This document shows, one piece after another, positions 1-64,000 of a stretch of DNA of 64,000 nucleotides. A program made the position numbers and the translations under genes. Location: contig NC_037591.1 of assembly GCF_003073045.1 (NCBI RefSeq), positions 23,531,319 to 23,595,318 on the forward strand, read 5' to 3'. Numbering within the stretch: the stretch's first letter is position 1; every line of letters begins with the position of its first letter. Origin of the DNA: Pomacea canaliculata. Lineage: Eukaryota; Mollusca; Gastropoda; Architaenioglossa; Ampullariidae. A model generated the notes under the pieces. That model saw only the letters and a program-made list of their open reading frames with translations, did no database searches and had not been told where the DNA came from.

Positions 1-106
1 TACTGGACTAAGATACTGTTTACTTAACTTTTGGAGAGACATCCCCTCGGTTCGCGAGGTAGATGCGTACACACATCTTCTACTCCCAGCTGTCAGAGCT
101 CAAATA

Positions 107-793
107 CAGTGATACCTCGGTTCTCGAACATAATTCGTTCCGGGAGGACGGTCGAGAACCAAATTGTTCGAGAACCGAAGCAATGAAACCCATAGGAAAT
201 AATGGAAACTGGATTAATTCGTTCCAAGCCCCAGAAAATGCCTATTTACTGGCCTAATTTGTATATAATATGTAGAAAAACGTGAGTCTCAACAAGAAAT
301 AAGAAATAAAAGTGTATTTATTTAAAAAAAAAAATGTACAGTACAGTAAATTTTGTTTCATTTACTGTACCTGTACCAAACTTTATGGCAGAGGGAATGA
401 ATGTGGAGGAGGAGGGAAGGGGGATGGTTATGTTTTGAAGGGGAGTCCTCTTCAATAAAAACAGAGGGTAACTGCTCTTCGGGTGTTTCTGTTCTCTGTA
501 TCTTTTGCTGAGGAGAATCAGAATCTTGCTCTGCAGTTGCTTGTCTGATTTCTTTACGGAAGAATTTGTCAATTGTTTGCTGTTTTTTTTCTCCTCTGCA
601 CTCACACTGATGACGCAAGCAAGGCGCGCTGGGCCGAAATGAACGCCATTCGGCTCAACTCGGCTCAACTCGGACGTTCGGATGTTCGAGTTCCAAATAT
701 TTGTTCGGATTCCAAGACAAAATTTTCTCGAATTTCCTGGTCGAATACCGACTTGGTCGAAAGTCAAGGCGTTCGAGAACCGAGGTATCACTG
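107..793 (-). mobile_element. pogo/Tigger-like DNA transposon, internally deleted
   Basis: Perfect 23-bp terminal inverted repeats (left 107-129, right 771-793; outer part CAGTGATACCTCGG) are flanked by TA on both sides (105-106 and 794-795), the target-site signature of the Tc1/mariner-pogo superfamily. Subterminal copies of TTCGAGAACC occur inside both ends. On the minus strand, 618 to 358 encodes a piece resembling the tail of Tigger-type transposases (TIDKFFRK followed by an S/P/E-rich acidic stretch). No DDE catalytic core is visible, so this copy is non-autonomous. Identical TIRs suggest it is fairly recent. The superfamily is well supported; the Tigger label rests on TIR style and the short protein remnant. 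Confidence 0.75.
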
Positions 794-1509
794 TAACAAG
801 TTTATCTAAGGGGCATAATCTCGTCCTAACGAGCTTCAAATCAAAGCTGAACATGAATCACTACTCCAATAACCTTTGAACTGGCTTTGATTCTAAGAAA
901 TAAACTCGGAGACTGAACTTGAGGTTTAACTGTTTTATGGGATCAACGCATGATGCAAGGTTCCTATTATTAGTATTAGAGATCGCAAACATTTTTGAAA
1001 ACCCAGGCTAGAAGCAAATTAACCACCCTGAGAACTTTGAATTACAACGTGGACATCCTTGCCGGAAATATCGAAGAGTTGCTGCTCACAACGGCTAAAG
1101 AGGTGATCATGAGGCAGAGAAAGAGAAACAAGTCCGGGTATATACAATCCGTGACGAACAGAGCGCCATGGATAAAAAAAAAAGAGTAATCCTCTGTCAG
1201 CTAATCGGTCTCTTCTGCAAAACATGCACTAGAGTTCTCCACACGGGCTTTATAAGAAAAATAACTATAAAACAGCTGTAACAGATAATCTTTTCTTGGA
1301 AAGAAAGGAAACTGAATGAACGAAAGAAAGAAAATAAGCACGTGATCAGCAAAGAATAAGATACAGATGTATTTGCCAAGTGTCATTGCACGAAAAGCTT
1401 GTCATAGAGATGGCCGCGTTCTTTACACTCAGCAATCACAGACTTGAAGTCACCAGTGCAGGCACTTTTATATGTTTACATGTAAGCTTTTATAGCTTAG
1501 TATCCCAGC

Positions 1510-1610
1510 AAAGTCAAGGCACGTTGTTCATTCTCTATATGTTGCACCCGTTTACTGCTTTCCCATGGCTTAGTCAGTTAGTCTTGGTCGCTGGCTCGGC
1601 GTGTAACACT
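1510..1610 (+). repeat. tRNA-derived SINE fragment, copy A
   Basis: This stretch resembles the SINE at 4545-4705: GGCACG.TGTTC.TTCTCT, then CCCGTTTACTGC, then a GTCGCTGGCTCGGCGT core matching GTTGCTGGCTTGGCGT in the other copy. The tRNA-like head is not clear here, so it is a diverged or 5'-truncated member. Confidence 0.5.
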
Positions 1611-2033
1611 AGTTTCCCCTTTCCTCTTTCACAATCTACTGCATGACAGGGTGATATTTTCACTCAACACCCTTTTCTCCAAGGATTTCAGGCCGATACG
1701 ATCATGAGGTCGTATTGGATTCACCATATGTATTCTGTATAACTTAATTATAGTCCTATCTATTTAAATCACTGCTACGTTGTTTTATTGTAAACAAGTG
1801 ACTTTCGATGATGATAAATCACGCGTGGACATTTCATTCACTTGTCTCTCCCCGCTCTCCGTTCCTCGAGCTTTCCTCACCTACTCGAGCACCTGCAGAC
1901 GAATGTACTAGCTCGCACTGATAGCATCCACTCATTGAATGAACCAAACAGCAATTAACAAACCAGAAAAGAGTGATCCTAAATGCGGCTTTGTACATCA
2001 TTTGATCGACTCTTGCTGCAGTATTAGGAACGG

Positions 2034-2192
2034 AGTGAAGATAGAGGAGAGCCCGCTTCCTGCTTGAGTTAAGTGCCCCTTGTGTGGTTGTCGTACTTCC
2101 TGATACAGTTACTAGGAGCAGGTTGACTGATGAGTGGCTAGCTCGGTTTTATCTGAAGCTTTATGAAATCGTCTGTGGTTTGTGTCTAAAAC
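2034..2192 (+). repeat. Diverged direct repeat, unit 1
   Basis: This roughly 160-bp stretch reappears at 2571-2722 in the same orientation. Shared blocks include CCGCTTCCTGCTTGAG, CCTTGTGTGGT, AGTTACT.GGA.CAGGTTG and ATTTGTGTCTAAAA-like ends. The units differ at many sites and the first is slightly longer. No coding potential or known family was recognised. Confidence 0.7.
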
Positions 2193-2570
2193 TTCTTATA
2201 ATAATGAGATCTCCACGAGCGAAATGAAAATACCATAATACGATGCTTACTGCTTCTACTGTTAAGAATTATTGTTAGAGAAACAAAAATCTTTTCCGGT
2301 GCACTTTGCAAATATCGTTCGATTTTCTTCCGTGTTTGGAGTACTAAGACACTGAGACTAATAAGAAGTCAAATCACATTTCTACATATCTCCAAGTAAC
2401 TCATAATTGCTCGTTGCATGGTTTTCACCTTACACTAAGTGATCTAAGTGTTTACGAACAGTAAGCCCTCAACTACTATTATAATAATACTAGGGGTGGA
2501 CTGGAGCTTTAAAGCGGCCCGGGTAATATTTCAGAGCGGCCCTTCTCCACAAGTTAGGAGAGGAGAGGTG

Positions 2571-2722
2571 GTGAAGAAAGAGTCCGCTTCCTGCTTGAGA
2601 TAAGTATGCCTTGTGTGGTCTCTGTACTTATAAAGTTACTGGGAACAGGTTGGCTGATAAGTATCTGACTCGGCTTTGTCTGAAAGTGTATAAAATCGTC
2701 TATGATTTGTGTCTAAAAAGAA
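2571..2722 (+). repeat. Diverged direct repeat, unit 2
   Basis: Second unit of the repeat at 2034-2192, in the same orientation and about 540 bp downstream. The DNA between the units includes a G/C-rich AGCGGCCC stretch (2510-2545) not found in either unit. Confidence 0.7.
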
Positions 2723-2895
2723 ATAAATTGTTAACAGAGTTGATGTAAGCATCAAAAGTCAATTAGTTGTTGATAATCTCAAGATAATAACATTCCGACA
2801 CCCTTTGAACTTTTATGTCGTCAATTATTTCGGAGTTTGGAAGATCATGGGGGTAGGGGTGAATTGTTTCACGCCGATCCAGCAGCTAAGACTAT

Positions 2896-2956
2896 TTGAA
2901 CAAATGCCATATGCAGAGAAAGAATAGCGTGCCCGACACGAGATCTGAACCCAAGA
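2896..2956 (-). repeat. tRNA-derived SINE fragment, copy B
   Basis: On the minus strand this reads GGGTTCAGATCTCGTGTCGG, then GCACGCTATTCTTTCTCTGC, closely matching the plus-strand SINE at 4590-4650. GGTTCAGATCTC corresponds to a pol III B box. Only the B-box and downstream part is evident. Confidence 0.6.
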
Positions 2957-3672
2957 CATTTAACTGTTAACAGTACCTCATCTTTTGTTCCTCCCTAGAC
3001 CTGCATGAAAGAACGAATACAGTGTATGATATCAACTCATTATCTCAATCCACGTAAATGTTATTTAAAAAAAAAAAACTTTATCCGGCTTCGCTGTTAT
3101 AGTTCTGTTAACAAATATCTACTGGGTTTTGATCGAAGTCGAAGGAGAGATTTGTAGACATCTGAAGTGAGACCAATTCAGTGAGAATAATATCCGTCCC
3201 AAAAAACAAAAAAAAAATCGTAACACACCTTCAAGTTGTAAAAGACACGGGTGTTACGAGTGAAACTAAGCAACAACAATCAAAACATCACCTGCACAAG
3301 AACAGACTTCCATACTGAATTTCCCTTTGCATAATTGCTTTTAATATGAAACTGTAAAAATGTACGCGCTGATGTAAAACGAAAATAAATACTAATCTTT
3401 CTTACAAGTAATCTGTAGCTGTACATCATTTTCAGTTTAGAGTCTTTTTTCACCATTGTATCACACGAATTTCCGCTTGAAATCCTAAAGCGTTGTCAGC
3501 TAAAGAATCACACCAGAAGAACAACAGCAAAGACTTTTTACCACCTTCAGCACTAAAAAAAAAGGGCATGAAGTTCCCAGGTATTGTAGTGAAAAATCTT
3601 TTTTCACGGTGGGGCGTCTGTTCTGCTGGCCAGCAGTCTACAAAACTGCTCAAAAAGTTCATTTTATGTCCC

Positions 3673-6600
3673 TCACAGACCCACTGTATTCTCAAGCTCT
3701 ATGATTTCGCTGTAGACATGTTCCTCGTCGCCATGGCTTTCAAGTGCAACATCTTTGTTAATCTGATCTGAAAATGAAAAGTAATGTTGTTGTATACAGA
3801 ATTGACAAGATAGGTCTTTACTAATTGTCTTAGGCTGGTTCACAAAATAACATAACATAAATAATCTAATAATCAGTGCTTTAAATAATAATGATTTACT
3901 TATTTATACTTATAAATACTTATACTTTTATACTTATTTTTATACTTATCTATGTTATAGATTCGTAGATAGATACGTATAAGAAATTTCAGATTTAAGT
4001 TAGAGCACAAGATAATATTTATACAGATAAGGTCTTTAACTGTTTTCAATTTTATTAACAAGACATTACATATACTTCTGTAAATGGGGAAACAAAATTA
4101 CTCAAGTTTACACAAATTTTAAACAGTAAATACAGCTTAAAGGCAACGGAAGGTTTCATAAGCACATTAAATAACTATAGCTGCTTTACAATAACCTCTT
4201 ATTACCATTTCATGTTGTATTGGTTGATATGAATAAACTGCAGTGTGTAGAGACATGTCAGTTTATTTCACGCCCATATATATATATAACTTTGAATACT
4301 TTACTCCATATTGTACTTTTCCTGCTGGGAAGCATTACCATGGTGATAATGCACTCATATGGATAAGACCAAAACTTGAATAAGAAAACAAAAATGGTGG
4401 GCCAGTGTCGTTATCATCCAGCTTGGTGCCACACTGCTGGAATCTCCTTAGTATCCTTTTTTCCCCCGACTTCAACAAATGTTTAGTTTATTGCATTTGT
4501 TTGTTTCAACTCTCTTTCGTTACGTCCTTCCCAATCTCATGGGCACATGGCGCTCCGGTGGCACAATACAGTACAGTAAAGGTTGGCTGTCCTCGGTTCA
4601 GATCTCGTCTCGGGCACGCTGTTCTTTCTCTGCATGTGGCATCTGTTTACAGGGCTGGCTGACTTGTCGTGATGTAACCTTAGTTGCTGGCTTGGCGTAA
4701 ATCATCAATCCCCCTTCCTTCCCAATCTCCTTAGCCACTGCATTTCTCTTCCTTTCGACTCTCACTCGTTCTAATAGTGCCGAGAAGTTACTTTGCACGC
4801 TTATATGCTTACACGCAGCCAGCTTAAGTATGTCCAGGTCCATTACCAAGAGAGCTGCTCCTCTGCTGGCGGCTTTGAACGCTTAACCGCTTCAGTCGTG
4901 CAGTTATCGAGGGTCGCTGAACAGTGATGCCGGTCTCTCCTTCGTCGGATAAGTCGATAGCTCGTCCTTTCCACACACAAAAAGTGATTATGATGATGGA
5001 TGTTATGTATTGATACTGAACACGATTAGGACTAACGATGGTGATAGACAGAGAAAGATGAATTGTGGTGGTAATTATTTTCTGACGTAACTTTTTCAGG
5101 GTAAAATAATAAAATACATTGACGAAATTTTAAAAAAAATTTAAAGGTAAGTTTCTTTTTTAAACAAAAGCGCCCTTACTTGTCGATCTTCTCATCCTAA
5201 TAACGATGACTGCAATGACAACGATGGCTATCTTGACGGCGGGACTGATGATAGCAGCGGCTATGACGCCCTCGCTGAGGGCACCAGTTGTGTGGGTCGC
5301 AGCTGCAAGTTACAGAATGTAATTAAGAATTCCAATAACTTTCTCAACTTCTTTATGTTTGTCGCGAAAGTGCTTTAAAATGTGCTCTCAGAGCATTGAT
5401 ATAGTGGTTACAAATTATGATTAGCATCTTTTACATTTCTCTCAACCCCCGCCTCTTCACCTGAACAAGTTTAGAGCTTTGTTTCACACGATGTATGCGT
5501 TCACCACATGTGTTATCCACGACTAAATTCCACGGAAATTCTCTGCTAAAATGTAAAAGGGCCATTTGAACAAACTATTTCAATACAGAGACCTCCTCTT
5601 CATGTTCCTGACTCACTTTCTGCCTCTACTGGTGAAGAACAGTTAAATATCTCAACCCAATAGAAACTAAATGAAAGCCAGCATGATTCCGTCCTCGTTT
5701 CCTCCCGATTATTTACGTGAACGTGGTATACACGTTCTTTGTGGAGATGAAATCTAGTAGCAAGTACACACCGGCTGTAAAACTGTGTGAATACTGTTGT
5801 ACAGCGGGAGGCTCCGTGGAAATAGTGTAGGTATAAACGCCTTCTGTCGCTGGTATCGCTTGTGTGAAGTGGCATGTCCAGCACACGAACTCGCGACCAT
5901 CTTTACCACAGGCTTGGATGTCTTCAGGGATGGAGACATTTTGCTGTAGGAAGAAATGTTATTTTGACAAAAAAAATCAAGCAAGAAATAAACAGAGTGC
6001 ATGAATAACTGAGAATGTTCTTACATGCATCCACATGTACAAACCTGTGTGTGTGTGTGTGTTTGTGTTATCATTCATTTAATGTGTGCATGCATTAGCG
6101 CTATGTTGCAAGAATACATAGGGATATGACTATAAACGTGTCTGAGAAAAAAAGTTGAATACTTGGACGTTGTTCCGTTTCCAGATACATCTGTACTGGT
6201 TGTTAGACGAATAAGCCTGTGTTACGAAACACTGGCTAGTCACAGCCCTACTGGTGATGTTGAAACTGCATCCCTCCAGAACTGGCTGACCTGGAGCAAA
6301 AAGTCGAAAGAATTTCAAATTTTGACTAAAGGAATAAGGATCTAGTTCAACAGTGAACAGGGAATCTGAAAAATACCGAAGATTTATTAATTTTGCAGAC
6401 TCCCTCTCTTCTCTCTCTCTCTCCCACTCATTAAGTTTATTAACCGCACTTGCAAATTATCCTAAAGGTCAGTAAGGTCAGTATGCTTTACGTTATAGGC
6501 GAGACACATTGTCCAATATCTGACCATGTCTAGCAAATATTAACATAACATTGATTTAAAAATCGGGATAGTCGCATGTCATTGCCTTGTCAAAAGGGTT

Positions 6601-7541
6601 CTTTAAGCGAAAAACTGGATGCGTGGAACTAGTTTTCATAGAAAAATCCCGCTTTCTAAGATGAAGTTAAAGGTCAGGAGGCACTTGTACTAGTGTTTCT
6701 TTCTGGGGACTCTGCGTGATGTACTTGAGACCAAAAGCGGAAGTTATGTCTACAAGTGACAACAAACAGTTTCAGCAACCAAAACACCGATACTCTACTA
6801 CAGACTCTGGGAACGAAGACGTTAGGTGGATGAGGGGATGGATGGATGTGTGCCAGTCACTTTAAAATTATATTTGTATAAGCATACGAAACTTTTAGAG
6901 GCATTGTTGAACCATGAGAACATGCAGAAAATGTGAGGGCTCATCTACTCATGTCCTCGCAGGCAATTAACTCACGCAACCCCACCCCAGCCACCACCAC
7001 CAATACCACCACACACCACTCCCTTTTCCACTTCAGCACATCACGAGCGGCCCTCTGTTAAACACGACCATCTCAAGTATCGCTCTCTGTATGACCACAG
7101 TACTGAGCTACGGATGCCATTAAAGATCATTTACAAAGCCGGAAATTGTCAAGAAGGAAAAACAAGACAGAAAATCCTACTACAGAGGAAAATAGTCTTT
7201 TGTATTAGAAAACTTACTCTGGACGATGAAGTTGCAACTTGTCTTGGTGTCGCTCACCTTACAAACAACAGTCCTGTTTCCGAAATTCCGCTGCAGCTTC
7301 CAGACAGTCATTTGACTCTCCATGGCTCTCGCCGATCTGCTAAAATTGTACATCTGATTCTCGTGGTTAACCCTGCAGAGTCCATCAGCTTCGCACGACC
7401 CTATCTCCACGTAAAGAGTGTTCTCATCGGCCAAACCCCACCTGACTGTGGCATCGCTAGGAATGTCTTTGCAAGTGAAGGTAGCTTGAGATTCTTCAAA
7501 TCCTGCGGCCGTGTTGTTATTGCAAGGGTGGATCACGAGTC
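3673..7541 (-). CDS. Ig-like type I transmembrane receptor (5' exon missing)
   Basis: Five minus-strand exons join in frame: 7541-7218, 6365-6163, 5943-5772, 5302-5180 and 3767-3673 (stop 3675-3673). They give 304 aa. Residues 1-107 form an Ig-like unit (Cys in TFTCKD, Trp in VRWGL, Cys in VVCKV). Residues 108-232 hold a second, Cys-rich extracellular region. N-glycosylation sequons are frequent (NNT, NFS, NRT, NIT, NVS). Residues 245-267 are a hydrophobic membrane span interrupted by Lys256 and followed by RMRR. The tail of about 35 residues ends near VYSEI (Tyr292). In exon 6365-6163 the donor after 6163 was chosen because it alone keeps phase with the next exon. The first visible codon is split, so a signal-peptide exon lies further upstream and was not located. 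A cell-surface recognition or adhesion role is inferred; no specific family was recognised. Confidence 0.72.
3897..3955. repeat. AT-rich minisatellite (TATACTTA-like units)
   Basis: Imperfect repetition of TATACTTA/TATACTTT units in a very AT-rich stretch, about 130 bp outside the last exon of the Ig-like gene. No function is suggested. Confidence 0.6.
4545..4705 (+). repeat. tRNA-derived SINE, copy C
   Basis: This is the best-preserved of three related copies in the first 5 kb. It has a GGTTCAGATCTCG B-box-like motif near 4597, then CTCGGGCACGCTGTTC and a downstream core with GTTGCTGGCTTGGCGT. The A-box region near 4550-4575 is weak. It lies in the last intron of the Ig-like gene, in the opposite orientation. 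Confidence 0.6.
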
Positions 7542-10500
7542 CTTAAAAAGAAGTTAAAATAAAACTAGAAATTTTATTGAAAGTAAAAGTCAATTCGAAC
7601 TGATATATTTGTTCAATTGCGCTGTAGCATTAATGCCAATGACCACACACAGTGTTTGTTCTCGCGTTCGTACATTTTTCTTCTGCGCTCCAGGGAACAA
7701 GCCTGTCAGCCTTCTACAGACCCTGTCTCGCATGACGGCGGTTTACAGTGTGTAACAGTGGAAGTGCCGAGTGCACAGGCCGAAGATGATGATCTACTGA
7801 TAATGTTTGATGTGGTCATCAGATGGTGGGTATGAGGTAGAGTTGTTTTGGTTTTTTTTTTAAAAATGTAAATAAAAATATTTCCTTTTCATTCAACCTT
7901 AAAATCCTACTAACACCTTTCTCTGGAATAGTATTGTACTGTAAAGACTTTATTTTTTAATGCAATCCGAGTTTCTTGAAGGAGGCGGCATATTATACAT
8001 TGATGCTGCTGCTGAAGAAGAAGAGCTAACGTTAGATACACCAGTTAAGTTGGCAGTTAGGTTGTTCGTGCATGCTGTCCAAGAGTTAGTGTACTACTCT
8101 CCGTTATGTTTCGCAAACCAGTTAAATCTGCTAGTTTCAGCCAACTAAATACTCAACTACACAAAAATTTATTTGTCGACACCTTTTCTGCAACAGATTC
8201 CTTCTTAGTGGTATTTTATAGGCAATTTTTAATTACCGCTATTCGTTTCGCTTTCACAGTTCTGCTGTTTAGGAAACTTAACAAAGAGGACAAGATTTTA
8301 GTTCTTCCGCGGACATACAAAAAACTTTGTATATTTACCGTGGAATCCGCAGATCTGAAGACAAAAAAACGTTGCGACGAATATCTTTGTTCTCATACTT
8401 GTTCATGGCCGGTCGCCAGCACTCCTTGTCGCTCGCTGAAGGATGTAGTTTCTCTCGCTGGTTCACACACTAGGGAAGTTTTAATGAAGGTGTCCATCAG
8501 CAAGAATTTCCTCCTTCCTCGCAGCGCACAGCCTTTATGTACTTCCGCAGAGAAATGCTCTCTCAAGGCGACGACTGTGTTGGTTTTTTTTTTTAAAATA
8601 ACTTGGACATACAGAGAGGATGGAGAGGGTGGGGAAGAAGAGGTAAAGACTAATATGTAAGTCCGCGTAATTTATCTTGAAAGAACGAATGAAATGTAAG
8701 AAGAAAGGGAGAACAAGTGCAAGCGGCGACTGAAATTACATTAAAGGCCGTGGCAGCGGTGATATGGCTGTGGCGGGCTGTGTGACGTCAGCGAGGGAGA
8801 AGTGTCGGCCGTTGTTACTCACACTGGGATCGAGTTGACGTCATTGGAGGACGAGACTTCGTTGAAGCAAAGGAAAGAGTCCCGTGTGATTTCTCTTATT
8901 AAACACAACATCCTATAAAACATTCAACGTTTGCCACATGAACATACACGAAAATAGACGAGATTCAAACTGAACCTACTCTTTACGAGATTCTAAGCAG
9001 TTTTATTTTGCATTTACAATCCCTTTAATTTATCTGGAAAGAGGGTGGGGGTGGGGAAAGAAGAAAAATAGAACAGAATGGGAAAAAAGAAGAAAAGAGA
9101 AAGATGGGATTGAAATCGCATTAACACCATGCTATATACCAATTGTAGATCCCCTACTCACCCTGCCATTGGCATAATGAATACTTTTTATAGACAGCGT
9201 GAGGGCTCTGCGCAGCGAATGAGTTAACAGACTCAAATGTGCACGCACAGTAGTCCACCAGACCACCACTGCAAGATCGCCGCTATAGGCACTTCAACCA
9301 ACTCAGTTTTGATTATGATTACATACCAAACAATCACTTGTTTTACTCCAAACGAATGAGCACATGCGACATTTTTCAATATTGTTATGTTTTAATGCAA
9401 AGTTTGACAAGATATGGCCTCTTAGAAACCGGCAGATGCTAGCCACGCTTCATGGAAGAAAACGGTCTGAGTACCAAATGCTAATAATCTATTAAAATGG
9501 CTAGTAGAGTGCAAGTTCTTTCAAATGGCATGGTTGAGCTCGGTACAAAATACTATTTCCCATAATCTGGGTGAATGTCACCCACACCCTCCTCGAGATA
9601 AAGCCTTAAATATCACGATGCATAGGAAGTGGTCAGAAATACAGACTTAAGAAATGTATCAGGTAGAGGCACAACCAATGGGAGAGTTGTAATCATCTGT
9701 TAATCAGACGTGTCTACGGACGTCTTCGACTTCACAGGCTCTTGTTTAGTTTCTGCATGTGCGCGATGTTGTTTGTGGGCGTGTATCTCGTACACAGGTG
9801 CACGGAAATGTTATTCACTCTATTTTTCTTAAACAGTATTTAAGTACCAAGTTCAAACCACTCATTCGCAAAAATGCATTGTACTGGTTTCTAAAGGCTG
9901 GCCTTTCACCGAGTCGCAGCACAACTGGTCACGCTGCCAGTGGCGCACTTTACGAGGGTCTGTCAACTGCTGCGCGTCCTAGTGGCTTGACGTCACATCC
10001 GGTTCCACGACAAGCCTTTTTCCGCCTGCAGGATTACGATAAAATGACCAGGAAGTCAGATGCTCTTGAAAAGTGGAAAAGACTTTTCGAATGTCACATT
10101 TCTGAGAGGATGAAAAACAGAACCATAAATTAAAAGAGAAAAAAAATCGAAGCATAGTGTGAAACGGTTATAATAAATGATAAATTAGCTGTAAATTAAC
10201 TGTTGAAGTGTCACGTTAGTTGACGGTTAAGTTCGAAATAAATAGGCGGACTACGATTTCAAAACACAATATTTATTGCTCCAGTGAGTGCTTCTTCCTC
10301 GAGTGTAGAGATTTAGTTTTCTTCTGCCACATTCATTGCCGTTACTGCATTTATTGCACCAAAGGTACAATGTCTATCACTAACCTGATTCCAATAGTGT
10401 GGTGACTAACTGGACATAACATGGACATGTTTAATAAACTGCAGTTAAATCTCTTTCCCATTATCTTCACATGCTAAAATAAATATATTTATAATATTAT

Positions 10501-10737
10501 CTGGATCCGGAGAATCGGCTCATCTCCTTTAATCTGACGGCATTGTTCATCAGTATGCCAGTGAAAGAAATCATCAAATAATAAACTTGTGATGCTACCC
10601 TTAGCGAGAACAAAGCTGTTCCCTGTGAGCTCCTCAGCTGTTGCCTGACCACAACGTACTTCACATACAACGGCAACTTCTACCAGCAGACTTAAAGGAG
10701 CAAGCACATGGTATCGCCCATCAGCCGCTAATCTTTT
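7542..10737. other. Upstream/intergenic stretch, no gene recognised
   Basis: This should hold the 5' end and promoter of the Ig-like gene, but no convincing signal-peptide exon was found. Open frames at 8106-8660 and 9759-10133 have no recognisable domain and poor protein-like composition. Nothing else could be assigned. Confidence 0.4.
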
Positions 10738-12679
10738 TGTAATGATAAGAGTTATCCCGTGGGGGTGGGGGGACATCCGGGGCTTTATGTTCAGTTTTTT
10801 ATTGACGTGAAGGTTGGCGAGTAGCCATATTGTCTTCTAGTAGAATAAACACGGTTGTCATCAAATCGACAGTCTCTTGTGTTGGTCGGCTGAGAGCTCG
10901 CAGCACGATACATGGTGTCAGAAGTGGGATTGTCATAATCACAGAGAATCAAGCAAGCTGCTGAATCTGATGTTATAACACTTTCAGAAGATGTTGAGGC
11001 ATATTTGAGTAGTGTAGACATTTCGTGGTCATGTGCAGCTTCAGATAAGCGTCTGAAAGAGATTGCAGAAGAGACAAGAAAAGACAGACTGATTCAAGCA
11101 GCAATTCACTACACTAATGAAGGCTGGCCAAAATACATTACAGATGTAGAAGATAATCTTCGTGACTATTATGCAGTGCGCATGGAACTTAGTGTGCACC
11201 ATGGTCTCCTTACCAGAGGAACAGGCATTGTTGTGCCAGCACCACTTCATGATGATATCCTGAAGAGGATACATGAAGGTCATCAAGGAATCACTAAGTG
11301 CAGAGATAGAGCAAAAGCAGCAGTTTGGTGGCCAGGTATTAATGGCAGGATTAAAAGAATTGTTGAAGAATGCAGACATTGCCAGAAGAAGAAACCGACA
11401 CAGAGCAAGGAACCTTTGATACCGACAGAATTACCACAGCGTGTATTCCAGAAGTGTGCAGCAGATTTGCTGGAATTCAAAGGACAATCATACCTTGTGT
11501 TTGTAGATTATTATTCGCGCTTTATTGATCTTGCGCATATCAAGATTAGTACATCAGCAGAAGTTATCAAACTTCTGAAGAGCATGTTTGCACGCCAAGG
11601 AATCCAGAGATTCTTGTTACAGACAATGGAAGGCAATTCACATCTAGGGAGTTCCAGGAATTTGCAGTAAAGTGGGGATTTCAACATGTTACAACAAGTC
11701 CACACTATCCACAAGGTAATGGAGAGGCTGAAAGAGCAGTTCAAATTGCCAAAAAGATTCTGCAGCAAGATGAACCTGAATTAGCTCTATTGATATACAG
11801 AGACACTACTATTTCTGCTACAGGATATAGTCCAGCAGAATTAGCCTGTGGAAGAAAACTAAGAACTACATTACCTACATTGCCTGAGAACCTTGAGTCA
11901 AAGACATTTGATAAAACAGCTGTAACAGCGAGCGATGCAAAAGCAAAGCAGTCTTACAAGAACTGTTTTGACAAGCGTCATGGAGCGCGACCGCTTGACG
12001 AACTGCTTCCAGGCGACACTGTATTGCAGAAGCTAGATGGTGAGAAGCACTGGGGAAGTCCAGCAGTCATTCTGCAGCAGTGTGCTCCAAGGTCATACAT
12101 TGTACAAACTCCAAAAGGTAGTTTTCGACGCAACAGACGTCATCTCAGAAGGTCAAGAAACTTCGAGCCGGAGCAGTCCAGTTCCAAACCCAGTCCTGTC
12201 CAAAATGACTTTTCCCTGTATACTTCCCAAGTCCCAGTGACAGGTGAACCAGAGACAGCGCTTCATATCAGCGATCCTATTCAGTGTCCAGAATCGACGT
12301 CTAGTAAAGGTGGTCCTGCTACAGAAGCCAGACATGGTGCTACTCCAGATCCAGGAGATTCCCATCCCAGTAGCAGCTCTACACCTAGAATGACTCGTAG
12401 CGGCAGAATAATCACCCTGCCCGCACGTCATAAAGACTGATTATGTTTTGAACATTGATTAGAGAGTAAACATTCTCCCCATCAAGTGAAGTATCTCAAG
12501 GGAGGGGAGATGTAATGGTAAGAGTTATCCCGGGGGAGATATCCGGGGCTTTATGTTCAGTTTTTTTATTGACGTGAAGGTTGGCGAGTAGCCATATTGT
12601 CTTCTAGTAGAATAAACACGGTTGTCATCAAATCGACAGTGTCTTGTGTCGGTCGGCTGAGAGCTCGCAGCACGATACA
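10738..12679 (+). mobile_element. Ty3/gypsy LTR-retrotransposon fossil, internally deleted
   Basis: The boundaries are precise. Two LTRs of about 170 bp (10738-10912 and 12511-12679) begin TGTAATG and end ATACA, with a 5-bp target duplication CTTTT at 10733-10737 and 12680-12684. A primer-binding-site-like TGGTGTCAGAAGTGGGAT follows the 5' LTR (10913-10930), and a purine-rich tract precedes the 3' LTR. The internal part holds an integrase region: an HHCC zinc-binding motif with WWPGI and CRHCQKKKP near 11270-11400, a core region with FVDYYSRF, and a C-terminal region to about 12440. Gag, protease and reverse transcriptase are not seen, so most of the coding region is missing; the remainder has at least one further break. 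The LTRs differ at only a handful of sites, suggesting a fairly young insertion. Confidence 0.85.
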
Positions 12680-12846
12680 CTTTTCATGGAGGACTTCGAG
12701 AAGGTGAGCGATGTTCAACATGGCAATTGCAAAGAAATTTACTTTAAAATTTAGACTCCGGTGTTGAAGATGTGCGAAAAAGTGAAAAAAAAATAAAAAC
12801 TTCGTGGGATGTTCAAATGATTATAAGAGAATGTTTCTGGGTCTGA

Positions 12847-15150
12847 TGTTGTGACATAAGGCAAGTGTTGGCCTTAGTTCCGTTTTGGGTTGAATATACT
12901 TGGGCGGGAGCCTACAAGAAGATGTCTCTTGTGCGTGGTCTGACTGGAGAGTTTATTGAATGCCACCTCTCATAATACCCACAAACCAATAACACCACAT
13001 GGTGTCAGAAGTGGGATGCAAAGTGCTAGCTATGTGATTTCTCCAGAAACTTTCAGGTGGGCAAGTTTTTTCCCATTTCAAAATATTGCGCTGTACGTTC
13101 CAGTTCGCAATGTGACATTTCTCGCAGCATGTCTTTATAGTGTGCAGTTGGATGATTCAAAGTTTTGTGTACTCTACATAAGTTTTGACTTGCGGTGCTT
13201 AGTACAAACATTCGTGTACGCCACTTCAAGAACGTTGGTTACTTCATTTTTTTTTTTTTGGTGGACGCCAGCAACATGACAGAGAAAACACTTCACTGCA
13301 AACGTTCCGGTTCCCTCAAAGCTGGATTTGTCTTCTAACATTGAAGTAAATTGGAAAAAATTTCTTCGTCAGTGGCAGAACTATGAGGTAGCTACGTGCC
13401 TTGATAAAGAAGATTCAGCTTATCGTGGTGCAGTTCTATTAGCTTGCATTGGTGAGGACGCACAAGAAATCTACGAAGGATTATTATCCTTTGCAGAAGT
13501 GGAGAACAACAAAGATATTGAGACTGTCATCGACAAGTTCAACGACTTTTGTTTGGGTAGCACACATGAGGTGTGTGAGAGCTACAAGTTTCATAGCCGA
13601 AACCAAAACAAGGATGAGTCAGTTGGTACTTACGTCACAGCTTTACGCAAGTTAGCAAAATCACGTGATTTCAAGGATGTTGACCGCATGATCCGTGACA
13701 GACTTGTGATCGGTGTTCAAGATGACACTATGCGTGAAAAATTGTTGCAGAAGAAAACACTCAAGCTTCCAGAAGCAATAAAAATTTGCAGAGCTCATGA
13801 GACTTCCAAGACTCAAGCACACTCGATGTTGGCAAGCAACAGCGGGAGTACAGTTGAGAAAACCATCAACAAGATTCAGAAAGGTCAGCGAAAAGTTCGT
13901 TGCGGTATGAAGCCAGGCCTTCGGGGAAAACCAGAGACTAAGCCATGCTCTCGATGCGGAAAAGGTTCCTACAACAGAGATGGTTGTCCTGCAAAGAACG
14001 CTAAATGCAGAAAATGTTCCAAGATTGGTGACTACGCTGCAGTCTGTCGCTCTTCAGGTTCTTCTAAGATTCACGCAGTGGAAGAGGAAGAAGAAGAAGC
14101 TTACATGGGTATGATTGTGGGCAGTGTGACAACAGATCCTTGGAAAGTCAGTCTCCTGATGGAAGACGCAGAGAATGTGTTTAAGCTTGACACCGGAGCT
14201 GATGTTACCGTCGTACCTCAGACCGCAGTTCCAGCAGCCAAGCGACCATTGCAGAAAGTACGCAAGAAACTGTATGGTCCAGGTCATGTTGAGATAGCTG
14301 TGGAAGGCATGTTCAAGGCAAAACTGACATAAACACTCGAAGAACCATTGCTAGGTCGACCAGCCATTACAGCGTTGAAGTTGATTGAGAGAATCAACAC
14401 AGTTATAGAGGATCAGGAAAAGCAGTACAAGGAAGAATTCCCAAAACTTTTCAGAGGACTAGGAAGTCTACAAGATCCTTACAAGATTCGTCTGAAAGAA
14501 CAAGCTGTTCCATATGCAGTAGCAGCTCCAAGGCTCTTACCTTTGCCCTTGAAACAGAAAGTCAAGACAGAATTGGATCAACTTGAAGAACGGAGTGATT
14601 CGCACAGTCACCAAGCCCAGTGATTGGTGCGCCCCAATAGTAGTGGTGCCCAAGAGCGACGAGAGTCAGAATCTGCGTCGATCTGAGCAAACTAAACGAG
14701 GCAGTTCGCAGAGAAAACTACCCGTTACCGTCAACAGATGAACTGTTAGCCCAGCTGTCAGGAGCAAAAATGTTCACAAAGCTTGATTGCAAAAAGGGCT
14801 TCCATCAACTTCCACTGGATGAAGGAAGTCAGGAGTTAACAACCTTCATTACACCTTTTGGAAGGTACTGTTATACACGCTTACCCTTCGGGATAAGTTC
14901 AGGCCCAGAAGTATTTCAATGACGAATGTCTCAACTTCTTGCGAACCATGAAAATGTCATTTGTGACATTGACGACCTGCTCATTTTCGGTAAGAACAAG
15001 CAATAACATGATCGTTATTTGAAGAAAGTGATGTCGACGCTTCAAGAAGCGGGCATTACCCTGAACGATGAGAAGTGCCAGTTTGCCAAAGAGAAGATAT
15101 CCTTTCTCGGAGGCCTGCTTATGTCCCCAAAGAGTGACTTCCAGCTAAGA
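12847..15150 (+). mobile_element. Ty3/gypsy LTR-retrotransposon fossil, 3'-truncated
   Basis: A candidate 5' LTR (about 12847-12999) ends in CACCACA and is followed by the same primer-binding-site-like sequence as the neighbouring element (13000-13017). Then come a gag-like region (about 13328-14090) with capsid-type sequence and a Cys-rich zinc-knuckle stretch (CSRCGKGSYNRDGC, then CRKC), an aspartic protease signature (LDTGADVTVV, near 14190), and reverse-transcriptase pieces to about 15120 (KLDCKKGFHQLPL, TRLPFGISSGPEVF). RNase H, integrase and a matching 3' LTR were not found. It is broken in several places in addition to the 3' truncation. It looks older than the element at 10738-12679. 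The exact 3' edge is uncertain. Confidence 0.75.
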
Positions 15151-15382
15151 AGAAAGTGCTGTGGAAAATTCCAAAACATTGGATGGAGATGAGGGAATGG
15201 ACCGTTTCCGTGAGAGAACAACCAGTCTTAGAGATAGGCAACAAATGTTACTCACACAGCCTTTTCGCAAACAAGGCGATAGAGGCAGTGTCTCTATTGT
15301 AGAAAGACTTGAAATGTTACAAGAAGCGACAGATTCCATAAAATTACTGATAGAAAACATGTACTACTTGCACAGCAAATCG

Positions 15383-15790
15383 AACCTCTTGGCCACATTC
15401 CCCATCCCTCTCCTCGAAACTGGGCCTTCTACATGGATGACACCATGTCCATTCAATACAAACACATGGTGGTAGATTTACCGATCATTTGAACAGCCAA
15501 CTACCCTCCGCAAAGTTCACCCATGAGATCGAGCAGTATAATTGCGTTGATTGCCATGCTTGACACCAAGATCACCTTCGGCAACGACTTCGGCGTCTAC
15601 TGCAAACTGACTGACATTGATCAGTACCTCCAGCCATCAATCACCATAAACTGGGGGTAATCTGCGCTTTCTGTCATCGAGCAAAGACTGTTCTGTCGGG
15701 TGTCAGTCTGCCTTTACAAATTGTTCATGCAACACTGCAACAGGACAAACCGCCGTCTGAGGACTCAGAGTGAAATTTTGTCCATCTCCC
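15383..15790 (+). mobile_element. Penelope-like element, RT fragment
   Basis: In more than one frame the sequence resembles the palm-to-thumb part of Penelope-like reverse transcriptases: HIPHPSPRNWAFYMDDT (the YVDDT active-site region), then FTDHLNSQLPSAKFTHEIEQ, then a DIDQYLQPS stretch in the place of the family's RKPTHTDQYL motif. The frame changes mean it is a degenerate copy. A likely continuation lies at 18320-18460, beyond an LTR fossil. Assignment is from remembered family motifs and is moderately secure. Confidence 0.5.
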
Positions 15791-16205
15791 TAAAACACCT
15801 GTTTATGTTCAAGTTTTGTCAGACCCATTAGTAATGGGATTTATAGAGCACATTTGCCCACACAGAGGTAAGCTCAATGCGCTTTACAAGATATAATGGG
15901 CAGTAGGTAGTGATAACAGTTGTATGACAACGAAGGACACCAGAATCGGGCAATCACACACACACATCAGTGGACATTGCTGGACAAGTGCTAAAATAAA
16001 TACACCTCTCCAGTTTTAACGATTTGGGGTACTGTTTCGTGGAATGTGACGAGCATTTAGCGGGTTGGGGATGAGAGTGAAGGGGGAGAATACATGAATT
16101 GGTGTCTGTGTGGTATCGCCTCATTGTCCTATGCTGCTTATACCTTTTCTTCTTTTATCAATTATATTTAATAAAGATCTTATATTTTTCACACGTACGT
16201 GTTGC
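15791..16205. other. Unassigned spacer in repeat block
   Basis: Contains a short CA microsatellite (near 15955-15968), a G-rich stretch near 16060-16090 and an AATAAAG at about 16169. No coding region or family was recognised. It may be a remnant of either flanking element. Confidence 0.35.
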
Positions 16206-16207
16206 TG

Positions 16208-17950
16208 TTTGTGATGGAACGGGGGATGGGCGTGTCTGTGGAGGGATGGGCCTCACTCGCCCTTAGGGGAAAGGGGTCCTCTGGCTGGCTCGATCTTTCT
16301 CCTCTTTTTTTTCCTCCCACCATTTGTCCAACTCTCTGTCTACATACTGCAATAAATCTTTTCCTACTAGCCCACGCTCTACTCCGGCTTCTTTCAACTC
16401 CTTAAACTTTTCACGGCGCGTTAGACAGAATTTCTTATCCATCGTAACTAACTCTAGAGACCCTACAGCTACCCTGATCACTTATTCTGCTTCAGCTACT
16501 TGCTGGCCACTTGCAACCTGTTTACAATCGATGCGCATTGATGTCAAATCAGCAATTATACAATCAATTCTGATAGTCACACAAGTTAGCTAGCGTAGTA
16601 AAATACATCAATACACACAGAATCCTAGGTTCAACAACATGTCATGTATAAAGAGTGATACGACATAGGACGAAAGACAACATTCGCACTTTCGACCTCT
16701 TCTTTGGACCTGAAAACAAATGGTCAACCTAAACATTCAGATCCCGGCTCGAGCCCCCATTTGTGATGGAACGGGGGATGGCGCGTCTGTGGAGGGATGG
16801 GCCTCACTCGCCCTTAGGGGAAAGGGGTCCTCTGGCTGGCTCGCTTCGCCCGCTTTCACCCTTACACTCAGACACCCGTCCGTTCCACACGTCCGCACGC
16901 TCACTGACTGACAGTCACTCTCCTCGCGTGCGCAAAACACACAACTGATAAGACAGTTGCACAACAACAAATTATAATTACAAAGAAATTAAAGCAAATT
17001 AGGTTGACACGTGACGCAATATGAATCTATGAATACGTGGACTACCATCGAGTCACAACAATGCAAAGAGTACAAAATGAAACAAACACACTTTCCTTCT
17101 AATCTCTGGATCTTCGTATGACGAACACTCCCCCTGCAGAATACAGTTCGTCAGTCTCAGACAGTTCTTGTACAGCAGCGTCGTTCACGACGGACTGCCT
17201 CTAGACAACCAGTAGTGGACAGCCACAGACCTGCCTTGGCACACTACTGTCACTACTGGCTGAGATGATAAGTCACACACCGATGCCCCTGGCAATGACG
17301 ATGGCGACGACGCTGGAAGTGAGTTTCCTGACGCACTGTCCCTAGCTCACTGGCATTACTGCTCCTCTGGTTGCCCCAGGCAACGGATGCAGATGCGGCG
17401 ACGATTTCAGGCGACAGTGGTCCGGCACCGGCTCCAGACGTCCAAGACCCCAGAGGTACACAGGAACAACAATCACTACTCCCGACGGTCACCCCAGACA
17501 ACGGGTGGCAGAGTTGCTGTAGCCGGTTCTGACGGTGTACCTCCTTCTTGACGTCTGCGAGGACGGAGACCCCTTTCTCACTCTCACGATTCCAGACTGT
17601 AAGTGCCAGCAAGTAGCGCGATACGTTCGGTAGAACGGGCCTCCCTACAGACTTGCTGCCTACAGCTGATACGACGCTCAGAGACGGTAGTCTCTGCTGG
17701 TATTTTGGGAAAAAGCCCCGACTAACCATCTACCCCTAACTATATACTAATCAAACACGTGACTACTCGTCACCCAATCTACCTGTACCTAACGCTATCG
17801 CTCTAATACTAACGCTACTACTGCCTACTGCGCTATTCCCGTACCTACTACATCTGCCACCCCCAGCTCTAGTTCTCGCTCCCCTCCTAAGTCACGGCGC
17901 CCTGTCAGGTCGTAAAAGTGGACAGAAAGGTTTCCCCCACTGTCCGCTGT
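16208..17950 (-). mobile_element. LTR-retroelement fossil, minus strand, rearranged
   Basis: An almost identical block of about 85 bp (TGTGATGGAACGGGGGATGG onward) occurs at 16208-16290 and at 16763-16847, as expected for the inner ends of two terminal repeats read on the minus strand. Just beside the second copy, 16742-16760 read on the minus strand resembles a tRNA-Pro-type primer-binding site (TGGGGGCTCGAGCCGGGAT). Between the two blocks a minus-strand stretch (16481-16263) has the charged helical look of a gag amino-terminal region. 16848 to about 17950 would then be the rest of one long terminal repeat. The outer boundary is not resolved. Most of the internal coding region is absent. Old and incomplete. 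Confidence 0.5.
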
Positions 17951-18319
17951 TACTGATCCCCGCCTACCTATAATTACTTCCACCCCGCTTCGGCTGTTGT
18001 TCTGGCCTTGAACCAGGCTGGTTCATGACACTGTTCACTGGTGATCGACTGGCATTGTCGCTCGCCTCGGGTGGATGAGTGACCGTTGAGTATGCTTGTT
18101 GTGGGGGTGCCCGGAAGCGTAGAATGGTCGAAGCCCGAGAGCAATGCACGCGACGTGTTCGCTGGATGAAGGAAGCTCTGGAGGGATAAGTCTTTAGCAT
18201 TTCGGGCTGCCGCAAATGGCCATAGCACGTACCCGGCAGCCTTAAGACTTTTCCCAATCTCTCATTCAGTAGAGAGACAACGTGACGCGACTATATAGCA
18301 GAAATCATATCCCGTAAGA

Positions 18320-18460
18320 TCAGGAAGGAGGAAGGGGTCACTCTCCATGCCAAGCCGTTCAATGCTATCCGCAGCAGGACTACGGCATTCAATGACATGA
18401 CTGACAAGCTGGACACGTCAGGTACCATCTACTACATCGAGTGCCATGACTGGCCAAGCA
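18320..18460 (+). mobile_element. Penelope-like element, linker/GIY-YIG-proximal fragment
   Basis: The translation reads TLHAKPFNAIRS, then DKLDTSGTIYYIECHD. This resembles the family pattern KPxxTIR, then KDKxxxxxGVVYxIPCxxC, which precedes the GIY-YIG endonuclease of Penelope-like elements. It lies in the same orientation as the RT fragment at 15383-15790. The simplest reading is one element split by the LTR fossil between them. Confidence 0.45.
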
Positions 18461-18465
18461 TATGT

Positions 18466-18490
18466 GGGGGTGGGGGGGGTGGGGGTGGGG
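18466..18490 (+). repeat. G-run cluster, potential G-quadruplex
   Basis: Four runs of 5, 8, 5 and 4 G are separated by single T residues, a textbook intramolecular G-quadruplex pattern with 1-nt loops. It directly abuts the end of the recognisable Penelope-like sequence. Confidence 0.7.
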
Positions 18491-19162
18491 AACGAAGAGA
18501 AAACTCAAACTTAAAGAAATGGAAGTCTTCGCCGGTATGAGATAAATTGCAAAGTAGCGGACATGTGTCTTCTCCTGATGGTACCACCATCTTCGACTGC
18601 GTGGTGTAGTGGCGCCGGAAACTATTGACAACACGGCTGCAAACCTCCCCACAATAGAGACCGAGGGCGACACCATGCCTGCAGTCTACAAAAGTATTAT
18701 TCAGTTACATGACCTGACTAACGAGCAGTTACATTTCTTTCCCATTACTCTATAGTGCGAAAATAAATAATATCTATTAAATGTTAAGATAATAAGCTTC
18801 ATTGAAAGCAAGCTGAAAGGTAAAGGTACCTAGTACCATAGTTAAGTACCCAAAGGGACAGTGAGCGTAGGTAGGGCACAGTATGTGAAAGGAAGAGTCC
18901 ACCCATTTGTTTACCTTTCCTGATCAATCAAGTACCCATTTCTACTATGCAGGCGCTAGGTGGGTTGAGGGGAGTTAGTCAATCACAGGTCTAAGCAGAC
19001 CTAAAGATGCGATCTTTTGCTGAACAGTCGAGCACATAATCACAAAGCAAAAGAACTTCCCCAAACTAAAATGCTTGAAAGTTTGATACATTTTACAATC
19101 CCTTTCTTAATTTCAGGCGCTTGTAATTTTTCGCTGGCTAACCGAAACTACCAGACCTGTCT
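18491..19162. other. Intergenic / probable 3' region of the minus-strand zinc-finger gene
   Basis: No gene or clear repeat was recognised. The stretch nearest 19163 is likely 3' untranslated sequence of the zinc-finger gene, but no obvious minus-strand AATAAA was found close by. Confidence 0.35.
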
Positions 19163-22100
19163 TCAATCGGCTTTGTGCCGCTTCATGTGTATGGACAGCC
19201 CGTAGGCCGATGTGAAAGTGATGCCACACTGCTTGCAGGCGATCTCTCCACCGTGTGTCTTGAGATGGCGCCGCAGGTGGCCCGGCAGTTTGAACTCCGC
19301 CCCGCACTCCTGACACTGGAAGGGTTTGTCGTCCGAGTGCGAGCGCAGGTGCAGCGAGAGGTTGCTAGACTGCGCGAAGGCAGCGCCGCACTGCTCGCAA
19401 ACGAAGGGCCGCTCGCCCGTGTGCTTCCGCTTGTGTACGGCCAGGTCAACGGGTCGCTTGAAGGCCGCATCACACTCCTGGCACTTGAACGGTTTGTGGC
19501 TGGAGTGCGCCGTGCGCGCGTGGAAGAGCAGGTCGCAAGAGCGCTTGAAGGGTGTTTGGCACTGCTGGCAGCGGAAGGGGCGCTCCTCCGAGTGTGTGCG
19601 CATGTGCAAGGCCAGGTCGCTGGAGCGCTTGGTGCGTGCGCCGCACAGCTCGCACATGAAGGGCCGCTGGTCCGTGTGCGTCTTCATGTGCGACTTGAGG
19701 CTGCCGGCCAGCTTGAATGCCGCCGGGCACAGCGTGCACGCATGTGGCCGCTCACTGCTATGTGTCTTCAGGTGTGTCTTCAAGTTGCCGGCGCTGCTCA
19801 GCTGCTTCCAGCACTGGTCGCAGTTGTACACCTTGCCCCCCGCCGCCGACGCCGACGCCGCTGCCGCGGAGCCCTCTCCCAGGGCTTGGACAGCCGCACC
19901 TGGTACCGCCGGCCCTTGCAGGCCTTGGCTCCGGCGCGCACCCGCATATGCCGCCGCAGGGAGCTGGCCTGCGTGAACGTGGTCCCGCAGAACGTACACT
20001 TAAAGGGTTTGTCCCGTGCGCTGGGCGTCTCCCGCTCGTGCAGGCGGGCGTGACGCGACAGGGACCCCGACTGTGAGAACGAGGCCATGCACTGCCTGCA
20101 TCTATAGGGGCGGGGGTCGTTGTGCGTTCGCCTGTGCTTTCGGAAGCTGTCGGAACTGAGGAACGTCTTTGCACACACGCTACAATCCCATTTCTCTTCG
20201 CTTTTCGGTGCCATCGACTGGCGCTCGGCGTCCGGAACTTGCTCCAGATCTGCCATCAATGCTTCTTCGCTCTCCACATCAGTTTGTGCATCTGATTCTA
20301 CTTCCAGTGCGTCGTATTTACTCCCCTGGACACAACTATCCTCATGTTGCTCGGCACTATGCTTTGCAAGCGAATCCAACAGTCCAGAAGCAGCCATAAA
20401 ACTTACATTTTCAGTCTCTCCTGGACTAGCCTCCATTACCTGCAAACTAGTACTGCCTTTGGCTCCATCTACTGACAGTGAAACGGGATTGGGTATCACA
20501 TGTCCGGAATAAGTGGCAAGTCTGTTATTTCTACTTGACCCACATCTTACTATAGGTCTCGCGTCAGATTCATCTGTGAGGTAGTCTTCAGTCTGGTATG
20601 CAGTATCTGCCCACACATTACTAGCGGAAAGTGGCTCATGCACTTCACTAGCTTCCCTATGCCGGCTTGATACTTTCCATTTCCCCTCAAGTAATTTCAA
20701 TTTTGGCCTGCCTTGGTCACATTCTGAAATGACTGATGATGTCCCTTCAACAGGAAGCATGTCAGCATGGGCTGTTTTGGAGTCACTGTCATCTTTCTTT
20801 AAGTCCTTTTTTGAAGAGACGAAACAGGTGGTGCATACCATTTTAAGTGGGCCTTGGCACTGACTGCACTGTCTTCGACACTTGTCATCTTCTGTTGAAT
20901 TTTGATACCTGCAACATAAATATTAAGTACGCTAATCCACAACACTAGCATGCAAGTATGCAGGTACCCAAAGCAAGCATTCATGCATATCCAAAAATGG
21001 AGAAGAATAGAACTGAAAAGAAATCTGTGATTACACCAGATGACTTTACAAGATTAGCAAAATCTCAGGTCAAATCTATGTACAGTGAAACTTCAGAACA
21101 CATGGGTTGCAAAATTAGTAGCAAGGTCACGAGGGCAACGGACGAAAACCAAGACAAATTTTTTTGCGGGGAAAAAAAAAAATCAACGATAACCGAAGTC
21201 AAAGAAAACCGAGGTTTCACTGCAGTAACATAGCCAGCTTCAGATTTACATTCTTACATCACATTATTTAAATTCATCTGAACCTGCAGGTTTTTCATCC
21301 TGCACTCATTCTCTTGCTTGTTTGGGGGGTTTTCTTTTGGGGGTAAACCATTAGTCACTTTACTCATACACAAAATCTTCCTTCTCTTTTTAACCCTAAC
21401 TGAAGCTCAAAACAACTGGCATATTTTCTTTAAAATTACTGTAGACAGCTAGAAAATAAAGCTATAGTTTTCAAAGATCATAATGTAAGCTAAAGAACAT
21501 ATTAACCATGACTGATTCATTTATAGTTGTCTGTCATGGTGCCCTGTACTCCCATCCACCTAAGAATATGTAGGTGAAGGGACTAAAAAAGCAATTATTT
21601 TAACAGACATGGCCATTAACCTCCAAGGTTTTCTTTCCAGAATTCACCAGTTTTCAAGGTGCATTATTTCTAAGGCCTTTAAAGATGGGGGAAAAAACAC
21701 CAATAGCTAGCAAGAAAAGACTGGACGTACAAGCGGAGAAGAAAGATGGCTATCTCTGTGTCTGACTTTAGTCCCTCCTTGTGTCCAAGTTGGCACCACT
21801 GCATGTATGCAGGTTTCTCAAGACAGAGGCAGTATTTTTCAGCACATTTCTTCACTCCACTCCACATTCTGGTAGCTCTCATTTTAGCAACTATTCTTGC
21901 CACTACTTCCTGCAAAGACACAAATAATTCTACACACATGCACAAAATAACTCAAACAGCTTTGCCCTAAAACCTTTACGTTAGACTCATTGCTAAAAAA
22001 AATGGTTTGCATCTAATTTTTGATATGAATATACCAAACCCCCATAGAAAACAATACATTTTGGCAAATATTTTAAAGTTTAATTTTAATTTCAACTGGG

Positions 22101-22792
22101 CACATCCCCACCCACAAAAACTCTCTTCTACTCACTTATAATAATCATCGTCATCGTGGAAAAGTGTGATTACAAACCTGTGATGACCTTTTAGGAAAAC
22201 CACTACAATGGGTTTTTTTCAGTTTTTTCTTTTTCCCTCCTCTTTGCTTCTCCAGACAGAATGATGAAGTTTCCTTGTTATCAACAGTATTTAAAATGCC
22301 ATTCTTTTCTTTCCTTTTATTTGGTGCTTTGTTCACATGTACTATCTTCTCCAAAGAGATTCTGCTACTGCATTTGCTTTTCCAGTCTGTGCTATTGCCA
22401 TCACAGCACTCTGAAAAGAAATTTCTATCACTTGCTTCTACTGTATCTCCCTGTTTCACATGGCTGAAAAGGCCAATATTAGTAAACAATACATCTGCTG
22501 GTGATTCTGCATTTTTATTCACACTTTGCCTGCTTTTCACAGTCTCAAGCTTCCCAGCTGCACATACATTTTTACTAACCACATTTGCATCATCCATGGT
22601 CATGGATACAGCTGTTTGGCCAGTCCTCAGAAATGTGTCCAGCTGTCTATCTGTGCCATCAGAACAATGTTTTTCATCAAGGTCTTCTTGTCTTTCTTGT
22701 GCCAGCTCAGTTAATCCTGCAGTTGTGGGAAGTCTTCTCAGCACTGAATCAGGTACTGCATTTACAGAATAGTCAGTGCCTTCAATATCCAT
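19163..22792 (-). CDS. C2H2 zinc-finger protein, paralogue A (apparent frameshift)
   Basis: Three minus-strand coding exons: 22792-22178 (ATG at 22792; 205 codons, acidic and Ser/Thr-rich, ending in a Lys-rich stretch), 21909-21731, and 20908-19163 (stop at the 19163 end). Exon 2 carries MQWCQLGHKEGLKSDTEIA. Exon 3 opens with YQNS and a CSQC-x7-CTTC cluster; both features are shared with the neighbour at 24306-27608. About eleven C2H2 fingers follow. The third ends HMRVRA instead of H-x3-H, and the fourth is YNCDQCWKQL. The exon lengths sum to 2540 nt, one base away from a multiple of three: fingers 1-3 and fingers 4-11 are in different frames, and the shift falls near a run of six C at 19836-19841. 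A consensus error in GC-rich sequence or a real lesion are both possible. Finger number and linkers suggest a DNA-binding nuclear factor; targets unknown. Confidence 0.75.
21083..21222. mobile_element. Short pogo-type MITE
   Basis: The left end CAGTGAAACTTC (after TA at 21081-21082) and the right end GAGGTTTCACTG form imperfect inverted repeats close to the CAGTGATACCTCGG termini of the element at 107-793. About 140 bp, non-coding, in an intron of zinc-finger paralogue A. The TA target site on the right side is not preserved. Confidence 0.5.
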
Positions 22793-24305
22793 CTTCAACT
22801 TATCAGTTTGCAATAGAATCTTGCAGTTTTGTTGTACTTGCACTAATCATAGTGCTGCTGATCCCAACTGTAGCTGTGTAAAAAAAAGAAAAAAGATTCT
22901 TTCAGTATTTAACACAAATGACTTACATTTTATAAATTCCCTGTATGGGATTTTCTTCGAAATGACTCCATTCACATGGAAACTGAATTCACAAATGAAT
23001 TTGGTAGTATTAGTTTTTGATGACTCCAATGCATAACATGTACAAGCAAACACAGCGCACTGTAATACAAGGTTTATACTTGCTCTCGTCCTACACAGTA
23101 AATTATGGGAGTTTAATGCTATTGATAACAATTTATCCCAGGCAGCTATTGCTTGAGATTTATACAGCAACAGTAAAATGCAGTTAACTCTATGGCATAC
23201 AGTTTCATTTTTGTATCCCTTTAGCTCTAGAAACCTGCCCATAAAATAGCTATCATAGTTAATAAATCTCAGTCATTAACCTTATACCTGAATAAGTCCA
23301 ATAGGTTTTACCACATGCACTCCGTTTTATTTCGCATTTTTCGTTATCGCTTGCTTTCAGTGTTACGGCCTTAGCTTTTGCCACAAATTGTTTAAAAAAA
23401 TAGTATTGTAACAAGGAGCTGGTCACTAAAACAAAAGAAAAGAAAAATTCAATGTTTCAGAATGTTCAACTCTATGTGTTCTCTATGTTCCATACCGAAG
23501 TGGAAATTTGCCATTGGCTGTAGAAAAGTAAATTTTTAGTTTCGTAATTTTCTTATTTTTAATTTATATTAAAAGTTCGTACATTTATTTATGAACTATA
23601 TAGACTCTCAAAACTGTATTAATTAAGTCTCTAGTGCTATGAATATATGTAAGATTTTGCATTAAGTAAAACTTTCAAAATTTTTCTTCCTATCTGTAGA
23701 GATGTGAAAAGGATTATGGGAAAGTTTGTTGTTAGTGAATCTAGTGTTAAACTGTAAGTGTTACAACAATTGTTTTCAACATTATATTATATTAGTATCT
23801 TTACACGGAAATGTTGGTAGCAATATACATTGCATTAGTCTGCATCGAGTCCTTGGATAAAAGGATGCAATAGCCTTCGTAGCTCATTTATCGCCATCTT
23901 GCGACTCTCTGATACAAACAAGGAGATATATAAATATTATATCGTGAACATTTTCATGGTTTATAGACACTGTCATGAATACAGAGTTATATGGAGCATT
24001 CAGTATTGTCCAAATCGACTGCTCCGCAAACTCTTATTGTAGTTTATCCATCCTACCAAAAAGTGTATTTCTACGAGTCCTATGCTGAACCTCTTTATGT
24101 TATTATTACTGCGGGGTACTGTTAGGGATGCATATAACAATAAATGGCTATGTCACAAGACATAGAAACATGCGACTTATGATTAATTTTTTTTTTAAAA
24201 AAAACCTTTAAACTTTATTCTATTTAAAGTCATAGTTGGTTGCATTAAATTTATGAAAGTGCTTCTTTGTTTTTCTTAATGTAATTGCTTTGATGACAGT
24301 AATAA
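22793..24305. promoter_or_regulatory. Shared upstream region of two divergent zinc-finger genes
   Basis: About 1.5 kb of AT-rich DNA lies between the two start codons. Both genes must have their promoters and 5' untranslated exons here unless they use distant first exons. No TATA box or CpG-rich core stands out. A minus-strand acceptor-like TTTTTTACACAG sits near 22873, so paralogue A may have an untranslated first exon. Confidence 0.4.
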
Positions 24306-27300
24306 ATGGAACAACACAGCTTTCAACACATCCAGCTACAATCATACTTGCATCCAGAAACCTCTTCTGTTGGAACCATGGATGCAGTTGGGTCAGAGAG
24401 AGAACTTGTTTATGGAGATGAAGTTATACAAGATGGAGAAAAGGAGGCAGAAAAACTAATCATGGAGGCCAAGAAATGGACCGCTTCAGATTATCCTGTC
24501 AACCCACCAGAATTGCAGCTTACTGCAGTCCCATTTTACAAGGGATTTAGTGAGGGTGGATTGACTGTTCAAGAACTTCCATCTTACAGAGACCTTCAAA
24601 CCGCGCCAATGGTAAAACAGCCAATTCTTAACAATGGGGTCTGTGAACCACCAGAAAGTCAGAAGACTTCATATGATAGTAGCATTACTTCAGACAACTC
24701 ACACATGCCTTATGCTAGTGAAATCCAACATTTCAGAGAGGATCAGTATTCTCCCAGTCCTTCCAAAGAAATGCACAGATTTACTCAAGTCCTACCTGCA
24801 GATAACAAAGAGACTAGAATTGTAGAGAAAGAAGGAAACTTTTTTGTCAGTGGGAGTACTAATCACAAGACAGATACAGAAGAAGTCAGTACAGAAGCAG
24901 AGCAAACAAAGGAAGTGTCTGCAGATGATTCTGAAACCGATGTTGAAGGAAATAATGATGACACCTACCCATGTAAGAAAGTGCAGGGACAGAAGGTGAA
25001 AGAAAAGATTCAAGAAGTTACAGAAACCTGGGAAGGAGACATTTTAGAGGGAAGTGGTAGGCGAAGAAATCAGGATAGACGTTCTCCTCGACTTTCGTTG
25101 GTAAGTCTGTGACGTGTTACTGTAGTTATATGTGTTGTGATTCATTTTATTTATTTTTTTGTAGCCTCTTACTTTTTAACTATTTGATTATCTGATGATA
25201 TAGTTTTCTCATTTTTTTTTTAGTAAGTAGACTAAACCATTTCTGCCTAGTTTCCAAACAAAAGCAGAGTAGGATGCAATCAGCAATGACAATAAAACAG
25301 AATAGAAGCAGAAATATTTGGATTTGAAATGAAATAAAATCAATGTGTACAGTTATATCATTCTCATTATTATTTAATGTTTACTCATATTTGCTAAGCC
25401 TATCTATTTATTAACGTGGACAAGGAAGTCTAGTTATGATTAATTTTTCTGCCATCATTGTAGAGGAACAAGGTTGTAACAGTCCAGACAATGGGCGAGA
25501 TTGTGCTTCCAGCCAATTTCAAGTCACCTGTATGGGAATACTTCAGCTTCCAGGTCTCCGATGTAGAGGGAGGACATAAAATGGTTTCAAAGAATGTCTC
25601 GGTGTGCCGACTATGTAAAACTCATGTCAGATGTATGGGCAACACAACAAATATGGCCACTCATTTAAAGCGGCATCATCCAGAGATTGAGCTCTTTGAG
25701 GCAAAAGAAAAAGAGAAAAAGGTGAAAGGTCATTATTCTTTTTGAGAAGGATTCATTTATTGCATCACTGATCATGATACTGATCTTCCCCATAGTTATC
25801 TTACTTTGTCTTGTCATTGCTATCTCTCTGTAAACATCATCATATTTGTTATAGAGGCATAGATGAACAACCAACAATTTTTCTTTTTTATCTGGAATGT
25901 AAGCAATGATAATGCCTTAATAGATAAAAATTCAAGTCAGGCTGGAATGTGAGACAGTTAAGTTTACTAGTCTTTGTTAATAATCTGGATATATTATGCC
26001 TTGTACTCTAGCATTCCTCCACAAAGTCTTCATCAAAGATCAAGAGAAAAACATCATCACCTCCACCACCACTGTTACCACCACCGCCATCACCAGAGAG
26101 GCAAGAGAAGAAGCAAAAGAAGTTCAAACCTTCACAGAAAAGCTCTTTGCCAGAGCTGAAAATAGACGGGGATGTGTTTGACCGATGGTGGCGTTTTGGG
26201 ACCGCACAAGGGCTAGATTCGGATGAGGAGATTGCAAGCTTTCTTTTGTGCCAGTAAGTAGGCAAGCATTTCTTGTCTGTTTGCTGTGAAGATGCTGTTT
26301 CAGTATTAGCTTTGCTTTCAAACATTTATCATGAGCATAAACCTGCAGTATGATAATTATTGATTTTTTTTTTGTGTTAACAGCTATGAGAGTTCCATGA
26401 AAAATGTCCAGCCTGGTTCTTGTCAGAGTTGCCAGGCTCCCATTACCATGCTGTGTGCAAAGTGTATCTTTACCTTTGAGGCTATGCCATCACAGCCATC
26501 CAAGGTTGAAGAAGGAAAAATTAAAGATGAAGCAGAAGCTTCAGATCATGAAATGGCTGATAGTGGGGACCCTTATGTGTCAGCAGATGAGGTTCCTGTT
26601 AAGTTTGCAGAGCCTGCCTCTGGTCAGTCATCTCCAACCAAGAAGCAGATTTTGCTTCGTACGAAAAGAAAATTCCGAAAGAGGCCCATGCAACGTCGAG
26701 AAAGTGTTAAAGTATACAGATGTGAGCAGTGTGTGGCTGTCTTTAAGCATCCCAAGTCCTTGGAGAACCACATGCAGACTCACACAGATAACAGACCATT
26801 CAAATGCCAAGAATGTGAGACTGCTTTCAAACGATCAAGTGATCTGGCAGTACACATGCGAACACACACAGGTGAGAGACCTTACAAGTGTGAGTTATGT
26901 GAAGCAGCTTTTACGCAGTCTTGTGCCCTATCCCGTCACATTCGCACACACCCAGGTGCTGTGCCAGTGAGACGAAGAAAGTTGAAATCTGCCTTGGCAC
27001 AGGCACACATGAAGGGTGTGAGAGGACCCAAACCCAAGGGGCCTAAAGTCTACAATTGTGACCAGTGCTGGAAGTCATTTCGGAGTTCTAGCAACCTTAA
27101 AGTTCACATGAGAATACACACTGGAGAAAGACCATATACATGTGAGGTGTGTGGAGCAACCTTTACTCAGTCAAGTGCTTTGTCTTTGCACAAACGCACT
27201 CATCAGCAGGAAAGGCCTTTCAAATGCAACCAGTGTGATGGATCCTTCAAACGTTCAAGCGATTTGGCAATCCACATGCGTACACACACTGGGGAAAGAC

Positions 27301-27608
27301 CTTATGTTTGTGAGCTGTGTGGCTCAGCCTTTGCTCAGCTTAGCACCTTGACAATCCACATGTCATCACATTCTGACAATAAACCTTATAAGTGTCAGGA
27401 ATGTGGCATGATGTTCAAGCTGACATCACACTTGCAACGCCACTTGAAGACTCATGTAGGTCACGTCCCTTGCGATCACTGTGGCGCAATGTTCAAATCA
27501 CCTGTTGCATTAGCAAGGCATGTCAGGAAACATTCATCACCAGATGGGGCTCTTGTGTCTCCAGAAAGATTTGTGAACATGGAAAGTGCAATGCCGTTGG
27601 GGGTTTGA
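24306..27608 (+). CDS. BED- and C2H2-type zinc-finger protein, paralogue B
   Basis: Four exons join in frame: 24306-25100, 25464-25721, 26012-26253 and 26384-27608 (839 aa). Residues 1-265 are acidic and low in structure. Exon 2 encodes a BED-type finger: a VWEYFSF aromatic motif, CRLC, then HLKRHH. Exon 3 has a Pro-rich stretch, then FDRWWRFGTAQGLDSDEEIA. Exon 4 opens with YESS and a CQSC-x7-CAKC cluster, then nine C2H2 fingers, several with TGERPY-type linkers. The WW/GL-SD-E block, the double-CxxC cluster and the phase-2 intron between them match paralogue A at 19163-22792, transcribed the other way. A nuclear, sequence-specific DNA-binding regulator is the likely role; no orthologue name is assigned. 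BED domains often derive from hAT transposases, so domestication in its past is possible. Confidence 0.88.
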
Positions 27609-27739
27609 ATTCTCTGAATATATCAGTTGATGATCACAGAAGGTAAAGCCAGATCTACTTTTCACATTGCAATAATAGTGATGTTTACTGCTGCTCAGAC
27701 TTGTCAAGATCACAAAGAGTAATATTTTGTATTTTTCAT

Positions 27740-27745
27740 AATAAA
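27740..27745 (+). terminator. Candidate polyadenylation signal of zinc-finger paralogue B
   Basis: AATAAA about 130 bp past the stop codon. A further AATAAA at 29192-29197 could serve a longer 3' untranslated region. Confidence 0.4.
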
Positions 27746-30700
27746 AAAAAATTGTTTAAGTGCGTGGGGCATTTTTAAACAAAAAACTCTTTGTACAAAG
27801 ATATTAGTCTTAAAAGTCTTACTTGCCAGGCAGACATTACCTCTTTAATGATCGTTTTACCCAAAAGAAGAGAAAATTTTCAAGATCAGTTTGTCCATGC
27901 ATCTTGCTTTAAGCTAAGGTTTGCTTTAAGTTAAAGTTTAAGTAAAAGCTCATTAAGTCCATGCATAATTTTACAATGTTTTTAATATGAGGCTAAATGC
28001 AGGTTTCTTTAGACTGGAGGAAGAGGAATTCTTAGTTGTTGTATAGACAATGGTACCTCAGTGCTTGACCACAGTCTGTTCTGAAAGGCTAGTTGCATAC
28101 TGAGTGCCTAGCACTTTTTCCCTATTAAAAAGTAAAGTAACTGTATTTCGTTGGTGCTGGCACTCATCAATAGCTAACTACCTGATATTATGTTACCACT
28201 TTTACTTCTTTTCACTATATCATCTGCTTAAAATTGAAATGGTCTCTTTATGTTTCAGTGTTATTGAAATTGTTATAGTGATAACTTAACCATATGCCAA
28301 ACCTGAATGACTAATTCAGGCACATGTATGCAACTCTCATACTTGGCATACTTTTTTTCATACTTTAAAAAAAAATTCAGTTGTTCTTAATGTTTTCCTC
28401 TTTCCCTCATTTTTAGTAGTAGAAAGTTTTTTGGACTCCATGGTGACCATATGGTATACATATGTATATATACATTTATTAAATAAAAAACAAAAACGCA
28501 AGATTGTGAACACTCCAAAAGAGTTAAGGTCTTTACTGCATGAAATTGATGCATGACGCTTTTCCTTTTGTTTCATCCCAAAGCATCATGGGAAAGTATG
28601 GCATCTCATACAGGTTTTAGCGCAATAGTCGAGTACCAAGTAAGTGGTCGAGCACTGAAAAGGAATTCTCTCAAAAATATTGATTGAGACTAAATATTCA
28701 AGCAAGGAGCAGTTTGAGTACCAAGGTACCACAGTAATTTTTTTTATTGTTATTATATTATTTATTTTTATTATATTATTTTAAAGAAGGGAAAATGAGT
28801 TTAATACTGAAATGGGCTATATTGTAATATAAAAATGGAAAATCAAGGGCACGAGGGTGTTAGCAGTGCATATCTGTTGCTTATTTTTCTTACCATGTCA
28901 ATGACATTCTAATGGCTGGACATGACATGAATAACTGCATTATGAGTTGTATTCCCCACATTTTCCAATTAGAAGATAAAATTGTGGGTGGTAAATTGAT
29001 GTATTCATGTATGCCATGGTGTAATCAATTTGCTAATGCTTGTGTTTCTTGTATGGTTGACTGTTTTGTTTGTAGCCTTTCATGAGATCACCTCCACACT
29101 GGAAGTGCACTCTGTTAATTCTATTTTTTATTATTTATTTTTTGTATTAACATGATGCCTTGCACTTCCAGAAAAAGACTGTATTTACAAAAATAAAATT
29201 CCTTTTACACGTATGTGTATTCTTGTACCACCTTTAATGACCTTTCACACAGTACCTCATTGCTAGTTATAGGGGAATATGAAGAAATTAAAAAGAAATT
29301 GCTGAAAAGGGGAAAGGAGACGTACAGTATAAATTCCAGAATTTGCCTCATTGGAAAAAGATAGTTCATCCTAAAAATTTTTTATTGTTGGTTGCTTTTT
29401 ATTATCCTACTCTTTTTCTGCCACAGAAAACTTGATGAGAGTAACTAAACAGTTTTTTAAATGCAGCTGATTCTTCATACCTTTCTGCCTATTGTTATTA
29501 GGTGCATTTGACATACTTAATATAAGGTTTTCTATTATTTTGTAAATTTGTATATACTGATTTAATGCACTGAGTTCTTAAGATACTGCACAAAGTATTT
29601 TTGTGGTGCAAGAACTTTATCATTAAAATCCAACAAGAAAAGTTGGGTTTGCGAATTGCTCACATTAATACTTGTTAGAAATGGCAGGTAAATTTTTGTA
29701 ACTAATGCTGAAGGTCAGATGCTTTAAAACTTGTAGATAGTATGTGGTATAACTGTGATACTACATCTACATCATTTGCTTATTGCAGCATTTATTGGTA
29801 AATATTATCAAGCATGTCGCAGAATTGGTTACTGTAAATAATATTTATCTAGATTGATTGTAAACTCACACTGTGAGATTGCTTTCTCCTCAAAACAACA
29901 GAAAATCTACTAAGTTGTGCTGTGAGCATTTTAACAAAACCCTAAAATGATGTTAAAAGCAAATGTATTATCTTTGATGGTTACTTGATTAATGCATGTA
30001 AATTGCTTTGCATCTGCAGAAACAAAAACTCAGATTTGTTTTAGCACTGTTGAATGTGAGATTTTGATAGAACTTAAAGAATGAATTTCTCTTTTCTTTC
30101 TCTCCTCTTACCTTTTTTATATCAATTCTCATTTTATTTTTCATTGTCTTTTGACAAGATCTTTCATGTTACCTAGGTATTTTAATAATTTTAAACAGCC
30201 CTAAAATGAGACACATCTTTCTTTTATCTCATTTTGAGTACCTTTCAAGCTGAGATCTGTGCTACCTTTGATGGTGCCACCATGCAGAGGCAGTGAAAAA
30301 CTAGCCTGCTAATCTTGTAGGATTGACATAAAGCTGTTCCTATATTAGCAGTGCTTTCCTTGACTCAAAATTGCTGCAAAAATGAGCTGAAATGTGGATT
30401 CAGAATAGCCGGACTTGCCAAGATTGCACAACCACATCAGCCTCGTATGACTTCCACGCTCATTGTAGAATGCAGGATTTGTGCAGCACAATGTATATTA
30501 GTAGTACTGCCATACAATGAAACAATAACAAGATGAAGTGAAGGATTTAACTGTTGGCAGAAAAGCATAACAGCCAAAACTGAAGAGGTTTCAATGTATA
30601 GTAACATCTGTCACTCCAGCACTACATCATTGCTCAGAATCTTTTTTTATATTTAGTATTTTGTTGCTCCTGTTGAGCAACTTTAGAAATTTATATTATA

Positions 30701-31690
30701 GCAACGTTTTCTTGTTTTGTTCACTTTTGTTTAGGTCAAGAAGTTTGTTAGCAGTTCATTAATGCATAACTTAGTGTTTGTATTAATGGAATATACTATT
30801 TTATTGCTGGCAGTAAAGCAGCAGTGTTTTCATAAAAAAATTATTTGATTTGTTTGTATTTAAATGTGGAATTGTAAAGTACGTGTGCTAATATATGAAT
30901 GTTGATATTTGGGGACTTGCATGAACATGTAGTGAACCTGCACTAAATCTGAAGCATTCTTTTAGTTTGCTCAAGCAGATGATGGCCTTGATTGAAAATT
31001 TGGCTATCACTGTGTAGTAACAATCTACACACCCAGATCAACAACTAGTGTAGGAAAATTATTAAGTATGTAAATGGTTATTATAAAACTGTAGGTTATG
31101 TAGAATAGATAGGTGCAAAAGAAAGTGGCGCATGCTTTCTGGGCATTCCACATGATACCCTATTCAAAGACAACAGACAACATTTTGACCAACTCAAATG
31201 CCTGAAAAATGTATTCTGTTGACAATCACTGAAGTTGGTGTCCTATAGATAAGTGAACTTTATACATCTTGTCAGACACATTCGCTGGTTGAAGTTATCA
31301 TCGAGGTTGAACTCTGTTGTCATTGTGTCATACTAGGTAATGTGTTCTATCAATTATCCTTGTAGATTATGATTTTAATATTTTATGTAGCTTTCTAATA
31401 CTTTGTGCGTTACGCCTTTAATATCTGGGGCTTTGTTTCAAGAACTTGACAGTTTGGTTCTTGCACTTTATATCAAGTATGTATCGTTGAGGAGGGAACG
31501 TCTCTAGAACTCCCTGGTCTGGTATTTCAGAGCCCCACAAATGACTTTATAAATAGTAGCTGGGAGAGCTAGTGCGCTACTTATAAGGGTCAAAAGGAGG
31601 CCTTGTCTTTAAGTATCATCTCTTGACGTTGCTCTAGCGCCCTGGAGTCGAGGTCAGCTCCAGTTATTCCTCCTGAATTTTGAGGTGCAT
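27746..31690. other. AT-rich non-coding stretch after the zinc-finger gene
   Basis: No coding region was recognised. The first 1.5 kb may be alternative 3' untranslated sequence of the zinc-finger gene. It contains the MITE-like element at 28048-28734. The rest shows only simple AT-rich sequence. Confidence 0.4.
28048..28734. mobile_element. Degenerate pogo-type element
   Basis: Imperfect inverted ends: left CAATGGTACCTCAGTGCTTG, right GAGTACCAAGGTACCACAG followed by TA. They resemble the TACCTCGGTTCTCGA termini of the element at 107-793, and the length (687 bp) is the same. Subterminal GTCGAGTACCAAG/GGTCGAGCACTG repeats near 28628-28660 follow the same style. No transposase is visible. Clearly older than the copy at 107-793. 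Confidence 0.5.
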
Positions 31691-31699
31691 TGCCAGAGA

Positions 31700-31960
31700 C
31701 TTTAACCGTTAACCTTATGTTCGTTACTGTGAGATGTTACGGATCGCACTTTTCTCCTGGCCAGTTTCCATGTGTGTGTGTGTGAACTGTACCCGTCTCC
31801 TTCCCTTGCAGCCTGTCCTTCCCCACCCATGTACATGATCAAATAGCCATTTAACAGCCGAGTCAGATGCGCTGCATGACTGCTGATCGAGCAGCTAGTG
31901 TGCACGCCTCCGCGCTCGGGTGCTGGTGCTCTGACCACTCGGCTGATACAACGGATGATG
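31700..31960 (-). repeat. tRNA-derived SINE, second family
   Basis: On the minus strand the head reads GCCGAGTGGTCAGAGCACC (near 31948-31930), a good pol III A-box region of tRNA type. An unrelated body with a short CA/TG microsatellite (near 31772-31783) follows. The sequence differs from the SINE family in the first 5 kb. The tail end is not resolved. Confidence 0.55.
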
Positions 31961-32459
31961 TATGTACAATTCGTTGCCATGAAAAGTCATCACTAAAGCG
32001 CTGTGGTCCTCTAAGCACGTGTAAAGGATGAGAGCGTGAATAAATTATAAAAGCTTCTTACTTATACATGTCCACATTCTTGCAAACGCGCACACACACA
32101 CACGTTTACAAGTCGCGATGTGTTTAATCCCGGTTGTTGTACAGGAATAAACAGTGAATGGTGTAAATGAACGTGTGTCATTGACATTCGAACCCACTAT
32201 ACCCCATCCCCAGCCCTTTCTTGTTGTGTGACCATCTAATTCCTAACCTTTATCTTTTGGGCAATGTCTGGACGCTGCACACTTTGTAAACAAGCGCGTT
32301 TAATAAATATTAAAGCCACTAATATGGTGGGCAAGCTGAGAGCCGTGATAAGTGTCTGTCGAGAATTTGTAATAGCTTTTAGTCTCGATCAGTACCTTCT
32401 AGTCATATGTTTTCGGGAAAACCTTCAAGAAAGAGAGAAATAAGCCAAGAAAGGCTTGA

Positions 32460-32900
32460 AAGTGGTTGCCTAGGGGCTTGTACGGGTAGGCGGGAGCATG
32501 AGACGGGCCTGCAGATGTTATAATGACACAGCGACCCTCTCCGAGGGCAGTTGCGCTTGCACCAGACTATCGCGCTTTGCATGTACCAAGCGGTTTTGTA
32601 GGGGACGTAGCACCGCTGGCTAGGGATACTTCCCTGCCCAGGAGAATTCCACCACCGTTCCCATGGTCTTGGGGGAGTCCTGGTAGTGGGGGTGAGGGGT
32701 CGGTGTTGGGGCCCAGCGCCTTGGAGGTTGCCTGCATCACCCTTATGAAAACTGTCCTGCCTAGTATGAAGATCCACAACCGGTTGGACGCCGGAAGCAG
32801 GCTTGAGAACGCCCATTTCCACATTGCCAGGAGGCGAAGACGGATGTAGGGACTGGGTATCTAACGGCTGAGTGGATGGATGGATGGGGTTTGCTGTGGG
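32460..32900. repeat. Probable repeat or 3' untranslated region with GGAT repeat edge
   Basis: A relatively GC-rich stretch with a short GGAT microsatellite (32874-32886) lies immediately past the stop codon of the LPMO-like gene. Reading frames on both strands look non-coding. It could be 3' untranslated sequence or a repeat inserted there. Confidence 0.35.
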
Positions 32901-32902
32901 TC

Positions 32903-35900
32903 TCACGACAGTAGGCAGTTCAGCTCGGGGGTCTTCGTCGGAGGAACTAGTTTCGAGTCTCCCACGGTAGGCAGTAGCAGCACCGTGTGTGTATTTGCAA
33001 CCGGATGATTCCCCTCTTTGTCATTGCGAGGTGACGACTCGATAGGCGAGGGTTGTGACTTTGGATCAGCGGCGCACGAGATTGGTGAGGAGAGCGAGGG
33101 TTGGAGTGTCGTGGCGGTTTCTATTTTCCCAGTGACTGTCGCCGTGGCCGTAATCGGGAAAGTAACGGCTAGTTTTGTTGATGGGGCATCAGTGACATTC
33201 TGCCACAAGGAACTCGCGAAATCAGACGATGTCGACTCAGAAAAAATGTACGAGATGTTTATTTTGTTGTCGATTGAGCTCGGTCCCTTCTTGTCGTCGC
33301 CGCCTACCGTGCAGTTCTTGAGGAAGGCCTCCCACTTGTCCTTGAGCTCCTGCTGGGTGAGCACCCCGAGAACCGCTGGGTGGCTGCCCATGACGTCGAT
33401 AACCGCGATGTCGGCGCACCCCTGGTACCACTCCTGGTCACCGCACCCTTTGCAATAGTTGCACTGCGGTTCCTCCGTGCCGCACTGCACGCAACCTTGG
33501 CGGTTGGTTTTGAATCCTGCACAACACAGTGACGCGGATGAATGATTCCTGAACATCGAAAGTAAACAAGCATTCAGTTTGCATACAAAACCAACTGATT
33601 AACGAAAACGTATTCAGTCCACTTACTATACATTTAAGATCTGATCTGGAACTCCCTTCCCTTTCAAGTTCTTCAGTCTTCCAAAGCGTTTAAGCGTTTG
33701 CTCCAAACGCATCTTTTTTGTAAATATGTTTAAATATGTTACTATTTGAAGTTTTTTCTGATATATTAATTTGTCTTGATTTGTATGGTTCGTTTTTCAA
33801 CCGATTCTGTAATAGTAAGTATGAAATCATCCCTAGTATTTTTCTTCGTGTTCTTCTTTGAATTTAGTTTTATTTTGCTAGCGTCATTGTAGCCCAAGGC
33901 AATAATAACTGCCAAGATAAATACATGCATTTGCATGTACAGAAGCTGTAGCAGCAAAATGTTTCAGATAAAACTCGCATTATTTTACATTTTAAAAATG
34001 TCTTCATGAGAAAGTAGAGTATCAGAAGCATCCAACATTTTAAAATGTTTATCTCACATTGTTCCTGCATTTCTCAAGCATGTAGGAATGTGTCGTGTTA
34101 CAGTTTCTGCGTCTAACCCCCATTTGTATTCACTCAACCGTTTCAGCCGTTTTAATCTGGTGTGTCGCGCTGTTGTCTGAGTCCAAATGCACAATACATA
34201 GGTTGGCGGTACAAATCCCACTTGTTTCACTTCGCATAGAGCGGGCGAAGTAATTATTAATTTCCTGCTCGACAGCCCTTGTAAGAAGGATTGTTCGTCC
34301 TGAATCATTAGTCAAAATAATACGGGTGGGGGTGGTGCTTAGAAGGGCGTAATGTACGTCTTGTCACATTTCTCACTGCTGAAACTCTGAATGTGATGCG
34401 ACTTCGAAAAAGAATTGTGCTCAGTCTAAACAGGTGGTACGAGAAACTTCAGGTGATGTCGCTGCACTTAACGGAAGACAGGCTATGTTCATGCTTTGAA
34501 CTGAAGAACACTTGCCGAACGTTTATTACACATTTCTCATAAAGATAAGCTGTAAGATGCCTAGACTAAAGACAAAGTATGGAGAAAAACAAAAAGGCGA
34601 AAGGAGAGAAAAGGAAAGCGAGAAAGAAGGAAAAGGGCTAGAATAGAGGTGGGGGCGGGAGGCTCATCATACAAAGTTAATGTGAAAAGGATATCAGTCC
34701 ACCTATACACGTCCGTGGTTGAGGCTGTCGTTGATGTGTGGGTCAGTGGGGAAGCCAGCGATGAATATTTTACCGTCAGCGCGAAGGGAAGGAGTATTTA
34801 CAAAACTCGACACGACATTATTCATGAAGATTAATAATCATCCTAAACAGGAAATTTTAGGAGAATTTCTCACCGTGGACAGTTCAAGGGAGTCTGTTCA
34901 AGTTTGAAAACCGTTCAGAGGTCTCCAAGTTCTTTACACGAGAGATGGTGTCGCGGATGCTTCCGTCATTTCGGTCAGTGACAGGTAAAAGCAATGAAAA
35001 TTCTTTCAGCCACCCCCTTTTCCGCGTCCTCCTTGAAGGCGAGGGCTAAATTTAAAAAGCGTGCATATTCTACTTATCCTATTTGTCCTCGGAAATAAAA
35101 AAAAAAAAAAAAAATTGCCTTTCTCTCTCCTTTACCAATGATACACCTAGGATTCGAACTCGCATAAAGTTCCAATTGGAATAAAGCGCACAAAATGTTG
35201 TGACTATGTCATGCCTCTATGACGTACTTCCCTTTGTAAAGACATACAAATACTATAATTACTACAATTTAAAAATTTTCTCCCTCCATTGCTGCCTGTT
35301 TCCTCTCTTTCTTAGATAGATACTTGTGAGCAAAGATGTTTTGGAGAAAAAGATGCTTGTAACGCCAAGGTATGTCTGCATGCCTGATTGCTTTCTCTGT
35401 CTCACGTGTGTTTATGTGGTTGATCACTGCTCACCAGTGATGTGGCGCCACTGCAGCAAACAATGGCTGCACACCATGTCCTCTGGGAGCTTGAGGTGCA
35501 GGCTGATAAGGCCGCCGGACTGGCTAATCTGGTAGGACTGGCCATATTCGGATTCCACGATGGACAAGCGGTACTGATCAAAACAATGCTGGTCGGGAGT
35601 TTCTTTGTTTGACTCCAGCTTACACAGGCGAAACTCGTACTTGCCTAGCAGCTCTGAAGTCGAGTCCACAGCGACCTGCGATGTGACGATGAGGATGATA
35701 ATTCAGACAAGACACATACTAAGAAGAAGAAGAAGGCAGTAGCGCAGTACTGAAGAAACAAAGGGATAGGGGCGATGATGGAAATGCGGGGTTATCCCGA
35801 GAGTGTTGCGTGCTACTGTTCATCTTAGTGTATACGTGTGTTTGGTCGTTCGTGTGCCTATAGTTGTCAAGTGCCTTGATGTTGCATAGCACGAATTTTG

Positions 35901-36951
35901 TGACTTGTGACCTCACAATACGTAAACTGGAGAAATGCAATGGAAGGCCAAATGTCAAAACAACAAGTAAGAACTAAATATTAAGCATAGCAAATATTTG
36001 ACTTTAACAAGAAATCCATAATAATAGTAACAAATATAACAAGTGCAGTGGTGTCGGAGAAAGAAGTCCTATCCTCTGTGAAGAACCTATGTTCCAAAAT
36101 AAATAAATACGACAGCAACAAATTGTAACAAGACCTACCGGAATGAAACCTCCTTTCTTGTAGACTCTGACTGGAAGTGGGTTTGGAGCCAGTGTGCCAC
36201 CAGCCTCGTTGTCGCGTGGCGTCGGGGCATTCCAAGGGTCGCCACAGACACCGCACATACCCTCGTTGTTTACGTGTTGCACCTGGACAAGTGAATACAG
36301 AGAAACCTATATTTCTTCCCTCAGCTCTACAAATATATTAGAGATAATGCGATTTGTCTTGGGTTGACTTAATTTAGCACTAAGAAAAAGAAACATTGAA
36401 AGTGGATTTCGTATGTAATTCGGAACACATACCTGCGGTTTGTTTTAAGCATCACCTAGTCCTACAGTTAAGCTTTCTAACGCACATAAAATGTTTCAGA
36501 AACACTTTCAAACAAAACATCTTCACACCATCAACAATAGCTTAACAAACTATTGCCCCCCCCCCCACGTTTGTAACTACGAACAATCTGTCTGATTGTT
36601 CAAAACAATCTCTCGGATTTTTTTGTTTAATTAATAGGCCTTGTGGCAGCTCGTTCGTAACTGCCGATATGTCATCCATAACTTGGACGTATGTTAACCG
36701 GGGACTACCTTCTTCCCACTCACCTGAAAACCTCCACAGTTAACATCGTCATCATAGAAGTTGACAGGCGTCCCAAATCCGTATCTCCATAAACTCGAGC
36801 GTGTTGGCGGCTCCACCATGCGTGAGCCGCCCTCAGCAGTGTGACAACACAGAAAAAACAGAAGCAGGTGTAGCACCACTCGCCATACGCCATTGCGGCT
36901 GCTCTTTCCGTCTGTTCCTTTAGCAGTCCATTGTGTCACGTCGAGCGCCAT
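32903..36951 (-). CDS. AA15-type LPMO-like secreted protein, copper ligands apparently missing
   Basis: Four minus-strand exons join in frame: 36951-36724, 36282-36139, 35675-35435 and 33516-32903 (408 aa, stop at the 32903 end). A hydrophobic stretch at residues 25-36 (VVLHLLLFFLCC) acts as signal peptide. The fold signature of auxiliary activity family 15 follows: RMVEPPTRSSLWRYGF, VNCGGFQ, CGVCGDPWNAPTPRDNEAGG, GKYEFRLC, CSHCLLQW, then GCGDQEWYQGCADIAV (in exon 4). After about residue 255 there is a Ser/Thr/Pro-rich tail of some 150 residues. Active AA15 enzymes oxidise chitin or cellulose with a copper held by an N-terminal His and a second His in a xNHxGxFEF motif. Here the first is Gly (GGSRMVEPP) and the second Leu133 (SELLGKYEF). 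The start is uncertain: an in-frame ATG lies seven codons upstream. Secretion is likely; catalysis is doubtful. Confidence 0.82.
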
Positions 36952-39900
36952 GTCATAAACCTTATGTCGCACTTCTCCTGGAAATAATAACTAACCCTAA
37001 CTGTCAGGATTCATAGACATTTTATTGCTTTTTGTCCACCCAAAGAAGGACAGCGCATGGTTTTGTGTGTGTTTTTGTTTTTGTTTTTTTACAGCAGTAA
37101 CAAGAGTGAAGCTAGCAAAGTTTTATCGTTTGGATTCAATTAATAAGACTGTGGAGCGAGTTCAGTAATCTCCAATAAATGAAGTCTCCACAATTATTAT
37201 TTTCAACAATATGTGAGGTGTCACATATACTCTGAAAAAAAAGAAGAGTGGGCTGCGACCCGAGTTTTTTTTTGGACAGAGGTCTGGGGATAGGGGAGAG
37301 ATGTATGGAGAGCAGAACAAGTGACAGCTTACCTTTCGGCCCTCCAGGAAGACGTTATTCTGGTAACACACGAACACGCATCACTTGGCAGTTTCGGAGG
37401 AAGGTGGAAAGGTATTACACAGAAACTCCGTGTCGCCCCGCCGAGCTCTGTGTCATGTCGGTTTCGTGGTCTGATTTTCAGGTACTGTACTGTAGTCTCT
37501 GAGTGGATGAACCTTTATATTGTCTCCAAGTCCAACCACGCTCGTGCCAAGCACTCACCCTCACGGCACAGCTGCACGTACACGCGACAGTCTGTTGTGC
37601 GCATGCGTAGGAAAACTAGTTTGTCAACCCTACAAGCGACCCGTAGCTGAAGTCAGACCTCCGAAGGAGTGGGAGTTTAGGAGAAGACGGAGATAATTAG
37701 ACGTCAAATTAATTATAACCACCAAGTTTTCTTGTTTTAAAAGATGCATGGCTGTAGACTGGCGTGTTTCCCGGGGAAATTGACGTGTTTCGTAGTTATT
37801 CCAATGCTATATGTGTGTTATACAAGCCGCAGAAAATTCAAGACAAACTCTGGCAAGAAAATATTTTGTTTGCATCAAAACGAATAAATGCTACGAGAAG
37901 GAACTTCACACACCATTTTACAATGCAGAGCAAATTTTACAACTGTAAATTAAGAGTGTATTCTATGAGAGAGCGAAAGACAGGAAAGGATCGAGCAAGT
38001 CGGGTAGCGGTGTACATCTACTCGGCGGAAATAAAGTTGGATAACGTCGTTTCTGAGACAAAGATAGCTGAGAGGAGGAACGGAAGGATAAAGAGGAGAG
38101 TGAGTGAGCTATTCGTGTGGCGGCTGGTACCACCGGAGTTTTTAATCTCAAACGACCACCGGTTAGCATGGGGTAAGAAAAAAATCTAAGCACATATTGT
38201 CGGGTGTGTGTGCGCGCGAGAGAGAGAAGGGGGGGGGGGGAAGAAGAGAGAATAGTGTTTCTCATATCTTTATTTAGCTTTGACAGTTAAAGGACTATAG
38301 TAAAGTGAAAAAACAATTGTGTGTGATGCAAGGAGCAGTTATCCGTAATTTTGACGTTGTTCATCTATAACTTATTACTTTATATACATTACTCATAATT
38401 TTAGGACAGGGCCGGGTTAGGTGAAGCTTCTTGTTTTTCCTTCACCCATCCAACTTGTTGTTTATGTGTCACACAGTCGCAATTAATAAATCACGTGAAG
38501 TTGAAAAAGGAAGCGCTAACAGATTTAATCCATCATCACCACGACACAATAATTAATAACAATAAAACGGATTTATAAAGAACACATCATTGTGACCAAG
38601 GCACATTATAGTAAACACAACCACGAAAACACGAAGAAGAAAGGACAATTAAAGTTCTATAGCAGACCAACTTATTGAAATCTCGCCTGCATAAAACAAA
38701 AAGGGGATATACAATCAACCTTCAATTACTCTCTTATCTTTTGTCTCAAAGCCTAATATTTGTCTCGTCTTTCACAGCTTGCTGCTATTAGCAACAATAA
38801 ACTCACCTTGCCTGCATCACTTAATCCATAATGCGTTTCAAACACTTTTTTTTATCTGCTTTATTTGTTATAGTATATGATGCATATTTTACTTCATTGT
38901 TAGAGTTTATTTTGCTAGAGCTGTCAGTGTCATTCAACAAACTCAAATGCCAATTAAAGAAGGTCAAAGCACGAACTTGTATTACTGGACTGCTGGCAGA
39001 CGATTTTTTTTTTCTACTAAACCGAGGCATGATACTATAAAGCTTCCGGTTTATTCACATTACAGATTAACTACTAAAACGAGGCATGATACTACAAAGC
39101 TTCCGGTGTAGTTACATTCTTTGTTTAGGCTCGCCGAGACTAACAGCGGAGAACTTCGCAAAAGGCTAAGCGTTGGTCTTGGCAGACAGACAGCAGTCCA
39201 CCTATACACGTCCATGGGGAAAGTCTCAAGTCAAGGCTAAGTTAGCTTCATTTGTATCTGAAAATTGTGCAATGAAATACAGAAACCAGTTATTCTTAGT
39301 TTCATCTTCGGTGAGAAAGCGAAAAAAAAAAAAATCCTAACGAGCTTGTCGTGGACACCAGAAATGAAATGGCATGACAATGCTCGCTGTGTTCGCCGTT
39401 GCTATTTTCGAATCTTGTAACGCGACCTTCGCGCCGGCGTCACGAAACTTCCGGAAATGAAAGTCATGGCCACAGACTTCTATGATCTCTATGGTCATGA
39501 TCTACCTTTGCGTTTACGATCTTTGGTGTCAGTCATGGAGCCCTGCTAGTATAGCAATTAAATGTAAATGATGCCAAGATTCAATGTGTATTTTCTTTAG
39601 ATCCATCCCGAGCTACAGCTCATATATAGCCCTTTCCGAGTCTTGATATGTCACAGATTGATGCTTTCCCCACCAAATAAACAATTAAGAAGAATCCAGA
39701 CATTTTTGCAGAATAAAGTGTGTCAAGCAAGGTAAGAAATTAGATATACGTTACAGAACATATACATCTCACCACCTACATGACTTCCTCGCAGGTCATA
39801 ATTCTTTCTGGTTTCCCCTCCCTGATTCCCATCATGCATAATACGATCACATTTTGATTGTTTTAAAACTAGCTGCACTTTCTCCACTTTTGACCAAGAA

Positions 39901-42231
39901 TCTGCCGTCAACCAAGAACGAGTAAACAGGACACAACCGCACTGGATTACCTGTGGCGCATCACCCCAAACCCCCGCCTCCCACATCACGTTTTTCTGAT
40001 TCCGTACATCAACCTGTCCCTTCCAATTTTATTTTCCACTCTTTGCCGCTCTCAGATTATTATTTTATGTGTAAGAAAGTCCGTCTCCTTTAGACTTTTT
40101 ATTTTTCCCCAATGTAGTTCTTAAAATTTAGATTAACTTCATTGATATTTTCACTTTCTCCGTATCCTTGTGTATAAGCTCACCCCTTGTAATTTATTTT
40201 TCTTGGATGTTTTCAATGATGCACATGAATCAAAGATTGATTTACTTTCAAAAACCTACACTACTTTTACAAAACGTGCATCTCAGACCTGTAGATTTAT
40301 ATATAGCCTTTATATGAGGCTACGTGATTTACAAAAGACGAAAGTTACAGGGCGATGCAAAACGAGTTTCCCGTGTCCCAATTCGATGAACAAGACCAAT
40401 TTGAGAACTGTGAATGCGAGGAGCAGAATTTTGCTAAACAACAGTGACTTGGAAAAGTTATAAACGATAGGCGTGAAAGCCTTGGTGGATTTGGCGCGGG
40501 AAAATAGCTCCGTACACTAGGATTTAAGATTCCCCCTCCCCCATGAATTAGCCAACAATTCCTATTAGGTCACAGAATTAGGGTGCCATGGTTGTCAACT
40601 TCAGTGCAGGTGCTTTAAGGCTTGACCACGGACGTCAGTGGGACTGCTTGATTGTTCAATAATTTATATGGATCTACTGTTGCTGGTCAATATTTAATGA
40701 TGTATAAATACTCCCATTTCTTTTTAACTGTGCACTCTTCATGAGCAGTTATGGTCACCTTGGGGGTGGGAGGCAGTGGCTAACACTATTTCCAAAGCTG
40801 TTTCAACAGGTTAAGAGGTATGGAAATGGGGCAGTTAAAATTTTTTTTTTAAAAGTACATCCAAGCTCTATCAAGTATTACTGATCGTCCTCGTTGGGTT
40901 ATTGTTGATGCTTTAGCCTTTTAAGATATTTGTGAGCTTTTACATGTACTAAATTGCAGCACCCTTACAGCTGTTGTTGTGGTGCATTCTAAACGACTGT
41001 CATCATATTGATGTGAAAGAGGCCACCACTAAGGTGTGTGCTCCTAGGATCTGTACTTATTCTTGTACCAAGAAAGACTGGTGGATTTTTGGGGGTGGTG
41101 GTGATAGAAAAGATTTCTTTTTAATAAAGGCAAAAAGACTCACTTCAATTTCAACTGCTTTATTGCACCTGAACATCAACATATTGGGAAGCTGTCATAT
41201 AATTGTTCTCAGTAACCCTCAGTGAATTTCCAATGTGCTTACTTTAGCTTGGGATAAAAATCCAAAACTTTAGGCAATATTGAACCACATGAAGATGATT
41301 TATTATGATTTCTACTTGTCCCTTGTGAATTTTTTTTACCCCGGGAGAACAAATTCAAATTAGGCATGAACAGAGCATTATCACATTCAAAATACATTTT
41401 TGGTGCCATGTTAACAGGATTTTCCTGTTGGCAATTCATCTCTCTTTAATTTTCTCCAGAGATCGTTAACAGATTTTGCACTGAGACACCCAAAATTAAT
41501 TATTTATACATCAAAATAAGTTTATCTCAAACCATATCAGGCACAATGTCCGTTCCAGTATTTCACATTCATGTCCCTCATCGGTGCCAGTAAGACTGCA
41601 CTTTTAATGGCTGCACCAAGATGTAGTATGCTGCTATGCCCACGAAAAGTTAGGTGACATGATTGATGGCAATGTAAAGATTGATGTACAATAAATGCTT
41701 CAGGAAAGGTGAACTCGCAGACCCAAAGTAGACATACAGAAGTTATGCCTTTATAACGCAAATCACCTCAGATTAAAATCACTACAACCCCACCTTCCCA
41801 CTCTCCCAAAAGGCTGAGCAGTAACTGGATTTGTCCATATTTTGTCACTCTCAAGTGCAATGCTGAAGCTGAGTGGATGTGAATTTACACTTTCCACAAA
41901 ATCATCATGATAGGTGTATGGGAGAAAAAGTTCAAATGAAGCATTTTTTTCCTATGACTACACAAACTCTACAAAAGTTGCCAGACTTTGCAGATATATG
42001 TTTCTTTCTCACAATTTTAAGCCATAAGGCTTGATGAAGTCTTTGTAGAAAACTTGGTAGCCTCTGAAATAATACATAATCCCTTGTGCAGCAGTTCTGC
42101 TGTCTTTCTATCTTGACTCTTCAGAATGATAAAAAGTGTACACATTTACTTTAAATAAATTACAGCAGAGTAACCCCACTACACAAACTCTCTGGACACA
42201 CTCTGTGACACCTATAGGCAGACTTCAGTCC
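36952..42231. other. Intergenic region between LPMO-like gene and CHTOP
   Basis: No gene was recognised. The open frame at 37764-38189 (plus) lacks any known domain. There is a GT/GC/GA/G-run microsatellite near 38203-38240 and a tandem duplication at 39017-39117. The stretch from about 41150 to 42231 is probably CHTOP 3' untranslated sequence, with minus-strand AATAAA candidates at 41299-41304 and 41159-41164. Confidence 0.4.
39017..39117 (+). repeat. Tandem duplication, about 46-bp units
   Basis: The units at 39017-39062 and 39072-39117 share GAGGCATGATACTA.AAAGC and TTCCGGT, with about four mismatches. They are separated by 9 bp, giving a period of 55 bp. Confidence 0.75.
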
Positions 42232-45200
42232 TCAAGGGTTTGCTTCAGCCATATAGGCATCCAGCTCAGAGTTGAGATAAGACTTGGTTTTAGACATATA
42301 TTCATCCAGCTGGTTATCAAGCTGTTCTTTAGACACCTGATCTACACTGCCACCACGTCCACGTCCACGTCCACCTCTTCCCCGACCTCTGCCTCGCATG
42401 TTCTGACCTCTTCCAGCAGCACCTCGCCCACCACGATTACCGCCTCTTCCAGGGAATCTGCAATGTAATCAAGTCACAAACTGTAAATGTTTGCACCTAC
42501 AAAGGACATTCTTTTTTTGTTTTTTTTACAAAAATATAGCTAACTATAAGGTATTCAATAACTACTGCCTGAGATATTATAGTATTCGATAGATTTGCAC
42601 TGCAGTTCATCCCACTTATTCCTATGGTGTCTAAACAATATAAGAATGATGCTTACAAACATAATACTATCAATATCCAACAATTTAGGCTGGTCAGAAC
42701 ATACACTGCCTAAAGCAGCAAATTTTAAGTACAATTCATTACACAGAATGTTCACAAGATCAAGCAAATGAAATTAAAAAAAAAAAAAAAAAAACAACAA
42801 AACCACAGTGTACAGGTTGCTGTCCCAATGCAAAATATTGGCAACATCAAGGCAAAGAAAATGATTTTCTGAGCCACAGTCAAACAGAAACTTCACTACA
42901 AGAAACTGCAATCACTTACATGTTAACAGGAAATTTATGTATTTTATGTAATTTTTTAAAAGTAAAATCTGCTCTGTTCTGATCATGAAGAAAATTGTTT
43001 CAGGTTTTATTATTTCGGCAAAATACTTACATTTTGATGATAACAACATTTCTATTTACACATTAGGCTGACCACACTTAAGCAAGTACCACCCAATGGA
43101 TGAGTTGTTTTCTAAACATTTTTTCTACATCCACCAATTTATCAAAAGAGACTTTATTTTCAATTATGTTTAAATGGCAAAACAGATGCTTTTATGGGAA
43201 AAATACAAACTGAATGCCAGATTCTGTGTTATCTGAGTATGTGTACAGCTGTTCTGCAATACAAGGCCTATCACAACAGCTTCAAGAATTGTATTTGTTA
43301 TGATCAAGTCTAAAAATTGGCTACTTTTTCAAACATATATAGATATTAAAATAAAAAAATAGTATACTTTTAATTATGTAGCAAGTGAAACTGAAGGTTG
43401 TCCCTTTGCAAATAATAAAATAAACATTACTGAAAACAGCTACAATTCTTAATTTACTGTTACTTAAACAAACCTCAACAAGCTTTCAGACCACATAAAT
43501 ATTCTGTTAAGATACCTTAATTTTTTTTTAAAAGAAGGGGGAAAAAACCAACCAAACACACAAGTGGTTAGTTCTACGTTTGCTCTTTAGTGGTAGTGAT
43601 AGTGAAACTAATTTTTGTTGCATGACATGTCTCAATTAACCTGTTTGAAAAATGTTCTCACACCAACTTCGGTCTACGCTAACAGATGTGGGCTTTTAGC
43701 TATACACAGAGTGCAAAGGGTTAACGTTATATCTGATTAGGCAAGCTTTATAGTATAAATCTGAAAAAGAATCAAATTAACATAAGGGAACAAGAACCAC
43801 ATCATAACCTACTTTCTTCCAAGACAACACTAACAAGCATCACAAGTGACCTTGCTGCATATAACTGGGTGGGGAAAACATGAAACATGTGCTTTGTCTT
43901 TATAAATAAGCCAGCTCCATCATCGTTTTAGTGACATATTAAGTACATTGTTATGAATTAACATCATCACTGCTTCCATTCCTTATCCACAAAACTGTAC
44001 TATCCATGATAAAATGAACATGCAACATGCGGCTGACACACGGCACTCAGAAATTATTTTGTCTCTCAACTAAATGTTGTACAAAAATAAAAAAGGCTGC
44101 TATGGTTGCAATCATTCTAAACAGGTAATGGAAAAAGAAGTGTGTAGAAAAATGTGCGCCTTAAAAATTCAAATAAAAGGGGATTTCAAACATGCAACAT
44201 TTTAACAGGTGAGCAAAAGATAAAAAAAAAAAAATATAGTGAATGTTTAAAAAGCAAATGATATAAAACTGTCATCGCCAAGGAACTGGAAGTAATTTTC
44301 TCACTATAATATTTATTTTAATTCAAACCATATAGCACATCTATGTAAAGCCATTTTAATCAAAAGAATGAAGGATATGAGAAGAGTAAGAAAAGCACAT
44401 CATCCTGCTGCTTAGAATCATAAAAAAATGAACTACCTCATTTGACCAATGCTCCTTTACACTCTACACAGATACAAACAACCTATGCTCTATTACTTTC
44501 CCTGCCAAGTCCCTTTTGACTCTTCTTTCCTACTGTAATGATATTCCTTAACCGCCTCAGCTTTTACCATAGAATTACATAGAACCATGCTGATCAGTTG
44601 ACACTTGGAACATAGCAAAGATAAGCTTTTTTTTAATGTGGCATGCTTGTGTGCACATCTGCATATATCTAATTTTCTAACTGATTGCTAACGATGTTCA
44701 TAACACAGGCTTATAAAACAGCATGTTGCAATTCAAACATACTTTTAACGCATCTGTTCTTAGTACCTTTATGTTTCAATAATAAAAATTATTAAAAAAT
44801 GTTTCTGGCTGCATATTACTTTAACAGAAAGTGGAACCTGCACCAGTGATTCGATTAATTTTACAGCAACTTTCGATCATTAAAGTCATGAAAATGCATC
44901 CAAAACAGAAGAAATCCAAGCTTCCAGTTTGCAAAGACCATCATCTTACCAATTCAATATTTAAACACAACGTAAACACATTTTCTGTACAGTTTTTCCT
45001 TGGGAAGTTTCCACCGGTATCTTCTTCACAAACCGAAAACTGTTAGTAAAACAGTAAACCACAAACTGAATATCCAGATCTGGTGACAATGCAATTGTTA
45101 AGGACAGATCTACAAATGGAACACATCACCAATGAAGGGATTATGGTAAATGGGGTAAAAAGGACAACCGCTGCTGCATTGCCCAGCAAAAAGTCCATCC

Positions 45201-48200
45201 AGCACAGGTTTTAGTTGAAACAGAAATGAAGAAAAAATAAAAAAGCCGCGTTAAATGAAGGTATTCTAAAATCTGCACCATGCCAGCCAATATTTGAAGT
45301 GCATACATGAACCAAATGCACCACAGCTAAACACAACATTAGCAAGCCAGACAAAGGTGTAGAGGTGATTTAAAGGTGGGTAAGAAAAGGCACCACCTCT
45401 CGCCTTGATTACGACCCCCACGCCGCCGATCTCTGCGGCCTTGACCCCGGCCCCTCCAGCGATTTGAGGACTGCAAGTCCTCATCTGGGAATCTGGGTGA
45501 TAATAGCACCCTGCTTTAATACATGTGAAAGAAGGGCTCACAATGACACCCAGCTTACTCACCCAGGATATTATTTTAAGCTAACAAAACATAAATATTT
45601 GTCTCAGACAAACACAAACTAATAAAATGTCACTTTTTGACTATCACTTTCTTCATCCTTAGACATACATTATCTAATTAGACATTTCTTCCACATTTCT
45701 TCTGGGTGAAACAAAAATACTTATTTCTGTGTCACCCTAATAAGGTAGTTCACAACAAAATGACCTGCTTAAGACATCTCTTCAATGAGAAACATGATGG
45801 AAACAGTTGCCTCTCTTTAACTAAACTTGTTTATTTTCACATGCTCTCCAAACTGTCACCGTGTGAAAAGAAATATGTTTAACAGGTAATAATAAAATAT
45901 ACAAATTAAAATATATTAAAAAAAGTTTATACACTGGTTTTAACAAAAGAATGATATTTTTCAGCACCCAAAGACTTAACTATGCCCACACTTACAGGAA
46001 ATAAATCTCTTCCCTCAGATTTGGAGAAAGTCACTTCATAACCTGCAGCAACTGACAAGCATTCCAAACATAATTAGCTATTTAGCTTGATCATCCTTTT
46101 CTGTGGTTCTTATCAGGTTAGTAGTCCTAATTTAAGTTTCTCCTGAAAACTTTCAAACCATTTGCTCAACACACAAACCGAATTTTATAGCTTTTTCGTG
46201 CATGTAAACTTTTTGGGGGATAATGGATAACATTTATTGCTCAATCATTCAAACTAAGTCCTGTCAACTAGCCATGCAAAAACAATTTCCTGATATTAAA
46301 ATCCATAAAGGAGGAAGAAAAGCTTGCACGGAAAATGTCGCTTATACCATTCTCAACAAGAATATTCATGGGGTTTTGATTATTAATAGTTAGCATCACT
46401 CCCTAACAACAAGCATAAAATATGCGTGTGTGTTTTTTTTAATTACAACACATGTGAATAGCTCACTTCCAAACATGTGCATTTGCTATATTTCAATATA
46501 TTTAGATCTACATTTGAGGGAAATGAACCACCTAAGAAATATTTTTAAATCTCTTTGATATATGTAATTTGCTAGTGTAGCAGCCTCAACTTGACTGCAA
46601 CCAACCAATCAGATGGAAGCTACGCCCAAAGAAGTTTGACCTGGGTTCAACACAGCCCCACAGTTCCACGTAAATGTCCCAGTGAACTTTTTTACCTCAA
46701 TGCAGTGCAGGAAACTCGGCAAAGCTTCAGCTCGTTAACCTATTGAATTTTTATATAAGCAGTAGCCTCATATGCAAGATAGCCGTAAGCACAGCATATA
46801 GTAATATGTATGATGAAAAGACCAGATCACTTTCTGGCAAAGAACTTTTAAAGATCCCATATATTTATACAAACACAACTTATCTTTTGACCCAGAAACT
46901 CACCCTAAATCAAGAACTAAAATGGAAGAAAGAAACACCAGAAACTTGCAGCTAATTTTCAAATACATATTTGCATGTGTCAATACTTGCAAACCACCAT
47001 TTTGAGTATGAGACAAGCAAGCAAACAAAAAATTCCATCCAAAATCTCACCTTAAGAAACCTCCACGACCTCTTCCACGACCACCTCTAACAGGGTAATT
47101 TCCCACACCTCTTGGAGAGCCACGTCCACCTGCACAGGTTAATTTTTAACACAGCAACTCAGTTTGCAACACAAAAAGCTGGTAATAAAAGGTTTTAATA
47201 TAAAAAGGCATTTTTTGTGACTTAGGAAAAAAAAAGATTTACTTTACAAAGCAATAGCAACCTCCTTAGGTGACAGGAAAACAAATAACACTTTAAATAA
47301 AGTACTCCTGTAATCTTTCAGTCACAGTCTGGTATGAAAATGGGTTAGGCCTGGGCTGGGGAGGTCACAGGCAGTGCCAACTACCCTAGTGATCAGACAT
47401 TGTTCCTTGCCTCTTTTTGGCTCAGTGAGTACCTACTGTGAAGATGGAAAGAAAGCTACTGAAAAGCAGCTTGGAATTACACATATGGTCAGGGTTAAGC
47501 CTACTTGTGTTTGCTAAAAAAAAAAAATCTTCACAAAAGATTGACAAATTCAACTTTTCACCATTGTCTTTTATATTTTTGAATGCATCTGCCTCATACT
47601 GTCCTCAAATAGATGACGTACATTTCAAGTGAATCTTTATGTTACACTGGTATACACTACACTATTTGTATAATATCTTGTGCACAGTTAATTTCTCATA
47701 CGTCTTGAATCTGGGAACGTGGAGCCTATATCTATCCCACAAATTAGATGACTTTTTTAACAGGACCATTTTCACAATTTCCATGCATTGCTCCACTTCT
47801 ATCTACACATACACTGCTTTTGAAATGCCAAAAATAAGGATATACAGCACCATTTTGTCGGGATGAAGGAACCAAAATCCACTTTCTATTTGTCTGCCCT
47901 ATGTATTCTGACTGGCCAAAAAAAAAAAAAATCTACATCCTTTTAAAATATTACAAACTATATAAAAAACTAATAATTTATAAAGCTATTGTCATCTTTT
48001 ATAAACAATACCCAAAAATTATTAATATTATTTTACAACATACGCTGTATGTTTCCACGACCACGAGAAGCTCCACGAGGTGTCTGAATGCTCTGGCCTC
48101 TCCCTCGGCCATCTCTACCCCACTGCATAAATCCTCTGCCTCTCCCTTGTTGCATTCCTCCACCTCGTCCAACTGCCTCTAAATTTAGTCGTGCCTTAAT

Positions 48201-49524
48201 GTTGGATTTTCCCAGCCGTTGCTGAAGACTACGCTGTAATTAACCAAAGTAACAACAGTTCTCAGCAACAAAATATTCAATGTCTTTTTCGATACTGCAC
48301 ACTCTTAAAAATTTATATATGAAATTTCCAAAGATCTGCATATCTAGGAAACTATATATTAACACACCCATAAATGCATGAACATATATGCTTTTGCTGG
48401 TTTAAAAAAAATAAAATCACAACCTACCTGTGGTGGCTGGGATGGGTATCGTGGTGACATATTAATGGGTTGCTGCTGTGCCATGTTCATCATCCCAATA
48501 CCAGGTCTGTTTGCAAGTTGCTGAGCCAGGCGTCTATTGGCTGCGGAGGCTTGTTGTTGTGCTGCCATGCTGGCACGAATGTTCTGCACTGTTGGCTGCT
48601 GTCGGGTTTGCTGCTGAATGCTTGTAAATCTTTGGAAGCAAGGGATACCATGTTCCAAAATTTGGTTGAACTTCAAAATAAATTTATCTTTGCAAGGCTT
48701 TATTTTTAAACTTTTCTCTTGTAAATGAGGCATAATCATTGCACTGCCCTCCCCTGTCTTAATTTCTTTTCCTTGAGTGAAAAAGTGGCGGTTTCTGATT
48801 CATTGTCAAGCATTCAAATGTTGCCTAATACTCACAAAGTGAATCAAACATATGACCATGTTGTGTTCCCAAAATACATTTAAAAAGACCTCATAAGTAA
48901 TATAATGATGCTTTTGTTTGCTGTAATGGCTTCTTCAATCATGATCAAGACTATTTTGCCTTGCATTATTTACAACAGCTGCGGCACTTTCATTGCTTAC
49001 AAAAAAAAAAGGAAAACACAAATTTCATGCAAAAAACAGAATTGGTCTGAAATCTGGTGCATCGTTTCTTGTATCAATGCTGATGAGCACAAGTATAATG
49101 AAACACTTGAGGATCTATCTTGCAGAGATCCGTGTTTCACCGATACTTGAACAGGCATACAATTTTTCTGCAAGTGTATGCCTGTCATATGCATTTTAAG
49201 TGCTTTATAGTTGAATGAGCCACTTGTTGAAAAATGACGATCTTCAACTCCTGGTTTTCCTGTAAGCTTTGACAGGAAACCAGGTCTCGGGTATCGACTT
49301 TTTTTTTTTTTTGCAAAATTAAAAAAAGGCAGGATGAAACCATAATAGTGCCTCAAAAGGTCACCAGGTTTCACCTCTGCCTTCACAGACATCGTCATTT
49401 ATTTTAATGCAAATGTCTGCGTATTAGATCAGAGGTCTCTTATGGGAACACAATCTCACCGATCATTTAAGGACATCTTTGTAGTGCTTTTAAGCACTAT
49501 CTTCGTTGGAACTTGGGCAGTCAT
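42232..49524 (-). CDS. CHTOP: Chromatin target of PRMT1 (CHTOP/FOP)
   Basis: Six minus-strand coding exons: 49524-49460, 48629-48428, 48233-48044, 47129-47051, 45492-45397 and 42457-42232. They sum to 858 nt, giving 285 aa with no frame conflict. The start [20 protein letters not shown] matches the vertebrate CHTOP N terminus. Then come NIRASM with [12 protein letters not shown] (exon 2), [11 protein letters not shown] (exon 3), a long Arg/Gly-rich region (about residues 110-250), and the C-terminal [19 protein letters not shown] module with its second ELDAYM. CHTOP is a nuclear component of the TREX mRNA-export complex; its GAR region is methylated by PRMT1. Exon 5 is 96 bp and phase-symmetric, so it can be skipped in frame. 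The family is known to self-regulate through splicing. Its start faces MNS1 about 850 bp away. Confidence 0.95.
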
Positions 49525-50374
49525 GTTCACAACCAGGACAATACTGCATAACGATTAAGGAATAATTCAAACGTTATTCAATTCTGAATTAAAATCACCG
49601 CTTTTGTAGATACCTGACAATCTTTGGTACGCCTGTTTATGTTGTTTCTTTGCCACATAATGATTATCAACTTTTGTTATTTGCAATCATATAAGCACTT
49701 AACGCAGTCTGATTGAAATCGTGAATTACACTTTACATCAAGTAAAACAGGTCCAAAATCAGCAGTAATATTTCTTAAGTCACGAAGGATACTTGGCAAT
49801 TTAGTTTTATCAGTCGATGACTCGGCAAAGAGTAGATTTCGGCGGATTTACCTTGCTGTCTATACGTCTATTTTCAAAACAACTACATACGCCATTTGCA
49901 ATTCGAAACTCGCAGCCACCAGCTTTGTAAATGTTGCTTTTAAAGTAAATCTCAAAATAAATATTTATTAAAGATATAAAACTTAATACTTTATTCCAAC
50001 ATGTAAAAAAGTAATTAATATTTATTAAGTTTACGGAATTTACTGCTAGTCTTCAACGGATGAGATCACAGAAAAGGAGGGGGGTGATGTCTTTTGAGAT
50101 TAGGCTTGAGATTCAAATCTGCTTTTATTTATTTTACGAAAACTGCATATAAAAACTAGTTTAGCCATATAATAATCACCGAAGACTAATTATTTATTTT
50201 ACAACATGCCTGAATGTTTCAAAAAAGGCATAAGGCTGTAGCGCTTCTTGATCTGTCACCCCTAGCAACATATACCGATGTAACTCGCGACGCAACACTG
50301 AAGTTGTTAGGACTGTGACCAAAGCCTGATTAGAACTTCGCACTAATTTAAACCATTCACATCTAAAGGAGAAA
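49525..50374. promoter_or_regulatory. Bidirectional upstream region, CHTOP / MNS1
   Basis: About 850 bp separate the two start codons, which point away from each other. The region must hold the 5' untranslated sequences and probably a shared promoter. A G-run (GGAGGGGGGTG, near 50076-50086) and otherwise AT-rich sequence are visible. No TATA box was assigned. Confidence 0.45.
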
Positions 50375-53300
50375 ATGGTGAGAAATTAAATTACATTTTA
50401 AAAAATGTGGTTCCTTTTTTAAATGATAGTAAATATATTGTTTGTTCATTGAGCATCGTGCACCAGTCCACGTATACTGCTCAGTTAACCATTCTCAAAC
50501 TTAGAAGTCAGTGAATAAGTGATAGCACGAATTTGGTGATAGCTTTCTCAAGAGTTACTGTAGTTTTTGAAAACGTGTTGTTTTATGTCATTACAGAAAG
50601 CATCTATAGTGTATATTGGACACGGTACAAAGTATCGTTGCAACAACTAATTAATGTCGATCGAATAGTGTCAAAAGAGACAAGGAGAAGTTTATTCTTT
50701 ATTCTGTATTTTGTTTTTGTACGATTGCATAAAAGATTAAATTGTCATCACTATCACAATGCAGACACTATATGTCATAAATCCTTAATGTTTGAGACAG
50801 TATGTCAGCAGTGTTAATTAACATTCTTCTGACCTTCGATCTCATTCAATCACTATAGCTGTTGCAGCATGAACGTTGATTTAATTACTATTATGTTTGT
50901 TTCGCCATCAACAAGGACTGCACTAGTAGTTATGTCAAACTGCTGTGAGCGTGACAGCATGAGCTTGGAGGCTTGGTTATTATCATGTTATCTTTAAGGC
51001 TGCCAGCCAAAAAGATATAAAAAGCATATTTGATGTGGTTTTTTTCACTTATTGTTTATATAGAGAGTTTCGATCAGTTCTTGCTCTGCAGCATTCATGT
51101 TTTCATTTTGGTAATACAGTACTTACTTTCTAATTTGTGGTTATCTTTCTGGTCTTGATTTTGTGTTTGTGAGCTGTTATACACGTAACAAGTACTTGTA
51201 ATGGCATGTGGAGGAAAACTGCAGCTGTCCAACATATATGTACATTCTTATAGACAAATGTGTTTTACCACATTTTATTAAAAAAAATAATAATAATAAT
51301 AAATGCAAAATTTGTAAAGCGCACACTCACACTCCTAAGGAGCATGCTTTTAAAGCTTAATAACAATAACGAAACATGGACAGTATATGAGGGACAGGAA
51401 AACAAATAACATATGAACATATAAAAGAATAAACAACCTTACTAAACAAAGAATAAAATAAAAAAGGAACCAAATAACAAGAACAAAAGTTGAGAGTAAC
51501 ATGATATTGCATAAGGAAGGGTGTGAAAAAAGGACTAGCATTATGGGAAAGGTTGTTAGGGTAATGTTTGCGGAATAGGTGTGTTTTCAGTGCACGTTTA
51601 AAGGATTCAATCGTGGGTAGGTTGTGGATATGGAAAGGGAGAGAGTTCCATTGTTTTGCTGCACAATATCTGAAAATCCTTTGGCCATATATTGTTGTTT
51701 TGGTGACAGGAAGCATAAGGAGACAATCATCAGATGAGGAGTGGAGTTGTCTATAGCTAGGATGTAAAGGAAAAGCAGTTCAGAGAAATAATCAGGGCAG
51801 GTGCCAGCAAAGAAATTAAAACACATCATGGACAGTTTGTACTGGATGCAAGAACCGATGGGAAGCCAATGTAGAAAACGAGGGAGAGGGTTGGGGTGGT
51901 CCCGTTTCCTAGCTCTAAGCACCAGATGCGCAGCAGAGTTCTGTACATTCTGGAGTTTGTGAAGAAGGTATTCAGGGCAGCCAGCAGGCAAGGAGTTGCA
52001 GAAATCAGGTCTGGATAAAACAAACAAACAGACAAGAGTGTTGGTACCGTGCGTAGACAGAATGTGATGGATGGCGCTGATCTTGCGTAGTTCATGATAG
52101 GCAGACTGACAGACAGCTGTAACTTGTTTAGCAAGAGTCATTTTTGCAGTGACAATGAATCCCAGATTCCTGATGGAGGATGCAAAGGTGATGTTAGTTT
52201 TGCCCACCTTGATGTGACTTGGTGGACAAATGAGTGAAGATGGATTTCTTCTTCTGGATCATAAGAAGGCTTCCGTTTTATCATCATTGAGTTTAAGTTT
52301 GTTTGACACCATCCAGTCTTTAACTTCATTAATACAGACTTCTATGGTGCTGGTAGCAGAGTGAGACAGCCGGTGAAGTGGAGCAGTCCAGCTGTGTATC
52401 ATCAGCATATGATTGATGAGAAATGTTGTGAGACTGGATGCAAGATGAAAGTGGCTTCGTATACAAAATGAAGAGACTGGGCCGAGTATTGAGCCTTGAG
52501 GGATGCCACAAGAAAGTGGAGCAGGGCGAGATGTTTGACCATCAACAAACACAGGATGCATCCTACCAGTGAGATAGGAGTTGAACCACACTAGTGCTGG
52601 TTCAGAAATCCTTTAGAGGGTGTGTAGTCTATGAAGGAGTAGAGAGTGGTCGATGGTGTCGAATGCAGCAGACAGGTCCAGTAGAGCTAAGGCAGAAACA
52701 TCACCACTGTCAAGAGCAGATAATATGTCAGTGGTCACTTTAATTAGTTTCAGTACTGTGAAAAGGTCTATATGCTGAGTATGGGGGATGAGCTGGTGCT
52801 CTTGTAAGTAGTCCCAGAGCTGTGTCAAAACTACTTTCTCTATGATCTTTGAGAGAAAATACAAGTTGAAAACTGGGAAATAATTGTTCCACACATTGAC
52901 ATCAAACGTGGATTTCTTAAGAAGTGGCTTCACCAGGGCACTGTTAAACAAAAATGGAAAAACATCTGATGACAAGCTGATATTTACAATGTTTGTAATG
53001 GAAGGAAATAAAATATCTAAGCATTCAAGAAGAAAACTTGTGGGCATTGGGTCTAACTGGCAAGTTGTTGGCTTGGCATTTAGAATAATCGGCTTTATAT
53101 CAGCTCAAAGACTGGTCGAAATTTGGTCATAGAGCATCCAAGAAGAATATTACAGGAGATGCTGGCAGGCACCAATAGCGAGTCCAAGGATGATCGAAAT
53201 CTTGTTAGCAAAATAGTCACAAAATACTTGTGGCTATCTGCGAAGCAGGATAGGCAGTGGGCAGTGGCATTGCCTTGCTGATTGCAGTCATTCGATTGCA

Positions 53301-56300
53301 CATGTCAAAAAGTGTTCTGGAGGAGGTGCAATTATTTATTTGGCCTGAAGATATGATATCTTGGCCTTGTTCACACATTTTGCAATGCTTCGCTTGGCGG
53401 CATTATAAATCTCTTTGTGGATGTTGAGTCCAGTCTTCTGCTAAACATGATCAGCTCGCCAGCCAGTATGCTTCAGGTCACTGAGCTCAACATGGACCTG
53501 TGAATACCAAGGTGCATATTTGGACTGGCGCATCAGACGTCGAGACACTGGGGCATGGTCATCAACAACTGTATGCAAAACACAGTTAGGTTGCTCAGCA
53601 GCTGAAGCAGGGCCATTTGCAGTTGTGCTTTGAATGCAACTATATCAACACTGTGTAACAGACGAGTGAGTCAAAAAACTGGAAAATCTTTATTCTATGC
53701 CAATGTCCGTGTCACTTGGGTAGATTTATGTCCACATATAAATTTTCATGTGATGAGCAAAATCTTTTTTTTTTGTTGGTCAGTAAATAATTTTTTTTTT
53801 TAAATGGAGGACAGGGGAAAATTTGATGATGCTTTTTCTTTCTCCAAATCATGTTTGCTCTTCAGCAGTGTTTTCACTTTCTGACATCAGTCTTTTAAGT
53901 GTGTTTATTAATGATAATGATGATTATGATGGTGATGATAATTTGATGCTTATATAGTATGGAATATCAATATGTGGCTGTGCTCTCTTCACTTCACATT
54001 ATCAGACTAAGCATCAGGAATATTCTTTGTGAAGAAGTTGATGAGGAAGGCTCTTGAAATAGCACTCCCTGTCCATCTCTCTCTTGCACAAATATTGCAT
54101 ACATCTTAACCATCAGCAAACTGCAGTGTAAAAGATGTTTGAATCACTTAACTCATTTTGTTGTCTGCTAAATTTACCTTCCCAAAAAGGGGAAATTGAG
54201 TTGGGCATTTGATAAAAATGTCAGACACGACATTCAAATGTAGGTCATATATGTCTTGTTGATATCTTACTTGACATGAAATTTCCCATGCAAGAACCAC
54301 AAATATTAAACTGCCTTGTTTTTTTATACCTTATACATTGTTATAATGATTTGTTAAAGTAAGGGTTGTTTTCCAGCTTAGTTTATTTTTAGGTTAGAGG
54401 AATGGTCAGCGATCAAGTGAGAAAATTTACTGTATTCTACAGGCTCTTCGCATAACAGAAAGTCGGCGAAACAAACTCGCGGAAAATGCCCGTGCGATTG
54501 AGCAAGAGCGAGAGATGGCTATTAAAAGACTTGAACGTGAGTGTGTAGCAAAAAATGTCATGCTTTGTGAAGAACGAGTGGCTGACAAACGACTGATACG
54601 CCAGATGCAGCAGATGCAAATGGAAAGGGATATGCAAGATTCCATCCTGAAAGTAAGTTTGTTGTTTTCGTTTTTAATCTAAACTGTCATATGTATATAT
54701 GAGCCATTTATAGGACTTGAAATAAAAAGCTAGAAATGTTTAAAACAATAGCTTACCTTGATGGTATTATATACCAAAGAAAATTATATGAATTAGAGAC
54801 TGAATAAAAAGCAAGCAAATAATCTTAATGCCATTTGTGGATTTTGAGAAGGCTTTTGACTCCGTAGACAGGGAAACCATCTGGAAGTTGATGCAGCACA
54901 ACGGATTTCCACCAAAATTCATTTCCATAATCAAGCAGCTGTATGAGGACTCGACATGCCGAGTGATCCACAATGGGAAGCTGACCGATCCCTTCGCAGT
55001 GAGGACTAGAGTTAGGCAAGGTTGTATGCTCTTGCCGACAGTCTTCCTCATCGTCATAGATTGGATCATGAGAAGCACAACCTCTAACAGCAACATGGGC
55101 ATTCAATGGACCCTCTACATGTAACTTGAACCTGTTGTTCCACAAGCAGCAACATGCACAGACAAAGCTCACTTGTCTCTCAGAAGCAGCAGCAATGACT
55201 TGCCTGACAATCAACAGCAAGAAGACGGAGGCAATGCAGGTCAACACCAAGCAAGAACCCCCACTCCAATTACATGGGGAATGTATTACAGAGACTGACT
55301 GTTTATCCTACCTTAGAAGCATAGTCAGCAAAGATGGAGGTGCAAAGCCAAATAACTAAAGCCAGGCTTGCATTCCACATCCTGTGACCTATCTGGAACT
55401 CCAAAAGCTTTATCTCTACACACCAAGATTCGCGTCTTCAATGCAAGCATAAAATCAGTCCATCTATATGGATCTGAGACATGGCATTTGACAAACACCA
55501 TCACCAACAAGATTCAGACATTCATTAACAGATGCGCCACATCTTCAATATCAGATGTCCTGAGAAGATCTCCAATACAGACCTGTGGAATTGAGAACCA
55601 ACCAAAAACCTGCCAACCAAGACATCAAGAAGCGGAAGTGTGGCTGTAGCAGTCACACCCTGCAAAAGCCAGCTAACAATATAACGAGACAAGCTCTGGG
55701 CTGGAACCCACAGGGGCGGCGTAGGGTTGGGAAACCCAGACAGACATGGAGGAATTGGTCCACAGCGAGGCGGAGGAAGCTGGAATGACATGGTCCCAAC
55801 TGGGAAGGGGCATCCAGAACCAGATCGGATAGCATGAGGTAGTTGCAGCCCTATAAGCTCCACTGGGAGTGAAAAGGAATAAGAAGAAGACACATTATTT
55901 TCACATCTAGCTTTCACTCTTCAACAAAAAAACAAAAAACAAAAAATCCAGTGCATTCATTACTACAGAACAAAGGGATGAAAATAAGTCAAGAAAGGAA
56001 TATTAGATCATCTATACGCAGATGATAGTTGATATTTTTACAGGGAATTTTTTATTTTTAAGATACTGGATTAGCAAAGAGAAAATGGCAATCTGCACCT
56101 CTACAACATCAAATCAAAGGTTGTAATTTATTACTCAGCAGTGAAGGATTGTAAAATCAGTTCAGTACTAAAATGTATAAACATATGCTTGAGTCCAAGT
56201 TTATTGCCTTGGTTTAAAGGTTTTCCTTTTTATTTACAGGCTGAACGAGACCGAATGCTTCGAGAACAGCAGTTAGCACAAGAAGAGAGCCTTGCTAGAG

Positions 56301-59300
56301 AGCTAGAGCGACGTAAATATGAGCAATTGAAAGATGAAAAGATACGTCAGCAAATAAGAGAGACAAGGTAAAGCTGGGGATGCTGGTGATTGCATGAAGA
56401 ATATATATATATGCTTAAAGATGGGGAAAGCAAATGGGAAGCTACATCTGCTGGTTGTGCTAAATAAAGTGTATGACCAGAGCATGAATAACAAAGTGAT
56501 TAGATGTCTGACAAGGCTGATTTCTAGCAGTATTAACTAAAAGCAAATAAATAGTAGAACTGACTGTAATGTATGTCTTAGTTATGAACTGCGTGAGCTG
56601 GAGGCAAAGTTGAAAGCAGCCTATATGAACAAAGAACGAGCTGCTCAGATGGCAGAAAAGGAGGCACACAAGTATGATGAAATGGTAAGAGCCAACAAGA
56701 CTCATTCTTTCTAAAAGAAAGAAATGACTACACAACAGAACTTATATTTACGTCAAACATTCTTAATTAATATGGTGAATAAAGTAAATATGTGATTATC
56801 CATAACTTCTTTATAAGTTATAATTCCCCCTCTTTAAATTTTTGTGCTGGTTAACAGTTTGAAAAGGTGAAATTACTATTGTTGTACCAATATTTCCACT
56901 TCTGGTGAATCAAATATTAGCAGTCCTTTCACAAAACACCTTAACCAGGTAGGTGGAGTGGACATCATGTAAGTCCTGAAGTATGGTATAATTAGTAAAT
57001 TTACCAGAGTGTGTTTGGTTGAAGGAAATTTCAAACTATATTTCTTAGCATGTTAGCCATGAAATTAAAATATTACTCATATTGGATTTGAAAAAGGTTA
57101 TAATATTTTTGAATCTAGACTGCTTTTAGAGCCCTGCAAACAAGTGTGTAATAGTTGCAATGGCATATGTTTTAAAGGCACTTTAGTCAGGTTTGTGGGT
57201 TATGGTAGGTGCATAATGTTATAGTGTATGATAGACATTTTCACCATGTAAATAAATAAGTTAAAATATTGGTAACGTACGTGTAACTAAATTTATTTTC
57301 TTTAATTTTTTTTAAAATTTAATAATCATTTGGGTACTTGATAAATATCTTTACACAGTAGTTTTTATCTGTTATTGGTATTTATGGTAAGAAATAATTA
57401 TTTTGTGGTGACAACATTCTTTTACTTGATTTGTTGTAGAAACGAGACTCAGAAATTATCAGACAGATGAAAGAACAGAATGAGCGAGCACAGGAAGCAG
57501 AAAGAGAGCGTGAAATAGAGCAGTACAAAGAGATGGTGCGTTACCAGCAAGAGCTTGAAAGACAGCTTGAGGAACAAGAGGAGAAGCGTCAGCGAGCCTA
57601 TGAAGAGTTCCTCAAAGATAAACTCATGATTGATGAGATTGTACGCAAAATTTATGAAGAAGATCAAAGGTCTGTAGCTATCACTTAAAACTCTTTAATT
57701 TACATTCACATTAACTACTAATTTCCTGTGAAAAAAATGTGAAAGATTTAGTTTGCTTACTACAAAGCTATTAATTTTCAGAGAGAGAGAGAGGGATATG
57801 GAAAAGAAGAAGATGACACAGAAGTACATTGCAGAGTTCAAGCGGGCACAGGAAGAATGGAAACAAAAGGAAAAAGCCAAGATGGAAGAAGAAAACCGTA
57901 GGATAATGGCCTTTGCCAAGATGGTGCGAGATCGTGAAGCAGGGCATGAAGCAGAGAAGAGAGAAAGGGAGGAAGCTCTAGGTCGTGTTCAGAAAGCTGT
58001 AAGTGTCTTTTGTCTTGTTTTTACACATCATTTGCAGTGCAGAAATGTATTTAGAACTCAGAATTGTAAGGCTTTGATTTGGATGTCTTGATGAAAACTT
58101 TTATAAAACAATGAAATAAGGAAAAGGGTGTTTGAGTTAGATTTTTACAAGTATCAATACTCAAGGGAAATTGCGAGTGTTTCCTAATGGTAAAAGTCAC
58201 TGCTGTTCAAGTGCTTATTCTTAAATCCTCATGTGAGGAAAAAGACATTGCAATCATCAGTATGGATGTTTGTGTAGCTGACTGTATATACATATGTGTG
58301 TGTGTATAGGAATGCTTTTTTTTTGTATTTGCCATCAGTTTAAACATTTTATCTGTACATTTGTTTTCTTTGCTTCCAGCTTTCAGAAGAGATTGCACGC
58401 AAGGAGGCTGAGCGAGAAGAGATGGAACGAGTGCGGTTGGAGTTGTACCTCGAAGAACAAGAAGAGAAAGAAAGGCAGAAAGAAATGGTGAGATTTCTTA
58501 TCTGGATTTCCATTTGTTTTTCGCTTACTGAATTGAATTTTATCTTTCTCTCTTTAGATTGTGACTTACAATTCACAAAAGGTTAAGAGCCAGTGGCAGT
58601 TTTTGGGTATGGAATATAAATTAAATCCTGTGGTAGAGCACTGTGCAGTTAACTGGAAACTACAAAGTGTAACAGTACACTATAATTGAATTTTCAGTCT
58701 CCCACAATGTTTTAAAAATGTACAAACTTCACAGAAAACAAATTGAAAAATACATTTTGCTAACTACACTGCATTATTATATTAATTTGTATTATAATAT
58801 AAATTATACACAATATTAATAGCATAAAATTAGTTCTGCTTCATGTTAGAAATTGTTTATTGAGAAAGACTTAATATTCCAGGAGGTATTTTCGCTATCT
58901 GTTTTCTACCCTATTTAAAATTATCATTTATTTTTGTGTGTAGAATTAGAATCAGTTTTGCTGTTGTTGTTGTCAGTTTTTGATATATAACATGCATCTT
59001 TAAGCTGCAATTTATTTTGGTCTATGTTTCAGATGGACGTAGAGCTGAGACTGCGACAGAAGCTGGAAATGCAGGGTACACATGCACGTCAGATGCAGTA
59101 CAAAGCCTTGAGAGTTCAGGCTGAGAAGGAGGAAGAAGAGCAGTTCCAGAAGCAGGTCAGTTTTGAGAGAGAACATGATTGTGTCATATATATGACAGAT
59201 TAGTCCACACAGTGTGCATATGTGTGGATACTTTTAAGCATGGTTTCTTTTTGTGTCTGTATCTCACACACTTATATTCATTCTCAAATGATGTGTAGTC

Positions 59301-59900
59301 TTTTTCGATGGCTAGATAAACCATGATAATACCTAAACTTGCTGCCTCTACACCTTTCCCAGATGCTTGCCAAGTTTGCTGAGGATGATCGCATAGAGCA
59401 GATGAATGCCAGCAAGCGACGCATGAAACTGCTTGAGCACAAGCGTGCAGTGGAACGCCTTATGGAGGAACGACGAAGGCAATTTGCTGCTGAACGTGAG
59501 CGTGAAGTCCTGCAGCGTGAAGAGGAACAGAAGATGGAACAGTTCCGCCGACAGATTATTGAAGAGGAACGCAGGCGCCTCCTACGTGAACATGCCACCC
59601 GCTTACTTGGATATTTGCCTAAGGTTTTCACATTTTTCTATATAAATGTTCAAAGAATCCTATCCGTCACACAGCTGTTTCAAGAATTTGAAGTAATTTT
59701 ACAATGCCCAAGCTTTCAATATTGCCATACAGAATGATAGGATTTTACCTTTGCTTCCATCTTAGAGTAAGATTTGCATTTTTCAGGGAGTCATTCAAGG
59801 GGATGAAGACCTGGAGATGCTGGGACCAGAGTTCAAGCAAGCATATGCTCAACGCCAGGTGGACCCTTTTGATGATGAGGGTTGGAATCAACCTCAGTAG
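50375..59900 (+). CDS. MNS1: Meiosis-specific nuclear structural protein 1 (ciliary)
   Basis: Nine exons join in frame: 54443-54652, 56240-56367, 56582-56684, 57440-57669, 57782-57998, 58380-58487, 59033-59155, 59363-59623 and 59787-59900. They encode 497 aa. An ATG immediately followed by a GTGAGA donor (50375-50377) supplies a one-codon first coding exon, giving 498 aa, close to the vertebrate length of about 495. The protein is almost entirely charged coiled coil. Diagnostic matches to MNS1 include LKAAYMNKERAAQ, KLMIDEIVRKIYEEDQ, MLAKFAEDDRIE, LLEHKRAVERL and HATRLLGYLPK. MNS1 is a microtubule inner protein of motile cilia and sperm flagella and is needed for left-right patterning in vertebrates. 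Intron 1 holds an antisense LINE; intron 2 holds a sense LINE. The initiating exon is the weakest part of the model. Confidence 0.93.
51284..53620 (-). mobile_element. L2/CR1-like LINE, 5'-truncated
   Basis: Minus-strand reverse-transcriptase motifs in order: LKHTGWRAD and KEIYNAAKRSIAKCVNKAK (about 53500-53350), LALLDLSAAFDTIDHSLLL (about 52700-52640), SCGIPQGSILGP (about 52510), YADDTQLD (about 52400), and thumb/C-terminal sequence to about 51570 (ILATHG-type, RIFRYCAAKQWNSLP). The 3' end near 51300 shows TGTAAAGCGC in plus orientation next to an (AAT)n/A-rich stretch, as in L2/CR1 tails. The frame is interrupted several times, so it is inactive. It sits antisense in MNS1 intron 1. Confidence 0.85.
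54790..55885 (+). mobile_element. LINE reverse-transcriptase fragment (RTE/I-like)
   Basis: Starts abruptly in the reverse transcriptase at MPFVDFEKAFDSVDRETIW and continues through CRVIHNGKLTDPF and VRQGC. After frame changes it continues through INSKKTEAMQVN, SKDGG, YGSETWHL and TFINRC to an ARQALGWNPQGRRRVGKPR-like C terminus near 55740. The [FY]xDD segment is lost or disrupted. 5'-truncated and degenerate, in sense orientation in MNS1 intron 2. The family is different from the LINE in intron 1; the clade name is tentative. Confidence 0.8.
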
Positions 59901-62662
59901 CATGTTATCTGGCTTTGCCTTTTGCTAGTTTTGAACAGTCAGTCCAAGAATTGGGAGATGGTGTCTTGCCATCATTGAAAACACCACGTCAACTTCATCT
60001 TCAGATTTTAAATCCTTTCAAGATTATTCCAAAACACAGAAACCCTTTTGATCTACTTGTTTAGTCATTGTGAAGAATGCATTTGTCTGCAGATATGTTC
60101 TTCCTGTTGTATTTGTGGTGACAAAGAGATCTGTGAAGCACTTATTTATGGCAGGGATTTCTGGACTGGAGCGTTTTCTTTGATTTCAGATGTGAGAAAA
60201 ATCAGTTAATCATGAAAATATAAAATTTATTTTCTTCTGATTCAAGTGTGATCTCCATTTGTCATTTTCTTTTAGGACAGTCCAAAGTGATGTGAATTAC
60301 AGAAAGTCTGTCTGCCTACTGAATATATGCATTTTGATGGAATGTAACAGATCATTAATAGCAAAATAATTTCTGTTGGTTGTTAGAAAATGCATCACTC
60401 TGGTCATTTCATACAATAATTGTCATAGATTGGGCTGCATTTGGAGTTGATTCTGTACGTATTGCATTATATCTTTTAAATCAACATTCCAATCTTAGTG
60501 AATCTTTACATGGAGACATATATAATACTCCAACAAACCCCTTCCCGGGTCCATAAATTGGAAGTATTTACACAGTAATTTTGGTATGTTATTTATATTT
60601 GGTGAAGATGTCAACTTGAAAGTTAGAGTATTTGTTACCTGTGTGCAGATTCTGTGTTAACATGAACTAAATGTGCACAGCGTCTATATTAACTTGAAAG
60701 GGATTGGAAACTGCTGAACTATCTTGAAAGTTATTAGACACGATAAGTGAAAATCATTTTCTGAAAGAGCATTAAATTTTCTCACAAGCATATTTGTGCC
60801 ACAATGCTATTTACAGAGTTGGCATAAAATTATGTTAGTCTTTTTCAGGAAGACTTGTGAATATAATGTTTGCATAGTTTTTATCACCTGCAGCAACCTC
60901 GCAATGAATGGTCGTTGAAGAAAAGGGAATAATAAAGACTAAGCGCTTGGTGAATTGTAAATACATATTTTTAAATAGGCTTAAATCTACACAAATAATA
61001 AAGCAAACTATCATGTTCATTTTGCACGACTTTGTAAATTTTTTTGAAGTGCTGTTTTAGCTGGATTTTTCCTAACATCAGCCCTTCCCTCCCCTACCCT
61101 AGAAATTTTTTATTTTCAATGCAGTACATGTTTGAGATGTTTTGTTCATATTAAATAAGTTAAGGGTGAATCAAACATGACAAGTAGTGTCATGGAAAAT
61201 ACCCTTCCAAAACATTTCAGAGGAGTACTGCCCTACTCATCTCTGTAAATGTTGAAAAGGTTTATATATGTGTAAAACTCAAAGTGATTCGATTTTGTTA
61301 ACAAAGATCTTTTCCCTACCAAGTTTTAAATCTGTATTCTTTAACTCATTCAACAGTATGGGTGTATCAATAGAATTAAGCTGTATCTATGAAGATGCTT
61401 ATACTTGTGGGTGTGAAGTGTGTAGAAAGAGAATATGCCATTTTATGGCATTTTCCCTATTCATCTGCATAAAATTTGTATAATTTTCTCAGAAAATGAC
61501 CACCGGGTAAGAAGAGAGTGTGGAAATACTAGGGTGTTGGTTCTCACAGTTTATTTAAGCCATCTGCATAAGTTGATTTGCAGATACGAGTCTGAGGATA
61601 GCCACTAAAATGGTCACGGCCCAGGTGTGGCAGATTTCAAATGGCAACATTAGGTCTCCAGCCACAAGTCATCCATAACTTAATCTTTAAATTACCTGAT
61701 CCTTCCCATCCCAACCTTGAAATGTTTCTCAGATCTAGTGAGTGGTGTAACAGACATGTTACTTTTTCAAAGCTGTTGCGTCTGACAACTAGTCTGTGTA
61801 AAATCCATCCTTCCCTGTCTCTCTATTCTTTTAAAAAAAAATCTGATACTGCAAATTTCCAGTTGTACTGAAGTTGGTGCAAGAAATAACTTGGTAGTTT
61901 TGGTTGGTTTGTCACAGGTAAGTGAAGCAGAAATTGCTTATGAAGGAGCATACTATGTTTGTATCTATATGATGTTGTCTTTGCGGAGTTTGCCTCACAT
62001 GCATTAGTCTCAGAATGAACAGTCTATAAAGTAAAAGGAATAACTAAGCCTAAGAACTTGCTATCCTGTAAATAACCTATTTTTAAATAGGATAAAATGT
62101 TCACCTCTGTCAAGTCATAATCACATGCTGCAAAATCTTCAATGGGTTTTCAACACTTACATCTGCTGGGCAGTGTTTTCACCACATGCTCAATTCAGTT
62201 TGTAAACCATGCTGAATATTAATCTGCATCATGAAACATATGCATAGCTCAGTCATGTATTCATACCTGTACCATCACAACAAACATGCACATATGGACA
62301 TTATCTCACAAAATAGTCTTCCTATCGTAATATCTGACATACTAAACCATATCCATGCAGACAGCTACATGTTCCATCACACAAACCTACTACTGCAAGC
62401 AATGTGTTCAATTTTGGATGGTAAAACTATCGTTAAAAGCTGCATATATTCAAACCATAAGATATACACACAGAATACAATGTAATTAGTGAATCAATAT
62501 GACATAAATGTAAATAAATTCTTTGGAAGTTTATAGTCAACAACAAACTACAATCTATAGCAAACGAACTATTATGCGATCATCACAAAATCATGGGAGG
62601 TTTTGCCCATCAGAGCTGAGATATCAGTATTACATCTTTCACTAACTGCAATTCGTCCACAA
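59901..62662. other. Convergent 3' regions of MNS1 and the LRR gene
   Basis: AT-rich, non-coding. The left part is probable MNS1 3' untranslated sequence. The right part probably belongs to the minus-strand LRR gene, with a minus-strand AATAAA at 61555-61550. CTTTACAT.GAGA-type and TTTTTAAATAGG strings recur near 60970 and 62080, hinting at a weak duplication. No other gene was seen. Confidence 0.4.
60931..61002 (+). terminator. Candidate MNS1 polyadenylation signals
   Basis: AATAAA at 60931-60936 and 60997-61002, roughly 1 kb past the stop codon. Which one is used cannot be told from sequence alone. Confidence 0.4.
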
Positions 62663-63829
62663 TCACTCATCATCTGACTGGCATAGAAATCCAGCTTGTT
62701 CAGCACGTTCAAGGAGCTTCCTGGATTCCAGAATAAAATTGGAATATTGTATATGAGGGAACTGTTCTAACAATCCTTCAATGGTCTCCATAGTGACTTG
62801 GCCACAGCGCATAAAGCCAAGATAGCGCAGAGATGAACCAGTTTCAGAAATAGCAATAATGCCTGCATCTGTGATATCGCCACACCAGGCAACATCAAGG
62901 CGTTCCAGGTTCCGAGCATATTTTCCAAGGTATTGAAGACCTGCGTAAAGAAACAACAAAAAACATCATTCACTCACATGATTATGAGTTCTCTGATTAT
63001 TCAGGTAAATTTATTATTTGTAAGTGTTAAAGATTGTAGTTATTCTTCACTTACCATTCTGTGCCTAATTCTGTCATGCAAAGCAATGAATGGTAAAAAG
63101 TAAGAATAATGCATAAGGGTGAATGAAGATGCAAAAGAAACCTTCAGTATCTGCCAATTTACACATCTTTCTTGACAGTCTGCACATCAACAAATGTGTG
63201 TCAAATGATACATTTCAGTCTCAGGCTGAAATAAACTAAAAAAAAAATTCAACCAAGGATATGGCATGACTAAACATTTTAATGTTAACGTAGATGGAAA
63301 TTGAAACACACAATTAAGTTAAATCAAGTCTCTATGCATGTGGGCATGCAAACACACACAGTACTCACCTGTATCTGTTAGCCCACATGCAACACAGGAG
63401 AGACATCTTAGCAAAGGACACCCTAATGCTATGGCACGCATACACTTATCATCAACTGCACGGTTGAGTGAGACGCACAATGTTTCCAGTCGTGGGCAGT
63501 TGACTGCCACAGCTTCCAAGCAGCGGGGACTAAGCTGTGTCACATTAGACAAGTCTAGAACTTGCAGTTTCTGTAACTGAAAGAAATAAAAAACAAATGA
63601 TGCTTATCCATAATATACATATTACTTGTACACTTTCTGAGCATATATAGGTATGCCTGTGTTGAGAAACAACAAATTAAATGAATACAGATATTTATAA
63701 TTTATATATGACCCAACTTACCTTCTTTAGATGTATAATGCCAGCATCTGTGAGACTACATGACAGCATGTGAAGGTACTCCAGGTTAGTGCAATATTCA
63801 GCAAGTGCTATAATCCCAACATCTGTGAC
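62663..63829 (-). CDS. Leucine-rich-repeat protein, F-box/AMN1 type (3' part)
   Basis: Three minus-strand exons join in frame: 63829-63722, 63576-63369 and 62940-62663 (stop 62665-62663). They give the last 197 aa; the gene continues past the window end or lies partly in the last 170 bases. The residues form tandem Cys-containing LRRs (LEYLHMLSCSLTDAGIIHL, LQVLDLSNVTQLS, LERLDVAWCGDITDAG), as in SCF F-box/LRR proteins and AMN1. In SCF complexes such LRRs bind the ubiquitylation substrate. The tail (HIQYSNFILESRKLLERAEQ, ending QSDDE) follows the last repeat. The F-box itself would be upstream and is not visible, so the exact orthologue (an FBXL protein or a repeat-only protein) is not determined. 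Confidence 0.8.
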
Positions 63830-63960
63830 CTAAAGACGCAAAATGTATATAAAGATACATGGGAGCATTGATTCAAACACGTCACATACTGCAGTTGTTA
63901 AAACTTTACGTTTTTGACAAATGACAGTATGTTAAATGGCTGAGTGATGTGTTTTGTGCA

Positions 63961-64000
63961 AGGGTGGGAAACATCCGGCGTGTGGGCCATTTCAGGCCTG
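63961..64000. mobile_element. Possible hAT-type transposon terminus, cut by window end
   Basis: GGGTGGGAAAC followed by GTGTGGGCCATTTCAGGCC resembles the GGGGTGGGCAAC...GGGCCA...GGCCTG termini common in hAT elements. Only 40 bp are available, so no TIR partner or target duplication can be tested. Confidence 0.3.

Follow-up and report, generated by a model that had tools for sequence, protein, structure and literature searches.

Two zinc-finger genes stand head to head in a 64,000-nucleotide stretch of Pomacea canaliculata DNA (the window), and each carries, ahead of its C2H2 fingers, a short block followed by two closely spaced CxxC pairs. What is this module, is it a property of these two genes or of a larger family, and do the two genes descend from a single inverted duplication?

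The pre-finger module in genes A and B

Gene A lies on the minus strand and gene B on the plus strand, with predicted starts at 22792 (A) and at 24306 or 24380 (B), which bears out the opposite orientation and the spacing of about 1.5 kb proposed for them in the earlier note. Their parts are as follows.

22178-22792, minus strand: gene A upstream coding exon, an open frame from the predicted start MDIEGTDYS
21731-21909, minus strand: gene A block exon, ending in phase 2 (block at about 21731-21834)
20908-19163, minus strand: gene A last exon, opening with Y-x-N-S and CxxC-x7-CxxC
20803-20907, minus strand: gene A Y-x-N-S and CxxC-x7-CxxC (48.5 bits by the family HMM, which has A among its own sequences)
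19930-20192, minus strand: gene A first finger set, approximate bounds; two standard fingers and one without its last His
19798-19999, minus strand: gene A linker with a reading-frame change, either an assembly indel or a real frame break
19163-19831, minus strand: gene A second finger set; eight fingers, the first being VYNCDQCWK
24306-25100, plus strand: gene B first coding exon found, with its start at 24306 or 24380
25464-25721, plus strand: gene B BED finger exon (Pfam zf-BED)
26012-26253, plus strand: gene B block exon, ending in phase 2 (block 26153-26253)
26385-26483, plus strand: gene B Y-E-S-S and CxxC-x7-CxxC, opening the last exon (26384-27608)
26720-27540, plus strand: gene B nine C2H2 fingers, approximate bounds; three, a long linker, then six

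The shared block is indeed present before the fingers of both genes, reading WCQLGHKEGLKSDTEIAIFLL in A and WWRFGTAQGLDSDEEIASFLL in B, where it takes the form of a helix-turn-helix with a strand-like lead; a family-consensus search recovers it at E 5e-9 in B but at no better than 0.08 in A. By the splice sites, read by eye, an intron in phase 2 interrupts the same residue of both genes (CGCTT/GTACGT...TTGCAG/G TAT in A, TGCCA/GTAAGT...TTAACAG/C TAT in B), and the sequence behind it is YQNSTEDDKCRRQCSQCQGPLKMVCTTC in A and YESSMKNVQPGSCQSCQAPITMLCAKC in B, so that the Y-x-[NS]-S followed by C-x2-C-x7-C-x2-C described previously is found in each. The upstream exon of gene A closes with the donor CAG/GTTTGT (also by eye). 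Gene B alone of the two has a listed BED finger, which matches zf-BED at 24.7 bits (cut-off 20.6) over positions 1-44 of the 44-position profile and, at E<=0.01, is matched nowhere else in the genome. Both genes have VYNCDQCWK after a long linker, at 27048 in B, where it begins the final six fingers; the proposed correspondence in finger order holds for the last four fingers.

A clustered family across two chromosomes

The module, which the earlier note described in this pair, is not peculiar to it. Searching the 440-Mb genome with consensus protein queries places the block at 22 loci, 17 on chromosome C2 and five on C14, with 12 of the 22 reaching E < 2e-4; the corresponding search for the double-CxxC (CC) stretch lists 14 places and misses gene A's own, and the counts from these searches are therefore lower bounds. 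In the sequence of these loci, family HMMs find 22 blocks at more than 19 bits; 15 of these went into building the model, and the remaining seven score 19.6-40.3 bits. Behind 20 of the blocks they also find a double CxxC at more than 14 bits, 13 of which went into the model and seven of which, scoring 15.4-39.2 bits, did not; one additional double CxxC at 7.0 bits was accepted by hand. A phase-2 GT donor follows the block at 21 loci, the remaining copy being intronless; of the 20 loci with both the intron and the CC stretch, 17 have AG-N-TAY immediately before the Tyr. Pairing by position rather than by transcripts, C2H2 fingers lie downstream on the same strand within about 7 kb at 20 of the 22 loci; none were seen for C2:18865518, where the nearest listed are 27 kb away, or within the 5.7 kb read at C2:30213811.

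Among the 14 loci with enough sequence for a test of constraint, the block exceeds the 95% point of shuffled pairs in 91 of 91 comparisons and the CC stretch in 89 of 91, while the next 40 residues do so in just 5 of 91. Over these clustered loci, about 22 in number, conservation covers the block and the CxxC pair but does not extend to the stretch behind them. Many paralogues clustered on C2 and C14 only, a conserved splice phase and fingers downstream on the same strand together describe an expanded C2H2 family with an N-terminal element of its own. A single-protein query against viral contigs returned no relative.

Comparison with named domains

The earlier statement that the module corresponds to no nameable domain stands: profile searches of Pfam and NCBIfam and sequence searches of the PDB found neither a model nor a solved structure that covers it, and PHROGs gave a single weak match (E 0.3). 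KRAB, SCAN and ZAD models reported nothing in gene A (first 612 residues), gene B or the aligned modules. A ZAD has two CxxC pairs with a long stretch between them; here the pairs are just 7 residues apart. A B-box has eight metal ligands and two zinc sites; here only CxxC-x7-CxxC is conserved, and the following 40 residues are not.

The CC stretch nonetheless shows partial likeness to B-box and zinc-ribbon hairpins, with weak partial matches in 3 to 5 of 13 members, the best at E 0.001, weak half matches among PDB sequences (for example the TRIM28 B-box, E 0.013) and a shared P-L-x-L-x-C-x2-C around the second CxxC; it differs from them in having four metal ligands, a 7-residue loop and no conserved second zinc site. 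It looks like a zinc hairpin, for which metal binding is predicted. A structure model of this part averaged a pLDDT of 49 and was left unused. Of the small novel metal-binding or interaction module suggested before, then, the CxxC half is zinc-hairpin-like; the block looks like a dimerisation fold of the ribbon-helix-helix (RHH) type rather than a metal site.

A ribbon-helix-helix pattern in the block

A hand-built alignment of the block from 19 of the 22 loci has hydrophobic residues in every row at columns 3, 5, 13, 16, 22, 28, 31 and 32, and in the strand region columns 2 and 4 are mixed whereas 3 and 5 are hydrophobic throughout. The AlphaFold model for A+B has helices at 25-37 and 43-51 (pLDDT about 76-88 there), joined by a short turn and spaced as in known RHH members; the monomer model assigns no strand. 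Foldseek against 350,542 PDB chains returns 19 matches to the model at E<=10, individually weak (E 3-10), which include NikR, CopG, the MukBEF-MatP complex, 1y9b and the DNA complexes 7vp3, 7vp4 and 7vp6, and all of which we take to be RHH or RHH-like TCP folds. With VIA-align, NikR 1-37 aligns with model residues 16-52, the strand region included.

In profile comparison, hhalign scores the 19-row block at 17.7 against nine RHH sequences, in an alignment of 36 columns that keeps the expected register and, with Arc, NikR and CopG, has no gaps (17.5 once six split-codon letters in column 35 are corrected; 19.1 with an RHH alignment made by MAFFT). None of 600 column shuffles reached 17.7, and the best of 313 windows from unrelated proteins was 13.2, though both controls favour the RHH claim, because the natural-protein set holds few multi-sequence families and column shuffles destroy helix periodicity. 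True RHH families mostly score far above the block. By sequence, membership in RHH is not detectable: HMMER with the Pfam and NCBIfam RHH models reported no family at E<=10 for the module, and neither the PDB RHH chains nor the rest of the PDB matched the block. The block resembles the MetJ/Arc/CopG type in its strand-like lead, helix, Gly turn and second helix, and departs from it in sitting in an animal protein, in its few basic strand residues, and in the zinc hairpin and C2H2 fingers behind it. RHH is otherwise known, to our knowledge, from bacteria, archaea, phages and, as TCP, plants, and among the PMC papers listed we found none that joins ribbon-helix-helix with animal zinc fingers.

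We put at about an even chance the proposal that an old RHH-like dimerisation domain with a zinc hairpin heads this clustered zinc-finger family. The block would be an RHH-like domain of about 38 residues, opening with a short strand of alternating hydrophobic residues, continuing into a helix with a conserved Trp at its centre, and turning at G-L-x-[ST]-D, which would cap a second helix ending in Y-E-[NS]-[ST]; a minimal zinc hairpin, C-x2-C-x7-C-x2-C, would follow directly. Two chains may pair via the strand and helices, and such pairing would yield homo- or heterodimers that place two finger arrays on DNA. SCAN, ZAD and BTB dimerise zinc-finger proteins in other lineages, and the role proposed here would be comparable.

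A less probable alternative, though one to be taken seriously, is that the block has neither RHH fold nor dimer and forms a simple hairpin of helices, which would dock a co-repressor or chromatin partner in the manner of KRAB and be stabilised by the zinc hairpin. Docking would agree with several conserved polar positions (Arg at column 12 in 13 of 19 rows, Asp at column 25 in 17 and Glu at column 37 in 16), and the RHH scores are individually weak; yet a plain helical hairpin has no need of the strict alternating strand pattern seen in 19 of 19 rows, and all 19 PDB matches, as we label them, belong to one topology class. Bacterial RHH proteins usually read DNA through their ribbon, but that the block itself does so, lengthening the recognition site of the fingers, is very improbable: 7 of the 22 loci do have at least 10 Lys/Arg in the 40 residues ahead of the block (leads that are open frames, not proven exons), whereas the outward strand positions are seldom basic (five acidic and two basic of 19 at column 4; 12 acidic and one basic at column 6).

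A possible relative in human ZNF692

The N-terminus of human ZNF692, in the provisional sequence used here, presents the block, the Tyr and a first CxxC in the same order as the module; the finger sequence used is likewise provisional. The joint HMM scores this N-terminus at 23.3 bits, against at most 11.1 among the 4703 reported of 5000 shuffles (at column 35 the HMM carries split-codon letters read into the intron), and hhalign aligns it with the module at a probability of 96%, its score of 38.0 lying above all of 200 shuffles, which reach 17.1 at most. Taken by itself, the CC model fails to match (-0.8 bits), a second CxxC is not evident, and the sequence's own RHH score is weak (11.6). A search with these fingers found no ZNF692 orthologue in this genome at E<=1e-20. 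We propose only tentatively, at somewhat below an even chance, that an animal RHH domain heads C2H2 proteins as their dimerisation element, surviving in human as a single gene (ZNF692) and amplified in the snail into a clustered family on two chromosomes, perhaps shaped by transposon control. The studied part of ZNF692, in the accessible text on that protein, is an Arg-rich stretch at residues 3-33, ahead of the block (PMC10956046).

Kinship of the two genes

The finger arrays speak for the inverted duplication proposed earlier. The genome encodes VYNCDQCWK at just two places, one in A and one in B (reversed-pattern control, 0), and the two genes are reciprocal best among the 23 multi-finger frames compared, themselves included, by gapped finger score (from A, 591 for B and 553 for the runner-up; from B, 521 for A and 460 for the runner-up). 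Over the last four fingers they share 63 of 107 residues, the next best frame 52 of 107, and in a finger tree of 22 rows, one frame having been dropped for coverage, they are sisters with 79% bootstrap and 61.9% SH-aLRT, a support that is not strong. In the module tree of 21 rows, none of 200 bootstraps pairs A with B as sisters, and 15 of the 18 inner branches are open.

That tree would suit a reading in which A and B are not sisters, the module being family-wide and the finger likeness owed to shared finger types or to gene conversion between neighbours. Single tblastn pieces could be read likewise, since A, outside its own locus, matches C2:25877748 best (189.5 bits), five pieces rank ahead of B's (149.5 bits), and B prefers A only narrowly (152.8 vs 150.0); so could the 63% GC of A's second finger set, against 40% for the window. 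Set against the unique shared motif, the reciprocal scores and the finger tree, we think this unlikely, and favour A and B as probably one old inverted duplicate pair within the family.

It is similarly doubtful that gene A is a pseudogene, in which case the pair would consist of one working gene and one relic. Its fingers are split over two reading frames, with the switch between 19798 and 19999, and the finger just upstream lacks its last His; by eye, no site fitting a programmed frameshift or a tiny intron was seen in the linker, and the genome search found no second copy of the region. Yet eight intact fingers follow the frame change, the splice sites and module are intact, and the change sits in a GC-rich stretch with a run of six Gs. 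Single-base errors are common in long-read assemblies. The published P. canaliculata assembly is long-read based, according to the accessible part of its description (PMC6129957).

Implications

KRAB, ZAD and FiNZ elements have provided a handle linking zinc-finger expansions to transposon silencing or chromatin, and the present module resembles these and SCAN in being a short conserved N-terminal element atop an expanded C2H2 family. FiNZ, likened to it here by description alone, has 28 residues and no similarity to known domains in the available text of PMC10547256, which also gives many molluscs upward of a thousand frames with at least five fingers. In the parts of the open-licence literature consulted, we found no named molluscan N-terminal element of the KRAB, ZAD or FiNZ kind. 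What is new here is that the block fits the RHH pattern, its fold and function being predicted. Molluscan families would gain such a handle from a conserved, unnamed module whose fold can be put to the test. Should this module be RHH-like, a dimerisation role in animals would be added to a fold of bacterial repressors; if it is shared with ZNF692, a human gene would acquire a defined domain; and, if the proposal is true, these snail genes would be a molluscan counterpart of the KRAB-, ZAD- and FiNZ-ZNFs.

Genes A and B

The window lies on chromosome C2 of the 440-Mb genome searched here (G000, 24 contigs) and has a GC content of 0.40; the published Pomacea canaliculata assembly is described as 440 Mb in 14 chromosomes (PMC6129957). 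The zinc-finger genes A (minus strand) and B (plus strand) stand head to head, and both carry the arrangement that had been read from the sequence in the earlier note: a block, W-[CW]-x2-G-x3-GL-x-SD-x-EIA-x-FLL, a phase-2 intron after FLL-x-x, then Y-x-[NS]-S and a C-x2-C-x7-C-x2-C (CC) stretch in the same exon as the C2H2 fingers. Block and CC stretch are here called the module. Gene B also carries a BED finger, for whose exon a genome search at E<=0.01 returned no second match:

25464-25721, plus strand: BED finger exon of gene B, joined to the module and C2H2 fingers

The fingers of A occupy two reading frames, changing between 19798 and 19999 (minus strand), either through an assembly error or through a recent break; a second copy of this region was not found in the genome. 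The linker in which the change sits, between the two sets of fingers, is GC-rich and contains six G in a row; eight intact fingers come after it. The second finger array of A (19163-19820) has 63% GC, compared with 47% for the fingers of B and 40% for the window. Elsewhere in the window, reading by eye picked out retroelement-like gag/pol pieces in several frames, with knuckle and integrase-like motifs (10939-14332, plus strand), and reverse-transcriptase-like fragments (51587-53104, minus strand).

That A and B form an inverted-duplication pair, as had been proposed, is favored by their fingers. In the whole genome, only these two genes encode the nine-residue word VYNCDQCWK, each of them once; by gapped score the two are reciprocal best among 23 multi-finger frames, themselves included, the comparison covering only the frames fetched. 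In the last four fingers, 63 of 107 residues agree between them, against 52 for the next best, and a 22-row finger tree places them as sisters (79% bootstrap, 61.9% SH-aLRT). The module alone cannot decide their kinship: its tree joins them in 0 of 200 bootstraps, with 15 of its 18 branches open. Against the pairing, by single tblastn pieces five places elsewhere beat B for A (best, C2:25877748), although the two additional fingers of A divide its match to B; for B, A comes first, but narrowly (152.8 vs 150.0 bits). Judged by the fingers, A and B are probably each other's closest relatives, and the pair is probably real.

A family on two chromosomes

The module, described earlier for this pair, belongs to a larger set. 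Searches with the block exons (E<=1) gave 8 places for A and 13 for B; both totals include the query and one weak place each (C2:10691315, C2:12626878) that the consensus search did not return. The block consensus (E<=10) gave 22 places, 17 on C2 and 5 on C14. By contrast, the 150 scored C2H2 candidates, of 2848, are spread over 13 contigs. The CC consensus found 14 places, on C2 and C14 only, and missed the CC stretch of A itself, while a divergent subtype used as query found its own two members only. With family HMMs on the fetched loci, 22 blocks exceed 19 bits; 15 of these belong to the sequences that built the model (all below 1e-15 in a small search), and the other seven score 19.6-40.3 bits. 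Behind 20 of the blocks a CC stretch passes 14 bits (13 of these again from the model itself, the other seven at 15.4-39.2 bits); a weaker one at C2:22822383 (7.0 bits) was accepted by hand, and the HMM found none behind the block at C2:18865518.

A GT in phase 2 is present at 21 of the 22 block loci. Of the 20 loci having both intron and CC stretch, 17 have an acceptor that leaves a single base ahead of the Tyr codon (exceptions: C14:15813451, C2:21150823, C2:22822383). Judged by position, 20 of the 22 loci have C2H2 fingers downstream, on the same strand and no farther than about 7 kb away. The sole locus joining block and CC stretch without an intron, C2:30213811-30214029, has a lead rich in Arg, and reading 5.7 kb there showed no fingers; is it a retrocopy or an old single-copy form? 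The module-bearing loci C2:21174552 and C2:21180754 form a closer inverted pair than A and B (76% identical in the block), and the adjoining members C2:21590755 and C2:21597329 share CFPMQH at the C-terminus and, upstream, a short piece around PEDY.

The module is constrained: at the 14 loci where sequence sufficed for the comparison, 91 of 91 block pairs and 89 of 91 CC pairs exceed the 95% point of shuffled pairs, as do only 5 of 91 for the next 40 residues. It also has no existing name, in line with the first reading. Pfam returned nothing over the module in A (first 612 residues) or B, for 15 blocks, or for three longer strings, one of them a consensus, and only scattered zinc-ribbon and B-box half matches for 13 CC stretches; NCBIfam gave nothing for the three strings, and PDB sequence searches nothing credible for the module.

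A possible ribbon-helix-helix fold

In hhalign, the family block alignment matches nine ribbon-helix-helix (RHH) sequences, aligned by hand, with a score of 17.7 (P 6e-4, taken as a single comparison); the match runs without gaps through 36 columns in the expected register. Correcting six split-codon letters changes the score to 17.5, aligning the RHH rows by MAFFT to 19.1, and leaving out the designed RHH protein to 15.4. Column shuffles, 600 in all, stay below 17.7 (maxima 13.6 and 15.3), and the best of 313 unrelated-protein windows scores 13.2. The positive controls point in two directions: Arc, set against the remaining RHH sequences, scores 14.1, below the family, but the other six RHH groups score 31-43. 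The family score is 12.5 without Arc and 14.5 without CopG and its designed relative; single RHH sequences mostly fall inside the null.

The N-terminus of human ZNF692, which we take to be an Arg-rich stretch followed by a sequence of the block pattern, offers a further lead. On this presumed sequence a joint block and CC model (21 rows) scores 23.3 bits, with shuffles at most 11.1 (4703 reported of 5000), and hhalign against the family gives a probability of 96% and a score of 38.0 (200 shuffles peak at 17.1). In pairwise comparison, 16 of the 21 rows outscore all of 300 shuffles and five do not, the highest score (88) being that of C2:21174552. Taken separately the models are weak: 5.8 bits for the block (a level attained by 2 of 2000 shuffles, with 1099 reported) and -0.8 bits for the CC stretch (527 of 1605 reported shuffles as high). 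Against the RHH profile the stretch scores 11.6, inside the null, and Pfam gave no match to it. Residues 3-33 of ZNF692 are described as containing an Arg-rich motif and a nucleolar signal (PMC10956046), which agrees with the segment preceding the block.

In the most likely mode of action, the block would join two chains by means of a two-stranded ribbon and packed helices, the CxxC pair would bind one zinc and close off helix 2 at its end, and the resulting dimer would present two finger arrays. At the outward positions of the strand, acidic residues outnumber basic ones (5 to 2 in column 4, 12 to 1 in column 6), which makes pairing likelier than DNA contact. The KRAB and FiNZ families are described as answering transposons (PMC10547256); a similar response by this snail family would be only an analogy with them. 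The novelty lies in the family and its possible RHH fold, rather than in the A/B pair.
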